DNA of 64,000 nt. Origin: an uncultured Candidatus Cenarchaeum sp. (GTDB lineage: Archaea > Thermoproteota > Nitrososphaeria > Nitrososphaerales > Nitrosopumilaceae). The position numbers and the translations under genes were made by a program. Shown one piece after another: positions 1-64,000 of the stretch (position 1 is its first letter; each line of letters opens with the position of its first letter). Where the stretch lies: positions 2,456,983 through 2,520,982 of the forward strand of contig OY282369.1 of the NCBI GenBank assembly GCA_958295735.1. Direction: 5' to 3'. The notes under the pieces are model-generated. The model was not told the DNA's origin, did not search any database, and saw only the letters and a list, made by a program, of their open reading frames with translations.

Positions 1-9
1 CCGCTGGGC

Positions 10-429
10 ATGGGCGCGGCAAAGCTGGACGAGAGCGACACCGTTCGCCTGATCTGGAAGCTCGAGGAACTCGTGGAGGAGGACGCGGCGAGGTGCGGCA
101 TGACGCATGCCGAGATGATACCGGCCGTGGAATACACCTTCGCGAAGTGGCGCGATATCCCGCGGGAGACCACGCGCGCCGTCTTGGAGGACTACCTGAA
201 GAACCCGGAAAAGTACGAGGGCGCGCTGAAAAGGCGCGAGAGCTCTAGGCCCCCCTCCTACTGGGGCGAGCCGCACGACCCGGTCACCCCGGCCGATCTC
301 GACGCCGCCGCGGATGAGCTGATAGCCGCACACAGAGCCGTGAGCGAAGCGCGCGAGGCTGAGAGGAAGCAGAGTCTCGCCGCGTCCCCCCCGCCCCCCG
401 CGGTTGCGCGCGCGGACGCTGCACGCTAG
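10..429 (+). CDS. Conserved hypothetical protein
   Basis: A 139-codon frame open from the window edge. The ATG at 10 is the first start seen, but the frame is open upstream, so the true start may lie outside. The protein is hydrophilic and mostly helical, has no signal peptide or membrane segment, and contains an acidic first half and a WGEPHDP motif near residue 85, followed by an alanine-rich helical tail. I do not recognise a family and assign no function. It is codirectional with lysK, 213 bases upstream of it, and codon use is GC-rich at third positions like its neighbours, which supports real coding. Confidence 0.6.
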   Translation: MGAAKLDESDTVRLIWKLEELVEEDAARCGMTHAEMIPAVEYTFAKWRDIPRETTRAVLEDYLKNPEKYEGALKRRESSRPPSYWGEPHDPVTPADLDAAADELIAAHRAVSEAREAERKQSLAASPPPPAVARADAAR

Positions 430-606
430 GCCGGCCGGCGCGGCGCCGGCCGGGCCGCGGGCATCCGGCCGCTGCAACCGGAGCCCGGGAGGGCGGGACG
501 CGCGCCCCGGCCGCCCCCGCCGATCCCGCCGCGGAAGCGCCGGCGCGCGCGCCGGGCCGGAGGGGAGCGGGCGGGGCCGCGCGCCCCGGCCGCCCGCGCC
601 GATCAG

Positions 607-614
607 AAAAAATA
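607..614 (+). promoter_or_regulatory. TATA-like box for lysK
   Basis: The run AAAAAATA is the only AT-rich patch in the 213-base gap before lysK. It is centred about 32 bases before the ATG at 643, slightly farther than the usual 26 in this window, so a leader of a few bases is expected. Confidence 0.4.
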
Positions 615-642
615 GCCCCGGGCGGGGGGTGCGGCTGCGGGG

Positions 643-2391
643 ATGGGAGGGACGGGCGGCGGTTCTCGGGGAGGGGCGGGAGCGGGCGGGGCCCCGCGGC
701 CGGCCGGGAAGGGGCGGGAGATCATCGGGCGCGGCACCTGGATAGACAAGCTGGCCCGCGAGATGCTGGACCGCGAGGTGTCGCTGGGCCGGAGCCTCGG
801 CATGGTGCGGGTCGAGAGCGGCCTGGGCGCCTCCGGCGTGCCGCATCTGGGCAGCCTGGGGGACGCCGCGAGGGCCTACGCGGTCTGCCTGGCCGTGAGG
901 GACGCGGGGCACGCCTCGGAGCTCCTGGCGTACTCGGACGACATGGACGGGCTGCGCAGGGTCCCCGAGGGCCTCCCGGCGTGGCTGGGGGAGCACCTGG
1001 CCAAGCCGGTCTCGGCGGTGCCCGACCCGCGCGGGTGCCACGACTCGTACGGCTCCCACATGAGCAGCCTGCTGCTGGAGGGACTGGACGCCCTCGGGAT
1101 ACGGTACGCCTTCCGCAGCGCGCGCGACGCGTACGGCCGGGGGCTGCTGGCGGGGCAGGCGAGGGCGATACTCTCCGAGGCCTCCCGTATAGGCGAGCAG
1201 ATAGAGCGGATGGTGGGGCAGGACAAGTTCAGGCGCGTCCTCCCGTACTACCCCGTCTGCGAGCGGTGCGGCCGCCTGTACACGACCGAGGCCCTCCGGT
1301 ACCACGCGGGCGAGGGCAGGGTGGAGTACAGGTGCGCGGGGGCCGGCGTGGGGGGCGGCCGCGTGCCCGGGTGCGGCCACTCCGGGGAGGCCGACGTGGC
1401 GAGGGATCCGGGCAAGCTGGCCTGGAAGGTCGAGTTCGCCGCGCGGTGGCAGGCCTTCGACGTGCGGTTCGAGGCGTACGGCAAGGACATCATGGACTCG
1501 GTGCGCGTGAACGACTGGGTCTGCAGCGAGGTGCTCGGCACCCCGCCCCCGCACCACGCCAGGTACGAGATGTTCCTGGACAAGGGCGGGAGGAAGATCT
1601 CAAAGTCGGTAGGCGGCGCCGTGACGGCGCAGCAGTGGCTGCGGTACGGCACGCCCCAGTCCCTGCTGCTGCTCATGTACAAGAGGATGCGGGGCGCGCG
1701 CGGTATAGGGCTGGAGGACGTGCCGGCCCTGATGGACGAGTGCATGGATCTCGAGGAAGCCTACCGCGCGGGAGGCGGGAGGGGCGCGGGGATGGAGGCC
1801 AAGGAGCGCGGGCTGCTAGAGTACGTGCACTTGCTGGAGCCGCCCGAGGGCCCGCCGCTCCGAGCAAGCTACAGGATCCTGCTGGGGCTCGCGCGCGCCT
1901 TCCGGGAGGACAGGGAAAGGAACGTGGTGAAGCGGCTCGCATCGTACAGCGCGATCAGCGGGGACCCTGACGAAAGGGAAAAGGCCCGCATCGCGGAGCT
2001 GGTGAGGCTGGCGGGCAACTACGCGGACGACTTTCCCGACGAGGCGCAGCGGGAGGCGCGGCACAGGATAGAAGCTCAATCGCGAACGGCGTACCGCATC
2101 GGAGGCGGCGGGGCGCGCCCGGCGGAGGGCGTGGGGACCGGGCGGGCCCTGGCAGATCTGGCCGTGGCGCTGGACGCGATGGGCGGCGACCCCGCGGGCG
2201 GGGATCCGGCGGGCGCGGTGCGGGATGCCATCCGGGAGGCGGCCGGCCGCAACGGGGTGGAGATGCGCGACCTGTGCCGCGCGGTGTACCGGGTGCTGCT
2301 GGGGGCCGACCGCGGGCCCAGGCTGGGGCAGTTCATACTGGACACGGGCCCGGGCAGGGTGGCCGAGAGGCTGAGGAAGCATACCGGCTGA
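643..2391 (+). CDS. lysK: Lysyl-tRNA synthetase, class I
   Basis: Charges tRNA-Lys with lysine in the cytoplasm (EC 6.1.1.6). This is the class I form found in most archaea and some bacteria. At 582 residues it is near the usual family length. Visible features are an N-terminal GRGTWIDKLA block at about residue 27, the HIGH-type signature PHLG at residues 67-70, a cysteine-rich zinc-binding-like insertion (CERCGRLY then a YRCAG and GCGH segment) at about 206-245, and the KMSKS-type loop KISKS at about 318. The C-terminal helical anticodon-binding part follows. The roughly 26-residue glycine-rich N-terminal extension is odd, but no other in-frame start codon lies between 643 and the conserved block. 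The stop overlaps the next gene's ATG by one base (TGATG), indicating translational coupling. Confidence 0.95.
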   Translation: MGGTGGGSRGGAGAGGAPRPAGKGREIIGRGTWIDKLAREMLDREVSLGRSLGMVRVESGLGASGVPHLGSLGDAARAYAVCLAVRDAGHASELLAYSDDMDGLRRVPEGLPAWLGEHLAKPVSAVPDPRGCHDSYGSHMSSLLLEGLDALGIRYAFRSARDAYGRGLLAGQARAILSEASRIGEQIERMVGQDKFRRVLPYYPVCERCGRLYTTEALRYHAGEGRVEYRCAGAGVGGGRVPGCGHSGEADVARDPGKLAWKVEFAARWQAFDVRFEAYGKDIMDSVRVNDWVCSEVLGTPPPHHARYEMFLDKGGRKISKSVGGAVTAQQWLRYGTPQSLLLLMYKRMRGARGIGLEDVPALMDECMDLEEAYRAGGGRGAGMEAKERGLLEYVHLLEPPEGPPLRASYRILLGLARAFREDRERNVVKRLASYSAISGDPDEREKARIAELVRLAGNYADDFPDEAQREARHRIEAQSRTAYRIGGGGARPAEGVGTGRALADLAVALDAMGGDPAGGDPAGAVRDAIREAAGRNGVEMRDLCRAVYRVLLGADRGPRLGQFILDTGPGRVAERLRKHTG

Positions 2392-2588
2392 TGGCGCACG
2401 ACGAGCACAACCGCAGGCGGAGCGGGGGGTTCTTCCTCATAATACTGGGCGCGCTGATCTTCGTGACGGCGCCCCTGTACCTGGCCGACTCGCCGGAGCT
2501 GGGCGCGGCGGCCATCGCGTTCGGGTTCCTGGTGGGCGGCCTGGGGTTCTACATGACCTTCCTGCGCCGGCGCTCCCGGAGGGCGTGA
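2391..2588 (+). CDS. Small two-helix membrane protein
   Basis: A 65-residue protein beginning MAHDEHNRRR, with two hydrophobic helices (about residues 13-30 and 37-57) joined by a short acidic loop, and an arginine-rich C terminus (RRRSRRA). The charge pattern suggests both ends face the cytoplasm. Its ATG shares one base with the lysK stop codon, so it is co-transcribed and probably translationally coupled with lysK. There is no recognisable enzymatic motif. Function unknown; it may simply be an operon passenger with a membrane role. Confidence 0.7.
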   Translation: MAHDEHNRRRSGGFFLIILGALIFVTAPLYLADSPELGAAAIAFGFLVGGLGFYMTFLRRRSRRA

Positions 2589-2624
2589 CGGCGGCCCGCG
2601 GGATCCGCGGCCCGCGATAGCACC

Positions 2625-2634
2625 TTTTTTTAAG
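2625..2634 (+). promoter_or_regulatory. TATA box for coiled-coil gene
   Basis: TTTTTTTAAG, the sole AT-rich patch in the gap, centred about 26 bases before the ATG at 2655, as expected for an archaeal leaderless transcript. Confidence 0.7.
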
Positions 2635-2654
2635 ACGGCCTGCGGACGGGCGGC

Positions 2655-4643
2655 ATGGGCTGGTTCAAGTGGTCAAAGTACGACCCGGAGGGCAGCGGCG
2701 GGCAGCCGGGCGCGGAGGCCCCTGACGCGGGCGGCGGGGGGGAGGCGCGGGACGGCACTTCCGCGGCTCCCGGGAAGGGCGCCGATGCCCCCGACGGGGA
2801 AGGTTCCGGGGCCCCCGACGGGGAAGGTTCCGGGGCCGCGGGCGCGAAGGATGCCGAGGCCCCCGGCGTGAAGGATGCCGAGGCCCCCGGCGCGAAGGAT
2901 GCCGAGGCCCCCGGCGCGAAGGATGCCGAGGCCGAGGCCGCGGGCGCGAAGGATGCCGAGGCCGCGGGCGCGAAGGATGCCGAGGCCGCGGGCGCGAAGG
3001 ATGCCGAGGCCGCGGGCGCGAAGGATGCCGAGGCCGCGGGCGCGAAGGATGCCGAGGCCGCGGGCGCGAAGGATGCCGAGGCCGCGGGCGCGAAGGATGC
3101 CGAGGCCGCGGGCGCGAAGGATGCCGAGGCCGCGGGCGCGAAGGATGCCGAGGCCGCGGGCGCGAAGGATGCCGAGGCCGCGGGCGCGAAGGATGCCGAG
3201 GCCGCGGGCGCGAAGGATGCCGAGGCCGCGGGCGCGAAGGATGCCGAGGCCGCGGGCGCGAAGGATGCCGAGGCCCCCGGCGCGAAGGATGCCGAGGCCC
3301 CCGGCGCGAAGGATGCCGAGGCCGCGGGCGCGAAGGATGCCGGGGCCGCGGGCGCGAAGGATGCCGGGGCGGAGGCTCCAGGCGCGAGCCCCGATGCCCC
3401 CGGCGCGAGCCCCGGGGCAGAGGCGCCGGGCGGGACGGGAAGCGGCGGGGAGGGCCCGCCGCCGGCCGCGCCGGATCCCGCGCGCGGGGGCCGCGATGCG
3501 GGCGGGGAGCGCCGGTGGCCCGCCGAGTCGGATCTCGCCGAGAGGAGGGCGCGCCTCGACGATCTGGAGGGGCAGGTCTCCCTCAAGGAGCGCATCCTGC
3601 AGTCCGCCTCCGGCCGGCTGGAGGCGGTGAAAAAAGAGTACGACGACGCGGTGGGCCACCTGATGTCGTCGAAGATGGAGCTGCGCTCCATGAAAAAGGA
3701 GATCGAGTCGCTCGCCGCCGAGCGCGACGGCATGCTGGAAAAGGTCGCCCCACTGCGCGAGCAGCTCTACGGCATCGAGGAAAAGCTGGCCGAGAAGCAG
3801 GGGCGGGCCGACGAGCTGGCCAAGGCCGAGGCCCTCCTGGCCGAGACGACGGACGAGATCGCGAGGAAGCAGGCCGAGGCCGAGGGCCTGGGGGCCGAAG
3901 TGGCGAGGAGGCGCGCCGCGGCCGAGGTGGCGCTGGCCGAGACGACGGACGGGATAGCGAAGAAGCGGGCCGAGGCCGAGGAGCTCGGGGCCGACGTGGC
4001 GAGGAGGCGCGCCGAGGCCGAGGTGTCGCTGGCCGACGTGGCCGACGAGATCGCGAAGAAGCGCGCCGAGGCCGCGGACCTGGAGGCCGCGATAGCGAAG
4101 AAGCGGGCCAAGGCGGAGGACCTGGGCGCCGACATCGCGAGGAGGCGGACCGGGGCCGAGGAGACCCTGGCCGGCGTGGCCGGCGAGATAGCGAAGAGGC
4201 GGGCCGCCGCCGACGACCTGGACGTCGAGATAGCGAAGAAGCGGGCCAAGGCCGAGGAGCTGGAGGCCGGGATAGCGAGGAGGCGGGCCGCCGCCGAGGA
4301 CCTGGAGAGGCGGAACTCCGAGTCCGAGTCGGCGCTGGGCCTGCTCGACGCCAAGCGCAGGAACCTCGAGGAGGCGGCCGCGGAGGCCGCCGGGCGCCTG
4401 GACGCGGCGCGGGCCGCGCCCCCCGGCGCGGCCGGGCCGGCCGGCGCCCCCGCGCCCCCCGACGGGTCCGGATCGGAGAGGCACGTCATGGAGGCGGCCA
4501 GCGCCATAGTCTCGTCGGTATCCCAAAAACTGCGGGCCGCCGAGAGCGAGCTGGCCGCGGTGAAGCTGGTGCTGCAGAAGGAGAGGGAGGGGCACGCGGC
4601 CACGCGCGAAAAGCTCGCGCTGCTGCGGGGCGGCCCCCCCTAG
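2655..4643 (+). CDS. Repeat-rich coiled-coil protein
   Basis: A 662-residue acidic protein. After MGWFKWSKYD comes a low-complexity region (about residues 20-280) built of the octapeptide DAEAAGAK and variants with P or V. The C-terminal half (about 290-660) is a long predicted coiled coil with regularly spaced EIAKKRAEAEEL-type units. There is no signal peptide or membrane helix, so it is probably cytoplasmic. The architecture resembles structural or scaffolding coiled-coil proteins, but no family is recognised. It has its own TATA box 26 bases upstream. Its stop codon overlaps that of the convergent downstream gene in a shared CTAG. Confidence 0.75.
   Translation: MGWFKWSKYDPEGSGGQPGAEAPDAGGGGEARDGTSAAPGKGADAPDGEGSGAPDGEGSGAAGAKDAEAPGVKDAEAPGAKDAEAPGAKDAEAEAAGAKDAEAAGAKDAEAAGAKDAEAAGAKDAEAAGAKDAEAAGAKDAEAAGAKDAEAAGAKDAEAAGAKDAEAAGAKDAEAAGAKDAEAAGAKDAEAAGAKDAEAAGAKDAEAPGAKDAEAPGAKDAEAAGAKDAGAAGAKDAGAEAPGASPDAPGASPGAEAPGGTGSGGEGPPPAAPDPARGGRDAGGERRWPAESDLAERRARLDDLEGQVSLKERILQSASGRLEAVKKEYDDAVGHLMSSKMELRSMKKEIESLAAERDGMLEKVAPLREQLYGIEEKLAEKQGRADELAKAEALLAETTDEIARKQAEAEGLGAEVARRRAAAEVALAETTDGIAKKRAEAEELGADVARRRAEAEVSLADVADEIAKKRAEAADLEAAIAKKRAKAEDLGADIARRRTGAEETLAGVAGEIAKRRAAADDLDVEIAKKRAKAEELEAGIARRRAAAEDLERRNSESESALGLLDAKRRNLEEAAAEAAGRLDAARAAPPGAAGPAGAPAPPDGSGSERHVMEAASAIVSSVSQKLRAAESELAAVKLVLQKEREGHAATREKLALLRGGPP
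2838..3390 (+). repeat. 24-bp tandem repeat array (DAEAAGAK)
   Basis: From 2952 to 3263 there are 13 perfectly spaced 24-bp units encoding DAEAAGAK, flanked by variant units (AEAPGVK, AEAPGAK, AGAAGAK). The near-identity of units at DNA level suggests recent expansion, so copy number probably varies between strains. Confidence 0.95.
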
Positions 4644-5086
4644 AACCCCGCGTACCTGCCCTTCCACTCGGCCTTTACCTGCTCCTCGGTCGCGCCCAAG
4701 TCGTACAGCGGGGACCGCACCTCGTGCACCGACTCCAGCCTCACCTTGGCGACCGACGATATGGGGCTCCTGACGCCTCCCGCCCTGTACCGCGCGACGA
4801 TCTCCCCGAACTCGGCCCCTCCGTCCAGCACCTCGGCGGTCCCCTCGAACCTGTACCCCCTCCTCAGCAGGGGATCCACCACGCAGGCCGCCACCGCCGG
4901 GTTGGCCCGCAGGTTCCTCGTGGTCCCCGGGGAGCGGATGTCGGCCACGACCAGGCAGCCCTCGCCCCACGGGGCGATCGTCCCCCTCGGCGACACGGCC
5001 GGCCTCCCCCCGGGAGTCACGGTGGCCACGAAGCCGAGCCTCAGCCTGCCCAGGAACTCGATCGCCTCGGGGCCCGCGGACGCCAC
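4640..5086 (-). CDS. Pyridoxamine 5'-phosphate oxidase-like FMN-binding protein
   Basis: A 148-residue protein with the split-barrel pattern of the pyridoxamine-phosphate-oxidase/flavin-reductase-like superfamily: FLGRLRLGFVATVTPGGRP near the N terminus, SPRGTIAPWG next, then TRNLRANPAVAACVVDP and a GYRFEGTAEV strand. Such proteins bind FMN, F420 or haem and are usually cytoplasmic oxidoreductases or FMN sensors; the exact substrate cannot be told. The GTG at 5086 is chosen because a TATA box (GGTTTTAAC) lies 26 bases upstream; the longer frame is GC-rich noise. It converges on the coiled-coil gene, sharing a four-base CTAG stop overlap. Confidence 0.8.
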   Translation of the reverse strand: MASAGPEAIEFLGRLRLGFVATVTPGGRPAVSPRGTIAPWGEGCLVVADIRSPGTTRNLRANPAVAACVVDPLLRRGYRFEGTAEVLDGGAEFGEIVARYRAGGVRSPISSVAKVRLESVHEVRSPLYDLGATEEQVKAEWKGRYAGF

Positions 5087-5107
5087 GGGGCGGGGGCGGC
5101 GCGGGGC

Positions 5108-5114
5108 GTTAAAA
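5108..5114 (-). promoter_or_regulatory. TATA box for PPOX-like gene
   Basis: GTTTTAA on the minus strand, centred about 25 bases before the GTG at 5086. Confidence 0.65.
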
Positions 5115-5130
5115 CCCCACCGCGGCGGCG

Positions 5131-5229
5131 CTACCTCATCAACTCTACCACTATATCGGAGAGGAAGAACAGGCCTATCCCGCCGCCTATTATCGCCACC
5201 CACGCGGCGATCTTTCGCGCCCTGTCCAC
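5131..5229 (-). CDS. Possible 32-residue single-helix membrane peptide
   Basis: From a GTG at 5229 this reads MDRARKIAAWVAIIG, then a hydrophobic segment ending in the acidic LSDIVVELMR. A basic N terminus, about 18 apolar residues and a short tail fit a small single-pass membrane protein. The frame is closed by an upstream TAG, so the start is fixed if the gene is real. No convincing TATA box is seen. It is much more AT-rich than flanking noncoding DNA, in line with coding hydrophobic residues. Function unknown. Confidence 0.4.
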   Translation of the reverse strand: MDRARKIAAWVAIIGGGIGLFFLSDIVVELMR

Positions 5230-5302
5230 GCGCGGCGCGGGGCGGCGGCGCTAATGAACGTAACCGCCGGGCCGGCGGGGGCCCCGCGGCCGGCAGCAAA
5301 GA

Positions 5303-5310
5303 CAGATAAC
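5303..5310 (+). promoter_or_regulatory. TATA-like box for cysteine-rich pair
   Basis: CAGATAAC centred 25 bases before the ATG at 5332. This spacing favours that ATG over the ATG at 5254. Confidence 0.55.
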
Positions 5311-5331
5311 GCGGGCCCGCGGGGGCGGGGC

Positions 5332-5511
5332 ATGGTGGGGCCGCGCGACGGGGGGTTCGGGTTCGACCAATCCAAAAAGTACGCCTCGGTGGACAACGTG
5401 GACGAGATCTGCGTCCAGTGCCAGGCGGGGCAGCACGCCAAGTGCCTCGCCCGGTCAGGCGGGGCCGCCGCGTGCGAGTGCGAGCACTGCATAATAAGCG
5501 GCGGCGCGTAG
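5332..5511 (+). CDS. Small cysteine-rich (zinc-binding-like) protein
   Basis: A 59-residue protein. Residues 27-53 hold six cysteines and two histidines in the order CVQC, QHAKC, CECEHC. The spacing resembles a compact zinc-binding knuckle, but no named zinc-finger family is recognised. An upstream ATG at 5254 is in frame but lies before the TATA-like box, so the shorter form is preferred. A second, similar cysteine-rich gene starts nine bases after the stop, so the two are probably one transcript. Possible roles are nucleic-acid or metal binding; this is inference from composition only. Confidence 0.65.
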   Translation: MVGPRDGGFGFDQSKKYASVDNVDEICVQCQAGQHAKCLARSGGAAACECEHCIISGGA

Positions 5512-5520
5512 GGGTCGGCG

Positions 5521-5673
5521 ATGCAGTGCAGGAACCTGGAGGCCGGCTGCTACCACGACGGCGCGGCCCACGCGGGCGGGGCCGCCGGGCGGTGCCTGGT
5601 GAGGGGGTGCGGCTGCGCCGGGTTCGCGGGGCGGGGGGGCGATGCCGCGGGGCCCGCGCCGCGGAAGGCGTGA
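5521..5673 (+). CDS. Second small cysteine-rich protein
   Basis: A 50-residue frame starting MQCRNLEAGCYHDG, with cysteines at positions 3, 10, 25, 30 and 32 and histidines at 12 and 17. The order of Cys, His and the glycine/alanine-rich spacer resembles the preceding 59-residue protein, so the two may be distant tandem duplicates. It begins nine bases after its neighbour's stop and has no promoter of its own. It is too short for standard gene callers, but third codon positions are nearly all G or C, as in real genes here. Confidence 0.55.
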   Translation: MQCRNLEAGCYHDGAAHAGGAAGRCLVRGCGCAGFAGRGGDAAGPAPRKA

Positions 5674-5789
5674 ACGCCCCCGCCGCGCGGCCGCCCCCCT
5701 TCCGCGCACGAATGCCAGCGCCGCGGCCAGGGCGCGATCGCCGCACGCCGCGTCGTGCCTGCCCGGCAGGGGGATCGGGAGCGACGCGA

Positions 5790-6220
5790 TCAGCGCCCGC
5801 AAAGCGTTGGACGTCTTCCTGCACGAGCTGACGGTTTTGAAGCGGTTTTCCCCGCATCGGCGGCCTCGGCCCCCGGAAGCGCGCTCGCCCCCCCGCGCAG
5901 GCACCCGATGCCGGACTCGAAGTCCGCCCCGCGCGCCCCGCCCGCCTCCGCGCCCGTCGGGATCGACCGGGATTCGGCGCCCTTCCGCGGGCGGCTCCCG
6001 CCGCCGATCTCCCGCGCGATCGCGCCGGGCCGCGCGGCCCGCCCCGCGGCGTTGTGGCACGGGATGCCGGCCGCCGCGAACGCGGACGGGCGGCCCCTCC
6101 CGCGGCGCGGCCTCTCGGCGAACCTCCCGCAGTCGGGCTCCGCGCACCCGCTGGAGATCAGCCGGCCCGCCCCGGCGGGGAGCCCTGGCGATGGTGGCTC
6201 CCCTGCAGCATCTCGGTCAT
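5790..6220 (-). pseudogene. Possible degenerate cysteine-containing gene
   Basis: The minus strand from about 6165 down to 5790 has a strongly coding-like third-position bias and encodes a segment with ISSGCAEPDCGRF, GIPCHN and GIGCLRGG. The only plausible start (ATG at 6220 or 6211, MTEMLQGSHHRQG) is in another frame and ends at a TGA just where the cysteine-containing frame becomes convincing, so one base appears to be gained or lost near 6165. No family is recognised. The rest of 5674-6286 shows no other credible gene. Confidence 0.25.
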
Positions 6221-6261
6221 TTCTAATTGGAATCCACAGCGCAAGCGATGGATCGGCGTCG

Positions 6262-6269
6262 TATTTTAG
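6262..6269 (+). promoter_or_regulatory. TATA-like box for Excalibur gene
   Basis: TATTTTAG lies about 21 bases before the ATG at 6287, in a distinctly AT-rich patch. Confidence 0.4.
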
Positions 6270-6286
6270 CAACCAAAAGTACGTTC

Positions 6287-6689
6287 ATGCATATCTTGGT
6301 GGGCTGCGCTGGAACTTTTAGCCGGCTCGTTTTTTCTTGTTTTTTTGCTTGCGATCCCATTGTCATACGCCGACGCCGAGTATGAAAAAATGTACAACCT
6401 CCGATTGGAGATCGTGTACGTGTTCCCGGAATCGGTTGAAGAATTGGTCGAGCGCGGGTACATCATAGAGGCAGTCGGTGAAGATCTTCAAGAAGATGCG
6501 ATCGTGACCTCAAACTGCCACCACCCCGAATCATACCCGCATGTCTGTGTTGGCGGGTTTCCAGATCTTGACTGCCTTGAGATAAAGTTTAGGGATTTTG
6601 TGGTAATCCCGCCCGATCCATACGGGTTTGATCTGGATGGAGACGGTTTGGGCTGCGAAAGCCGGCACTATCCGCACCCGGGCGGCTGA
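6287..6689 (+). CDS. Secreted Excalibur-like calcium-binding protein, frameshifted
   Basis: The C terminus ends in PYGFDLDGDGLGCES, the DxDxDGxxCE signature of the Excalibur domain, a small extracellular calcium-binding motif known from bacterial surface proteins. The reading frame is clear from 6345 but lacks a usable start. The ATG at 6287 is in another frame; removing one T from the six-T run at 6330-6335 joins the two into MHILVGC...RLVFLVFLLAIPLSYADA, a textbook signal peptide. So the gene is either inactivated, switchable at the T run, or carries a sequencing indel. Base composition (about half AT at 6230-6690) is unlike its surroundings and suggests acquisition by transfer. Cysteines in the middle may form disulfides. 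Confidence 0.6.
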
Positions 6690-7446
6690 TCGCCGGTTCA
6701 ATTGGTGCGGGTTTGCCTGTCCGGGATTAGTTTGGCCGCCCCTCCGGTCACGATCTTGCCGCGCGCCCTCCGGGTCACGGTATCGGCCGACCCGCTTTCA
6801 ACTCCCGCATCGAATCCGACCCGTTTCCGGCAAGGGCCACCGTGGGTTGCCCGCAGCGCGCGGGCGGCCCGCCCCCGCCCGCGCGGCGCTCGGCGCTCTC
6901 GTGACTGCTTCCGGGATGCTTCCGCGGCCCTGCGCGCCCTCCGGCTTTTTCCGGCCGCATCCGTCGCCGCTCTTGCGGGCGGCGGCCCTACCTCATTCCT
7001 GCGAGTTGGGCGGGGGCGGAGCGTCGGGAGCTTCGGCGTGCCGGCCTTTCTGCCTGCATGGGCCGCCCGCCTGCCGCCGTCTGCGGCGGCAGCGCCGCCG
7101 AGGACGGGAACGGGGGGGGGGGGGAGGGGCGGAGGCCTGGCGGGCGCCGCCGGCGCCTGCTCTTGGCGCGGCCCGCTCACCAAGAGGGTGCTCTCCACCG
7201 TGCTCGCGCTGGCGGGCGCCGCCGGCGCCTGCTCTTGGCGCGGCCCGTCCCGCAACCGGCATTCCGCCGCGCCGCGCTCTCTCCTTCCCGCCAGAACCGC
7301 CCCGCCGCCCGCCAGCCCGCCCCGCGCGCGCCTCGGCGCGCGACCCGCGGCGGGGCGCGGAGCCGGCTGCCCGCCTCCGCCTGGCGCGAACCAGATCGAC
7401 GAGGGCGTTCCCGCGCCGGCCGCCGCCGCGCCGCGCCGCGATCAGC
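6690..7446 (+). other. Gene-poor stretch with G tract and direct repeat
   Basis: No convincing gene is seen. It holds a 13-G tract at 7112-7124 and a perfect 39-bp direct repeat (7137-7175 and 7209-7247, 72 bases apart). In one plus-strand frame the repeats read LAGAAGACSW, the second preceded by KRVLSTVLA, which looks like a fragment of a lipobox signal peptide behind a G tract. This may be the relic of a switchable surface-protein gene, but that is speculation. Confidence 0.5.
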
Positions 7447-7450
7447 AAGG

Positions 7451-7457
7451 ATTAAAT
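7451..7457 (+). promoter_or_regulatory. TATA box for tRNA-Asn
   Basis: ATTAAAT centred 30 bases before the first base of the tRNA. Confidence 0.6.
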
Positions 7458-7483
7458 CGGCTCGGCCGGCCGCCGGCTCGGTT

Positions 7484-7557
7484 GCCGCCCTAGCTCAGCA
7501 CGGTAGAGCGTCGGACTGTTAATCCGTTGGTCGCCAGTTCAAGTCTGGTGGGCGGCG
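7484..7557 (+). tRNA. tRNA-Asn (GTT)
   Basis: Folds as a complete cloverleaf. The seven-pair acceptor stem (GCCGCCC with GGGCGGC) is perfect. The four-pair D stem is GCTC/GAGC. The anticodon loop CTGTTAA gives GTT at 7518-7520, with one U-U mismatch at the base of that stem. The five-pair T stem closes the loop TTCAAGT. The discriminator base is G, and CCA is not encoded. No intron is present. Confidence 0.96.
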
Positions 7558-7567
7558 CCCAGCACAA

Positions 7568-8050
7568 TCAAGGCGTCGGCGCCCGGCCGCGGCGCCCCCC
7601 CGCCTCCAGCTCGGAGCGCAGGGCCGCCAGGGATGCGGAGTAGAACGAGCCCAGGCGCGCCCGGAACGCGGCGAACTCGGCCCCGGTCATCCTCTCGCTC
7701 TCGAAGCGGGACCGCCACGTTATCCTGGTGCGCCCCCTCCCCGCCGGCCCCAGGGACACGGTCGCGTGGTAGGCCCGCAGCGGGAGGCCGTCGCTGGCCA
7801 CGTACGAGACGGCCCGCCCTTCCTCCCACCCCGTGATGATCTCCCTCACCACGCTGCCGTCCCCGAACTCGATCTCCCGCACGGCGCCCGGCCCGCTGCG
7901 CGGGCCCCGTAACAGCCGCGCCCCCGTGACGCCTGCGGCCCACCGCAGGTCGGCGATGCGCCTCACGCGGGCCCAAGCCGCGGCGCGCGGGGCCCCGGCC
8001 GCGACGGACCTCTTCAGGAAGCCGACGTGAAAGTCCCCACTCGCGGCCAA
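7568..8050 (-). CDS. SRPBCC (START-like) domain protein
   Basis: A 160-residue protein with the polyketide cyclase/START-like pattern: FLKRSVAAGAPRAAAWARVRRIADLRW at the N terminus, a central VVREIITGWEEGRAVSYVASDGLPLRAYHATVSL strand series, TRITWRSRFES, and a long C-terminal amphipathic helix. Such helix-grip folds bind hydrophobic ligands in a cavity; the ligand is unknown. The TTG at 8050 is chosen because a TATA box lies exactly 26 bases upstream; the frame extends farther but through GC-rich noncoding DNA. It converges on tRNA-Asn, ending 11 bases after it. Confidence 0.75.
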   Translation of the reverse strand: MAASGDFHVGFLKRSVAAGAPRAAAWARVRRIADLRWAAGVTGARLLRGPRSGPGAVREIEFGDGSVVREIITGWEEGRAVSYVASDGLPLRAYHATVSLGPAGRGRTRITWRSRFESERMTGAEFAAFRARLGSFYSASLAALRSELEAGGRRGRAPTP

Positions 8051-8072
8051 CGGCGGCGCCGCGGCCGGCGCC

Positions 8073-8080
8073 CGTTTAAG
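8073..8080 (-). promoter_or_regulatory. TATA box for START-like gene
   Basis: Minus-strand CTTAAAC, centred 26 bases before the TTG at 8050; it decides that start. Confidence 0.6.
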
Positions 8081-8104
8081 TCTTGCAGGTGTAGACTTGT
8101 ACGA

Positions 8105-8167
8105 GGTCAGCAACCCCCGCTCCGCAGGCGTGAATCTAGATCAGCAGAAGCGTTTTCGCGCCCGCGG
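8105..8167 (+). repeat. Interspersed repeat, family B, copy 1
   Basis: About 63 bp running from GGTCAGCAACCCCCGC to TTTTCGCGCCCGCGG. Copies in the opposite orientation lie at 49077-49137 and, more diverged, at 17831-17889. It contains an imperfect inverted repeat. The bases just before it share TGTAGACTTG with the end of family A. Confidence 0.7.
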
Positions 8168-8209
8168 CCAGCGGGCAGCCGACCTCGTACTCACCGCCCG
8201 GTCAAATCG

Positions 8210-8216
8210 TTATATG
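8210..8216 (+). promoter_or_regulatory. TATA box upstream of restriction-modification locus
   Basis: TTATATG, the best TATA box in this gap, centred 27 bases before the ATG at 8240. It probably drives the small frame 8240-8434 and the restriction-modification gene behind it. Confidence 0.55.
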
Positions 8217-8239
8217 CCGGCGGCCGTCCTGGCACGGGC

Positions 8240-8434
8240 ATGGGGGTTGCCGGCATCGGGAGGAAGGCCGGGACGGTTCATCCCCGCCGCCGGCGCCCCG
8301 GGAGCGCGGAGGCGGGATGCCGCGTCCCCGCGCCCGATCTCGAATCCGAGAAGGCGCTAGGGCCGCGAGAACCGGCGATGCGCGGGCGGGGCGCGGGCCC
8401 GGGGGGCGCCGGGATCCGCGGAACGGCGGGGTAG
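8240..8434 (+). CDS. Small basic hypothetical protein before R-M gene
   Basis: A 64-residue frame (MGVAGIGRKAGTVHPRRR...) whose ATG sits where a leaderless transcript from the TATA box at 8210 should begin, and which stops seven bases before the GTG of the restriction-modification gene. It is arginine- and glycine-rich and has no recognisable domain; it does not look like a C-protein helix-turn-helix controller. Codon bias is only moderate, so it may instead be a transcribed leader. Confidence 0.3.
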   Translation: MGVAGIGRKAGTVHPRRRRPGSAEAGCRVPAPDLESEKALGPREPAMRGRGAGPGGAGIRGTAG

Positions 8435-8441
8435 TTGTGCC

Positions 8442-11400
8442 GTGGAAAAAAGGCCCAAAAAACGGCCCGGGGTTCACGGGGAAGGCGAGCTGTCGATCAG
8501 GATAAGGACCAGCGAGGTCTCGATCAGCCTTAAGTCGCTAAACGCGATGAACGAGGCCGAGATCAGCGACAAGATAACGACGCTCCTCCTGAAGCACGGG
8601 ATAACGCCGTACCAGCAGCATCCCATACCGTCCGCGCGCAACGCCAGGAAGATCGGGAACTGCGATCTGTACATATACGACAAGCGGACAATAATCGAGG
8701 TAAAGAAGGTCAAGCGCCTGGAAATGGGGCCGCACGACGAGGAAAGCGGCGACGGCACCCGTTCCGCGTTCCAGCAGCTCGCGAAATACGTCACGGCCGA
8801 AAGGGCCCACGCGAACTCGCGCATCGCGGACTATGCGGGGGATCGGGACGTCTCCGGGCGGCCCTACCTCTGGGTCGGAATAGTCACGAACTACAAGAAG
8901 TGGTGGGCGTGGACGTGGCCGCAGTACGAATCCGCGGACGACGGGAAGCTGCAGGACAGCTTCAACGGCGTGGAACTGACCGTTCCCAAGGAAAAGCAAC
9001 TCGTGGCACTCCTCCTGAGGAAGGAAGCCAAGCCTGTCCCGGAGGATCTGGGGCCCATGTTCGAGCCTCACCTGGAGCGCTTCACGGCGCTACACGGGAG
9101 GCTGAAGGACTACAGGGACACGCAGACGCAGAAGGGATTGTGGCTCAGGCAGCTGGAGGCGAGCGGGAACGCCCCCGATGCGGACGTCGACGAGATATTC
9201 GTCAGGCACACGCTCCTCATACTGGTCACCCGCCTGATTTCCAAGGCCGTGGGCGGCCACGAGGCGGATGTGCTCACGCAGGGCTTCGTGTCGTGGGTCG
9301 GCGACGGCCGCGAGGAGGTAAAGTCGCTGGCCGCCGACATCAATGCCTACGACTGGAACCACGAAACGCGAGACATAATGCGCTCGCTGTACATGGGATT
9401 CATCCCGAAAAAGCACCGCAAGAGCTACGGGGAATACTACACACCCGACTGGCTCGCCGAAAAGATCGCGATGACCGCCATAGACGAAAAATACGTCCGG
9501 AAGCAGCTCGAGTCGTTCCAGTCCAGCGGGACCGTCAAGCCCGTGCTCGATCCGGCATGCGGGTCGGGATCGCTGCTGTACCACGCGGGCCGGTTCATCC
9601 TTAACTCAAAGGCCGTATCGGAGGCGCGGCTGTACGCGAGTCCGGCAAAGATAAACGAGTTCCTGTGCGCGATGCTGTGCGGCATAGACATACACCCTGT
9701 CGCTGTCGAGATGGCGAGGACAAACATACACCGCCTGATACGCTACGCGACCGACCAGCGCATAAATGTGTACCAGGGCGATTCGCTCCTGCTGGACAGG
9801 CCGACCGACAACGTCCACAGCGCGGCGATAGCCGATCCGGACGACCTGGTCCTCTACTCGCCAAGGGGCGCAGCGCTCGTGCTTCCGAGGTCGCTCCTGA
9901 AGTCGCCCGAAGGCGTAGAAGTGCTGGCAAGGACGGCCAAGGAGGGCATCGCCCCGCCAAAGTCGCTGACGGAGCGGCTAAACGCGAAGGATGCCAAAAA
10001 GGCCGTGGACGCCCACGGGGCCCTGGTCCGCATAATGGACAGGGAGGGCGACGGCGTGTGGGAGTGGTACATAAAGAACCAGGCGGCCCCACTGCTCCTG
10101 CGGGAACGGAAGGCCGGGAGGATCATATCTAACCCGCCGTGGGTCAGGACGAGCCTGATAAACTCGAGGAACCGGAAAGCGCTGATCGAGAGCGAGGCCA
10201 GGAGGCTCGGCCTGTGGGTGGGCGGCAACACCGCCACCAGCTTCGACGTCGCGGCGCTGTTCGTGGACAGGTGCTCTTCGCTGTACCTCGAAAGGCCGAG
10301 GAAGAGCGCGTGGATACTGATCGGCGGCGCGCTGGAGGCGAAGGCGTGGCAGGGCCTCCGCGACGGCGGCGCCTGGGGGGACTACAAAGCATCGTGGGAT
10401 CTCGGAAGCGCCGCGTTCGACATGGGGTTTTCGACGTGCGTCGCATTCCTCGGGATAAGCACGCCGAGCAGGAAGCTCGTGAAAAAGCCGGGCACGTCGC
10501 TGAGGCCCAACGAGTTCCTGTCGGACATACGGGACAAGGCGAGCTGGGAAAAGCCCGACGGCGCCTACCCGAAGCATCAGTCGGGGTACGTCGCGAACAG
10601 GAGGGCCGCCCCCAGGAACGGCGCCACGCTGTTCCCCTACAACCTGGTGCGGATCAAGGAGATCGTCTCGGAAAAGACGGGGGGGGGGGGGAAGATGAGG
10701 TTGAGTTCACCACGCTGGTCAAGACGGGCAAGTGGGACAAGTTCGGCAGCCTGCGTGGGACCGTCCCGAAGGGATGGGTGAAGGACTGCATCTATTCCCA
10801 GGACATGTACCCGTACGCGGTCCAGACGTCTACCAATTGCATAATACCGATGAAGGGGGGCAGGTGGGATCCCGGGCGCGACTCGCACGAATACTGGAAG
10901 AAGGCCTCCGACATATACGCGGGAAACAGGGGCGCGGGAAAGAATACCCCGGAGACGCTGCAGAAGAACCTGGACCACAACTGCAAGCTGTCGAAGCAGC
11001 TCGGGATCGGGAAATGGCTGGCGGTCTACAACGCGGGCGGGGAGAACCTGTGCGCCATGAAGGTAGCGCCAGGTCGGTACATAATAGAGCACGGATGCTT
11101 CTACGTCCCGTGCGAGTCCGAGGGAGAGGCCGACTACCTGACCGCCATGCTCAACGCGCGGATCATGTCGTCCCCGATCGGCGGGGCGAAGACGAGCGAC
11201 TTGTACTTCGGCCAAGGCATATGGAAGGCCGTGCCGATACCGAGGTTCGATCCGGGCAACCGGCTCCACGCGGGGCTGGCGCGGGCAGCGCGGAGGGCGG
11301 GGCGGGTCTCCGAAAGGGCGTACCGATCCGAGCGAGGGCGGGGGAACAGGTCGGGCAACTGGACGATATCGAGAATAATACGCGAGGCGCTCGCGCGGGA

Positions 11401-11503
11401 CGGCGTTTCGGGCGTGATCGACGGCCTGTGCAGGGACGCAATTGACGAGCACTACCGGCGCGTGGCGGGAACCGAAAAGTCGTACTGGGACCAAGGCGCG
11501 TGA
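8442..11503 (+). CDS. Fused restriction-modification enzyme, broken at a G tract
   Basis: A type IIG-like enzyme that would both methylate and cut DNA. The N terminus holds a PD-(D/E)xK-type nuclease signature (D75...E86-V-K88 in CDLYIYDKRTIIEVKK). The central methyltransferase has motif I DPACGSG at about residue 370 and the catalytic NPPW at about 564, as in N6-adenine methylases. As sequenced, translation from GTG 8442 ends at 10781 after 779 residues, because the 13-G tract at 10679-10691 shifts the frame. The C-terminal part (EDEVEFTTLVKTGKW...), probably the target-recognition region, continues in another frame to 11503. With 14 (or 11) G the protein would be about 1020 residues. An ATG at 8547 is an alternative start. 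See the small frame and promoter just upstream. Confidence 0.85.
10679..10691 (+). repeat. 13-G tract inside R-M gene
   Basis: A homopolymer in the coding strand between the methyltransferase core and the C-terminal region. The current length puts the downstream frame out of register; one added or two lost G would restore it. Confidence 0.95.
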
Positions 11504-11521
11504 CCTTGCCCCCCCGCCGCG

Positions 11522-11604
11522 CGGGCCTCGCCCGAACCGGAGCCGCGCCCGGCGACGGCGGGCCGCCCCCCGATCCCGCGTCCGGATCACGACGGACGCA
11601 AGCC
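11522..11604 (-). repeat. Interspersed repeat, family A, copy 1
   Basis: About 83 bp, diverged at its left end, ending in GGACGCAAGCCC. It matches copies at 11819-11903, 15358-15443 and 49350-49436. The family has near-palindromic ends of the form AGACTTGCGTCC, like a tiny MITE. Most of 11504-12034 is occupied by these copies; no gene is seen there. Confidence 0.65.
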
Positions 11605-11818
11605 CACGCCCGCACGCGCTTGCTTCTCCCCCATCCCCCCCGCCGCGCCGGTTCCTTGCGTAGCGGCGCTGCCTCTGATTCTGCCACGCCTCTGCACAAG
11701 TCCGCCATGCCAGTACCGACCAAGGGATCCCGCCGTCCGGCCAGGATCGCGCGGCGCGCGGGCCCGACAAGGCGGCAAGTCGTGGCGGGCGGGGGGTGGG
11801 GGAAGGTAAGCGTGCACG

Positions 11819-11903
11819 CAGGCTTGCGTCCGAACCGAAGCCGCGTTTGGCAACGGCGACCACCCCCAGGCCTCGCGCCCGGATCGCGGCGGACGCGGGC
11901 CTG
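11819..11903 (-). repeat. Interspersed repeat, family A, copy 2
   Basis: Runs from GGCTTGCGTCCGAACCG to GGACGCGGGCCTG, in reverse orientation relative to the copy at 15358. A further partial copy (right half only) lies at 11941-11983. Confidence 0.75.
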
Positions 11904-12034
11904 CGCGGGGCGCGGACCCGCGCCGCGCCGCCGCGCCGCGGCCGCCCCCGATCCCGCGCCCGGATCGCGGCGGACGCGGGCCTGCGCGGCGCCGCGTCCC
12001 CCTCCCCGCCGCCTGGCGGGCCCCGCGGGAACCA

Positions 12035-12042
12035 ATTTTAAC
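12035..12042 (+). promoter_or_regulatory. TATA box
   Basis: ATTTTAAC centred 26 bases before the GTG at 12065. Confidence 0.7.
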
Positions 12043-12064
12043 CGGCCCCCGCCCTCCCGCGCGC

Positions 12065-15320
<3,256 letters not shown>

Positions 15321-15357
15321 CCGCGCGCCAGCCGGTCCCGGCCCGCGCGGGGCGGGT

Positions 15358-15443
15358 GCAGACTCGCGTCCATTTTGATCTGGGCGTGGGATCAGGGGGC
15401 GGTTGCCGTTGCCAGGCGTGGTCTCGGTTTGGACGCAAGTCTA
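15358..15443 (+). repeat. Interspersed repeat, family A, copy 3
   Basis: An 86-bp element with nearly perfect inverted ends: GCAGACTCGCGTCC on the left and GGACGCAAGTCTAC on the right. It ends about 50 bases before the next start codon. Confidence 0.8.
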
Positions 15444-15463
15444 CACCGGGGCGGCGGCCAAAC

Positions 15464-15471
15464 AGTTTAAC
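15464..15471 (+). promoter_or_regulatory. TATA box
   Basis: AGTTTAAC centred 27 bases before the ATG at 15495. Confidence 0.65.
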
Positions 15472-15494
15472 GGCCCCCCCGTTCCGCCCCCGGC

Positions 15495-15785
15495 ATGCTG
15501 TACCACTTTGAGCTCCTCATGGCGGGGGTCATACTGCTCAGCGTCATGGCCATAGGCGGGGTCTCTCTGTGGAGCAAGAGGCGGCGCGAGAGGGCCGAGG
15601 ACGAGGAGAGGGCCGCGCGGAGCCGCGAGCTGGCGGAACAGCGGCCGCTCGGGGCGGGGGCCGCGGGGAAGGGCGCCCCCGGGAGCGGCGCCCCGCGGCC
15701 GGATCCGGGCGGGGGCGGCGATGCGGGGCCGCGCGCGGGCGCCCCCGGGAGCGGCGCCCCGCGGCCGGATCCCGCGGGGGAGTGA
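15495..15785 (+). CDS. Small membrane-anchored protein
   Basis: A 96-residue protein with one N-terminal membrane helix (about residues 5-26, ELLMAGVILLSVMAIGGVSLW) and a strongly charged segment KRRRERAEDEERAARSRELAEQ, probably a short cytoplasmic coiled coil. The tail is low complexity, with GAPGSGAPRPDP occurring twice. No family is recognised. A clear TATA box upstream fixes the start. Confidence 0.65.
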   Translation: MLYHFELLMAGVILLSVMAIGGVSLWSKRRRERAEDEERAARSRELAEQRPLGAGAAGKGAPGSGAPRPDPGGGGDAGPRAGAPGSGAPRPDPAGE

Positions 15786-16137
15786 CGCCGGCCCGCCCGC
15801 GCGGGGATCCGGGGCCCGCCCCCCGCCCGCGCGGGGCCCGCGCCGGCCGGCACGCGCCGCGCCTCCCCGCAGCCGGCGCCCGACACGGGAGGGGGAGGCA
15901 GGCAGGCGCGCTCCCCGAAAATGGGCAGGCGGCCAAAGGCGAGCGCGCCGGGGAGGCGCATCGCGCCGGGGAGGCGCATCGCGCCGGCCTGCATGCGAAA
16001 CGGCCGCGGGATCGCGGCGGCGCCCCGCGCGGGAACGGGCCCGCCGTTGCCGCGCATCCGCCGGCCGCGGGGGCGCGCCCGCCGATCCGGATCCGCGCCG
16101 GCGGGGCGGGGGCCGCCGGCCGCGCCCCGCATCAAAC
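15786..16137 (+). other. Gene-free GC-rich spacer
   Basis: Nothing coding is seen. It contains a perfect 18-bp tandem duplication at 15945-15980 (GCGCCGGGGAGGCGCATC twice) and several GC-rich inverted repeats. Confidence 0.5.
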
Positions 16138-16146
16138 AGATAAAAG
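16138..16146 (+). promoter_or_regulatory. TATA box for ubiX
   Basis: AGATAAAAG centred 26 bases before the GTG at 16168. Confidence 0.7.
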
Positions 16147-16167
16147 CGCGCGCGCCGCGCCGTTCCC

Positions 16168-16746
16168 GTGCGGATAGTGGTCGGCATATCCGGCAGCACG
16201 GGGGCCGCGTACGGCGTGCGCATGCTGGAGGTGCTCAGGGAGAAGGGCGTGGAGACCCACCTGATAATGAGCGAGTGGGGGGCGAGGTGCGCGGCCATGG
16301 AGACGCGGCGGGATCCGGGAAGCGTGCGGTCGCTGGCCTCCGCGGCGCACGACGACTCCAACATGGCGGCGCCCGTCTCCAGCGGGACGTTCCGGGCGGA
16401 CGGGATGGTCGTGGCCCCGTGCAGCATGAAGACGCTCTCGGCCGTCGCCAACGGGTACGACGAGACGCTCATGGCGCGGGCCGCCGGGGTCGCGATAAAG
16501 GAGTCGCGCAGGCTGGTGCTGGTCGCGCGCGAGGCGCCGCTTTCCGCCATACACCTGGAGAACATGCTGAAGCTCGCGAGGCTGGGGGTGGTGATAATGC
16601 CCCCCGTCACGGAGTTCTACACGGCGCCGGCCACGGTGGCGGACATGGTGGACCACGTGGTGGGCAAGTGCCTCGACCAGTTCGGCATAGGGCACGCCCT
16701 GTACCGCCGGTGGGGGGAGGCGGCGCCGGCGGCCGGCGGCGGCTAG
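16168..16746 (+). CDS. ubiX: Flavin prenyltransferase UbiX
   Basis: Attaches a dimethylallyl group to FMN to make prenylated FMN, the cofactor of UbiD-type decarboxylases. The 192-residue length fits the family. Recognised features are the N-terminal flavin-binding GISGSTGAAYG, the SSGTFRADGMVVAPCSMKT block, the NGYDETLMARAAGVAIKESRRLVLVARE stretch, and the C-terminal PPVTEFYTAPATVADMVDHVVGKCLDQFGI. The start is GTG at 16168, set by TATA spacing. No ubiD lies in this window. Its TAG overlaps the stop of the convergent PLD-like gene in a shared CTAG. Confidence 0.94.
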   Translation: MRIVVGISGSTGAAYGVRMLEVLREKGVETHLIMSEWGARCAAMETRRDPGSVRSLASAAHDDSNMAAPVSSGTFRADGMVVAPCSMKTLSAVANGYDETLMARAAGVAIKESRRLVLVAREAPLSAIHLENMLKLARLGVVIMPPVTEFYTAPATVADMVDHVVGKCLDQFGIGHALYRRWGEAAPAAGGG

Positions 16747-17758
16747 CCGCCCGCGCGGCCGGCGCCCGCGGCCCCCCGCTGCCTCCGCCGTATGGACGGC
16801 GGCGTTCCGCGCGCGATCTCGTATTCCCCGCCGCCCAGCTCCTCCAGCCACTCCATGAATACCTCGACGTCGCCTGGCGCCCCCCTCCCGCTCGGGATGG
16901 GGACGTCCGCGCAGCGGCCGCGGATCCACTCCAGCGCCTCCGGAAAGCTGGCCTCGGGCGCCACGAGCTCCTCCCGCGCGAGGCGGACCAGCGGGTGGGC
17001 GAGGAACCTCTTCCCGAGCTCCTCCAGGAACGCCTCCTTCGACAGGCCGGGGCCGATCGCGTAGTTGGCGAGATCGTGGAAGGCGCACGCCGCGGCGCGC
17101 GGGCCGCCCCCCGGATCCTTCCCCGAGACTATCCTCTTGTACGCGGATGCCAGCGCGCCCGGGCTGGCCGTCATGGGCAGGTCGGAGGAGAGGAACGCGC
17201 CGGGATCCGGCGCGCCGGCCACGGCGGCGAGGCCCGGGTTTTCGGGCCCCCCGCCCCCGCCGGCCGCCCACTCCGAGGCCTTCTCGTGGACCGCGTCATT
17301 GACCAGCCTGGCCCTCCTGCGCAGCCCCTCGAAGTACAGCCTGTCCCCGGCCGACATGTACTCCACGAAGGCGGCCGCCTCGTAGTTGCCCCCCGGCATC
17401 ATGCCCGCCTCGGTGGCCTCGCCCGTCGACAGGACGGCAGTCTCCAGCCCGACCGAGTACGCGCTAAGGTGCAGGCCGTCCAGGGCGTACAGGGCGATCC
17501 CCCTCTCCCTGCAGAACGGGTACAGGGAGAGCTCCGAGGCGCCCGAAAGCAGGTCGCGCGGCTCCCAAGTGGTGACCACGGCGATCCTGTTGCGGAGGCC
17601 CTCCGCGAGGCGCCCGAGGATCCCCGCCTGCACGTGCGGCGAAAAGACGAGCGTGATGCCGTCCCCCGTGTCGCCCTCCTCGAGGTACTGCCTGACGTGG
17701 CCGAGCAGCGGGTTGTGGACTAGCGCCCCGCGCCGCCCCCCCGGCGAACAGCCGCCAT
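16743..17758 (-). CDS. Phospholipase D-like protein, apparently frameshifted at its start
   Basis: A protein of about 330 residues with a PLD-superfamily-like pattern: an N-terminal strand GDGITLVFSPHVQAGIL, IAVVTTWEP, then LDGLHLSAYSV, ETAVLSTGEAT and GGNYEAAAFV. The HxK-x4-D signature is degenerate (HLSAYSV), so catalysis is doubtful. Some archaeal and bacterial relatives of this fold are restriction or defence nucleases. A TATA box sits 26 bases before an ATG at 17758, but that ATG leads into a stop after 12 codons. Adding one G to the seven-G run (17736-17742 on the plus strand) would give MAAVRRGGRRGALVHNPLLG and join the long frame. The gene is therefore off by one base, or the sequence has an indel. 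Confidence 0.6.
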
Positions 17759-17780
17759 GGGCGCGGGGAGGGCCGGCGTG

Positions 17781-17789
17781 ATTTAACGG
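17781..17789 (-). promoter_or_regulatory. TATA box for PLD-like gene
   Basis: Minus-strand ACCGTTAAAT box, centred 26 bases before the ATG at 17758. Confidence 0.6.
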
Positions 17790-17830
17790 TTGGGCGCTCC
17801 CCGCGGCGGGGCCGCGCGCCCGCCTGTTGC

Positions 17831-17889
17831 AGGCGAAGGCGCATTCGCCGATCCGGGTTCGGGCTCGAGGAGCGGGGGTCGCCGACCCC
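17831..17889 (-). repeat. Interspersed repeat, family B, diverged copy
   Basis: Shares the order AGGCGCATTCGCC ... GAGCGGGGGTCGCCGACC with the copy at 49077-49137, but with many substitutions. Confidence 0.45.
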
Positions 17890-17951
17890 GTACCGGCGGC
17901 CGGCGGCGCGGCCCCGCCCCGCGGCCGCCTGACTCCAACATATCGGCGATA

Positions 17952-17962
17952 CGATGTATATT
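17952..17962 (+). promoter_or_regulatory. Strong TATA-like box
   Basis: TGTATATTTAA, one of the most AT-rich boxes in the window, about 30 bases before an ATG at 17988. Just after it lies CATATCGCGGTTATGCGG, which resembles the operator region of the downstream AbiE operon. Confidence 0.5.
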
Positions 17963-17987
17963 TAAAGTAAAACAACATATCGCGGTT

Positions 17988-18110
17988 ATGCGGCATCGTG
18001 CAGGTTTCGCGCCGACATGCTCCGGAAACGGCGCGTTGCCGTTGCGCGCCAAGGCCGGCCGCCGGCGGCGAGCCGCGTCACGCGCGGCCCGTCGGCACGA
18101 TTTGGCATAA
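17988..18110 (+). CDS. Possible 40-residue basic peptide
   Basis: The first ATG after the TATA box at 17952 opens a 40-codon frame (MRHRAGFAPTCSGNG...) ending directly before the AbiE promoter. The peptide is arginine-rich and has no known motif. Evidence is the promoter and the shared operator-like motif, not codon bias, so it may be only a transcribed leader. Confidence 0.25.
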   Translation: MRHRAGFAPTCSGNGALPLRAKAGRRRRAASRAARRHDLA

Positions 18111-18112
18111 AA

Positions 18113-18119
18113 CTATATG
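18113..18119 (+). promoter_or_regulatory. TATA box of AbiE operon
   Basis: CTATATG centred 27 bases before the ATG at 18143. Confidence 0.7.
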
Positions 18120-18123
18120 TCGC

Positions 18124-18138
18124 GGTTACGTGATAACC
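18124..18138 (+). promoter_or_regulatory. Palindromic operator of AbiE operon
   Basis: GGTTA-CGTGA-TAACC, a perfect inverted repeat between TATA box and start codon, overlapping the expected transcription start. AbiEi-type antitoxins repress their own promoter by binding inverted repeats, so this is the likely binding site. A related half site (TCGCGGTTATG) lies at 17979-17990. Confidence 0.6.
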
Positions 18139-18142
18139 AAGC

Positions 18143-18748
18143 ATGAAGACGGAGACAAGAACCAACATAAAGGGCAGGATAGCCCGCGTGTTGCTCAACT
18201 CCCCGGGAGGGAGCCTCACCAAATACAGGGTGGCAAAGCTGGCCGGATGCGGGTACCCGTGGGCCCACGCGATCCTCAAAAAACTGGAAGGCGCCGGAAT
18301 CATAGAGGGGACGAAGGTGGCGGACTTTGGGGCGCTCTTTTCGTGGTGGCGCAGGTGGCAGCCGGTTGCTGAGTACAGGGAGTACATGGTGAGGGAGCCC
18401 CTGAGCGCCCTCAGGAACGCGGGCCTAGAGTACGCCCTCACGACGTTCAGGGCGGAGAACAAGATGCAGAACTACCTGTTCCCGTCGCGCACCGACGCGT
18501 ACGTGCGGCACCGCGACTGGCTGGAATGGCACCGCCACCTCGCGCGCGACGGGATGGTGGGCCGGGGCAACGTGAGGATCCTGCGCGGCGACGAGCACGC
18601 GTTCTACGGGAGCGCCCGCGTCGACGGGCTGGTCGTCGTGTCCGCGCCGCAGGCGGTGCTGGACCTGTACGCCGAGGGGAGCGCGTGCGTCGAGGCGGCG
18701 GAGATGCTGGCGGCGAAGGTGGAGAGCGATGCTTTGCGAGGAGCATGA
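18143..18748 (+). CDS. AbiEi-like antitoxin/transcriptional repressor
   Basis: A 201-residue protein matching the type IV antitoxin layout. The N-terminal winged helix-turn-helix spans about residues 8-65 (GRIARVLLNSPGGSLTKYRVAKLAGC, HAILKKLEGAGII). The C-terminal domain contains ALTTFRAENKMQNYLFPSRTDAYV and LVVVSAPQAVLDLYAEGSACVEAAEMLAAKVE. In the AbiE system this protein counteracts the nucleotidyltransferase toxin without binding it directly, and represses the operon. The toxin gene starts inside its last codons (20-base overlap). TATA box and palindrome upstream support autoregulation. Confidence 0.8.
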   Translation: MKTETRTNIKGRIARVLLNSPGGSLTKYRVAKLAGCGYPWAHAILKKLEGAGIIEGTKVADFGALFSWWRRWQPVAEYREYMVREPLSALRNAGLEYALTTFRAENKMQNYLFPSRTDAYVRHRDWLEWHRHLARDGMVGRGNVRILRGDEHAFYGSARVDGLVVVSAPQAVLDLYAEGSACVEAAEMLAAKVESDALRGA

Positions 18749-20258
18749 GGCGGAGATCTCCAGAAACAACCTGGCCGCGGTGCTGGCTAGGGCGGACGGG
18801 CCGGTCTGCCTCCTCGGCGGGTGGGCCGTGCACCTCGCGGTCAATTCCAGGTACGGGCTGGCGCGCGGCCGCGACTATCTCGGCTCCAAGGACGTCGATC
18901 TGGGATTCCACCTCCCGCGCGACGGGGATCCCGAGTCCGTGCGCCGGTCCCCGCTGGCCCGCTCGATCGGGGTCCTCGAGGGGATCGGTTTCCGCATGGT
19001 CGGCTCGCGGCTGGTGAAGCACTACCACAGGGAGTCGCGGCGGGCGCTCTCGGACGAGGAAGCGAGGAAGGTCCCCATGCACGACATGTTTTCCATGTAC
19101 GTGGATCCGATGGTAGACAACGTCCCCGACGGCGCCCGGGCCGCGCTGGGCTTCAGCCCGCTGGACGAGGCGATGCTCGCGGAGGTGTTCGAGGGCGGCA
19201 GGTACGACGAGATCGACGAGTTCGGCGCCAGGATAATGCTGCCGAAGCCGGACGTCCTCCTGTCCACGAAACTCGTCGCCCTGCCCCGCAGGACCAAGGA
19301 TCACAAGCGGCACAAGGACATCGCCGACGTGTACGCGCTCATCTGGTACTCCGGCACGGGCGTGGCCGCGATGAGATCCGCCGTGCTGGGCCGGCTGCCG
19401 CGGGCGGACGTCGAGGGCGCGCTGCTGGGGATAGGGGATGCGGAATACGCGGAGGTGTCGGACGCCCTCGGGATCGACGCCGACGAGATCAGGCGCGTCG
19501 TCAGCGGCTTCCTTGATCGCGGCGGCGGCGCCCCCGCGGGAGGGGGGGCGGGCGGCGGCGGCGGCGGCGGGTGGCCGATGCCGTTCGGCGTAAGCTACGG
19601 CACCTTCGTCAGGATACCGACGGCGCTCCTCCGGCAGGGGGCCGGCTCCGGGCCGATCCCGCGCGAGAGGCTAGCCGGCCTGACGTCGATCGGCGCGCGC
19701 AACATCAGGGGCAACATGGGATTCCTGGAAGCGGTCGGGGTCGTCGAAAGGGCAGGCCCGCGCTCGTACGCGCTCACGCCCCTCGGCGTCGCGTACGCCG
19801 GGGCCCTCGCGTCGGGCGACGGGGAGGCCGTAAGGAGCGCGACGCTGGACGTGATACGGGGGTCCCACCTGGGCTCCCTTTCGGAGATGCTGGATGCGGC
19901 CGGCGGGCCCGATCCGGCGGAGATCTACGCGTGGATCAAGGCGAAGGGCGGGCATCCGGACGGATCCGGGTCCTGGGGGATGCACCAGCCGACCGCCACG
20001 GGGGCCAAGACGCTGCTGCGCATGTTTGAGGACGCGGGCCTGGTGCCGGGCGGGACGGCGGGGGGTAGATCCAGATCGGCGTGGCCCGAGCCAGTGGCGG
20101 AAAAGGGGGGGCAAAAGCGCGGCACGGGATCGAAAGCGCGCGCGGCATTCGAGGACGACTACGGGTGGCGCTCCCGGTGGGACGAGAGCGCGGCGCGGAG
20201 CCGAAAGCGCGCGGGGCGCCGTGGCAGGATCTCGCGTCCTTGGGCAGGCTGTCCGTGA
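18729..20258 (+). CDS. AbiEii-like nucleotidyltransferase toxin with extra C-terminal winged helices
   Basis: A 509-residue protein. Residues 1-260 form a DNA-polymerase-beta-like nucleotidyltransferase of the AbiEii type: LLGGWAVHLAV at about 27-37, then SKDVDLGF with the metal-binding Asp pair at 55 and 57. AbiEii toxins transfer nucleotides to tRNA and stop growth or abort phage infection. A glycine-rich linker (about 261-277) leads to an unusual second half, GVSYGTFVRIPTALL ... IGARNIRGNMGFLEAVGVVER, which reads as a winged helix plus a further helical domain and is not part of a standard AbiEii. Beyond about residue 490 the coding bias moves to another frame (see 20216-20368), so the annotated tail may be wrong. 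It overlaps the antitoxin gene by 20 bases. Confidence 0.75.
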   Translation: MLCEEHEAEISRNNLAAVLARADGPVCLLGGWAVHLAVNSRYGLARGRDYLGSKDVDLGFHLPRDGDPESVRRSPLARSIGVLEGIGFRMVGSRLVKHYHRESRRALSDEEARKVPMHDMFSMYVDPMVDNVPDGARAALGFSPLDEAMLAEVFEGGRYDEIDEFGARIMLPKPDVLLSTKLVALPRRTKDHKRHKDIADVYALIWYSGTGVAAMRSAVLGRLPRADVEGALLGIGDAEYAEVSDALGIDADEIRRVVSGFLDRGGGAPAGGGAGGGGGGGWPMPFGVSYGTFVRIPTALLRQGAGSGPIPRERLAGLTSIGARNIRGNMGFLEAVGVVERAGPRSYALTPLGVAYAGALASGDGEAVRSATLDVIRGSHLGSLSEMLDAAGGPDPAEIYAWIKAKGGHPDGSGSWGMHQPTATGAKTLLRMFEDAGLVPGGTAGGRSRSAWPEPVAEKGGQKRGTGSKARAAFEDDYGWRSRWDESAARSRKRAGRRGRISRPWAGCP

Positions 20259-20368
20259 AGGGCGTGGGCACCATAGACGTGAACGATCCGGAGACCCTCG
20301 CCATAGCCGAGTCGTACATGCGGCTCTTGCGCGACAGGATATCGGGCGGCGGCGCGCCGGGCGGGTAG
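20216..20368 (+). other. Out-of-frame coding-like tail after AbiEii
   Basis: A frame shifted relative to the toxin reads GAPWQDLASLGRLSVKGVG, then a helix with DPETLAIAESYMRLLRDRI, and ends at 20368. Its codon bias is good, whereas the toxin frame in the same stretch looks random. It is either the true C terminus after a frameshift near 20205-20216, or a small overlapping gene without a clear start. Confidence 0.4.
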
Positions 20369-20503
20369 GCGCGATCGCGGGCAGCCGGCAGCGGCACGGC
20401 GGAGCCGCGGCCCGCGCGGGGGCATCCCGCGCGCCGCGGCGGGGTGTGGGGGAAGGCCCCGCCCCCGGGACGGAAAGGCGGGGGGCGGCGGCGCGCGCAA
20501 ACC

Positions 20504-20510
20504 GATATTA
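20504..20510 (+). promoter_or_regulatory. TATA box
   Basis: GATATTA centred 26 bases before the GTG at 20533; it decides that start. Confidence 0.65.
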
Positions 20511-20532
20511 CGGCGGCGGGGGACGCGCGCGC

Positions 20533-20973
20533 GTGCCGCGGGTACGGCTCGAGCGGGAGATAATGGCGGACAGGGAGAGGGTCTTCGGCCTCGCCGCCGA
20601 CCACGCGGGCCTGGCGCGGCTGCTGCCGGGGCACTTCCTGTCCGTGAGGGTGCGCTCGCGCCGGGGGGGCGTCTCGGTGGTAGAGGAGCGCGTCCGCGTG
20701 GCCGGCAGGGACATGGTGATGACGACCAGGCAGACGGCCACGCCGCCGCGGATGCACGAGGTGGTCGTCCTGGGCGGGGACGCCAAGGGGAGCAGGATCG
20801 TGGAGACGTACGAGGCGGCGGGCCGCGGCACCCTGATGCGCGTGGACGCCGACATACGGCCGGGGGGGCTGGCCGGCATCGCGGCCGCGCTGGCCAGGGG
20901 GCGCGTCAGGGACGGCCTCGCGGAGGTGGTGGACGGGCTCGCGCGGGCGGCCGAGGGGGGCCGCGGCGCGTGA
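20533..20973 (+). CDS. SRPBCC (START-like) domain protein
   Basis: A 146-residue helix-grip protein: VRLEREIMADRERVFGLAADHAGLARLLPGHF, then paired strands VSVVEERVRVAGRDMVMTTRQTATPPRMHEVVVLG and GSRIVETYEAAGRGTLMRVDADIRP, and a long C-terminal helix. It is the second START-like gene in the window (the first ends at 7568); the two share only the fold. A ligand-binding or cyclase/dehydratase-like role is possible; the substrate is unknown. GTG 20533 is chosen by TATA spacing. It converges on tatA. Confidence 0.75.
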   Translation: MPRVRLEREIMADRERVFGLAADHAGLARLLPGHFLSVRVRSRRGGVSVVEERVRVAGRDMVMTTRQTATPPRMHEVVVLGGDAKGSRIVETYEAAGRGTLMRVDADIRPGGLAGIAAALARGRVRDGLAEVVDGLARAAEGGRGA

Positions 20974-20993
20974 GGGCGCCGCCCGCGGCTAGC

Positions 20994-21035
20994 CCTTCTC
21001 GTCGCCGTCCCTGAAGTCGGCCAGTTCCTTTTTTC
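20994..21035 (-). repeat. Partial duplication of the tatA 3' end
   Basis: The minus strand reads KELADFRDGDEKG and stop, a near copy of KELADFKDGDKKKG at the end of tatA just upstream. It is separated from the tatA stop by about ten bases and lies in another frame. Confidence 0.8.
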
Positions 21036-21045
21036 AGGATTTGCG

Positions 21046-21258
21046 TTATGCCGTTCCGCTGCCCTTCTTCTTGTCGCCGTCCTTGAAGTCGGCCAGCTCC
21101 TTGTCGGCCTCTATCTTGCCCTTCTCGTACTCGCCCCTCGCCTTGCCGAACGTCTTGGCGAGCTCGGGGATCTTCTTGGCGCCGAATATGAGGACGACGG
21201 CCATGACGATCACTATTATCCACTCCTGGCCGGCGATGAAGCCGGCGGTGCCGAACAC
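21046..21258 (-). CDS. tatA: Sec-independent translocase subunit TatA
   Basis: TatA oligomerises to let folded twin-arginine proteins cross the cytoplasmic membrane. The protein has the family layout: a short N terminus with GQEW, one membrane helix (IIVIVMAVVLIFGAKKIPEL with the FG hinge), the amphipathic helix AKTFGKARGEYEKGK, and a charged tail. GTG 21258 is chosen because the TATA box is 26 bases upstream; ATG codons at 21264 and 21279 are in-frame alternatives, the latter overlapping the tatC stop as ATGA. It can thus be read from the tatC operon and from its own promoter. The C terminus appears altered by a partial duplication. Confidence 0.9.
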   Translation of the reverse strand: MFGTAGFIAGQEWIIVIVMAVVLIFGAKKIPELAKTFGKARGEYEKGKIEADKELADFKDGDKKKGSGTA

Positions 21259-21275
21259 GCGCATGCTGCGCCCGA

Positions 21276-22094
21276 TCATGATTTAAGTGTTGGACCGGGG
21301 CGCCGCCGCCCCTCGGCGCGCCGCGTCGCGGCGATGCCGGCCAGGTACAGCCCCGCCATGGGGCCTGCTATGAACCACATGGTGATCCCGCTCCCGTCGG
21401 GCGTCACGGCCGCCCCGAACACGACGATGGCCAGCATCGCGTACCTGGCGTTCCTCCTCCAGAACGCGGCGGGGACCATGCCCGCCGCGGTCGCCGCGTA
21501 CATGGCCAGCGGCAGCTGGAACGAGATCCCGAAGGCGAGGAGGAACTGCAGCACGAACGTGACGAAGTCGATGACGTTCAGGAACGTCACGAGGCCCGCC
21601 GCGTCGCCGTACCTGTACAGGAACTCCAGCATGAACGGGACCACCACGATATACGAGAAGGCGCATCCTGCCGCGAAGAGCCCGACGGCCGGCGCCGCGA
21701 CGGCGCGGCCCGCGCCGATCTCCCTCGCCCTGAGGGCCGGCCCGAGGAACGCGGCCGCCTCGCGCGCCGCGACCGGCGCGGCGACCACCGCGCCGGCCAG
21801 CGCCGCGATGTACACCTGCGAGAAGAAGGCCTGCCCGGGGGCCGTCTGGATGAGCTGCACGTCCGGGGGGACGAGCGCGCGGCGCATGGCGTCGGTGATC
21901 TGGGCGGCCATGTTGTCCAGGGGGTCCGGCACGGGGTAGTACAGGACGACGGGGCCCCAGCCGAGGTCGGCGGGGGCCGGCTCGGCGTGGCAGGTGAGCA
22001 GGAACGCGGCGGCGATGCCCGCCGCGGCGGCGACGCGGACGGCCCTCCTCCTCAACTCGTCGAGGTGCGGGCCGGCCCCGCCGATCCACGACAC
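21276..22094 (-). CDS. tatC: Sec-independent translocase subunit TatC
   Basis: TatC is the multi-span receptor for twin-arginine signal peptides. The 272-residue protein begins with the conserved cytoplasmic HLDELRRR motif. It then shows about six membrane helices: one near residues 18-34, a large extracellular loop with GPVVLYYPVPDPLDN, and helices around 92-110, 128-158, 170-198, 212-230 and 238-256. FLLAFGISFQLPL is typical of the family. The start is GTG at 22094, 21 bases after the upstream gene, with no TATA box, so it is co-transcribed with 22116-22580. Confidence 0.93.
   Translation of the reverse strand: MSWIGGAGPHLDELRRRAVRVAAAAGIAAAFLLTCHAEPAPADLGWGPVVLYYPVPDPLDNMAAQITDAMRRALVPPDVQLIQTAPGQAFFSQVYIAALAGAVVAAPVAAREAAAFLGPALRAREIGAGRAVAAPAVGLFAAGCAFSYIVVVPFMLEFLYRYGDAAGLVTFLNVIDFVTFVLQFLLAFGISFQLPLAMYAATAAGMVPAAFWRRNARYAMLAIVVFGAAVTPDGSGITMWFIAGPMAGLYLAGIAATRRAEGRRRPGPTLKS
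21281..21287 (-). promoter_or_regulatory. Internal TATA box for tatA
   Basis: Minus-strand CTTAAAT at the very 3' end of tatC, 26 bases before the GTG at 21258. Confidence 0.6.
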
Positions 22095-22115
22095 GCCGCC
22101 GCCCGTTCCCGGCCG

Positions 22116-22580
22116 CTACCCGCCGGGGACGGGGAGGAGCTTGGCCTCGGGCAGCCCCGCCTCTTTGGCCTCGTCCTCGGACATGCCGCCGAACTCGAGC
22201 GTGACGACCGCGCTCGCGGAGAGCTCGGCCTGGAGGTCCCTGGCGAGCCCGGCCAACTGGGCCGCCGAGTAGACCTCCTCGGAGTCCTTCAGGAACACGC
22301 GCTCCCCCTTTTCCTCGACGTCCCCGCCGTACCTCCTCTTGAGGAAGCGGGTTATCGACGGCAGCTCGGAGCGCGGCACGTTGTTGTGGTAGTACGCGAT
22401 CCCCTTCTGCGGGGTGTATTCGAGCGGGGTGCCGTTCCTGTACAGGAACACCCCGACGAATACCGCCGCGCCCTCGGGCTCCCTCGTGCACTTTATGTCC
22501 CAGTTGAGGAGCTTTCCCTCCGGGTACGAAAAGCCGTCAAGCTCGTCCGGGGTGATCTTCCAGTACCGGAGCCTCGCCAT
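22116..22580 (-). CDS. Conserved hypothetical protein upstream of tatC
   Basis: A 154-residue soluble protein (MARLRYWKITPDELDGFSYPEGKLLNWDIKC...), without signal peptide or membrane helix, with a KRRYGGDVEEKGERVFLKDSEEVY middle and an acidic C-terminal segment MSEDEAKEAGLPEAKLL. No family is recognised. It heads the operon with tatC and tatA. The start ATG is fixed by a TATA box exactly 26 bases upstream. Confidence 0.7.
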   Translation of the reverse strand: MARLRYWKITPDELDGFSYPEGKLLNWDIKCTREPEGAAVFVGVFLYRNGTPLEYTPQKGIAYYHNNVPRSELPSITRFLKRRYGGDVEEKGERVFLKDSEEVYSAAQLAGLARDLQAELSASAVVTLEFGGMSEDEAKEAGLPEAKLLPVPGG

Positions 22581-22602
22581 CCGCCGCGCGCGGCCGCGGC
22601 CG

Positions 22603-22610
22603 TATAAATT
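22603..22610 (-). promoter_or_regulatory. TATA box of the tat operon
   Basis: Minus-strand AATTTATA centred 26 bases before the ATG at 22580. Confidence 0.7.
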
Positions 22611-22665
22611 TCAATGTCGGGCCCTGTATTCCGGGCGCGAAAAGCCGCCGCGGCCGCGGGGCGGG

Positions 22666-23304
22666 CTACCGGGCCCCGGCGCGCGGGGCGATCCCCGAGC
22701 CGGGCGGGAGCGCGCCGGCATCGGCATCGTACGGGACGGCCGCCGAGCCGGGCGGGAGCGCGCCGCCGCCGGGCTCCATGTCCCTGTACATGCGCCCGGG
22801 ATCGGCGCCCTCCTCGGGGACCAGCACGAGCGCCGCGCCCTCGCCGCGGGAGGGGCGGCGCGGCCTGCAGTTGGCCGCGCGGTCCGCGCCGGGCGGGAGG
22901 CCGGACGCCAGCGAGGCGTCGCACCACGACCCCGTGCCCCCAAAGTAGCGCAGGTTGCGCAGCAGGGCGGCGAGGCGCTCCGCCTCGGACCGGCGGGGGC
23001 GCGCCGACCCCCAGAAGAGGCGGACGGGCGCGGACGCGTCCACGCGCAGGAACCGCGCCCCGCCCCCCGATCCGGGCCGCGCCTCGGGGAGGAGGAGCGA
23101 GGGCGGCTCGCCGCAGAGCAGGCGCAGCGCGGGGAGGGCCTCGGACTCGCCCATCCCGGGGCAGCTGAACTTCCACGCGGCTATGAGCGCCCTCACGAGC
23201 CTGTACGGCGAGGGGGGCCACTCCTGCCCCGCTGTGCAGGACAGGCCGGGCCTGGCCGCCGCGCGGTAGCAGCCCGCCGCGAACGCGACGTCCACTGCGA
23301 TCAC
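22666..23304 (-). CDS. Orphan Csb2-like CRISPR-associated protein
   Basis: The N terminus, MIAVDVAFAAGCYRAA then EWPPSPYRLVRALIAAWKF, closely follows the start of the Csb2 (GSU0054) family, a Cas5/Cas6-type RAMP protein of type I-G (formerly I-U) CRISPR systems that processes or holds crRNA. A second RAMP-like stretch contains FLRVDASAPVRLFWG and LLRNLRYFGG. At 212 residues it is much shorter than full Csb2 as I recall it, and the last 40 residues are low complexity with a duplicated PPGS unit, so the C-terminal half seems lost. No other cas gene and no CRISPR array is seen in the window. GTG 23304 is set by TATA spacing. Confidence 0.65.
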   Translation of the reverse strand: MIAVDVAFAAGCYRAAARPGLSCTAGQEWPPSPYRLVRALIAAWKFSCPGMGESEALPALRLLCGEPPSLLLPEARPGSGGGARFLRVDASAPVRLFWGSARPRRSEAERLAALLRNLRYFGGTGSWCDASLASGLPPGADRAANCRPRRPSRGEGAALVLVPEEGADPGRMYRDMEPGGGALPPGSAAVPYDADAGALPPGSGIAPRAGAR

Positions 23305-23325
23305 GGGCGCGCCGCGCGGGGGCCG

Positions 23326-23334
23326 CTTTTGTGT
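23326..23334 (-). promoter_or_regulatory. TATA-like box for Csb2-like gene
   Basis: Minus-strand ACACAAAAG, centred 26 bases before the GTG at 23304. Confidence 0.5.
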
Positions 23335-23365
23335 CTTCGCCGCCGGGCCCTGGTGCGGCCGGGCC

Positions 23366-23430
23366 CGCCGGCCGGGGGGGGCGGCCCCGGGCGGCGCGGA
23401 TCCGCCGGCCGGGGGGGGGGGGCGGCCCCG
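23366..23430 (+). repeat. GC-rich duplication with 8-G and 12-G tracts
   Basis: CGCCGGCC-G8-CGGCCCC and CGCCGGCC-G12-CGGCCCC occur in tandem (tracts at 23374-23381 and 23411-23422) upstream of the giant gene's TATA box. Slippage here would change distance to upstream promoter elements. Confidence 0.7.
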
Positions 23431-23448
23431 CGCGATCGGATACGTAAA

Positions 23449-23456
23449 GATTTAAG
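23449..23456 (+). promoter_or_regulatory. TATA box of giant gene 1
   Basis: GATTTAAG centred 26 bases before GTG 23479. It decides the start among GTG 23466, GTG 23479 and ATG 23484. Confidence 0.75.
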
Positions 23457-23478
23457 CCGCCGCAAGTGGCAAAACGGC

Positions 23479-26400
23479 GTGAAATGCGGCGGGCGCGGCG
23501 CGCGCGATCCCCGGCCGGAAGAGGTTTCGGGCCGGGCCGGGGCGGTGAGGGGGGGGGGGGGGGCGCGGGAGGTGACGGCATCCCCGCCCCCGGCGCGAGC
23601 CCCGCGGCCTTTTCGGCGCCGGCTGCTGCCTGCCGCGATCCTGATCGCGTCCGCGGCCGTTCTCGCGGGCTGCGCCGCCCTGCCGGGCGCGCACGCGGAC
23701 GGCGGCCAGCTGACCGTCAAGATCTCGTCCGACGCGGCCCCTTCCACCGGCCTGACGACCGTGCCGTTCACCATGAAATTCAACAAGACCGTGGACGCCG
23801 CGACCCTCGACGCATCGGACATCGTAGCTACCACGGGCACCGTGCAGAACCTGCGCGCGGTGTGGCCGCACAACGCGACCTTCGGCAGCACGGGCAATGG
23901 GAACGGCCAATTCAGCCAGCCGGCCGGCGTGGCGGTAGACGCCTCCGGCAGGATATACGTGGCCGACCAGCAGAACCACCGCATCCAGATATTCGACCCC
24001 GCCGGGAGCCATGTCGCCACTATGGGCGGCCCGAACCAGGGCGCTGGGAACGGCCAATTCAACCAGCCGACCGGCGTGGCGGTAGACGGCTCGGGCACCA
24101 TATACGTGGCCGACACGAGCAACAACCGCATCCAGATCTTCAACTCCTCCAGGAATCACGTGGCCAACATCATGGGCGGATTCTTCCTTCCGAACGGCGT
24201 GGCGGTCGACGCCTCCGGCAACATCTACGTGGCCGACACGGGCAATGGCGACATAAAGATCTACGGCCCCAACATGGTTCTATCATCCACAATCGACGTC
24301 TCCCCAGAGAACCCGTACGCCGTGGCGGTCGACGGCACGGGAAAAATTTACGCGGTCTATAGGAACACCGACAAAGTCGAGGTATTCGGATCCGACAGGA
24401 ACCACATAGCCAACATCACCGGGTTCGACGTCCCGAACGGCGTGGCCGTCGACGGCTCGGGCACCATATACGTGGCCGACGGGGCCGCTGCCAACAGCGT
24501 AAAGATCTTCGACTCCGGCAGGACGCCCACCGGCACCATTCCCCCAGACACCATCCCCCGCGTGGTCCTGTTCAACAACCCGAACGGCGTCGCAGTCGAC
24601 GGCTCGGGCAAGATATACGTGGCCGACACGGGCAACAACCGCATCCGGATATTCGACACCGCGTACGAGTTCGACGTGGAGAATCCGGCCAACGGGCGCA
24701 CGCTCGAGGTGAGCGTGCCGGCCGGCCGCGTGGAGGACGCGGCCAGGAACGGGAACGAGGCATCCAACACGGCAAGCATCGTCATAGACAGGACCCCCCC
24801 GGCCACGACCGTCACCGCCACGCAGTCAAGCCCGACCAACGCCACCACTATAAACTTCCGGGTGGAGTTCGGCGAGAACGTCACCGGGTTCGAGCGGGAC
24901 GACATCGCGCTCTCGGGCACCGCCGCCACGGGCGGCGTGGCCGGCTTTGCGGGCAGCGGCGCCTCGTACGCGTTCGACGTCTCGCCCACGGCCGACGGGA
25001 CCATACGGGTGAACATACCCGCGGGCGCGGCGCGGGACGGCACGGACAGCGACAGCAAGGCGGCCGAGTTCTCTATAAGGTACGACAGCGCGGGGCCGAC
25101 CCCGGCGATCGCCTCGACGGAGACGGGCTACACCCGCCTGCTGACCGTCCCGTTCACCGCGAGGTTCGGCGAGACCGTGAACGGCTCCACCCTCGCCGCA
25201 TCGGACGTCGACGCTTCCTCGGGTGAGGTGCGGGACATGCGCATGGCGCTGCAGCACGTCGCAAACTTCGGCAGAATTGGCCAGGGAAACGGCCAGTTCA
25301 ACTGGCCGCACGCCGTGGCGGTAGACGGCTTCACGGGCTACCTCTACGTGGCCGACTATCACAACCACCGCGTCCAGGTCTTCGACTCCGGCAGGAACCA
25401 CTTGGCCACATTCGGCGGCCACGGCACGGGCGCCGGCCAATTCAAACTACCAGCCGGCATAGCGGTCGACGGCTCCTCGGGAACCATATACGTGGCCGAC
25501 AAGGACAACCACCGCGTCCAGGTCTTCGACTCGAACAGGGCCTACGTCGCCGACCTGCCGGGCTCGTTCCTCAACCCGCGCGGCATAGCAGTCGACGCCT
25601 CCGGCAGCGTGTACGTGGCCGACTCGAACAACCACCGCATCCGGGTATTCGATTCCGACAGGAACCCCGTGGCGAACTTCGGCGGCCGCGGCTCGAGCGA
25701 CGGCCAGCTTAAATTTCCGTACGACGTGGCGGCCGACGCCTCCGGCAACTTGTACGTTGCCGACTATGGCAACAGCCGCATCCAGGTCTTTGACTCCGCC
25801 ACCAAGGCCCACTCCGCCTACCTCTCCGGCCAGTTCGGATTCCCGGCCGGCGTGGCGGCCGACGCCTCGGGCAACGTGTTCGTGGCCGACGCAAACAACC
25901 ACCGCATCAGGGTGTTCGACTCCGGGATGAATTCTGTCGCCAACATCACCAGCTCGTTTAGATTCCCGTACGGCGTGGCAGTCGACGACTCTTCGGGCAG
26001 GGTATACGTGGCAGACAGGGACCGCAGCCGCATCCAGGTCTTCGATGCCGTGCACGCGTTCAACGTGGGAAACCTGGCAGACGGAGATGTGCTCGAAGTG
26101 AGCGTGCCGGCCGGCCGCGTGCTGGATCTGGTGGGAAACGAGAACGAGGCATCCAACGCGGCAAGCATCGTCATAGACAGAAAGGCCCCGGTTCCGGTAG
26201 TCACTGCCGCGCAGTCCAGCCCGACCAACGCCGCGGCGATCGGATTCACGGTGAACTTTACCAAGCCCGTCGACGGGTTCGCGCTAGGGGACGTCGCGCT
26301 CTCGGGCGACGCCGCCCGCGGCGGCGCGTCCAACTTCGCGACCGTCAACGACACGACGTACACCTTCGTCGTCACGCCGGCGTCCGACGGGACGATAACG

Positions 26401-29400
26401 GTGAGCATTCCCGAGGGCGCGGCGCGGGATCCGCTGGGCAACCCCAGCATCGCGTCGGAGCGGTTCTCGATAAGGTACGACGGCACGGGGCCGACCCCCG
26501 CGATCAACTCGACGGCGGCCGGCCCCACCAACCTGCGGGAGGTGCCGTTCGCCGTGGAATTCGGCGAGGCCGTAAACGGAACGACCTTCGCCGCGGCGGA
26601 CGTTTCCGCCTCCTCGGGCACGGTGCAGGGCCTGCGCCTGATGCCGCAGTTCAACGCCACGTTCGGCGGCCCCGGCAGCGGCGACGGCCAGTTCGACGGG
26701 CCCAGGGGCGCGGCGGTCGACGGCGAGGGCCGCATTTACGTGGCCGACACGGGCAACAACCGCGTCCAGATATTCGATCCCGCCCTGGGCCACGTCGACA
26801 CCTTCGGCGTCCGCGGCAGCAGCGACGGCGAATTCATGAATCCTGGCGCCGTGGCGGTCGATGCCTCCTCCGGCGCGATATACGTGGCCGACACGGACAA
26901 CCACCGCGTCAAGGTATTCAATCGCGCGGGGGCTTACGTGGAGGACGTCCCCGGCAGCTTCTCTTACCCGTCCGGCGTCGCGGTCGACGGCACCACGGGC
27001 TACGTGTACGTGGCAGACAGGCTCAACAACATGGTCCGGGTGTTCGACTCCGACAGGGCCAGCGTCGCCAACATCACCTCGCTGCTGAACCCGTACGGCG
27101 TCGCGGTCGACGGCCCCGCGGGCCGCCTGTACGTGGCAAACACGGCCAACCACACCGTCCCCGTATTCGACACCGCCACTTGGGCCCGCGTCGCCTACCT
27201 CAACGCCGCGTTCGACCGGCCGGCCGCCGTGGCAGTCGACGGCGCCACGGGCGCCGTATACGTGGCAAGCGCGGGCAACAACCGAGTCCACATCTTCAAC
27301 TCCACCACCGGGGCCCACGTTGCCGGCCTCCCCGGCCAGTTCGACCGGCCGTTCGGCGTCGCGGCCGGCGGCCCCGCGGGCCGCATATACGTGGCCGACG
27401 CGCTCAACAACACCGTCCGGATATTCGACACCGCGTACGCGTTCGACGTGGCGGATCCGGACGACGGGGACGTGCTCAACGTGACCGTGCCGGCCGGCCG
27501 CGCGCGGGACGCGGCGGGGAACGACAACCTCGCATCCAACACCGCGAGCATTACGATAGACAGGACCGGGCCGATCCCGACCGTCGCGTCCCCGCAGGGC
27601 AACCGCACCAACGCCTCGCCGATTGAGTTCACGGTGACCTTCGACGAGCCCGTCGACGGGTTCGCGGCCAACAACATAACGCTCTCGGGCGACGCCGATC
27701 CGGGCCCCGTGGACGGCTTTGATGGCAGCGGCGCCGCGTACGAGTTCTCCACCGCGCCGGCGACGGACGGCACAGTGACCGTCCGCGTCGCCCCGAACGC
27801 GGTGCGGGATGCGCTGGGCAACCCCAGCGCCGCGGCGGGCCTGTCCGTGACGTACGACACCGAGGGCCCGACCACGACGGTCACGGCCGACCAAGGCAGC
27901 CCGACTAACGCCTCGACGATCACCTTCACGGTGAGGTTCAGCGACCCGGTCGCCGGGTTCGACGCGAGCGGCATAACGATCACGGGCACAGCCGAGCACG
28001 GCGGCGCGGCCAACTTCGCAACCGTCAACGCCACGACGTACACCTTCGTCGTCACGCCGACGTCCGACGGCACGATACTGGTCGACGTCCCGGCGGGCGC
28101 GGCGGGGGATCTGGCCGGCAACGACAATGCCGCGGCGGAACAACTCGCGATAACGCGCGACACCGCGGGGCCGGCCCCGACCGTCACGGCCGACCAGGGC
28201 AGCCCGACCAGCGCCGCGGCGATCGGATTCACGGTGAACTTTACCAAGCCCGTCGACGGGTTCGCGCTAGGGGACGTCGCGCTCTCGGGCGACGCCGCCC
28301 GCGGCGGCGCGTCCAACTTCGCGACCGTCAACGACACGACGTACACCTTCGTCGTCACGCCGGCGTCCGACGGGACGATAACGGTGAGCATTCCCGAGGG
28401 CGCGGCGCGGGATCCGCTGGGCAACCCCAGCATCGCGTCGGAGCGGTTCTCGATAAGGTACGACGGCACGGGGCCGACCCCCGCGATCAACTCGACGGCG
28501 GCCGGCCCCACCAACCTGCGGGAGGTGCCGTTCGCCGTGGAATTCGGCGAGGCCGTAAACGGAACGACCTTCGCCGCGGCGGACGTTTCCGCCTCCTCGG
28601 GCACGGTGCGGGACCTGCGCCTGATGCCGCAGTTCAACGCCACGTTCGGCGGCCCCGGCAGCGGCGACGGCCAGTTCGACGGGCCCAGGGGCGCGGCGGT
28701 CGACGGCGAGGGCCGCATTTACGTGGCCGACACGGGCAACAACCGCGTCCAGATATTCGATCCCGCCCTGGGCCACGTCGACACCTTCGGCGTCCGCGGC
28801 AGCAGCGACGGCGAATTCATGAATCCTGGCGCCGTGGCGGTCGATGCCTCCTCCGGCGCGATATACGTGGCCGACACGGACAACCACCGCGTCAAGGTAT
28901 TCAATCGCGCGGGGGCTTACGTGGAGGACGTCCCCGGCAGCTTCTCTTACCCGTCCGGCGTCGCGGTCGACGGCACCACGGGCTACGTGTACGTGGCAGA
29001 CAGGCTCAACAACATGGTCCGGGTGTTCGACTCCGACAGGGCCAGCGTCGCCAACATCACCTCGCTGCTGAACCCGTACGGCGTCGCGGTCGACGGCCCC
29101 GCGGGCCGCCTGTACGTGGCAAACACGGCCAACCACACCGTCCCCGTATTCGACACCGCCACTTGGGCCCGCGTCGCCTACCTCAACGCCGCGTTCGACC
29201 GGCCGGCCGCCGTGGCAGTCGACGGCGCCACGGGCGCCGTATACGTGGCAAGCGCGGGCAACAACCGAGTCCACATCTTCAACTCCACCACCGGGGCCCA
29301 CGTTGCCGGCCTCCCCGGCCAGTTCGACCGGCCGTTCGGCGTCGCGGCCGGCGGCCCCGCGGGCCGCATATACGTGGCCGACGCGCTCAACAACACCGTC

Positions 29401-32400
29401 CGGATATTCGACACCGCGTACGCGTTCGACGTGGCGGATCCGGACGAGGGGCAGCTCGAGGTGACCGTGCCGGCCGGCCGCGCGCGGGACGCGGCGGGGA
29501 ACGACAACCTCGCATCCAACACCGCGAGCATTACGATAGACAGGACCGGGCCGATCCCGACCGTCGCGTCCCCGCAGGGCAACCGCACCAACGCCTCGCC
29601 GATTGAATTCACGGTGACCTTCGACGAGCCCGTCGACGGGTTCGCGGCCAACAACATAACGCTCTCGGGCGACGCCGATCCGGGCCCCGTGGACGGCTTT
29701 GATGGCAGCGGCGCCGCGTACGAGTTCTCCACCGCGCCGGCGACGGACGGCACAGTGACCGTCCGCGTCGCCCCGAACGCGGTGCGGGATGCGCTGGGCA
29801 ACCCCAGCGCCGCGGCGGGCCTGTCCGTGACGTACGACACCGAGGGCCCGACCACTACTATCACGTCCGCGCAGCCCCCCGCGACCAGCGCCTCGACGAT
29901 CACCTTCACGGTGAGGTTCAGCGACCCGGTCGCCGGGTTCGACGCGAGCGGCATAACGATCACGGGCACAGCCGAGCACGGCGGCGCGGCCAACTTCGCA
30001 ACCGTCAACGCCACGACGTACACCTTCGTCGTCACGCCGACGTCCGACGGCACGATACTGGTCGACGTCCCGGCGGGCGCGGCGGGGGATCTGGCCGGCA
30101 ACGACAATGCCGCGGCGGAACAACTCGCGATAACGCGCGACACCGCGGGGCCGGCCCCGACCGTCACGGCCGACCAGGGCAGCCCGACCAGCGCCGCGGC
30201 GATCGGATTCACGGTGAACTTTACCAAGCCCGTCGACGGGTTCGCGCTAGGGGACGTCGCGCTCTCGGGCGACGCCGCCCGCGGCGGCGCGTCCAACTTC
30301 GCGACCGTCAACGACACGACGTACACCTTCGTCGTCACGCCGGCGTCCGACGGGACGATAACGGTGAGCATTCCCGAGGGCGCGGCGCGGGATCCGCTGG
30401 GCAACCCCAGCATCGCGTCGGAGCGGTTCTCGATAAGGTACGACGGCACGGGGCCGACCCCCGCGATCAACTCGACGGCGGCCGGCCCCACCAGCCTGCG
30501 GGAGGTGCCGTTCGCCGTGGAATTCGGCGAGGCCGTAAACGGAACGACCTTCGCCGCGGCGGACGTTTCCGCCTCCTCGGGCACGGTGCAGGGCCTGCGC
30601 CTGATGCCGCAGTTCAACGCCACGTTCGGCGGCCCCGGCAGCGGCGACGGCCAGTTCGACGGGCCCAGGGGCGCGGCGGTCGACGGCGAGGGCCGCATTT
30701 ACGTGGCCGACACGGGCAACAACCGCGTCCAGATATTCGATCCCGCCCTGGGCCACGTCGACACCATCGGCGGCCCCGGCAGCGGCGACGGCGAATTCAT
30801 GAATCCTGGCGCCGTGGCGGTCAATGCCTCCTCCGGCGCGATATACGTGGCCGACACGGGCAACCACCGCGTCCAGGTATTCGATCGCGCGGGGGCTTAC
30901 GTGGAGGACGTCCCCGGCCACTTCTCCAACCCGTCCGGCGTCGCGGTCGACGGCACCACGGGCTACGTGTACGTGGCAGACAGGAACAACAACGTGGTCC
31001 AGGTGTTCGACTCCGACCGGGCCAACGTCGCCAACATCACCTCGCTGCTGAACCCGTACGGCGTCGCGGTCGACGGCCCCGCGGGCCGCCTGTACGTGGC
31101 AAACACGGCCAACCACGCCGTCCACGTCTTCGACACCGCCACCAGGGCCCGCGTCGCAGACCTCAACGCCACGTTCGTGCAGCCGACCGCCGTGGCAGTC
31201 GACGGCGCCACGGGCGCCGTATACGTGGCAAGCGCGGGCAGCGGCGCCGTCCTGATCTTCAACTCCACCACCTCGGACCGCATTGCCGGCCTCCCCGGCC
31301 AGTTCGACCGGCCGTTCGGCGTCGCGGCCGGCGGCCCCGCGGGCCGCATATACGTGGCCGACGCGCTCAACAACACCGTCCGGATATTCGACACCGCGTA
31401 CGCGTTCGACGTGGCGGATCCGGACGACGGGGACGTGCTCAACGTGACCGTGCCGGCCGGCCGCGCGCGGGACGCGGCGGGGAACCCGAACGCCGAGTCC
31501 AACACCGCGAGCATTACGATAGACAGGACCGGGCCGATCCCGACCGTCGCGTCCCCGCAGGGCAACCGCACCAACGCCTCGCCGATTGAGTTCACGGTGA
31601 CCTTCGACGAGCCCGTCGACGGGTTCGCGGCCAACAACATAACGCTCTCGGGCGACGCCGATCCGGGCCCCGTGGACGGCTTTGATGGCAGCGGCGACAC
31701 GTACACGTTCTCCACAGTGCCGGCGACGGACGGCACAGTGACCGTCCGCGTCGCCCCGAACGCGGTGCGGGATGCGCTGGGCAACCCCAGCGCCGCGGCG
31801 GGCCTGTCCGTGACGTACGACACCGAGGGCCCGAGCACGACGGTCACGGCCGACCAGGGCAGCCCGACTAACGCCGCGGCGATCACCTTCACGGTGAAGT
31901 TCAGCGACCCGGTCGCCGGGTTCGACGCGAGCGGCATAACGATCACGGGCACAGCCGAGCACGGCGGCGCGGCCAACTTCGCAACCGTCAACGCCACGAC
32001 GTACACCTTCGTCGTCACGCCGACGTCCGACGGCACGATACTGGTCGACGTCCCGGCGGGCGCGGCGGGGGATCTGGCCGGCAACGACAATGCCGCGGCG
32101 GAACAACTCGCGATAACGCGCGACACCGCGGGGCCGGCCCCGACCGTCACGGCCGACCAGGGCAGCCCGACTAACGCCGCGGCGATCGGATTCACGGTGA
32201 ACTTTACCGAGTCCGCCACCGGGTTCGCGGTAGGGGACGTCGCGCTCACGGGCGCCGCAGCCCGCGGCGGCGCGGCCAACTTCGCGACCGTCAACGACAC
32301 GACGTACACCTTCGACGTCTCGCCCGCGTCCGACGGGACGATAGCGGTGAGCATTCCAGAGGGCGCGGCGGAGGATCACCTGGGCAACCCCAGCATCGCG

Positions 32401-35400
32401 TCGGAGCGGTTCTCGATAAGGTACGACGGCACGGGGCCGACCCCGGCGATCGCCTACGCGCAGTCCGGCGCCACCGACCTGCAGACAATGCCGTTCGCCG
32501 TGGAATTCGGCGAGGCCGTAAACGGAACGACCTTCGCCGCGGCGGACGTTTCCGCCTCCTCGGGCACGGTGCAGGGCCCGCGCCTGGCGCCGCAGTACAA
32601 CACGACCTTCGGCAGCTTGGGTAGTGACCCAGGCGAGTTCGACACCCCGGAAGGGGTGGCAGTCGACGGCTCCGGGAACATATACGTGGCCGACTCGAAC
32701 AACAACCGTGTCCAAATATTCGACTCCGCCAGGAACTACGTAGACAGCATCACCGGCACCGCGGGTCCGAACGGCGTGGCAGTCGACGGCTCCACGGGCA
32801 ACATATACGCGAGCTATGCCAACGGGACCGTCCAGGCGTACGGCCCCGACATGGCCCGCATCGCGGCCCTCCCACACACATTCCAGACTCCGGGCGTCGT
32901 GGCAGTGGACGGCGCGGGAAACATATACGTGTCCGACACGCCCGCCGGACGCGTCGCAATATTCGACTCCGCCCGGACGCACGTCGCCGACATCACGGCA
33001 TTCGTTCCGTTTGGCGTGGCGGCAGACGGCGGGGGCAACATATACGTGGGCTATAGCAACGGCACCGTCCAGGCGTACGGCCCCGACAGGGCTCACGTCG
33101 GCGCCCTCAACGGCACGTTTGACGGTCCGAGAAACATAGCAGTCGACGGCTCGGGTCGCATATACGTGGCAAGCAGCGCCGGCAGCACCGTCCGAGTGTT
33201 TGACTCCGCCCGGACGCACGTCGCCGATCTCCCCGGCGCATTCTCCACCCCGTACGGGGTGGCAGTCGACGGCACTTCGGGCGCGATATACGTGGCCAAC
33301 CAAGACACGCACAGCATCCTGACGTTCGATGCCGCGTACGCGTTCAACGTGACGGGCCCGGCCGCCGGGGACGTGCTCACGGTGAGCGTGCCGGCCGGCG
33401 GCGCGCGGGACGAGGCGGGGAACGACAACCTCGCATCCAACCCCGTGAGCATCGGCATCGACGCGACGGGGCCCACTCCCGCCGTCGAGGCGGCGCAGCG
33501 GGGCCCGACCAACGCCGACACGATAAACTTCCGCGTGAACTTCGGCGAGAGCGTCGACGGGTTCGAGGCCTCGGACGTCGTCCTTTCGGGCCCCGCCGAT
33601 GCCGTGGACGACTTCGCGGCACCCAACGCCACGGCGTACTCGTTCAACGTCTCGCCGACGGCCGACGGCATCGTGCGGGCCGACGTCCCGGCGGGCGCCG
33701 CAACGGATCAGCTGGGCGACTCCAGCCTCGCGGCGGAGCGGTTCTCCATAATATACGACGGCACGCCCCCGACCCCGACGATCAACACGACGGCGGCCGG
33801 CCCCGCCAGCCTGAGCACGGTGCCGTTCACCGTCAAGTTCGACGAGGCCATAAACGGAACGACACTCGCCGCATCGGACGTCAACGCCTCTTCCGGGACG
33901 GTGCGGGACCCGCGCTTGGCGCCGCGGCTCAGCGCGACCGTCGGCGGCCCCCCCTCGGGCGCCGGCTCGGCCCCCGGCTCGGGCCCCGGCGAGTTCTTTA
34001 GCCCGTACGGCATCGCGGTCGACGCCTCGGGCCGCGTGTACGTGGCCGACACGGGCAACGCACGCGTACAGGTATTCGGCCCCGACGGGAACCACATAGC
34101 CGACATCTCGACCCAGATCAACCAGACCGCCCATCCCAGCAACCCGCTGGGCGTGGCAGTCGATGCATACTCGGGCCGCATCTACGTGGCCGACGCGCTC
34201 GTCAACCGCACCTTGGTCTTCGGCCCCGACAGGAACTACATCGCGGACCTGCCCGGCCCGTTCTACGAGCCGTACGGCGTCGCGGTCGACGGCGCGGGCC
34301 GCGCGTACGTGGCAAACCACGGCAACGGCACCGTCCAGGTATTCGATTCCGAGCGGAACCACATCGCCGATCTCCCCGTCAGGTTCGACCAGCCGTACGC
34401 CGTGGCGGCCGGCAGCGCGGGCCGCATCTACGTGGCCGACACGGGCAGCGACCGCGTCCAAATATTCGATTCCGCCAGGAACTACGTGGCCGATCTCCCC
34501 GGCCCGTTCGCCGCTCCGGTCGGCGTGGCAGTCGACGGCTCCGGCAACGCGTACGTGTCGAACTCTGGAAGCGACCGCGTCCAAATATTCGATTCCGCCG
34601 GGAACTACACGGCGGCCGATCTCCCCGGCCCGCTGGTCAGCCCTGCCGGCATCGCGACGGACGCCTCGGGCGCCGTATACGTGGTCGAGCAATCGGGCAA
34701 CCGCTTCAAGGAGTTCGGCGTCGAGTACGCGTTCGACGTGGAAGATCCGGCCCACGGGCAGCTCGAGGTGAGCCTGCCGGCCGGCCGCGCGCGGGACGCG
34801 GCAGGGAACCCGAACGCCGGGTCCAACGCGGTGCGCATCGCCATAGACGTGGAGGGGCCGACCCCGATCGTCAGCGCCGACCGGGGCAGCCCGACCACCG
34901 CCTCGCCGATCGGCTTCACCGTGGACTTTGGCGAGCCGGTCGACGGCTTCTCGGCCGCGAACGTCACGCTCTCGGGCACCGCCGCCCACGGCGGCGTCGC
35001 CGGGTTCGAGGCCGTCAGCGCCACGGCGTACACGTTCGACGTCTCGCCCACGTCGGGCGGGACCATACTGGTCGACGTCCCGGCGGGCGCGGCGCGGGAC
35101 AAGCTGGGCAACCCAAGCGGCGCGGCGGCGCGGTTCTCGATAACGTACGACGGCATCCCGATCCCGACCGTCACGGCCGACCAGGGCAGCCCGACCAACG
35201 CCCCGACGATAAAATTCCGGGTGGAGTTCGGCGAGCCCGTCGACGGGTTCAACGCGAGCGGCATCGCGATCACGGGCACCGCCGCCCACGGCGGCGCGGC
35301 CAACTTTGTCGCCGTCAGCGCCACGGCGTACACGTTCGACGTCTCGCCCACGTCGGGCGGGACCATACTGGTCGACGTCCCAGAAGGCGCGGCGGTGGAT

Positions 35401-38400
35401 GCGACGGGCAACCCCAGCCGCGCGGCGAGGTGGCTCTCCATATTGTACGACGGCGCGCCTCCCGCCCCCGAAATTACAACGACGGCGGCCGGCCCCGCCA
35501 GCCTGAGCACGGTGCCGTTCACGGTCAAATTCGGCGAGGCCATAAACGGAACGACCCTCAACGCCTCGGACGTGGACGCCTCCTCCGGCGCTGTGCGGAA
35601 CCTGCGCATATCGCCGCAGCTCAACCTCACCCTCGGCACCCCCTCGGACGGCAAATTCGACGCCCCGTGGGGCGTGGCAGTCGACGGCCCCGCGGGCGTC
35701 ATGTACGTGGCGAACTTCGCCAGCCTGGGCGTCCAGGCGCTCAACTCCACCACGGGGGCCCACATCGCGGACCTCACCGGCCCGGCCAACGGCACGTCGG
35801 CCGTGGCGGTCGACGGCTCGGGCAGCGTGTACGTGTCAAACCTGGGCAACGACACCGTCCAAATATTCGACTCCGGCGGGAACCACGTCGCGGAACTCCC
35901 GGGCCCGTTCGACAGCCCGAGCGGCATCGCGGTCGACGGCTCGGGCAACGCGTACGTGTCAAACCAGGGCAACGACACCGTCCAAATATTCGACTCCGGC
36001 GGGAACTACGTCGCCGATCTCCCCAGGCTGTTCAACGGCCCGAGCGGCATCGCGGTCGACGGCTCCTCGGGCCGCGTGTACGTGGCCAGCACGCTCGGCG
36101 GCGGCACCGTCCAAATATTCGACTCCGGCGGGAACCACGTGGGAGACCTACCCGGCCCGTTCGACCGCCCGTACGGCGTGGCGGCCGACGGCCCCTCCGG
36201 CGTCGTATACGTGACCAACGACGGCGGCGGCCACCGCGTCCAGATCTTCAACTCCACCACGTGGGCCCGCATCGCCGATCTGCCCGCCGCGTTCAACCAG
36301 CCGCTGGGAGTGGCGGCCGACGGCTCCTCGGGCTCGGTATACGTGACCAGCGTGAGCCGCCAGCAGATCCTGGTATTCGACACCGCGTACGAGTTCGACG
36401 TGGCGGATCCGGACGAGGGGCAGCTCGAGGTGAGCCTGCCGGCCGGCCGCGCGCGGGACGCGGCGGGGAACGACAACCTCGAGTCAAATACCGTGAGCGT
36501 CACAATAGACAGGACGGGGCCGATCCCGACCGTCGCGTCCCCGCAGGGCCCCCTCACCAACTCCCCGACGATCGACTTCACGGTGACCTTCGACCAGCCC
36601 GTCGACGGGTTCAACGCCAGCGACATCGCGCTCTCGGGCACCGCCGATCCGGGCCCCGCGGCCGACTTTAACGGCAGCGGCGCCGCGTACGCGTTCTCCA
36701 CCGCGCCGGCGACGGACGGCACAGTGACCGTCCGCGTCGCCCCGAACGCGGTGCGGGATGCGCTGGGCAACCCCAGCCTCGCGGCGGGCCTGTCCGTGAC
36801 GTACGACACCGAGGGCCCGAGCACGACGGTCACGGCCGACCAGGGCAGCCCGACCAGCGCCGCGGCGATCACCTTCACGGTGAGGTTCAGCGACCCGGTC
36901 GCCGGGTTCAACGCGAGCGGCATCGCGCTCTCGGGCACCGCCGCCCACGGCGGCGCGGGCAGCTTCACGGCAGCCGACAACGCGACGTACACCGTCGCCG
37001 TCACGCCGACGTCCGACGGCACGATACGGGTCGACGTCCCCGCGGGTATGGCGCGGGACGCGGCCGGCAACGGCAACGAGGCGGCGGCCGGGCTCTCAAT
37101 CGTCCGCGACACCGCGGGGCCGGCCGCGGCGGTCGCCCCGGCGCAGCCGGGCCCGACCAACCTGGCCGCCGTGCCGTTCAGCATGACATTCAGCGAGGGC
37201 GTGGCCGCCGCGGCCTTCGACGAGTCGGACATCAACGCATCCTCGGGCACGGTGCAGGACCTGCGCATGGTGCTGCGCTACAACCACACGATCGGCGAGG
37301 AAAACGCATCGAGCGCGGACCGAGGCAAATTCGGCCGCCCGTTCGGCCTGGCAGTCGACGGCTCGGGCCACCTGTACGTCGCCGAGAGGGCCGGCAAGCG
37401 CATCCAGGTCTTCGACCCCGCGGGGAACTCCACCGCAGCATTCGGCGGCCTCGCCGCGGACCCCGACGACCCGGAGCCCGGCCGATTCCTCAACATATAC
37501 GGCATCGCGGTCGATGCCTCCTCGGGCCGCACATACGTGGCCGACTCGGTCGGCGACCGCGTCCTCATATACGACCACGGCGGGGAATACCTCGCCGATC
37601 TCCCCGGCGCGCCCGAAACGCCGGTCGCCCTGGCGGTGAACGCCACGGGCCACGTGTACGTGTCCAACGCCGGCAACGACACCGTCCAGATCTTCGACTC
37701 CTCCGGGAACTGGGCCGCCGCCCTCAGCGGCACGTTCGGCGAACCGCGCGGCGTGGCGTTCGGCGGCCCCGCGGGCCACGTATACGTGGCCGACAGGAAC
37801 AACGACACCGTCCGCGTATTCGACTCGAACGGGATGCCCGCCGGGAACTTTGGCAGCAACGGCAGCGGCGCCGGCCAGTTCGCCCGCCCGGTCGGCGTGG
37901 CGGTCGACGACCTCGCCGGCAGGATATACGTGACCGAGAGGGGAAACCAGCGCGTGCAGGCGTTCGACTCCAACGGGAGCCACGTCTCCTACCTCTCCGG
38001 CTTCCCCAACGCGCTGGGTAACCCGCGCGCCGTCGCGGCCGACGCCCCCTCGGGCCGCGTGTACGTGGCCGACACGGAGCACCACCGCGTCCTGGTGTTC
38101 GTCGCCGCGTACGAGTTCAGCGTGGCCGATCCGGCAGACAACCAGACGCTCACGGTAAGCGTGCCGGCCGGCCGCACGCGGGACGCGGCCGGGAACGGCA
38201 ACGCGGAATCCAACGCGGCGAGCATCGAGATAGACAGGACCCGGCCCATCCCGACCGTCGCGCTGTCCGGCCCGGCCAACGGCACGACGATCAGCTTTAC
38301 GGTCACCTTCGGCGAGAACGTCACGGGGTTCGAGGCCGAAGACGTCGAGCTCTCGGGCGCTGCCGTCCCCGGCGGCGTGGCCAACTTCGCGACTGCCGAC

Positions 38401-41400
38401 AACACGACGTACACGTTCAGCGTCTCGCCGGCGTCGAACGGGACAATACTGGTCGACGTCGCCGAGGGCGCGGCGCGGGACAGGGCCGGAAACAACAACA
38501 CCGCGGCGGCGCAGTTCTCCATAGTGTACGACGGCGCCCCCCCCGTCGCCCCGGTCCCGACAGTCACGTCAGACGCGGGGCCGGGCCCGACAAGCGAGTC
38601 GCCGATCGGGTTCACGGTCACGTTCAGCAAGAACGTCACCGGGTTCAACGCGAGCGGCATCGAGATCTCGGGCTCGGCGGGCGCCGGCGCCACCGTAACC
38701 AACTTTTCGGGCAGCGGCAGGACGTACGCGTTCGACGTCGAGCCGACATCCGTAGGCGCCGTGCTGGTCGACATCCCCGCGAACGTGGCGGTCGATGCGG
38801 ACGGCAACGCCAACGAGGCGGCAATGCGGTTCTCTATATCGTACACCGGCGCCGCCCCGGTCCCGACGATCGCGTCCGACGCGCAGCCGGGCCCGGCCCG
38901 CGTCTCGCCGATCGGGTTCACGGTCACCTTCAGCGAGAACGTCACCGGGTTCAACGCGAGCGGCATCGAGATCTCGGGCTCGGCGGGCGCCGGCGCCACC
39001 GTCGACAACTTTGTCAACGCCAGCGGCAGGACGTACTCGTTCGACGTCGCACCCTTGACCGTGGGCACCGTGCTGGTCGACATTCCGGAAGGCGCGGCCG
39101 CGGATTCGGACGGCAACGCCAACACGGCAGCGCAGTTCTCAATACTATACACCGGCGCGGTCCCGGTCCCGACAGTCACGTCCGACGCGCCGCCCGGCCC
39201 GACCAGCGCCGTCACGATCAACTTCGCGGTCACCTTCAGCGAGGGCGTCGCCGGGTTCAACGCGAGCGGCATCGCGCTCTCGGGCACCGCCGGGCACGGC
39301 GGCGCGGAAAACTTCGCGGGCGCCGACAACGCGACGTACACCTTCGCCGTCACGCCGACGTCCGACGGGACCGTGCGGATCGACATTCCCGCGGGTGTAG
39401 CGCGGGACGCGGACGGCAACGGCAACGAGGCGGCGGCCGGGCTCTCCGTCGTCCGCGACACCGCGGGGCCGGCCGCGGCGGTCGCCCCGGCGCAGGCAGG
39501 CCCGACCAACCTGGCCGCCGTGCCGTTCAGCATGACATTCAGCGAGGGCGTAAGCGCCGCGGCCCTCGACGAGTCGGACATAAACGCATCCTCGGGCACG
39601 GTGCAGGACCTGCGCATGGTGCTGCGCTACAACCACACGATCGGCGAGGAAAACGCGTCAAGCGCGGACCCCGGCAAATTCAACCGCCCGTTCGGCCTGG
39701 CAGTCGACGGCTCGGGCTACCTGTACGTGGCCGAGAGGGCCGGCAAGCGCGTCCAGGTCTTCGACCCCGCGGGGAACTCCGTCGCGACATTCGGCGGCCA
39801 CAGCAAGGACCCCAACCCGGATCCCGGCCTATTCAACAACATATACGGCATCGCGGTCGATGCCTCCTCGGGCCGCACATACGTGGCCGACTCGGTCGGC
39901 AACCGCGTCCTCATATACGACCACGACAGGGAATACCTCGCCGATCTCCCCGGCGCGCCCGAAACGCCGATCGCCCTGGCGGTGAACGCCTCGGGCCACG
40001 TGTACGTGTCCAACGCCGGCAACGACACCGTCCAGATCTTCGACTCCTCCTGGAACTGGGCCGCCGCCCTCCCCGGCCCGTTCAACGGCACGCGCGGCGT
40101 GGCATTCGACGGCCCCGCGGGCCTCGCGTACGTGGCCGACAGGAACAACAACACCGTCCGCGTATTCGACTTGAACGGGATGCCCGCCGGGAACTTTGGC
40201 AGCCTCGGCAACGGCACGGGCCAGTTCACCCAGCCGATCGACGTGGCGGTCGACGACCTCGCGGGCAGGATATACGTGACCGAAAAGACAGACAACCAGC
40301 GCGTGCAGGTGTTCGACTCCGACCGGAGCCACGTCTCATACCTCTCCGGCTTCCCCAACGCGCTGGAGAACCCGCGCGCCGTCGCGGCCGACGCCCCCTC
40401 GGGCCGCGTGTACGTGGCGGACACGGAGCACCACCGCGTCCTGGTGTTCGTCGCCGCGTACGAGTTCATCGTGGCGAACCCGGACGACAACCAGACGCTC
40501 ACGGTAAGCCTGCCGGCCGGCCGCGCGCGGGACGCTGCGGGAAACGGCAACGAGGCATCCGGCACGGCGAGCATCGAGATAGACAGGACCAGGCCCATCC
40601 CGGCCGTCGCGCTGTCCGGCCCGGCCGACGCCGCGACGATCAACTTCACGGTCACCTTCGACGAGAACGTCACCGGGTTCGAGGCCGACGACGTCGAGCT
40701 CTCGGGCACGGCGGGCACCGGCGCCGCCGTCGCCAACTTTTCGGGCAGCGGCAGGACGTACGCGTTTGGCGCCGCCCCGGCTGCCGGCGGGACCGTGACG
40801 GTCGGCATCCCGGAAAACGCGGCGGAGGACGATGCCGGCAACGGCAACGAGGCGGCGCTGTTCTCGGTAAATTACACCGGCGCGCCCCCGGCCCCGGTCC
40901 CGACGATCACGTCCGACGCGCAGCCGGGCCCGGCCACCGAATCGCCGATCAACTTCACGGTCACGTTCAGCAAGAACGTCACCGGGTTCAACGCGAGCGG
41001 CATCGTGATCTCGGGCGCCGCCTCCGGCATCGACGCGGGCAGCTTCGTTCTCGTCAACGCCACGACGTACACCTTCGCCGTCTCGCCCGCGGCCGACGGG
41101 ACCGTGACGGTCGACGTCCCCGCGGGCGCGGCGGAGGATTCGGAGGACGGAACCGCCAGCGCGGCGGCGACGCGGTTCTCCATACAATACACCGCCGCCC
41201 CGGTCCCGACGATCACGTCCGACGCGCAGCCGGGCCCGGCCACCGAATCGCCGATCAACTTCACGGTCACGTTCAGCAAGAACGTCACCGGGTTCGAGGA
41301 GGGGGACGTCGAGATCACGGGCGCCGCCGGCATCGACGATGGCAGCTTCGTTCCCGTCAACGCCACGACGTACACCTTCGCCGTCTCGCCCGCGGCCGAC

Positions 41401-44400
41401 GGGACCGTGACGGTCGACGTCCCCGCGGGCGCGGCGGAGGATTCGGAGGACGGAACCGCCAGCGCGGCGGCGACGCGGTTCTCCATACAATACACCGGCG
41501 CCGCCCCTGTCCCGACGATCACGTCCGGCGCGGGGCCGGGCCCGGCCACCGAGTCGCCGATCGCCTTCACGGTCACGTTCAGCAAGAACGTCACCGGGTT
41601 CGAGGAGGGGGACGTCGAGATCACGGGCGCCGCCGGCATCGACGAGGGCAGCTTCGTTGCCGTCAACGCCACGACGTACACCTTCGCCGTCTCGCCCGCG
41701 GCCGACGGGACCGTGACGGTCGACGTCCCCGCGGGCGCGGCAGCGGGCGCGGCGGACGGGACCGCCAGCGCGGCGGCGGCGCAGTTCTCCATACAATACA
41801 CCGGCGCCGCCCCGGTCCCGACGATCACGTCCGACGCGCAGCCGGGCCCGGCCACCGAGTCGCCGATCAACTTCACGGTCACGTTCAGCAAGAACGTCAC
41901 CGGGTTCGAGGAGGGGGACGTCGTGATCTCTGGCATCGTCTCCAGCATCGACGATGGCAGCTTCGTTGCCGTCAACGCCACGACGTACACCTTTGCCGTC
42001 TCGCCCGCGGCCGACGGGACCGTGGCGGTCGACGTCCCGGTGAACGTGGCCGCGGATGCGGGCGGAAACAACAACACCGCGGCGGCGCAGTTCTCCATTG
42101 AATACAACGCCGCGCCCCCCGCCCCGGCCGCCGCCCCGGTCCCGACGATCACGTCCGACGTGCAGCCGGGCCCGGCCACCGAGTCGCCGATCGCCTTCAC
42201 GGTCACGTTCAGCAAGAACGTCACCGGGTTCGACGCGGGCGGCATCGTGATCTCGGGCGCCGCCTCCGGCATCGACGCGGGCAGCTTCGTTCCCGTCAAC
42301 GCCACGACGTACACCTTTGCCGTCTCGCCCACGGCCAACGGGACCGTGAGGGTCGACGTCCCGGCGAACGTGGCCGCGGATGCGGGCGGAAACAACAACA
42401 CCGCGGCGGCGCAGTTCACCATAGTGTACAACGGCGCGCCCCCCGCCGCCCAACTCGTCGTAGAGTCGGCCGCGATCACCGGCCCCCAGAGCATAACGAT
42501 ACGCTACGACGCGGACGCGAACGCCACCGGCTCGGCGTACGGCCCAATAGTGGTAGGCGGAACGCCCCGAAGCGCCACGCTGACGGGCGCCGGCACCGAC
42601 ACCCACGTGCTACAGTTCGACGGCGATCCCGCGGCGCGCGACGCTACCGGCACCGTGACCATAAACCAGACGGCGGTGACCGATCCCGCGGGCAGGCCCC
42701 TCGGCAACAACGAGACATACCAGCTGGCGCTGGCGGACGGCCAGGCCCCCGTGCTCGCATCCGCCGTACTCGACCTGACGGCCGGGGAGAACGGCCTGCT
42801 CGTCCTCGCGTTTGACGAGGCAGCGGCGGCCGCGCCGGACGCGCCGCTGTTCGGGGAGACTATCGTGATACGGGGCGACGGCGGGGAGGTGGCGCTGTCC
42901 GGCAGCGACATTCCCTCCATGGCGTCGGGCCGCGCGGGCGGCACGACGTTCGCGCTGGACGTCTCCGGCGCCAAGCGCGTGGAGCTCAACGCGGCGGAAC
43001 TGGGCCCCGCCGCCATAGAGCTGCCCGCCGCCTTCGTGTCCGACGCATCCGGCAACGAGTACGCGCCGGGCCAGCAGCCCGTGCCGCTCGCGTACGTGCC
43101 GGATCCCTCGCCCCCGCGCCTCGCCGCGGCGGCCTTCAACCTGGCGCCGGGCAGCGGCAACGCGGGGCGGCTCGTTATAACGTTCGACAAGGCCGCGACC
43201 GCGCCCGGCGCGGAATCGTTCTCCGGGACCATCGAGATCCGCGGCCGGAGCTGGGGAGGCGACGCCGCGGTCTCCCTGCCCGCCGCCGATATACTGTCCG
43301 TAGAGTCCGGCAGCACGGGGGACAGGACCTTCGTGCTTCTCGTGTCCGACCGGGCGCGCTCGCTGCTGGACGCGGCCGCGTTCTCGGTTCCGGAGTCCAC
43401 CTCCGTGCTGCTGCCCGCCGGCTTCGTCACCAACGGCCGCGCGGCGCACGCGCCGGAGCGGGCGCCGCTGGACGTCGCGCGCGATCCCGACGGCCCGACC
43501 TTCCTGCTGGCATTCGTGCTGAACGGCAGCTCCGTAACCGCCGTCTATTCGGAGCCGGTGCTTGCCGCCCCCTCCCACTACACGAACATCACGGTGGACG
43601 GCGCCGCGGTAGCGGGGAACGGCAGCGGCGCCTCCGAGGCGGCCGCGTTCGGGGACAACGTGATAGTGTCGTGGAACGCGGGAGACAACGCGACCGCAGC
43701 GCCCGGCTCCGCCGTGGGATTCGACCTGTCCGCGAACGTCACGGACGCCTTCGGGAACCCCGTCGTGAATCCCGGCACAAAGTATACCGGCGGGCCCGAC
43801 GGGACCGGGCAGGCCGGCAAGCAGCCCGTGCAGGTGGGCGTGTTCGCGCGCGGCGCCGCCGACCCGTCGGCCGAGGCGGCGAGGCTGGGGGCCGCCGCCT
43901 TCAACGCCGTCTCGTCGGAGCGCGGATACGCGTTCTACGTCAACGTGTCCGAGCACGATCTCCCGGCGGGCGCCTCCGGCGCGGCGGCGCTCCGCGGGGC
44001 GCACGCCGCCGGGGAAGGCCCCTCACTGTACGTGGGCCCGGCCTCCGACATAGCGCTGGCCGGCATGGCCGACTACGCCTCGGAGAACGGCATAACCATA
44101 ATATCGCACTCGTCGGCGGCGCGCCCGCTTGCCGTAGGGGGCGATCCCATATTCAGGATGGAGCCAGGCGCGGCGCACATGGCCAGGGCACTCGCGACAG
44201 AGGTGGCGCGGGGCGGGTACGGCGCCATAGTCCCCGTGGTGCAGGCCGGCCTGCACGGCCCCGATTACGGCCTGCTGGAATCGCTGGAATCGGACATACG
44301 GCCGCTCGGGATATCCGTCGGCGACCCCGTCGCGTTCGCTGGGGGCGGCGGCGCGGCGGCTGTGCCCATAAGCGACGCCGTGGCGGAGGCCGCCGGGAGC

Positions 44401-45339
44401 GGGACGACCAGGAGCGTGGCCGTCGTGTACATGGGCTCGGACACAGAGCTCGCGGCGATGGCCGGTAGCGTGCCGGCGGGCGGCCCCGTGCGGGAGAGGT
44501 CGGCATGGTTCGCCGTCGGCGGCGCGGGGGCCGGCGCGGGGAGCGGGGTGGCCGCGTCCCCAGCCATAACGGCCGATGCGGCGGCCGTGCAGCTGGCCCG
44601 CGACGTGCAGCTGTCCGCCGTCCAGTTCGCCGTGGAGCGCAATAGTATGACGGACTACATCGACCGCATCGCGGCCCCGCGTGGCCCCGCCGCGTCGGCC
44701 ACGCCGGCCTACGCCGCGTACGAGGCCGTCCGCGCGCTGGGCGGCGCCCTGGTGGGGGCCGGGGGCGACCCGTCCCTCGCGCGGGAGAATATAGCGGGCG
44801 CGGCCAACTTGGAAGGCGGCCCGCTCGGCCGCACGGGCATGGACGGGAACGGCGACCTGCGGCTGCCCGTGACGTACGGCGCGTGGTCCGTGTCCGACGT
44901 ATCGGCGGAGTGGGCGCGGGCCCCCGAGCTGCTCCTGGGCCTGGACGCGTGCGGGATAGATCTGGAAAAGTCGGCACTCGCGCTCCCCGAGCTGGCCGCG
45001 GGGAGCACGAGCAGGCCGGCGCGGCAGACCGTGACGAACATAGGAACCGGCCCGATGCCCGCGGTGTCCGTGTCCGCCACGGACTGGACGCAGTTCAGTG
45101 ACGGCGTCCCCCTGCCGGGACCGCTGCCGTTCTCGTACACGGAGATGGCCGTGGGCTTGGGCGGCGCCTCCCCCAGGCCGGCCGACTCTACCCCGCTGGC
45201 CGCGGATACGGCGATACCGGGCGGGACGCCGCCGGGCGGCAGCGTGGACGTCGACTTCCGGATCAACTTGGGGGAGCTGGACACGCTCGAGGCCGACATC
45301 ATATCGCAGACCGTCACGTTCGTCGCCAACTGCTCCTAG
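23479..45339 (+). CDS. Giant NHL/Ig-repeat surface lipoprotein with C-terminal ligand-binding domain
   Basis: One uninterrupted frame of 7286 codons. An N-terminal segment containing the 15-G tract precedes a basic hydrophobic signal (RRRLLPAAILIASAAVLAGC) with lipobox LAGC, cysteine 65. Then ten blocks of NHL beta-propeller repeats (GVAVDGSGNIYVADTGNNRIQIF type) alternate with Ig-like domains (SPTNASTITFTVRFSDPVAGF ... VPAGAA type), followed by a run of five Ig-like units (about 40.9-42.4 kb). After a further beta-rich region, a type 1 periplasmic ligand-binding fold (LivJ/ANF-receptor-like: VQVGVFARGAADPSAEAARLGAAAF, NGITIISHSSAA, DGNGDLRLPVTYGAWSVSD) occupies about residues 6780-7170. It should stand on the cell surface as a very long adhesin-like fibre tipped by a solute sensor. 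Three modules are nearly identical tandem copies. A paralogue starts near 52.2 kb. Confidence 0.9.
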   Translation: MKCGGRGARDPRPEEVSGRAGAVRGGGGAREVTASPPPARAPRPFRRRLLPAAILIASAAVLAGCAALPGAHADGGQLTVKISSDAAPSTGLTTVPFTMKFNKTVDAATLDASDIVATTGTVQNLRAVWPHNATFGSTGNGNGQFSQPAGVAVDASGRIYVADQQNHRIQIFDPAGSHVATMGGPNQGAGNGQFNQPTGVAVDGSGTIYVADTSNNRIQIFNSSRNHVANIMGGFFLPNGVAVDASGNIYVADTGNGDIKIYGPNMVLSSTIDVSPENPYAVAVDGTGKIYAVYRNTDKVEVFGSDRNHIANITGFDVPNGVAVDGSGTIYVADGAAANSVKIFDSGRTPTGTIPPDTIPRVVLFNNPNGVAVDGSGKIYVADTGNNRIRIFDTAYEFDVENPANGRTLEVSVPAGRVEDAARNGNEASNTASIVIDRTPPATTVTATQSSPTNATTINFRVEFGENVTGFERDDIALSGTAATGGVAGFAGSGASYAFDVSPTADGTIRVNIPAGAARDGTDSDSKAAEFSIRYDSAGPTPAIASTETGYTRLLTVPFTARFGETVNGSTLAASDVDASSGEVRDMRMALQHVANFGRIGQGNGQFNWPHAVAVDGFTGYLYVADYHNHRVQVFDSGRNHLATFGGHGTGAGQFKLPAGIAVDGSSGTIYVADKDNHRVQVFDSNRAYVADLPGSFLNPRGIAVDASGSVYVADSNNHRIRVFDSDRNPVANFGGRGSSDGQLKFPYDVAADASGNLYVADYGNSRIQVFDSATKAHSAYLSGQFGFPAGVAADASGNVFVADANNHRIRVFDSGMNSVANITSSFRFPYGVAVDDSSGRVYVADRDRSRIQVFDAVHAFNVGNLADGDVLEVSVPAGRVLDLVGNENEASNAASIVIDRKAPVPVVTAAQSSPTNAAAIGFTVNFTKPVDGFALGDVALSGDAARGGASNFATVNDTTYTFVVTPASDGTITVSIPEGAARDPLGNPSIASERFSIRYDGTGPTPAINSTAAGPTNLREVPFAVEFGEAVNGTTFAAADVSASSGTVQGLRLMPQFNATFGGPGSGDGQFDGPRGAAVDGEGRIYVADTGNNRVQIFDPALGHVDTFGVRGSSDGEFMNPGAVAVDASSGAIYVADTDNHRVKVFNRAGAYVEDVPGSFSYPSGVAVDGTTGYVYVADRLNNMVRVFDSDRASVANITSLLNPYGVAVDGPAGRLYVANTANHTVPVFDTATWARVAYLNAAFDRPAAVAVDGATGAVYVASAGNNRVHIFNSTTGAHVAGLPGQFDRPFGVAAGGPAGRIYVADALNNTVRIFDTAYAFDVADPDDGDVLNVTVPAGRARDAAGNDNLASNTASITIDRTGPIPTVASPQGNRTNASPIEFTVTFDEPVDGFAANNITLSGDADPGPVDGFDGSGAAYEFSTAPATDGTVTVRVAPNAVRDALGNPSAAAGLSVTYDTEGPTTTVTADQGSPTNASTITFTVRFSDPVAGFDASGITITGTAEHGGAANFATVNATTYTFVVTPTSDGTILVDVPAGAAGDLAGNDNAAAEQLAITRDTAGPAPTVTADQGSPTSAAAIGFTVNFTKPVDGFALGDVALSGDAARGGASNFATVNDTTYTFVVTPASDGTITVSIPEGAARDPLGNPSIASERFSIRYDGTGPTPAINSTAAGPTNLREVPFAVEFGEAVNGTTFAAADVSASSGTVRDLRLMPQFNATFGGPGSGDGQFDGPRGAAVDGEGRIYVADTGNNRVQIFDPALGHVDTFGVRGSSDGEFMNPGAVAVDASSGAIYVADTDNHRVKVFNRAGAYVEDVPGSFSYPSGVAVDGTTGYVYVADRLNNMVRVFDSDRASVANITSLLNPYGVAVDGPAGRLYVANTANHTVPVFDTATWARVAYLNAAFDRPAAVAVDGATGAVYVASAGNNRVHIFNSTTGAHVAGLPGQFDRPFGVAAGGPAGRIYVADALNNTVRIFDTAYAFDVADPDEGQLEVTVPAGRARDAAGNDNLASNTASITIDRTGPIPTVASPQGNRTNASPIEFTVTFDEPVDGFAANNITLSGDADPGPVDGFDGSGAAYEFSTAPATDGTVTVRVAPNAVRDALGNPSAAAGLSVTYDTEGPTTTITSAQPPATSASTITFTVRFSDPVAGFDASGITITGTAEHGGAANFATVNATTYTFVVTPTSDGTILVDVPAGAAGDLAGNDNAAAEQLAITRDTAGPAPTVTADQGSPTSAAAIGFTVNFTKPVDGFALGDVALSGDAARGGASNFATVNDTTYTFVVTPASDGTITVSIPEGAARDPLGNPSIASERFSIRYDGTGPTPAINSTAAGPTSLREVPFAVEFGEAVNGTTFAAADVSASSGTVQGLRLMPQFNATFGGPGSGDGQFDGPRGAAVDGEGRIYVADTGNNRVQIFDPALGHVDTIGGPGSGDGEFMNPGAVAVNASSGAIYVADTGNHRVQVFDRAGAYVEDVPGHFSNPSGVAVDGTTGYVYVADRNNNVVQVFDSDRANVANITSLLNPYGVAVDGPAGRLYVANTANHAVHVFDTATRARVADLNATFVQPTAVAVDGATGAVYVASAGSGAVLIFNSTTSDRIAGLPGQFDRPFGVAAGGPAGRIYVADALNNTVRIFDTAYAFDVADPDDGDVLNVTVPAGRARDAAGNPNAESNTASITIDRTGPIPTVASPQGNRTNASPIEFTVTFDEPVDGFAANNITLSGDADPGPVDGFDGSGDTYTFSTVPATDGTVTVRVAPNAVRDALGNPSAAAGLSVTYDTEGPSTTVTADQGSPTNAAAITFTVKFSDPVAGFDASGITITGTAEHGGAANFATVNATTYTFVVTPTSDGTILVDVPAGAAGDLAGNDNAAAEQLAITRDTAGPAPTVTADQGSPTNAAAIGFTVNFTESATGFAVGDVALTGAAARGGAANFATVNDTTYTFDVSPASDGTIAVSIPEGAAEDHLGNPSIASERFSIRYDGTGPTPAIAYAQSGATDLQTMPFAVEFGEAVNGTTFAAADVSASSGTVQGPRLAPQYNTTFGSLGSDPGEFDTPEGVAVDGSGNIYVADSNNNRVQIFDSARNYVDSITGTAGPNGVAVDGSTGNIYASYANGTVQAYGPDMARIAALPHTFQTPGVVAVDGAGNIYVSDTPAGRVAIFDSARTHVADITAFVPFGVAADGGGNIYVGYSNGTVQAYGPDRAHVGALNGTFDGPRNIAVDGSGRIYVASSAGSTVRVFDSARTHVADLPGAFSTPYGVAVDGTSGAIYVANQDTHSILTFDAAYAFNVTGPAAGDVLTVSVPAGGARDEAGNDNLASNPVSIGIDATGPTPAVEAAQRGPTNADTINFRVNFGESVDGFEASDVVLSGPADAVDDFAAPNATAYSFNVSPTADGIVRADVPAGAATDQLGDSSLAAERFSIIYDGTPPTPTINTTAAGPASLSTVPFTVKFDEAINGTTLAASDVNASSGTVRDPRLAPRLSATVGGPPSGAGSAPGSGPGEFFSPYGIAVDASGRVYVADTGNARVQVFGPDGNHIADISTQINQTAHPSNPLGVAVDAYSGRIYVADALVNRTLVFGPDRNYIADLPGPFYEPYGVAVDGAGRAYVANHGNGTVQVFDSERNHIADLPVRFDQPYAVAAGSAGRIYVADTGSDRVQIFDSARNYVADLPGPFAAPVGVAVDGSGNAYVSNSGSDRVQIFDSAGNYTAADLPGPLVSPAGIATDASGAVYVVEQSGNRFKEFGVEYAFDVEDPAHGQLEVSLPAGRARDAAGNPNAGSNAVRIAIDVEGPTPIVSADRGSPTTASPIGFTVDFGEPVDGFSAANVTLSGTAAHGGVAGFEAVSATAYTFDVSPTSGGTILVDVPAGAARDKLGNPSGAAARFSITYDGIPIPTVTADQGSPTNAPTIKFRVEFGEPVDGFNASGIAITGTAAHGGAANFVAVSATAYTFDVSPTSGGTILVDVPEGAAVDATGNPSRAARWLSILYDGAPPAPEITTTAAGPASLSTVPFTVKFGEAINGTTLNASDVDASSGAVRNLRISPQLNLTLGTPSDGKFDAPWGVAVDGPAGVMYVANFASLGVQALNSTTGAHIADLTGPANGTSAVAVDGSGSVYVSNLGNDTVQIFDSGGNHVAELPGPFDSPSGIAVDGSGNAYVSNQGNDTVQIFDSGGNYVADLPRLFNGPSGIAVDGSSGRVYVASTLGGGTVQIFDSGGNHVGDLPGPFDRPYGVAADGPSGVVYVTNDGGGHRVQIFNSTTWARIADLPAAFNQPLGVAADGSSGSVYVTSVSRQQILVFDTAYEFDVADPDEGQLEVSLPAGRARDAAGNDNLESNTVSVTIDRTGPIPTVASPQGPLTNSPTIDFTVTFDQPVDGFNASDIALSGTADPGPAADFNGSGAAYAFSTAPATDGTVTVRVAPNAVRDALGNPSLAAGLSVTYDTEGPSTTVTADQGSPTSAAAITFTVRFSDPVAGFNASGIALSGTAAHGGAGSFTAADNATYTVAVTPTSDGTIRVDVPAGMARDAAGNGNEAAAGLSIVRDTAGPAAAVAPAQPGPTNLAAVPFSMTFSEGVAAAAFDESDINASSGTVQDLRMVLRYNHTIGEENASSADRGKFGRPFGLAVDGSGHLYVAERAGKRIQVFDPAGNSTAAFGGLAADPDDPEPGRFLNIYGIAVDASSGRTYVADSVGDRVLIYDHGGEYLADLPGAPETPVALAVNATGHVYVSNAGNDTVQIFDSSGNWAAALSGTFGEPRGVAFGGPAGHVYVADRNNDTVRVFDSNGMPAGNFGSNGSGAGQFARPVGVAVDDLAGRIYVTERGNQRVQAFDSNGSHVSYLSGFPNALGNPRAVAADAPSGRVYVADTEHHRVLVFVAAYEFSVADPADNQTLTVSVPAGRTRDAAGNGNAESNAASIEIDRTRPIPTVALSGPANGTTISFTVTFGENVTGFEAEDVELSGAAVPGGVANFATADNTTYTFSVSPASNGTILVDVAEGAARDRAGNNNTAAAQFSIVYDGAPPVAPVPTVTSDAGPGPTSESPIGFTVTFSKNVTGFNASGIEISGSAGAGATVTNFSGSGRTYAFDVEPTSVGAVLVDIPANVAVDADGNANEAAMRFSISYTGAAPVPTIASDAQPGPARVSPIGFTVTFSENVTGFNASGIEISGSAGAGATVDNFVNASGRTYSFDVAPLTVGTVLVDIPEGAAADSDGNANTAAQFSILYTGAVPVPTVTSDAPPGPTSAVTINFAVTFSEGVAGFNASGIALSGTAGHGGAENFAGADNATYTFAVTPTSDGTVRIDIPAGVARDADGNGNEAAAGLSVVRDTAGPAAAVAPAQAGPTNLAAVPFSMTFSEGVSAAALDESDINASSGTVQDLRMVLRYNHTIGEENASSADPGKFNRPFGLAVDGSGYLYVAERAGKRVQVFDPAGNSVATFGGHSKDPNPDPGLFNNIYGIAVDASSGRTYVADSVGNRVLIYDHDREYLADLPGAPETPIALAVNASGHVYVSNAGNDTVQIFDSSWNWAAALPGPFNGTRGVAFDGPAGLAYVADRNNNTVRVFDLNGMPAGNFGSLGNGTGQFTQPIDVAVDDLAGRIYVTEKTDNQRVQVFDSDRSHVSYLSGFPNALENPRAVAADAPSGRVYVADTEHHRVLVFVAAYEFIVANPDDNQTLTVSLPAGRARDAAGNGNEASGTASIEIDRTRPIPAVALSGPADAATINFTVTFDENVTGFEADDVELSGTAGTGAAVANFSGSGRTYAFGAAPAAGGTVTVGIPENAAEDDAGNGNEAALFSVNYTGAPPAPVPTITSDAQPGPATESPINFTVTFSKNVTGFNASGIVISGAASGIDAGSFVLVNATTYTFAVSPAADGTVTVDVPAGAAEDSEDGTASAAATRFSIQYTAAPVPTITSDAQPGPATESPINFTVTFSKNVTGFEEGDVEITGAAGIDDGSFVPVNATTYTFAVSPAADGTVTVDVPAGAAEDSEDGTASAAATRFSIQYTGAAPVPTITSGAGPGPATESPIAFTVTFSKNVTGFEEGDVEITGAAGIDEGSFVAVNATTYTFAVSPAADGTVTVDVPAGAAAGAADGTASAAAAQFSIQYTGAAPVPTITSDAQPGPATESPINFTVTFSKNVTGFEEGDVVISGIVSSIDDGSFVAVNATTYTFAVSPAADGTVAVDVPVNVAADAGGNNNTAAAQFSIEYNAAPPAPAAAPVPTITSDVQPGPATESPIAFTVTFSKNVTGFDAGGIVISGAASGIDAGSFVPVNATTYTFAVSPTANGTVRVDVPANVAADAGGNNNTAAAQFTIVYNGAPPAAQLVVESAAITGPQSITIRYDADANATGSAYGPIVVGGTPRSATLTGAGTDTHVLQFDGDPAARDATGTVTINQTAVTDPAGRPLGNNETYQLALADGQAPVLASAVLDLTAGENGLLVLAFDEAAAAAPDAPLFGETIVIRGDGGEVALSGSDIPSMASGRAGGTTFALDVSGAKRVELNAAELGPAAIELPAAFVSDASGNEYAPGQQPVPLAYVPDPSPPRLAAAAFNLAPGSGNAGRLVITFDKAATAPGAESFSGTIEIRGRSWGGDAAVSLPAADILSVESGSTGDRTFVLLVSDRARSLLDAAAFSVPESTSVLLPAGFVTNGRAAHAPERAPLDVARDPDGPTFLLAFVLNGSSVTAVYSEPVLAAPSHYTNITVDGAAVAGNGSGASEAAAFGDNVIVSWNAGDNATAAPGSAVGFDLSANVTDAFGNPVVNPGTKYTGGPDGTGQAGKQPVQVGVFARGAADPSAEAARLGAAAFNAVSSERGYAFYVNVSEHDLPAGASGAAALRGAHAAGEGPSLYVGPASDIALAGMADYASENGITIISHSSAARPLAVGGDPIFRMEPGAAHMARALATEVARGGYGAIVPVVQAGLHGPDYGLLESLESDIRPLGISVGDPVAFAGGGGAAAVPISDAVAEAAGSGTTRSVAVVYMGSDTELAAMAGSVPAGGPVRERSAWFAVGGAGAGAGSGVAASPAITADAAAVQLARDVQLSAVQFAVERNSMTDYIDRIAAPRGPAASATPAYAAYEAVRALGGALVGAGGDPSLARENIAGAANLEGGPLGRTGMDGNGDLRLPVTYGAWSVSDVSAEWARAPELLLGLDACGIDLEKSALALPELAAGSTSRPARQTVTNIGTGPMPAVSVSATDWTQFSDGVPLPGPLPFSYTEMAVGLGGASPRPADSTPLAADTAIPGGTPPGGSVDVDFRINLGELDTLEADIISQTVTFVANCS
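23549..23563 (+). repeat. 15-G tract near start of giant gene 1
   Basis: Lies about 24 codons after the start and before the signal peptide. Fifteen G keep the frame open; gain or loss of one or two would abolish the protein. Confidence 0.95.
26221..32166 (+). repeat. Three near-identical 2-kb tandem modules in giant gene 1
   Basis: Units 26221-28203 (1983 bp), 28204-30183 (1980 bp) and 30184-32166 (1983 bp) each encode two or three Ig-like domains plus one NHL propeller. Units 1 and 2 differ at only a few positions; unit 3 has more changes in its propeller. Length differences are multiples of three, so unequal crossing-over would keep the frame. Confidence 0.93.
37108..40600 (+). repeat. 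Duplicated propeller module in giant gene 1
   Basis: The stretch from 37108 (DTAGPAAAVAPAQ then GTVQDLRMVLRYNHTIGEEN) recurs from 39457 with high identity through the whole propeller, 2349 bp apart, separated by Ig-like domains. Confidence 0.85.
40870..42440 (+). repeat. Run of five short Ig-like repeats
   Basis: Units of about 300 bp, each starting with PVPTITSDAQPGPATESP and containing FTVTFSKNVTGF and NATTYTFAVSP, follow one another with high DNA identity. Confidence 0.85.
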
Positions 45340-45450
45340 CCGGGGCCGCCCCCCGCGCCGCGGCCGGCTCTTTCGCGCCCGCGGCCGCGCGCGGCGCGGG
45401 CCGCCGGCCGGGGCCGCCCCTGCATCCGGCCCCGGCGGCAGCCCGCGCCG

Positions 45451-45480
45451 CGGCTCGAGTTTCGGGCGCGAAAAACCGCC
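45451..45480 (-). repeat. 30-bp interspersed repeat, family C, copy 1
   Basis: Read on the minus strand, GGCGGTTTTTCGCGCCCGAA followed by ACTCGAGCCG matches 49301-49330 at 26 of 30 positions, all differences being transitions. It lies in the gene-free gap 45340-45644, which also holds TTTCGCGCCCGCGGCC at 45371. Confidence 0.7.
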
Positions 45481-45530
45481 CCCGCGGCTGCCGCGGGCGT
45501 GATCGCGGGACGGACCGCGCGGCGGAAAAG

Positions 45531-45539
45531 CCTTAAAAC
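45531..45539 (+). promoter_or_regulatory. TATA box for CorC-like gene
   Basis: CCTTAAAAC. Transcription should begin near 45562, leaving an untypically long leader before the TTG at 45645. Confidence 0.65.
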
Positions 45540-45556
45540 CCTCCGGCCCGCCTCAC

Positions 45557-45644
45557 GTGCAGTCCGAAATGGCAAGGGTAAGGACTGGTTGCACGGCCTG
45601 AGCCGTGATGCGGCGGCCCCTCCGGGGGGCGGCAGGGCGAAGCG
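45557..45644 (+). promoter_or_regulatory. Structured mRNA leader with competing hairpins
   Basis: Hairpin 1 pairs GTGCAGTCC (45557-45565) with GGAC/TGCAC (45582-45594). Hairpin 2 pairs CACGGC (45592-45597) with GCCGTG (45602-45607) over the loop CTGA. They share bases 45592-45594, so only one can form fully. Hairpin 3 (about 45614-45632) precedes the start codon. A short frame MQSEMARVRTGCTA (45557-45601) also exists. No known riboswitch class is recognised. An ion-sensing or leader-peptide switch for the transporter gene is inference. Confidence 0.4.
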
Positions 45645-46913
45645 TTGGTAGATATCTGGGTCGAGATGGCCTCGCTGGCCGCCCTGATAGGGCTGTCGGC
45701 GTTCTTCAGCGGGCTCGAGGTGGCCCTGGTCGGCACGCGCGGATCCACGGTGGCCCAGCTCGCGAAGGGCGGCGCCAAGGGCTCGGCGGCGCTGCAGAAG
45801 CTAAAGTCCAACCCCGGCTGGATGATGTCCAGCGTCAACCTCGGGAACAACCTGGCCAACGTCGGCTCCTCGGCCCTGGCCACCAGCGTGGCCATACGGC
45901 TGTTCGGCGACGACGGGCTGGGCATCGCGGTCGGCGTCATGACGTTCCTCATACTCGTGTTCGGCGAGATCACGCCCAAGACGTACTGCAACGCCAACGC
46001 CTCCAAGATATCCCTCCGGTTCGCCCCGGTGCTGCTGGCGTTCGGCTACGCGTTCTGGCCGCTCGTCAAGATGTTCGAGGCCATAACGCGCGGGATGGTG
46101 AGGCTGACGGGCAGCAGCTACAACGCGCCGCCGGTCACGGAGGACGAGATACGGGGCATGGTGGAGCAGGGCCTGGCGGACAAGGCCATCGAAAAGGAGG
46201 AGCACGCGCTGGTGCGGGGGGCGCTCAGCTTCGACGAGACGCCGGTCCGGGCGGTGATGACGCCGCGCACGAAAATGTTCGCGCTCAACTCCAAGACCGT
46301 CCTGTTCGAGGCGCTCTCCCTCATCAACCAGAGCGGCCATTCCAGGGTCCCCATATACGGGTCGGGCCTGGACGACATCGGGGGCTTCGTGCACGCGCGC
46401 GACGTCCTGGTGGAGATGGAGAGGGACCCCAAGATGGTCGTCCCGCTGGAGGAGATATGCCGCAAGCCGCTGTTCGCCTCGCAGGAGAAGAAGGTCTCCT
46501 CGCTGCTCATGGAGATGAAGAAGAGGCAGGTGCACATGGCCATAGTGGTGGACGAGCACGGCGGGACGGAGGGGCTCGTCACGCTGGAGGACCTGCTGGA
46601 GGAGATCGTCGGCGAGATAGAGGACGAGACGGACGAGGCGCGCCCGCGCGGGTACCGCATGGACGGCAAGGACGCGATGGTGACGGACGGGGACATCGGC
46701 ATCGACCTGGTCAACGAGGTGCTCGGCTCGGAGATACCCGAGGGCGGCGCGTACTCCACGCTCAGCGGCCTGCTGCACGAGAGGCTGCGCGACATACCGC
46801 GGGAGGGGGACAGGCTGGAGGTCGGCTCCCTGCGGATACTGGTGGAGAAGGTCTCGGGGAACCGGGCGGAAAGGGTGCGCATCGAGCGGGGGCGCGGGGA
46901 GCCGCCCGCGTGA
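45645..46913 (+). CDS. CorC/HlyC (CNNM-like) family membrane protein
   Basis: A 422-residue protein of the DUF21-CBS family, linked to magnesium or cobalt transport. The N-terminal membrane domain (about residues 1-150) has helices at 5-25, 60-85, 90-110 and 125-145, with SAFFSGLEVALVGTR, NPGWMMSSVNLGNNLANV and FGEITPKTY. A CBS pair follows (VRAVMTPRTKMFAL ... SGHSRVPIYG; VSSLLMEMKKRQVHMAIVVDEHGGTEGLVTLEDLLEEIVGEIEDE). It ends in the CorC-type C-terminal domain (DGKDAMVTDGDIGIDLVNEVLG). The start TTG 45645 fits the first helix. It is the only gene here with a long structured leader, suggesting control by its substrate. Confidence 0.9.
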   Translation: MVDIWVEMASLAALIGLSAFFSGLEVALVGTRGSTVAQLAKGGAKGSAALQKLKSNPGWMMSSVNLGNNLANVGSSALATSVAIRLFGDDGLGIAVGVMTFLILVFGEITPKTYCNANASKISLRFAPVLLAFGYAFWPLVKMFEAITRGMVRLTGSSYNAPPVTEDEIRGMVEQGLADKAIEKEEHALVRGALSFDETPVRAVMTPRTKMFALNSKTVLFEALSLINQSGHSRVPIYGSGLDDIGGFVHARDVLVEMERDPKMVVPLEEICRKPLFASQEKKVSSLLMEMKKRQVHMAIVVDEHGGTEGLVTLEDLLEEIVGEIEDETDEARPRGYRMDGKDAMVTDGDIGIDLVNEVLGSEIPEGGAYSTLSGLLHERLRDIPREGDRLEVGSLRILVEKVSGNRAERVRIERGRGEPPA

Positions 46914-46977
46914 TGCCGCCCGGGGAGCCGCCCCGGGAAGGCCGGCGCGGGAACCTTCCCGCGGGACGGCCCGGGCC

Positions 46978-47155
46978 GCGCCGCCCGCGCGCCGCCGGGC
47001 TGCGGCAGCGGGCGGGCGGCGCGGAAAAGCGCGCGCACGCCACGAAGCGCGCCGCCCGCGCGCCGCCGGGCCACGGCAGCGGGCGGGCGGCGCGGAAAAG
47101 CGCGCGCACGCCACGAAGCGCGCCGCCCGCGCGCCGCCGGGCTACGGCAGCAGGT
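46978..47155 (+). repeat. 71-bp tandem repeat, 2.5 copies
   Basis: Copies begin near 46981, 47052 and 47123 (CCGCCCGCGCGCCGCCGGGC) and include GCGGAAAAGCGCGCGCACGCCACGAAG. The last, partial copy runs into the stop codon and final codons of the metallophosphoesterase gene on the minus strand. Confidence 0.85.
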
Positions 47156-47942
47156 CTATCACGGTCACTTCGGGGGGGCTGAGGAACCGCGGGTACGGGG
47201 CCAGCCCGCACGTGGTGTACACGTCGGCGCCCCGCACCTCGTAGTGCCTGTAGTCGTACTCGCCGACGAACCCCAGTACCTTGGGGACGGAGCCGACCAG
47301 CGGGAGGCGGATCTGGCCGCAGTGGGTGTGGCCGAACAGGTACAGGTCTGCATCCTCCCCGGACACGGGCAGGCCGGCCTGGTTGTGGGCCAGCACCACG
47401 CGGAAGGCGCCGGGATCCAGGCCGCGCGCGAGCGAGTCGTCGCGCGCCCCGGCCCAGTACGAGTCCATGCCCGCTATGTGCAGGGGGCCGGCCCGCGCCG
47501 TCCCGTTGCGCAGCACCGTGATCCCGCCCTCCTCCAGGTACCGCGACACCTCGGCGGCCAGCCCCTCGTCCGGCGGGCTCCTGAGGAACCCGAGGACGGC
47601 ATAGTCGTGGTTGCCGAGCACGGCGTAGACGCCCAGCGGCGCCTCCAGGTCCCGGAACGCGTCCACCGAGGGCAGCTCGGCCGCGGAGCGGTCTATGTAG
47701 TCCCCGCCCAGCAGCACCACGTCCGGCCCCGCATCCATGGCCATCCCGACGGCGCGGCGCACGAACGCGGGGTCGGCATCGCGCCTCTGCGGGTCCGCCA
47801 TGAAGACGATGCGGGCCTCCGTCCCCGTCCCGCGCACCTCCGTGACGGTGAGCTCTATGGCGTTCGGCTCGACCAGCACGGCGTACGCGGCGAGCGCCGC
47901 GAGCGCGGCCGCGAGCGCGGCCGCGTAGCGGCGGCGCCTCAC
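47142..47942 (-). CDS. Membrane-anchored calcineurin-like metallophosphoesterase
   Basis: A 266-residue phosphoesterase with an N-terminal membrane anchor (RRRRYAAALAAALAALAAYAVLV), so the catalytic part should face outside. Metal-ligand motifs appear in order: IVFMADPQ (first Asp; the usual D-x-H histidine is replaced by Gln), LLGGDYIDRS, VLGNHDY, LAHNQAGLP and FGHTHCGQIRLP. The family hydrolyses phosphomonoesters or diesters of lipids and nucleotides; the UDP-diacylglucosamine hydrolase/YkuE-like branch is the closest pattern. The GTG at 47942 overlaps the GAPDH stop (GTGA), so the two genes are translationally coupled. Confidence 0.85.
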   Translation of the reverse strand: MRRRRYAAALAAALAALAAYAVLVEPNAIELTVTEVRGTGTEARIVFMADPQRRDADPAFVRRAVGMAMDAGPDVVLLGGDYIDRSAAELPSVDAFRDLEAPLGVYAVLGNHDYAVLGFLRSPPDEGLAAEVSRYLEEGGITVLRNGTARAGPLHIAGMDSYWAGARDDSLARGLDPGAFRVVLAHNQAGLPVSGEDADLYLFGHTHCGQIRLPLVGSVPKVLGFVGEYDYRHYEVRGADVYTTCGLAPYPRFLSPPEVTVIDLLP

Positions 47943-49015
47943 GCCCCGGCGCCCGGCCCCGGGGCGAACCGCTCCTCCAGCATGCGCTTCTTCTCGGCCG
48001 CGCGGAACAGCGAGGAGGTCCTTTCCGCGGCCTCGGCGTACGGCCTGCCGAACAGCATCGCCTGGGCGAGCATGTGGTTCTCGGGTATCACTATGCCCGT
48101 CTGGTCGTCGGAATACATGGTCCGGACGGTGTCCCCCGCCGAGGACGTCATGTTGGCGTGGACGTGTATGAGGCCGGTGTCCGCGAAGCTGAACCCCATG
48201 GAATCGGCGAAGCGGCGCACCTCGGCGGTGCCGGTCGCCGTCCACAGGGTGGCCACGCCCGGCTCGTCCCGGTACGTCTCCAGGAACTCCGCGGCGGGGG
48301 GCGCCTCCCCCGAAAAGCGCACGTCCATTATGTGCAGGTGCATCTGCCTGGTGGGCACCTTGACGGCGCGCAGGAACAGCGGCACGGCCCGGCCCATGAA
48401 CGCCTCGACGTCGCGCCCGTGGTGGGGGCTCGCGGCCATCTCTATGGTGTCCTCCACCTCCTTTTCCTGCTCGGCATCCGCCCAGCGGCGCACCAGCGTC
48501 ACGTCGAACCGCGCGAGCCGCCCCCCGTACCTGTCGCGGAGGGGCTGCAGCGCGCGGCCCATCCCCGTGACGTTGCAGCTTCCCACCATCACGTGGCGCC
48601 TGCCCCCCCCCGCCGCCTCGGCGTAGTTGGAGCGCGAGTTGAACAGCAGGTCCGAGACGGCCCCCTCCCCGTGCACGGCCTCGCCGCCCTGGTATATGGC
48701 GGCGACGCCGGCCGGCCCGTACAGGCGCGCCTTGTTCTCGGACCCCTTCCCGCCCGGCGAGGCGTCCACCACCAGGTCGCAGTCCCGCACGGCCTCCCGT
48801 ATGGTACCCGCCACCCCGTCCGCCCCGGCGAACCGGCCCGCGCGGTCCTCGGGCACGTACACGGCGAACCCCCTGGATGCGGCCTCGGCCACCCCGGCGC
48901 CGGGCGACTGCTTGCCCACGCCGACCACGCGGATCTGCGGATCCTCGGCCAGGAACGCCGCTACCCGCCTGCCTATGGATCCGTACCCGTTGACGAAGAC
49001 TGCCTTTCTGCCCAC
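47939..49015 (-). CDS. gap: Glyceraldehyde-3-phosphate dehydrogenase, archaeal type II
   Basis: Interconverts glyceraldehyde 3-phosphate and 1,3-bisphosphoglycerate with NAD(P) (EC 1.2.1.59). In autotrophic archaea it works mostly in gluconeogenesis. The 358-residue length fits. The Rossmann start is AVFVNGYGSIGRRVAAFL, the catalytic cysteine is about residue 147 in VGSCNVTGMGRAL, and the C terminus has TGLIHVHANMTSSAGDTVRTMYSDDQTGIVIPEN, all typical of the archaeal enzyme. GTG 49015 is set by a TATA box 26 bases upstream. The phosphoesterase gene is coupled downstream. Confidence 0.95.
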   Translation of the reverse strand: MGRKAVFVNGYGSIGRRVAAFLAEDPQIRVVGVGKQSPGAGVAEAASRGFAVYVPEDRAGRFAGADGVAGTIREAVRDCDLVVDASPGGKGSENKARLYGPAGVAAIYQGGEAVHGEGAVSDLLFNSRSNYAEAAGGGRRHVMVGSCNVTGMGRALQPLRDRYGGRLARFDVTLVRRWADAEQEKEVEDTIEMAASPHHGRDVEAFMGRAVPLFLRAVKVPTRQMHLHIMDVRFSGEAPPAAEFLETYRDEPGVATLWTATGTAEVRRFADSMGFSFADTGLIHVHANMTSSAGDTVRTMYSDDQTGIVIPENHMLAQAMLFGRPYAEAAERTSSLFRAAEKKRMLEERFAPGPGAGA

Positions 49016-49037
49016 GCGGCCCGCCGGCGCGGCCCAC

Positions 49038-49045
49038 TATTAAAT
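49038..49045 (-). promoter_or_regulatory. TATA box for gap
   Basis: Minus-strand ATTTAATA centred 26 bases before the GTG at 49015. Confidence 0.75.
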
Positions 49046-49076
49046 CCGGGCGGATCGCGGGGCCCGGGCCCGCCGG

Positions 49077-49137
49077 CCGCGGGCGCGAAAACGCATCCGC
49101 CGGTTGGATTCGCGCCTGAAGCGGGGGTTGCCGACCG
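49077..49137 (-). repeat. Interspersed repeat, family B, copy 2
   Basis: The reverse complement of the element at 8105-8167 with high similarity, including CCGCGGGCGCGAAAACGCAT and GCGGGGGTTGCCGACC. The 478-base gap 49016-49493 consists largely of three repeat families; no gene is seen. Confidence 0.7.
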
Positions 49138-49300
49138 CGCGCCCGCGGGGCGCGGGCCCGGGCCCGCCGCGCGCCCGGCCCGCGGGATGTGCCGCATCGC
49201 GCCCGCGCCCCCGCGGCGCCCCGGCGCGCGCGACGGCGCAGGCGCGGCTGCGGGGCAGGCCGCGGACTCGCAGCCCATCCCACGATCGCCCCCGCGGCGG

Positions 49301-49330
49301 GGCGATTTTTCGCGCCTGAAATTTGAGCCG
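49301..49330 (+). repeat. 30-bp interspersed repeat, family C, copy 2
   Basis: GGCGATTTTTCGCGCCTGAA followed by ATTTGAGCCG; see the copy at 45451-45480. Confidence 0.7.
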
Positions 49331-49349
49331 CGGGACGGACCGCGGAGCG

Positions 49350-49436
49350 CGGGCTTGCGTCCACCGTGATCTAGGCGCGGGATCGCGGGGCGGACTGCCG
49401 CCGCCGGGCGCGGCTTCGGTCCGGACGCAAGTCTAC
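49350..49436 (+). repeat. Interspersed repeat, family A, copy 4
   Basis: CGGGCTTGCGTCC to GGACGCAAGTCTAC, ending about 20 bases before the TATA-like box of the next gene, similar to the placement of copy 3. Confidence 0.8.
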
Positions 49437-49455
49437 GCACCGCGGACTCGGGAAG

Positions 49456-49463
49456 AATCATAA
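49456..49463 (+). promoter_or_regulatory. TATA-like box for GHKL gene
   Basis: AATCATAA, centred about 34 bases before GTG 49494, a little farther than usual. Confidence 0.45.
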
Positions 49464-49493
49464 GCGGCGGCGCGGGACGGCGCCCGAAGCGCA

Positions 49494-51470
49494 GTGGCGG
49501 ACGAGCACGAGTACACCATGCAGGTGGGCCTCGACGCGCTCAAGCATCTGGGCATGAGCCTGTACAGCAGCATCCCCGCGGTCCTCGCCGAGGCGGTCGC
49601 CAACGCGTGGGACGCGGATGCGGAGCGCGTCGACATACGCACGGGCCCGGGCGGGACGATCACCATACAGGACGACGGCAGCGGGATGACCGTGGGCGAT
49701 GCCAACGAGAAGTACCTGCGCGCCGGGTACGCGCGCCGGGAAAGGGGGGAGACGAGGACCAGACTCCACGGCAGGCCCGTGATGGGGCGGAAAGGGATAG
49801 GAAAACTGTCGCTGTTCTCGATAGCCAACACCGTCACGGTGCACAGCGTCAAGGACGGCGAGAGCCACGGGTTCGAGATGAGGGTAAAGGACATCGAAAG
49901 CGCGCTGCGCGACAAGGCCCCCGCGTACCACCCCCCGAACGTCGGGGCGGCCGGCGACCTGGCAGCCGGGACGCGCATCACCTTGACGGACATCAAGCCG
50001 AGGACGTTCTGCCCGAAATCGCTGAGGAAGAGGCTCGCGCGCAGGTTCGGCATCATCGGCGGCGCGCACCGGTTCGAAGTCTCGCTCGACGGGACGCGCA
50101 TCACCGCCGAAGACAGGAACTACCACGAAAAACTGCAGTACGTGTGGCTGTTCGGCGAGGACGGCCGCAGCGAGTTCTCCGGGTCGACGTCCAGGACGTT
50201 CCGCCTGGATCCCGAGGTCAAAGTGGACGGAATCACGGAGCGCGTCGGCGGCTGGATAGGGACCGTGGAAAAGCCGAGCCAGCTGGAGGACGACGCCGGC
50301 GGCGGGAGCTTCAACAGGATCGCCGTACTGATCAGGGGAAAAATGGCCCAGGAAGACGTGCCGGGCTCCTTCGAGGGGGGGGCGTACAGCAAGTACGTGG
50401 TCGGGGAGGTATGCGCGGACTTCCTGGACAGGGACGACATGCCGGACATCGCGACGACCGGCAGGCAGCTCATCGTCGAGGACGATCCAAGGTACGTGGC
50501 GCTGAAGGAAAAACTCCGGCGGGACGTCGAGGCCGTGAAGGCGAGGTGGACGGAGGCTAGGAACGAGGAGGGCGCCGGGGCGGCGCTGGAAATGCCGGCG
50601 ATCCGCGAGTGGTTCGACGGCCTGCCCCCGCGCCACAGGAAGCCGGCGGAGAGGATCTTCGGGCGCATCAACGCGCTGTCGCTGGACGGCGACGATACGA
50701 GGAGGCAGCTGTTCGTGAGCGGGATACTGGCGTTCGAGAACCTCAAATTCAGGGACATGCTGGACCGCCTGGACGACATCGACGTCAGCAACCTGGGGGT
50801 CCTGGCGGAGCTGTTCTCGCAGGTCGACGACCTGGAAGCCGACGCGTACTACCAGATCACCAAGAACCGCCTGAGGGTGATGGAAAAATTCGGCGACCTG
50901 CGCGATCAGAACGCGAAGGAAAAAATCATCCAAAAGCACCTGTTCGATCACCTCTGGCTCCTGGATCCCTCCTGGGAGAGGGTCGCCGCCACGGAAGCCA
51001 TGGAATCCGGGATGAAAAAGGCGCTGGACGCCGTGTTCGAGGGGCTAGCCGACGAGGAGAAGCGCGCCAGGCTGGACATCCAGTACAGGACGACCGGGAA
51101 CAAGCACGTCATAATAGAACTGAAGCGCCCGGAAGCGAGCGCGAGCGTGGTGGGATCGCTGCTGCCCCAGATCCAAAAATACTGGAATGCGGCGACCAAT
51201 GTCCTCGAGGAGTCCGGCAGGAATGAGCTCGTCGAAATCGTCTGCGTGCTCGGCAGGCATCCGAAAAGCTGGGAAAATTCGAGGACACGCGCGGCCGAGG
51301 AATCCGCGCTAGGCTCGTTCGGGGCGCGGATAGTGCTGTACGATCAGCTGATCGAGAACGCCCAAAAGGCGTACGCCGACTATGTCGAAAAGCACAAGGA
51401 GATCACGAGGCTGGCGACGCTGATCGGCAGGATATCCAGCGCCGACAGGGGCGCGCTGGGCCCGTCGTGA
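49494..51470 (+). CDS. GHKL ATPase fused to a PD-(D/E)xK-like nuclease
   Basis: A 658-residue protein with an HSP90/MutL-type ATPase at the N terminus. The N box is AEAVANAWDADAE at about 32-44, followed by IQDDGSGMTV (DxGxG) at about 60 and GRKGIGKLSLFSIAN (GxxGxGK) at about 100. A central helical region follows. A C-terminal domain has LDIQYRTTGNKHVIIELKRPE, a D...ExK pattern of PD-(D/E)xK nucleases, near residue 540. ATPase-nuclease fusions of this kind (MORC-like and related) are known or suspected bacterial antiphage proteins; the defence role is inference. It is preceded by three repeat elements. GTG 49494 precedes MADEHEYTMQVG with no better in-frame start. Confidence 0.8.
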   Translation: MADEHEYTMQVGLDALKHLGMSLYSSIPAVLAEAVANAWDADAERVDIRTGPGGTITIQDDGSGMTVGDANEKYLRAGYARRERGETRTRLHGRPVMGRKGIGKLSLFSIANTVTVHSVKDGESHGFEMRVKDIESALRDKAPAYHPPNVGAAGDLAAGTRITLTDIKPRTFCPKSLRKRLARRFGIIGGAHRFEVSLDGTRITAEDRNYHEKLQYVWLFGEDGRSEFSGSTSRTFRLDPEVKVDGITERVGGWIGTVEKPSQLEDDAGGGSFNRIAVLIRGKMAQEDVPGSFEGGAYSKYVVGEVCADFLDRDDMPDIATTGRQLIVEDDPRYVALKEKLRRDVEAVKARWTEARNEEGAGAALEMPAIREWFDGLPPRHRKPAERIFGRINALSLDGDDTRRQLFVSGILAFENLKFRDMLDRLDDIDVSNLGVLAELFSQVDDLEADAYYQITKNRLRVMEKFGDLRDQNAKEKIIQKHLFDHLWLLDPSWERVAATEAMESGMKKALDAVFEGLADEEKRARLDIQYRTTGNKHVIIELKRPEASASVVGSLLPQIQKYWNAATNVLEESGRNELVEIVCVLGRHPKSWENSRTRAAEESALGSFGARIVLYDQLIENAQKAYADYVEKHKEITRLATLIGRISSADRGALGPS

Positions 51471-52163
51471 GCGGGACGGCATCGGGGCGCGGCGGCCGAA
51501 AAAATCCCCGAAAGCCCGGAAGCGGGGGCCGGATGCCCCCGCTCGGCGCGCGATCCCGCGCCGGGCCCGGCCGCCCTCCCGCCGCGCGCCCCTTGGCCGG
51601 GACGCGGAGCCGGGCGCGCGCCCCTTGGCCGGGACGCGGAGCCGGGCGCGCGCCCCTTGGCCGGGACGCGGAGCCGGGCGCGCGCCCCGCGGCCGCCCCC
51701 GCCTTGCCCGTCCCGCGGAACGCCGCGCCGCGGGGCGCGCCTTGGCCCGGCCGCCGCCCCGAGGGGCATCGGGGCCTGCCGCGGCGGCCGCGGCCTCCTG
51801 CGGGCCGGTGAAGGACGCGGAAGCGGACGGCGGGCATCGGGGCCTGCCGCGGCGGCCGGCGGCCTCCCCGCACCGCGCTGCCGAGGGCGCGGGGAGGAAC
51901 CGGCGGGCCGCCCCCCCATTCCCCCGGCCCTCCGGGGCCGCCGCTCCCCGGCCGGCACGCCCGCGGCCGCCTACTGGAGCGGCACGCGGGCGGGGCCGGG
52001 GGATGCGGACTTTGCCCGCCGCCGCGCCGCGCCGCAGCGCCCCGCGGCGGGGGCGGGCGAGGCGCGCCGGGCCGCGCGGGGCCGGCCGCCGCGCGGGGCC
52101 GCCCCCGGCCCGCCGCGCATCCCCGGCCCCGGCCGCGCGGGGCCGCCGCCGCGGCCGGCCCGT
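51471..52163 (+). other. Gene-free repetitive spacer before giant gene 2
   Basis: Very GC-rich, with no credible gene. It contains three 32-bp tandem copies starting at 51589, 51621 and 51653 (CCCCTTGGCCGGGACGCGGA...) and a 26-bp duplication (GGGCATCGGGGCCTGCCGCG...) at about 51765 and 51832. Confidence 0.6.
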
Positions 52164-52172
52164 ATGGGCAAG

Positions 52173-52180
52173 TTTATTTA
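52173..52180 (+). promoter_or_regulatory. TATA box of giant gene 2
   Basis: TTTATTTA, the only AT-rich patch here. Transcription should start near 52203, so translation probably begins at TTG 52213 rather than at ATG 52164, which lies before the box. Confidence 0.6.
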
Positions 52181-52268
52181 CCGGCGCGGCGCAACGCGGG
52201 CGTGTTGCGGGGTTGCTGATTCCGTCGGCGGGGAACGCGCGGCCCCCGCTCCCGGCCGCGCGCCGATC

Positions 52269-52282
52269 GGGGGGGGGGGGGG
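52269..52282 (+). repeat. 14-G tract near start of giant gene 2
   Basis: Sits between promoter-proximal start and signal peptide, the same place as the 15-G tract of giant gene 1. Confidence 0.95.
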
Positions 52283-52822
52283 CGGTAGCGCGCCCGCACC
52301 CCGCGCAAGGACGGGGAGGCCTTCCACGCGGGGGCGCCGCGCGTTGCGCGTAGCCGCGCTGATCCCCGCCGCGGCCCTCGTCGTCGCGGCCTGCATGGCC
52401 GCGGCGCCGCACGCGCACGCGGACGGCGGCCGGGCGGCGGTGGAGATCGCCGCCGGGGCGGCCTCCCCCACGGCCCTGCGGGACGTGCCGTTCGGCATGA
52501 CGTTCGACAGGCCCGTGGACTCCTCTACACTTGACGCATCGGACGTGGAGGCCTCGTCGGGCAAGGTGCGGGACCTGCGCGCGGCGCGGCAGCTCGCGTT
52601 TTTCCCCGGCCCCGCCCCGGGCGAGGGCCGGTTCGGCTCCCCGGCCGGGGTGGCCGTCGACGGCTCCACCGGCGCCATATACGTGGCCGACAGGAACGGC
52701 CACCGCGTGCACGCGTTCGACCGCAAGTACACACTTACCTCCCCCCCCCCTCCCGCCGCGACTTGGCCGCCCGGGCGGGCCCGCGCGCCGCGCAAGCTTA
52801 GGCTGGCCTAAGGGTAGATTTG

Positions 52823-52828
52823 TATAAT
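52823..52828 (+). promoter_or_regulatory. TATA box of transposase
   Basis: TATAAT centred 27 bases before ATG 52853, inside the element. Confidence 0.6.
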
Positions 52829-52852
52829 TGTGGCGAGTTTGGGCCTGCCGGC

Positions 52853-54583
52853 ATGGCGGAATCCGGGGTGGCGCTGCTGCGCAAGGAACTGGCGGCCGCG
52901 TTGGAAAAGATCGCCGGGCTGGAAGCCGAGGCCGCGGAGCGGGCGGCCGAGATCGCGATGCTGAAGGCCAAGTCCACGGAGCAGGCGCTGCTGCGCAAGG
53001 AACTTGCGGCCTCGCTCGAAAAGATCGCCGGGCTGGAAGCCGAGGCCGCGGAGCGGGCGGCCGAGATCGCGATGCTGAAGGCCAAGTCCACGGAGCAGGC
53101 GCTGCTGCGCAAGGAACTGGCGGCCGCGTTGGAAAAGATCGCCGGGCTGGAAGCCGAGAACTCCGGGCTGAAGGCCAAGGCCGCCGAGCAGGCGGTCAGG
53201 CTTGCCGTGTGCGACGGCCCGAACGCGCCCTCGTCGTCCCTCACCACGTACGGCCCCCGGCGGAACGCCTGGCGCAAGGAGCGGGGCTACAAGGGGAGCG
53301 ACGGGGCCGGGAGCGACGGCAAGCCCGCTCCGGACGGCGGCGCCCCGCGCAAGATGGGCCCGCCCCAAGGGCACAAGGGCGTCTCGCACTGCAACAAGCC
53401 CGAGTTCACCATGAAGTGCGGGATCCTGACGTGCCCCGTGTGCTGCGGCCCCCTGGAGAAGTTCGACAGGTGGCGAAAGCTGGTCAACGACTTCGATCAG
53501 TTCTGGCGCGTGGTCACCGCGATGATCGAGGTGGAGACGGGCTGGTGCGGCAAGTGCGAGAAGTACTACGAGGCCCAGGCGCCGTTTCCGAAGGGCACCT
53601 CGTGCGGCCCGAGGGCGCTCGGCCTCATAATGGCGCTGTTCGAGATGGGCTGCACGGACGCGAGGATCGCCGGCTTTATCGAGTCCACGTTCTACTTCCG
53701 CATCTCGGAGGCGGCCGTGGCGAAGGCCAGGAGGGCCATGGCGGGCGCGTCAAAGAAGCAGCTGGAGGACATCAAGTGGGCGTTCCGCGAGAGCATGTTC
53801 GTGCACATGGACGAGACCGGGTTCAAGATCGGCGTGCTGGGCAAGACCGGCTACGTCTGGGTGGCCGTCGTGGGCAACGCCGTGTGGGTGCACTTCGCGC
53901 CCACCCGGGGGGCGGCGGTCCTGAGGGAGCACTTCGGCTGGCTGTCCCGCAGGGCGGTGGTGGCCGACGGGCTGCCGGCGTACCGCGCGTGGTTCCAGCA
54001 TCTGCAGAGATGCTGCAGGCACCTGCTCGCCAAGGGCGAGGCCGTCGCCGTGGACGGCGACCCGGGGGACGAGGCGAGGCACGACTGGATGCAGGGGTAC
54101 TACCACAAGATACACGGCATCAAGACGCTGGCGCCGTTCACCGTGACGTACCTGGCCAAGGAGTTCCACGACGCCGTGTCGGCGTACCCCGACGGCAAGC
54201 TGAAGACGCACCTCGCCAACGCCGAGCCGCACGTGCTCACGTTCATGGGATTCCGCGGCATGCCGCCCCACAACAACCCCGCCGAGCTCGCCATACGCGA
54301 CCTCATAGTGACGCAGCGCAATGCGCACCACAAGATCTCCACGCCGGAGGGGCGCAAGACGTTCTCCGAGCTGGTCACGATCGGGGGCACCGCCCGCATG
54401 AACGGCATGTTCCCGGGCAGGGCCTTCACCGAGATCGCCCGCAATCGCGACTGGAAAATGTTCGACCCCGGCCCGTGGGCCGGGCCCGACTGGTGCGTCT
54501 TCGATGACCCCGCATCCGGGCTGGTGCGCCCGCCCGGCTCCGCGGCGGGGCGGGCGCCGGCTCCGGCAGCGGCGTCCGCCTGA
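52853..54583 (+). CDS. IS66-family transposase (DDE)
   Basis: A 576-residue transposase. The N terminus is a leucine-zipper coiled coil made of three 38-residue repeats (ALLRKELAAALEKIAGLEAE type, 114 bp each, at 52871, 52985 and 53099). A cysteine-rich zinc-binding-like region follows (CPVCCGPLE, CGKCEKYY). The catalytic triad appears as D320 in HMDETGFKIG, D372 in VVADGLPAYRAW and E478 in NNPAELAIRDLIVTQRN. It moves the element by cutting and joining at the terminal repeats. ATG 52853 is set by the TATA box; the whole frame is intact, so it may be active. Confidence 0.93.
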   Translation: MAESGVALLRKELAAALEKIAGLEAEAAERAAEIAMLKAKSTEQALLRKELAASLEKIAGLEAEAAERAAEIAMLKAKSTEQALLRKELAAALEKIAGLEAENSGLKAKAAEQAVRLAVCDGPNAPSSSLTTYGPRRNAWRKERGYKGSDGAGSDGKPAPDGGAPRKMGPPQGHKGVSHCNKPEFTMKCGILTCPVCCGPLEKFDRWRKLVNDFDQFWRVVTAMIEVETGWCGKCEKYYEAQAPFPKGTSCGPRALGLIMALFEMGCTDARIAGFIESTFYFRISEAAVAKARRAMAGASKKQLEDIKWAFRESMFVHMDETGFKIGVLGKTGYVWVAVVGNAVWVHFAPTRGAAVLREHFGWLSRRAVVADGLPAYRAWFQHLQRCCRHLLAKGEAVAVDGDPGDEARHDWMQGYYHKIHGIKTLAPFTVTYLAKEFHDAVSAYPDGKLKTHLANAEPHVLTFMGFRGMPPHNNPAELAIRDLIVTQRNAHHKISTPEGRKTFSELVTIGGTARMNGMFPGRAFTEIARNRDWKMFDPGPWAGPDWCVFDDPASGLVRPPGSAAGRAPAPAAASA

Positions 54584-54692
54584 CCGGCCCCAGCGGATCT
54601 GCCGGGCGCGCGCGGGCGGCGTCAGCCCGCGTCAGGCATCGGGACGGAGCGCCGTACCGGGGCGGCCGCGCGCCGAAAATGCCCCGAACCCT

Positions 54693-54828
54693 GCCGCGAT
54701 CGCGCGGCGCGCGCCGATCGGGGCAGCCCGGGCGCGCGGGGGGCGGCGCCCGCCCGCCGAAGGATCCCCGCTCCGGCCGCGATCGCGCGGCGCGCGCCGA
54801 TCGGGGCAGCCCGGGCGCGCGGGGGGCG
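54693..54828 (+). repeat. 53-bp direct repeat inside the insertion element
   Basis: GCCGCGATCGCGCGGCGCGC... occurs at 54693-54745 and 54776-54828, between the transposase stop and the right end. The 54584-54834 stretch has no gene. Confidence 0.85.
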
Positions 54829-57800
54829 CCGGGAGGGGGGGGGGAGGTAAGTGTGTACGACCGCAACGGGACGCACGTCGCGGCGTTCGGCGGCAACGGC
54901 TCGGCCGACGGCCGGCTCAGCCTCCCGCACGGCGTGGCGGTCGGCCCCGGCGGCGCCATATACGTGGCCGACACGGGAAACCACCGCGTGCAGGCGTTCA
55001 ACCCCGACTTCACGCACAACGCGACGATCGGGGGCCCCGGCTCGGCCGGCGGCCGGTTCAACCTCCCGCACGGCGTCGCCGTGGGCCCCGCCGGGACGAT
55101 ATACGTGGCCGACTCGGGAAACGACCGCGTGCAGGCCCTGGACCGGGCCGGGAAATACACCGGGGCGCTCCCCGGCGGGTTCGACGACCCGGCCGGCGTC
55201 GCCGTGGGCCCCGCCGGGACGATATACGTGGCCGACACCGGAAACGGCCGCGTGCTGGCGTTCAACCCCGACCATACCCGCAACGCGACGCTCGGCGGCC
55301 CGCTGAGCCTCCCGTACGGCGTCGCCGCGGGCCCCTCGGGGACCGTATACGTGGCCGACACCGGAAACGGCCGCGTGCTGGAGTTCGGCCCTGACGGGAC
55401 GCGCGTCGCGGCGCACGCCGGCGGCCTGCTCGAGGCCCCGGCCGGCATCGCCGCGGGCCCCTCCGGGACCGTATACGTGGCCGACCGGGCCAGCGGCCTC
55501 GTCCTGGCATCCGGCGCCGCGTACTCGTTCGTGGTGGCGGATCCGGCCGACGGGCACGACCTCGCGGTGTGGCTGCCGGCCGGCCGCGTGGCGGACGCGG
55601 CCGGAAGCGCGAACGCGGAGTCCAATACCGCGGTGGTGGGGATAGACAGGACCGCCCCCGCCCCCAGCGTGACGTCCGCGCGCCCCGACCCGGCCGCCCC
55701 CGCCGCCGTCCGGCTCACGGTGGAGTTCGGCGAGCCCGTCACGGGATTCGAGCCGGGCGACATATCGCTCACGAACGACACCGCGCACGGCGGCGTGGAG
55801 GACTTTTCGGGCGGCGGCGCCTCGTACTCGTTCGCGGTGTCGCCCACGGCCGCCGGGACCATGCTGGTGGACATTCCCGCGAACGCGGCGCGCGATGCGG
55901 CCGGAAACGGCAACGTCGCGGCGGAGCAGTTCTCCGTAACGCGCGGCGGCGCGGCGCCGGCCCCGGCCGTCGCGTCCGCGCAGGACGGCCCGACCAACGC
56001 CGCGCCGATCGGCTTCACGGTGGAGTTCGGCGTGGACGTCACGGGGTTCGGGCCGGAGGACGTCGTCCTGTCGGGCGCCGCCGCCCGCAACGGCGTGTCC
56101 GACTTCGCGGGAGCCGGCGCCAACTACGCGTTCGCCGTCAAGCCGTCCGGGGACGGCGCCATACTGGTCGACATTCCCGCGGGGGCGGCGCGGAACGGCC
56201 TCGGCGTCAACAGCACCGCGGCGGAGCGGTTCTCCATCATATACGACGGCACGGCCCCGGTCCCGGCGATCGCCACGGCGGCGCGGGGCCCCACCGGCCT
56301 GCGGGCCGTGCCGTTCGCCGTGCAGTTCGGCGAGCCCGTAAACGCCTCGACCCTGGCCGCATCGGACGTTGAGGCCTCCTCGGGCGAGGCGCGGAACCTG
56401 CGGTTCGCGCCGCAGCACGCCGCCACCTTCGGCGGCCCCGGCCCGGCCGACGGCCGGTTCGACGAGCCGCACGGCATCGCGGTCGACGGCGCCGGGAACG
56501 TCTACGTGGCCGACACGGACAACCACCGCGTCCAGGTGTTCGACTCCTCGCGGGACCACGTTGCCTCCTTCGGCTCTTACGGCTCGGCCGACGGCCAGTT
56601 CCACGGCCCGCTAGGCATCGCGGTCGACGGCGCCGGGAACGTCTACGTGGCCGACTTCGGCCGCGTCCAGGTGTTCGACTCCTCTTGGGACCACGTGGCC
56701 ACCTTCGGCTCGCTCGGCAGCGGCGACGGCCAGTTCCGCGACCCGTACGGCATCGCGGTCGACGGCTCCGGGAACGCGTACGTGGTCGACATGGGCACCG
56801 ACCGCGTCCAGGTCTTCGACTCCTCCCGGAACCATTCTGCCACCTTCGGCTCGCTCGGCAGCGGCGACGGCCAGTTCCGCGACCCGTACGGCATCGCGGT
56901 CGACGGCTCCGGCAACGTGTACGTGACCGGCACGGAGAACCACCGCGTCCAGGTCTTCGACTCCTCCCTGAACCACGTGGCCTCCTTCGGCTCGTACGGC
57001 TCGGCCGACGGCCAGTTCGACGACCCGAACGGCATCGCGGTCGATGCCTCGGGGAACGTGTACGTGGCAGACATGGGCAACGACCGCGTCCAGGTGTTCG
57101 ATTCCTCTTGGGACCACGTGGCCTCCTTCGGCTCGTTCGGCGGCGGCGACGGCCAGTTCGACGGCCCGAACGGCATCGCGGTCGATGCCTCGGGGAACGT
57201 CTACGTGGTCGACATGGACAACAACCGCGTCCAGGCGTTCGACATGGCGTACGCCTTCGACGTGGCGGATCCGGCCGCCGGGAAGAACCTCACGGTGCGG
57301 ATGCCGGCCGGCCGCGTGGCGGACGCGGCCGGGAACACGAACGCGGAATCCAACACGGCGGGCATCCGCGTGGCCGGGGCGGCCCCGGCCCCGGCCCCGG
57401 CAGTGTCGTCGGCGCAGCCCAGCCCGACCAACGCCCCCGCGATCGGCTTCGCGGTGGAGTTTGCGGGGAACGTCACCGGGTTCGCGGCGGACGACATCGC
57501 GCTGTCGGGGACGGCCGGCCACGGCGCCGCCGCCAACTTTTCCGGGTCGGGCGCCTCGTACTCGTTCGGCGTCGCGCCCATGTCGGACGGGACCATACTG
57601 GTCGACATACCGGCGGGCGCGGCGCGGGACATGGCGGGCAGGAACAGCACCGCGGCGGAGCGGTTCTCCATCATATACGACGGCACGCCGCCGGTGCCGA
57701 ACGTGACGGCCGCGCGGGAGGGCCCGGCCGGCGCCGCGACGATCGTGTTCGCGGTGGAGTTCGGCGAGAACGTCACCGGGTTTACCCCGGGGGACCTCGA

Positions 57801-59867
57801 GATCCGCGGGACGGCCAAGCACGGCGGCGCCGAGGGCTTTTCCGGGTCGGGCGCCTCGTACTCGTTCGGCGTCTCGCCCTCGTGGGTCGGGACCATACTG
57901 GTCGACATACCGGCGGGCGCGGCGCGGGACATGGCGGGCAACCCCAGCGCGGCGGCGGGACGGTTCTCCATAATATACGGCGGCACGCCGCCGGAGCCGA
58001 GCGTGACGGCCGCGCAGCCCGACCCGACCAACCGCACCACGGTCAACTTTTCGGTCGAATTCGGCGAGAACGTCACCGGGTTCGGGCCCGGGGACCTGGA
58101 GATCCGCGGGACGGCCAAGCACGGCGGCGCCGAGGGCTTTTCCGGGTCGGGCGCCTCGTACTCGTTCGGCGTCTCGCCCACGCATGACGGGACCATACTG
58201 GTCGACATACCGGCGGGCGCGGCGCGCGACGCGGAGGGCAGCCCCAGCGCGGCGGCGGAGCGGTTCTCCATAGAATACGACGGCACGCCGCCCGTCCCCG
58301 CGATCGCCGAGTCGCAGCGCGCGGCCTTCGGCAGCCGCGGCGCCGGCGACGGCCGGTTCGCGGGCCCGAACGACGTGGCGGTCGACGGCGCCACCGGGGC
58401 CATATACGTGGCCGACATGTTCAACCACCGCGTCCAGGTGTTCGACTCCTCCCTGCGCCACGTCGCCACCTTCGGCGGCCACGGAACGGGAGACGGCCGG
58501 TTCGCCTACCCGAGCGGCGTGGCCGTGGGCCCCTCCGGGACCATATACGTGGCCGACGCGTACAACTCGCGCGTCCAGGCGTTCGACTCCGCCCTGGAGC
58601 ACGCCGCCACCATCGGCGGCCGCGGCGCCGGCGACGGCCGGTTCGGCCACGTGCACGACGTGGCGGTCGACGCCTCGGGGAACGTGTACGTGGCCGACAC
58701 GCACAGGCACCGCATCCAGGCGTTCAACCCCGACGGCACCCACAACGCCACCATCGGCGGCCGCGGCGCCGGCGACGGCCAGTTCGAATACCCCGCCGGC
58801 GTGGCCGTCGGCCCGTCCGGGGCGATATACGTGGCGGACACGGGCAACCACCGCGTCCAGGCATTCCACCCGAACGGGACGCACGCACTGACCGTCGGGG
58901 GCCCCGGCGCCGGCGCCGGCCAGTCCTCGTACTGCGACTGGCGGGAGGGGCGCCACTGCGCCGCCTGGACCGCCGGCGCCGGCACGGAGGAGGGCCGGTT
59001 CCACTCCCCGGTCGGCGTGGCCGTCGGCCCCTCCGGGGCGATATACGTGGCCGACGCGAACAACCACCGCATCCAGGTGTTCCATCCCGACGGGACGCAC
59101 GCGGCGGCCTTCGGGACGCGCGGCTCGGGCAGCGGGCAGTTCAAGTCCCCGGCCGCCGTGGCCGTCGGCGGCCCCGCGGGGACGGTGTACGTGGCGGACA
59201 GCGGCAACAACCGCGTCCAGGCGTTCGCCGCCCCGCACACGTCCAGCGCCTCCGCGGTCGGCTTTTCGGTGGAGTTTACCGAGCCCGTCGCCGGGTTCGC
59301 GGCGGGCGACGTCGCGCTTTCGGGGACGGCCGGCCTCGGCGGCGGCGCCGCCGGCTTCGCGGGGGAAGGCGCCTCGTACGCGTTCGGCGTCTCGCCTGTG
59401 TCGGACGGGACGATACTGGTCGACATACCGGCGGGCGCGGCGCGGGATATGGCGGGCAACCCCAGCGTACAGGCGGCGCGGTTCTCCGCGATATACAACG
59501 GCACGCCGGCGGCCCCCGCGGTCAGGGCCCTGCAGGCCGGCACGGCCGGCGACGCGGCGATCCGCTTCGCGGTGGAGTTCACCAAGCCGGTCACCGGGTT
59601 CGCGCCCGGCGACGTCGTGTTCTCGGGGACGGCCGCGCGCGCCCCGGCCGGCGCCGCGGCCGCGGAGGCGCCCGGGTGGGCGTGCAAGGTGACGGCCTGC
59701 CGCATCGGCGCCGCCAACTTTTCCGGGTCGGGCGCCTCGTACTCGTTCGAGGCCGCGCCCGCGCCCGGCATCCTGCTGGTCGACATCCCGGCCGGCGCGG
59801 CCCTCGACGCGGCGGGCGATCCCAGCGCGGCGGCGGAGCGGTTCTCGGCAGAGTACGGCGGCGCGCC

Positions 59868-59956
59868 GCCGGCCCCGGCCCCGGCCCCGGCCCCGGCCCC
59901 GGCCCCGGCCCCGGCCCCGGCCCCGGCCCCGGCCCCGGCCCCGGCCCCGGCCCCCG
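59868..59956 (+). repeat. Pro-Ala linker, 6-bp repeats
   Basis: About 14 tandem GCCCCG-type hexamers encode a PAPAPA linker between two Ig-like domains. Confidence 0.9.
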
Positions 59957-62693
59957 TCCCGACCGTGTCGTCGGCGCAGTCCAGCCCGACCAGCGCCCCC
60001 GCGATCGGCTTCGCGGTGGAGTTCACCAAGCCGGTCACCGGGTTCGCGGCGGACGACATCGCGCTGTCGGGGACGGCCTCCCGCGGCGGCGCCGCCGACT
60101 TTTCCGGGTCGGGCGCCTCGTACTCGTTCGCGGTCGCGCCCGCGTCGGACGGGACGATACTGGTCGACGTACCGGCCGGCGCGGCGCGGGACGCGGCCGG
60201 AAACGCGAGCGCCGCGGCGGAGCGGTTCTCCATAGTGTATGACGGCACGGCCCCGGTCCCGGCGATCGCCCCGGCGGCGCGGGGCCCCACCGGCCTGCGG
60301 GCCGTGCCGTTCACCCTGGACTTCGGCGAGCCCGTAAACGCCTCCACCCTGGACGAATCCGACGTGGAGGCCTCCTCGGGCGAGGTGCGGAACCTGCGGT
60401 CCGCGCCGCAGCACGGCGCGACGTTCGGCTCGTACGGCTCGGCCGACGGCCGGTTCGACTACCCGTACGGCATCGCGGTCGACGGCTCCGGTAACGTGTA
60501 CGTGGCCGACGCGGACAACCACCGCGTCCAGGCGTTCGATTCCGCGGGGAACCACTCCGCCTCCTTCGGCTCGCGCGGCTCGGCCGACGGCCAGTTCTAC
60601 CACCCGCACGGCGTCGCGGTCGACGGCTCCGGGAACGTGTACGTGGCCGACGCGGACAACCACCGCGTCCAGGCGTTCGATTCCGCGGGGAACCACTCCT
60701 CCACCATCGGCTCGTACGGCTCGGCCGACGGCCAGTTCTACCACCCGCACGGCGTCGCGGTCGACGGCTCCGGGAACGTGTACGTGGCCGACACGATCAA
60801 CCACCGCGTCCAGGCGTTCGATTCCGCGGGGAACCACGCCGCCACCATCGGAGGCCGCGGCGCCGGCGACGGCCAGTTCGACTACCCGTACGGCATCGCG
60901 GTCGACGGTTCCGGGAACGTGTACGTGGCCGACACGGGCAACCACCGCGTCCAGGTGTTCGACTCCTCGCGGAACCACGTCGCCTCCTTCGGCTCCTACG
61001 GCTCGGCCGACGGCCGGTTCGACCAGCCGCACGGCATCGCGGTCGACGGTTCCGGGAACGTCTACGTGGCCGACACGAACAACCACCGCGTCCAGGCGTT
61101 CGATTCCGCGGGGAACCACGCCGCCACCATCGGCTCGCACGGCTCGGCCGACGGCCGGTTCTACCACCCGCTGGGCATCGCGGTCGACGGTTCCGGGAAC
61201 GTCTACGTGGCCGACGCGTGGAACCACCGCGTCCAAACGTTCGATCCCGCGTACGCCTTCCACGTGGAAAGCCCGGCCGACGGGAAGAACCTCACGGTGC
61301 GGATGCCGGCCGGCCGCGTGGCGGACGCGGCCGGAAACCCGAACGCGGAATCCAACACGGCGAGCATCGGCATAGACAGGACCGCCCCGGTCCCGCGAAT
61401 TTCCTCCGCGCAGGACGGCCCGACCGGCGCCGCGACGATCGCGTTCGCGGTCGAATTCGGCGAGAACGTCACCGGGTTCGCGGCGGGGGACGTCGCCGTG
61501 TCCGGGACGGCCAAGCACGGCGGCGCCGAGAACTTTGCCGGGGCGGGCGCCTCGTACTCGTTCGCGGTCTCTCCAGCATCCGACGGGACGATACTGGTCG
61601 ACGTACCGGCCGGCGCGGCCGTGGACGCGGCGGGCAGGAACAGCACCGCGGCGGAGCGGTTCTCCATAGTATATGACGGCACGCCGCCGGCCCCGAACGT
61701 GACGGCCTCGCAGGCCGGCGCGGCGGGCGCCGGGACGATCGCGTTCGAGGTGGAGTTCGGCGAGAACGTCACCGGGTTCGCGGCGGGGGACGTCGCCGTG
61801 TCCGGGACGGCCAAGCACGGCGGCGCCGAGAACTTTTCCGGGGCGGGCGCCTCGTACTCGTTCGCGGTCTCTCCCGCATCCGACGGGACCATACTTGTCG
61901 ACGTACCGGCCGGCGCGGCGCGGGACGCGGCGGGCAACCCCAGCGCGGCGGCGGAGCGGTTCTCCATGGTATACGGCGGCGCGCCGCCGGCCCCGGCCGG
62001 CGCGCCGCCGGCCCCGAACGTCACGTCCGCGCAGGCGGACCCGACGAACTCCGCGCCGATCGCGTTCGCGGTGGAGTTCGGCGAGCCGGTCACCGGGTTC
62101 AGGCATGCGGGCATCAAGGTGCACGGGACGGCCGGCAGCACCGCCGCCGAGAACTTTGCCGGGAAGGGCGCCTCGTACTCGTTCGAGGTCACGCCCGCAT
62201 CGGACGGGACCATACTGGTCGACATACCGGCCGGCGCGGCAAAGGGCGAGGGGGAGATCCCCAGCCTGGCATCGGAGCGGTTCTCCATCGTATATGACGG
62301 CACGCCGCCGGCCCCGAACGTCACGTCCCCGCTGGAGGGCCCGACCGGCGCCGCGACGATCGTGTTCGAGGTGGAGTTCGGCGAGAACGTCACCGGGTTC
62401 GCCCCGGGGGACGTCGCCGTGTCCGGGACGGCCAAGCACGGCGGCATCGCCGACTTTTCCGGAGCGGGAGCTTCGTACTCGTTCGCGGTCTCTCCCGCAT
62501 CCGACGGGACCATACTTGTCGACGTAGCGGCCGGCGCGGCGCGGGACGCGGCGGGCAACCCCAGCGCGGCGGCGGAGCAGTTCTCGATCGGGTACTATGC
62601 CAAGCTTGCCGTACCCGCCCCCTCGGCCGCCCCCGCCGGCGGCGCGGCCGGCGCCCGCGACCCCCCTCCGGCAGGTGCGCAGGCGCAGGAGCA

Positions 62694-62853
62694 GGAGCCC
62701 GGCCAGCAGGAGCCCGGCCAGCAGGAGCCCGGCCAGCAGGAGCCCGGCCAGCAGGAGCCCGGCCAGCAGGAGCCCGGCCAGCAGGAGCCCGGCCAGCAGG
62801 AGCCCGGCCAGCAGGAGCCCGGCCAGCAGGAGCCCGGCCAGCAGGAGCCCGGC
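62694..62853 (+). repeat. 15-bp tandem repeats coding EPGQQ
   Basis: About ten copies of GAGCCCGGCCAGCAG form a flexible linker directly before the ligand-binding domain. Confidence 0.92.
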
Positions 62854-64000
62854 CAGGAACCGCCCCGCACCGCCAAGCCGCTCGTGCGGGTGGGCATCTT
62901 CACCGCGGGACAAGGCGACCCGTCGGCCGCGGCTGCCCGGCTGGGCGCCGAGGACTTCAACGCGCTGTCGGATGAGCGCGGCTACCCGTTCTACGTCAAC
63001 GTGTCGGAGCACGCGATGCCGGCCGGCGCGTCGGGGGAGGAGGCCGAGGCGGCGCTCCGCGGGGCGCACGACGGCGGGCGCGGGCCCGTCCTGTATGTCG
63101 GCCCGGCCTCGGACCGCGCGCTGCTCGGCATCGCGGAATACGCGGCCGCCAACGGGATAACCGTGATATCGCACTCGTCCGCGGCGCGCTCGCTCGCGGC
63201 CGGGGGCGACGGCCTGTACCGGCTGGAGCCGGGCGCGGCGCACCTGGCCAAGGCCCTGGCCCACGAGGTGGCGCGGGGCGGGTTCGCCGCGGTCGTGCCC
63301 GTGGTGCAGGCCGGCCTGCACGGCCCCGGGTACGGCCTGCTGGGGCCGCTGGGGTCCGACTTGGAGCCGCTCGGCATACGGGTCGGCCCGCCCGTCGAGT
63401 TCGCGGACGGGGAGGGCGCCGCGGGGGCGGTGGGGGCGGCCGTGGCGGAGGCCGCGGGGAGCGGGGGCGCCGGGAGCGTGGCGGTGGTGTACCTGGGCTC
63501 GGACTCGGCGCTCGCTGCCGCCGCCGCCCGCATGGGCGCGGGCAGCCCCGCCCGGGAGTCCGCGTGGTTCGCCGCGGGGGGCGCCGGCGCGGGCGCCGGG
63601 ACGGGCGTGGCCGCGTCCCCCCTCGTGATATCCGACGCGGCGGCTGTACAGCTGGCCAGGGACACGCGGCTCACAGCCGTCCAGTTCGCCGCGGAGCGGG
63701 GCGCCGCGACCGACCGCGTGGATGCCGCCGTGCGCGGCGCCGGCGCGGCCGCCCCCTCCGGCTCGGCCACGCCGGCCTACGCGGCGTACGAGGCGGTCCG
63801 CGTCTTCGGCAGGGCCCTGGCGCTGGCGGGGGGCGATCCGTCGTCGGCCGGCGCGCGCGTGGCCGAGGCGTCGGAGACGGGCGGCGGCCCGCTGGGGCGC
63901 ATCGGCCTGGACGGGAACGGCGACCTGCGGCTGCCGGTCACGTACGGCGCGTGGTCCGTCTCCGGCGCAACCGCGGGGTGGGAGCGGGCCCCCGCGCCGC

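Follow-up and report, generated by a model that had tools for sequence, protein, structure and literature searches.

Switches that turn genes ON and OFF through simple repeats are well known in bacteria, and restriction-modification (R-M) genes are the classic phase-variable kind. For all such systems, the survival of unmethylated sites on return to the ON state is a recognised issue. To our knowledge, phase variation by simple repeats has been charted almost only in bacteria.

The closest described counterpart of the locus reported here is Cj0031 of Campylobacter jejuni NCTC11168, a Type IIG enzyme with a G9/G10 poly-G switch for which both switching and CCYGA methylation have been shown experimentally (PMC4889913). 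As described, it resembles the present enzyme in being a one-chain Type IIG protein with a poly-G tract in its reading frame, the length of which toggles the protein; in addition, most of its homologues do not carry the tract (PMC4889913), as is also the case here. Cj0031, however, is bacterial and belongs to a genome rich in phase-variable genes, whereas the present gene is archaeal, has a G13 tract that is the single mid-gene one, and is predicted to switch. Poly-G tracts of Campylobacter are found within ORFs in 82% of cases (PMC6321876), the reverse of the mostly intergenic tracts of the archaeal host genome. According to a 2025 review, how widely phase variation occurs among archaea and phages has yet to be charted (PMC11868660). 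The consulted passages of a 2026 review of methyltransferases describe no archaeal phase-variable case (PMC13076061), and we found no example of archaeal phase variation in the open-access literature.

The window, i.e. the whole stretch of 64,000 nucleotides that was analysed, belongs to a Nitrosopumilaceae-type archaeon whose genome is assembled as a single contig of 3.17 Mb, and whose kinship points to association with sponges. Among its other features are a giant gene, which occupies a single coding frame some 21.6 kb long (23681-45331), and a tandem PPEFPEP-type repeat (13780-14300) in the ORF of a CAP-domain (PF00188) protein.

The R-M gene, which is Type IIG-like, spans positions 8442..11503 of the + strand, with a GTG start assumed at 8442, and is colinear with single-ORF homologues across its two frames. 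These are separated by a frame-breaking G13 tract (10679..10691, +), which falls in a variable-length loop of the homologue alignment. Upon translation, the GTG frame passes through the tract into an out-of-frame tail of 29 codons plus stop (10692..10781, +) and ends at 10781, giving 779 aa. The other frame, which ends at 11503, is already open before the tract and continues beyond it for 270 codons (10691..11503, +), and the two halves add up to 1020 aa. In the first-pass annotation, the nuclease and methyltransferase core was described as running to the tract and the C part as 270 codons with coding character in another frame. Both statements hold: the frame from 8442 reaches the tract with the catalytic motifs in the N part, and a seven-state coding model, trained on the same genome with no homology input, places the frame change at the G tract (+2 to 10702, then +1 to 11491). 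The coding log-odds per codon are 0.50 for the N part and 0.43 for the C part, compared to 0.39-0.80 for the other genes of the window. By frame arithmetic, G counts with n mod 3 = 2 (11, 14, 17) fuse the two parts, which bears out the claim that one extra G, making 14, reunites the halves. The tail after the tract is 29 codons with G13 and 2 codons where n mod 3 = 0, such that the product is 779, about 1020 or about 752 aa depending on tract length. A long simple repeat thus lies inside the R-M reading frame and makes its product frame-dependent, as is characteristic of phase-variable genes.

Judged by its sequence, the gene product is a single-polypeptide Type IIG-like enzyme, for which both cutting and adenine methylation are predicted. 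Motif searches and alignment with the RIDIxxGATVIEVK stretch of the homologues reveal a putative PD-(D/E)XK nuclease core, DLYIYDKRTIIEVK, at residues 75-88 (8664..8705, +), followed beyond the core by a QxxxY-like motif, QLAKY, at residues 112-116 (8775..8789, +). Upstream of the methylase core lies GEYYTPDWLA (9429..9458, +), which is invariant or nearly so among homologues. Methylase motif I, DPACGSG, for AdoMet binding (9549..9569, +) is supported by the Pfam domain N6_Mtase (PF02384, E 1.4e-9), and motif IV, the amino-methyltransferase catalytic motif NPPW (10131..10142, +), by motif search and alignment. The PD-(D/E)XK-like motif and N6_Mtase share one frame, i.e. nuclease and methylase are encoded in one polypeptide, as in Type IIG enzymes. 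Furthermore, the PADLOC profile REase_MTase_IIG (PDLC03630) matches the N part with E 9.9e-32 (profile positions 347-691) and, colinear with this, the C part with E 1.5e-8 (positions 977-1060 of 1100). A PDB sequence search with the whole protein gave no match.

The C part carries a VPIP motif (11231..11242, +), which aligns with LPIP in the recognition domain of the homologues. AlphaFold modelled this part with a pLDDT of 91.9 and a pTM of 0.89 when 43 homologous sequences were supplied, and with a pLDDT of 42 from the single sequence alone. In Foldseek searches, the model matched M.BseCI (best E 2e-5) and CamA (best E 3e-5), with E values for the two reaching from about 2e-5 to 4e-4, and, more weakly, BrxX, BpuSI and M.TaqI; the TaqI_C Pfam domain is detected in 7 of 43 homologues. 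M.BseCI, CamA and BrxX (PglX) have recognition domains that share the predicted fold of the C part, and a related methylase profile; they differ in being methylases without an N-terminal nuclease, and the domain identity to the C part is 10-11%. Based on homologue colinearity, the predicted fold and the Foldseek matches, the segment lost in the G13 state is, by this modelling, the target-recognition domain, which agrees with the earlier proposal that the OFF state loses the target-recognition part.

Comparison with homologues, a check that had been suggested in the first-pass annotation, was carried out across the tract. In 76 of the 78 homologues comparable at the junction, the N and C parts are in one frame, such that the target-recognition domain that is out of frame in our assembly is fused in nearly all of its relatives. 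Similarity to each homologue is the same for the C part as for the N part, and none of the 78 scored homologues has a G/C run of at least 9 inside the gene. Four single-ORF homologues of 999-1030 aa align from end to end, and further ones partially. Given the end-to-end alignment and the single frame of 76 homologues, the two halves derive, as far as their sequences tell, from one ancestral protein. Plasmids of Corynebacterium, Rhodococcus and Rhizobium carry single-ORF homologues, one of which is annotated as BseRI. The BseRI-annotated group of Type IIG relatives, namely: CAD6438280 (Rhizobium), WP_176451516 (C. glutamicum pCGR2), WP_290221392 (C. atrinae) and WP_037149805 (R. fascians), has the domain order and length of the archaeal enzyme and is colinear with it at about 25-28% identity; unlike the archaeal G13 gene, these are single intact ORFs without a long homopolymer. 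A first search of the genome contigs with a single protein gave no match, and a phylum-wide search with the C part found, outside the family, only distant matches (23-36% over about 75-135 residues, best E 3e-9).

The same comparison bears on two readings in which the split gene is functional as it stands. The C part could be an internally started, detachable specificity subunit, since its frame is open upstream and offers a GTG at 10139; with the upstream stretch overlapping the methylase and being non-coding in the model, and with the homologues fused, we regard this as exceedingly improbable. Alternatively, slippage of RNA polymerase, or frameshifting by ribosomes, at the G run might supply some full-length enzyme in every cell and so tune its dose. 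A homopolymer of 13 bases could serve as such a slippage site, and the out-of-frame C part is preserved. However, no homologue uses recoding, 76 of the 78 being plain single ORFs, and evidence for slippage at the DNA level is present in the host genome (see below), which makes recoding a very unlikely explanation.

In order to place the tract in its genomic setting, G runs were analyzed across the host genome. There are 129 runs of at least 12 and about 178 of at least 11, nearly all of them intergenic, compared to 0-15 runs of at least 11 in the genomes of relatives. In the window, 5 runs of at least 12 are observed where about 0.1 is expected. One of them, an intergenic G13 of the same polarity upstream of and outside the R-M gene (7112..7124, +), provides context for the tract class; further window runs lie at 23411-23422, 23549-23563 and 52269-52282. 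For about 477 kb of coding sequence, extrapolating from the run lengths found in genes gives an expectation of 0.02-0.16 runs of at least 12, and 2 are observed; a chance origin of a long G run in coding sequence is unlikely. Among the 153 runs of at least 11 that were sampled (730 kb), 2 have coding sequence on both sides. The first is the R-M G13, the only mid-gene tract in the 730 kb examined, and the second lies where a substrate-binding-protein gene meets the gene of its ABC ATPase. A phasome-type genome can thus be ruled out, as can a special status for the R-M tract, which is one of about 178. Long G runs are evidently kept out of genes by selection, the R-M gene being the exception. 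The setting assumed in the first-pass annotation is therefore altered, in that the host is archaeal and the R-M tract belongs to a large and nearly all intergenic class. Being one of so many, it was made by a general mutational process.

A transposase-like ORF (L027:2973-4163) furnished a third candidate for an intragenic tract, which was dismissed because its G14 lies at the 3′ end. This ORF, the tract of which has a near-copy at L094:4427, is possibly a tract-bearing mobile element. In addition, a dispersed repeat was seen in eight of the loci (L021, L025, L028, L042, L046, L047, L060 and L083), with G tracts in many copies and in both orientations; the consensus in most copies is GGGA[Gn]AGGTAAGTGTGTAC.

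The tracts are also polarised. In 143 of the 153 sampled runs of at least 11 (730 kb), the strand of the G follows one rule: + between about 1.33 and 2.89 Mb, - in the rest of the contig. One of the two polarity switch points coincides with the single Cdc6/Orc1 gene detected, at 1.328 Mb, and its counterpart lies nearly halfway round the contig. These positions suggest that G-run polarity follows the direction of replication, with the switch points as the probable origin and terminus. Genome-wide polarised G runs are possibly the more surprising finding of this study.

Tract length likewise depends on orientation. In the favoured orientation, lengths peak at 12-14 and 8-10 are scarce, whereas runs in the other orientation mostly end at 8-10; since the sampled loci were picked for runs of at least 12, the counts of 8-11 in the favoured orientation are a lower bound. 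In a repeat element found in both orientations, the 14 favoured copies carry 10-13 Gs and the 13 others 9-10 Gs (p = 6.8e-5), which argues that the lengths are set by replication and not by base-calling alone. Between the closest paralogous tracts of this one assembly, a length difference was seen in 13 of the 19 families, with 14 substitutions in 1256 bp of flanking sequence. Because lengths vary among copies with near-identical flanks, the long G runs of the host look like a hypermutable class, in line with the phase-variable design proposed in the first-pass annotation. The classes of tract length modulo 3 are close to even, with 35% of the sampled tracts having a length that would be in frame. 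No match to NucS/EndoMS (PF01939) was found in the host genome, an absence that might bear on homopolymer instability.

The same data weigh against a miscalled homopolymer, the reading in which the true length is in frame, the gene is intact and the split is an error of assembly, with the long slippery tract nonetheless real; the first-pass annotation had itself named this alternative. A 13-G run is the hardest thing to count, the core gene purL is broken in this assembly by one extra A (GGGAAACCCG), and about 477 kb of coding sequence yielded 14 frame-break-like boundaries. Base-calling error, however, would not yield an orientation-dependent tract length within one repeat element, and the 14 boundaries stand against some 1750 G/C runs of 5-9 bases counted in coding sequence. 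We therefore consider such an error unlikely as the explanation of the split. In view of the one-base break in purL, the exact count of 13, i.e. the OFF state, is nevertheless not secure; that the R-M gene contains a long G run is more certain than how many bases this run has. The purL break itself (locus L119, G000:C1:3000000-3010000, about position 4073, minus strand) may be an assembly error or a real lesion.

Since the tracts are mostly intergenic, unlike those of Campylobacter, the R-M gene could also be a chance victim: the growth of a G run would have struck a dispensable gene and left a young pseudogene without selected switching. The generality of the process that produced about 178 runs of at least 11 fits this, as do the frequent loss of R-M genes and the patchy distribution of the present one in Nitrosopumilaceae. 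The gene is absent from the one other genome of the host genus, and its nearest archaeal relative, in Cenarchaeum sp. SB0662_bin_33 (L002/L123), is decayed, with an internal TAG, 585 query residues spanned and a break beside a transposase. That copy is truncated and adjoins the transposase. On the other hand, the ~1020 codons of the present gene contain no stop or frame break besides G13, every catalytic motif is present, and the C part is conserved as well as the N part. Together with the separate repeat-borne break described next, this makes decay an improbable account of the locus.

That second break occurs in the homologue of Acidimicrobiia bacterium SB0665_bin_24 (L124, VXSV01000014.1), which ranks second among the homologues and is the best near-full-length one, at 32%. 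Its frame is broken exactly at an (AG)12 repeat (7671-7694) in the recognition domain, beyond which another frame leads to the natural end, and the gene is otherwise intact. In the 821 kb that the homologous loci comprise, no dinucleotide repeat other than the (AG)12 reaches 7 units; with R-M genes filling an estimated quarter or so of this DNA, the location of the (AG)12 alone is modest evidence, and its exact coincidence with the frame break is stronger. Both genes are thus broken by a simple repeat in or at the recognition domain, whereas L124 is bacterial and has a dinucleotide repeat at another point of the domain in place of G13. At the sequence level, this independent break suggests that the enzyme family tolerates or favours switching. 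The source genome of L124 belongs to the same MAG series as the Cenarchaeum relative; judging from the series and its companions, the SB06xx MAGs probably come from sponge samples.

Taken together, the data are best read, with moderate confidence, as ON/OFF switching of a Type IIG enzyme by slipped-strand mispairing in the G run. Slippage during replication would alter the G count, most often by one. Where n mod 3 = 2, a short poly-glycine loop would link the recognition part to the nuclease and adenine methylase, making an enzyme of about 1020 residues, which should both cut and methylate. At other counts, the chain would stop 2 or 29 codons past the tract without its recognition domain and, judging from the family, would very likely lose both activities. 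Because cutting and methylation share the recognition domain in Type IIG enzymes, the OFF state would be safe for the cell. The tract belongs to a replication-polarised class that settles at 12-14, and the switch is thus probably frequent and reversible, giving mixtures of ON and OFF cells; should tract lengths among cells mirror those across the genome, roughly one cell in three would be ON. Judging from the family, the likely benefit would be varied virus resistance among cells. The phasevarion named in the first-pass annotation, where switched methylation alters the expression of many genes, would be a hypothetical further step.

More tentatively, as something possible rather than probable, we propose that this archaeon switches an R-M gene, and hence its viral defence and genome methylation, using a genome-wide set of G runs that take their length from the direction of replication and are excluded from the other genes examined, and that switching of the homologue arose independently, by means of another repeat, in a second probable sponge symbiont. 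If so, such a gene in an archaeal lineage associated with sponges would carry phase variation into the Archaea, and virus pressure within sponges may be its driver. The replication-polarised tracts would in turn offer a natural system in which the direction of the fork sets homopolymer length.
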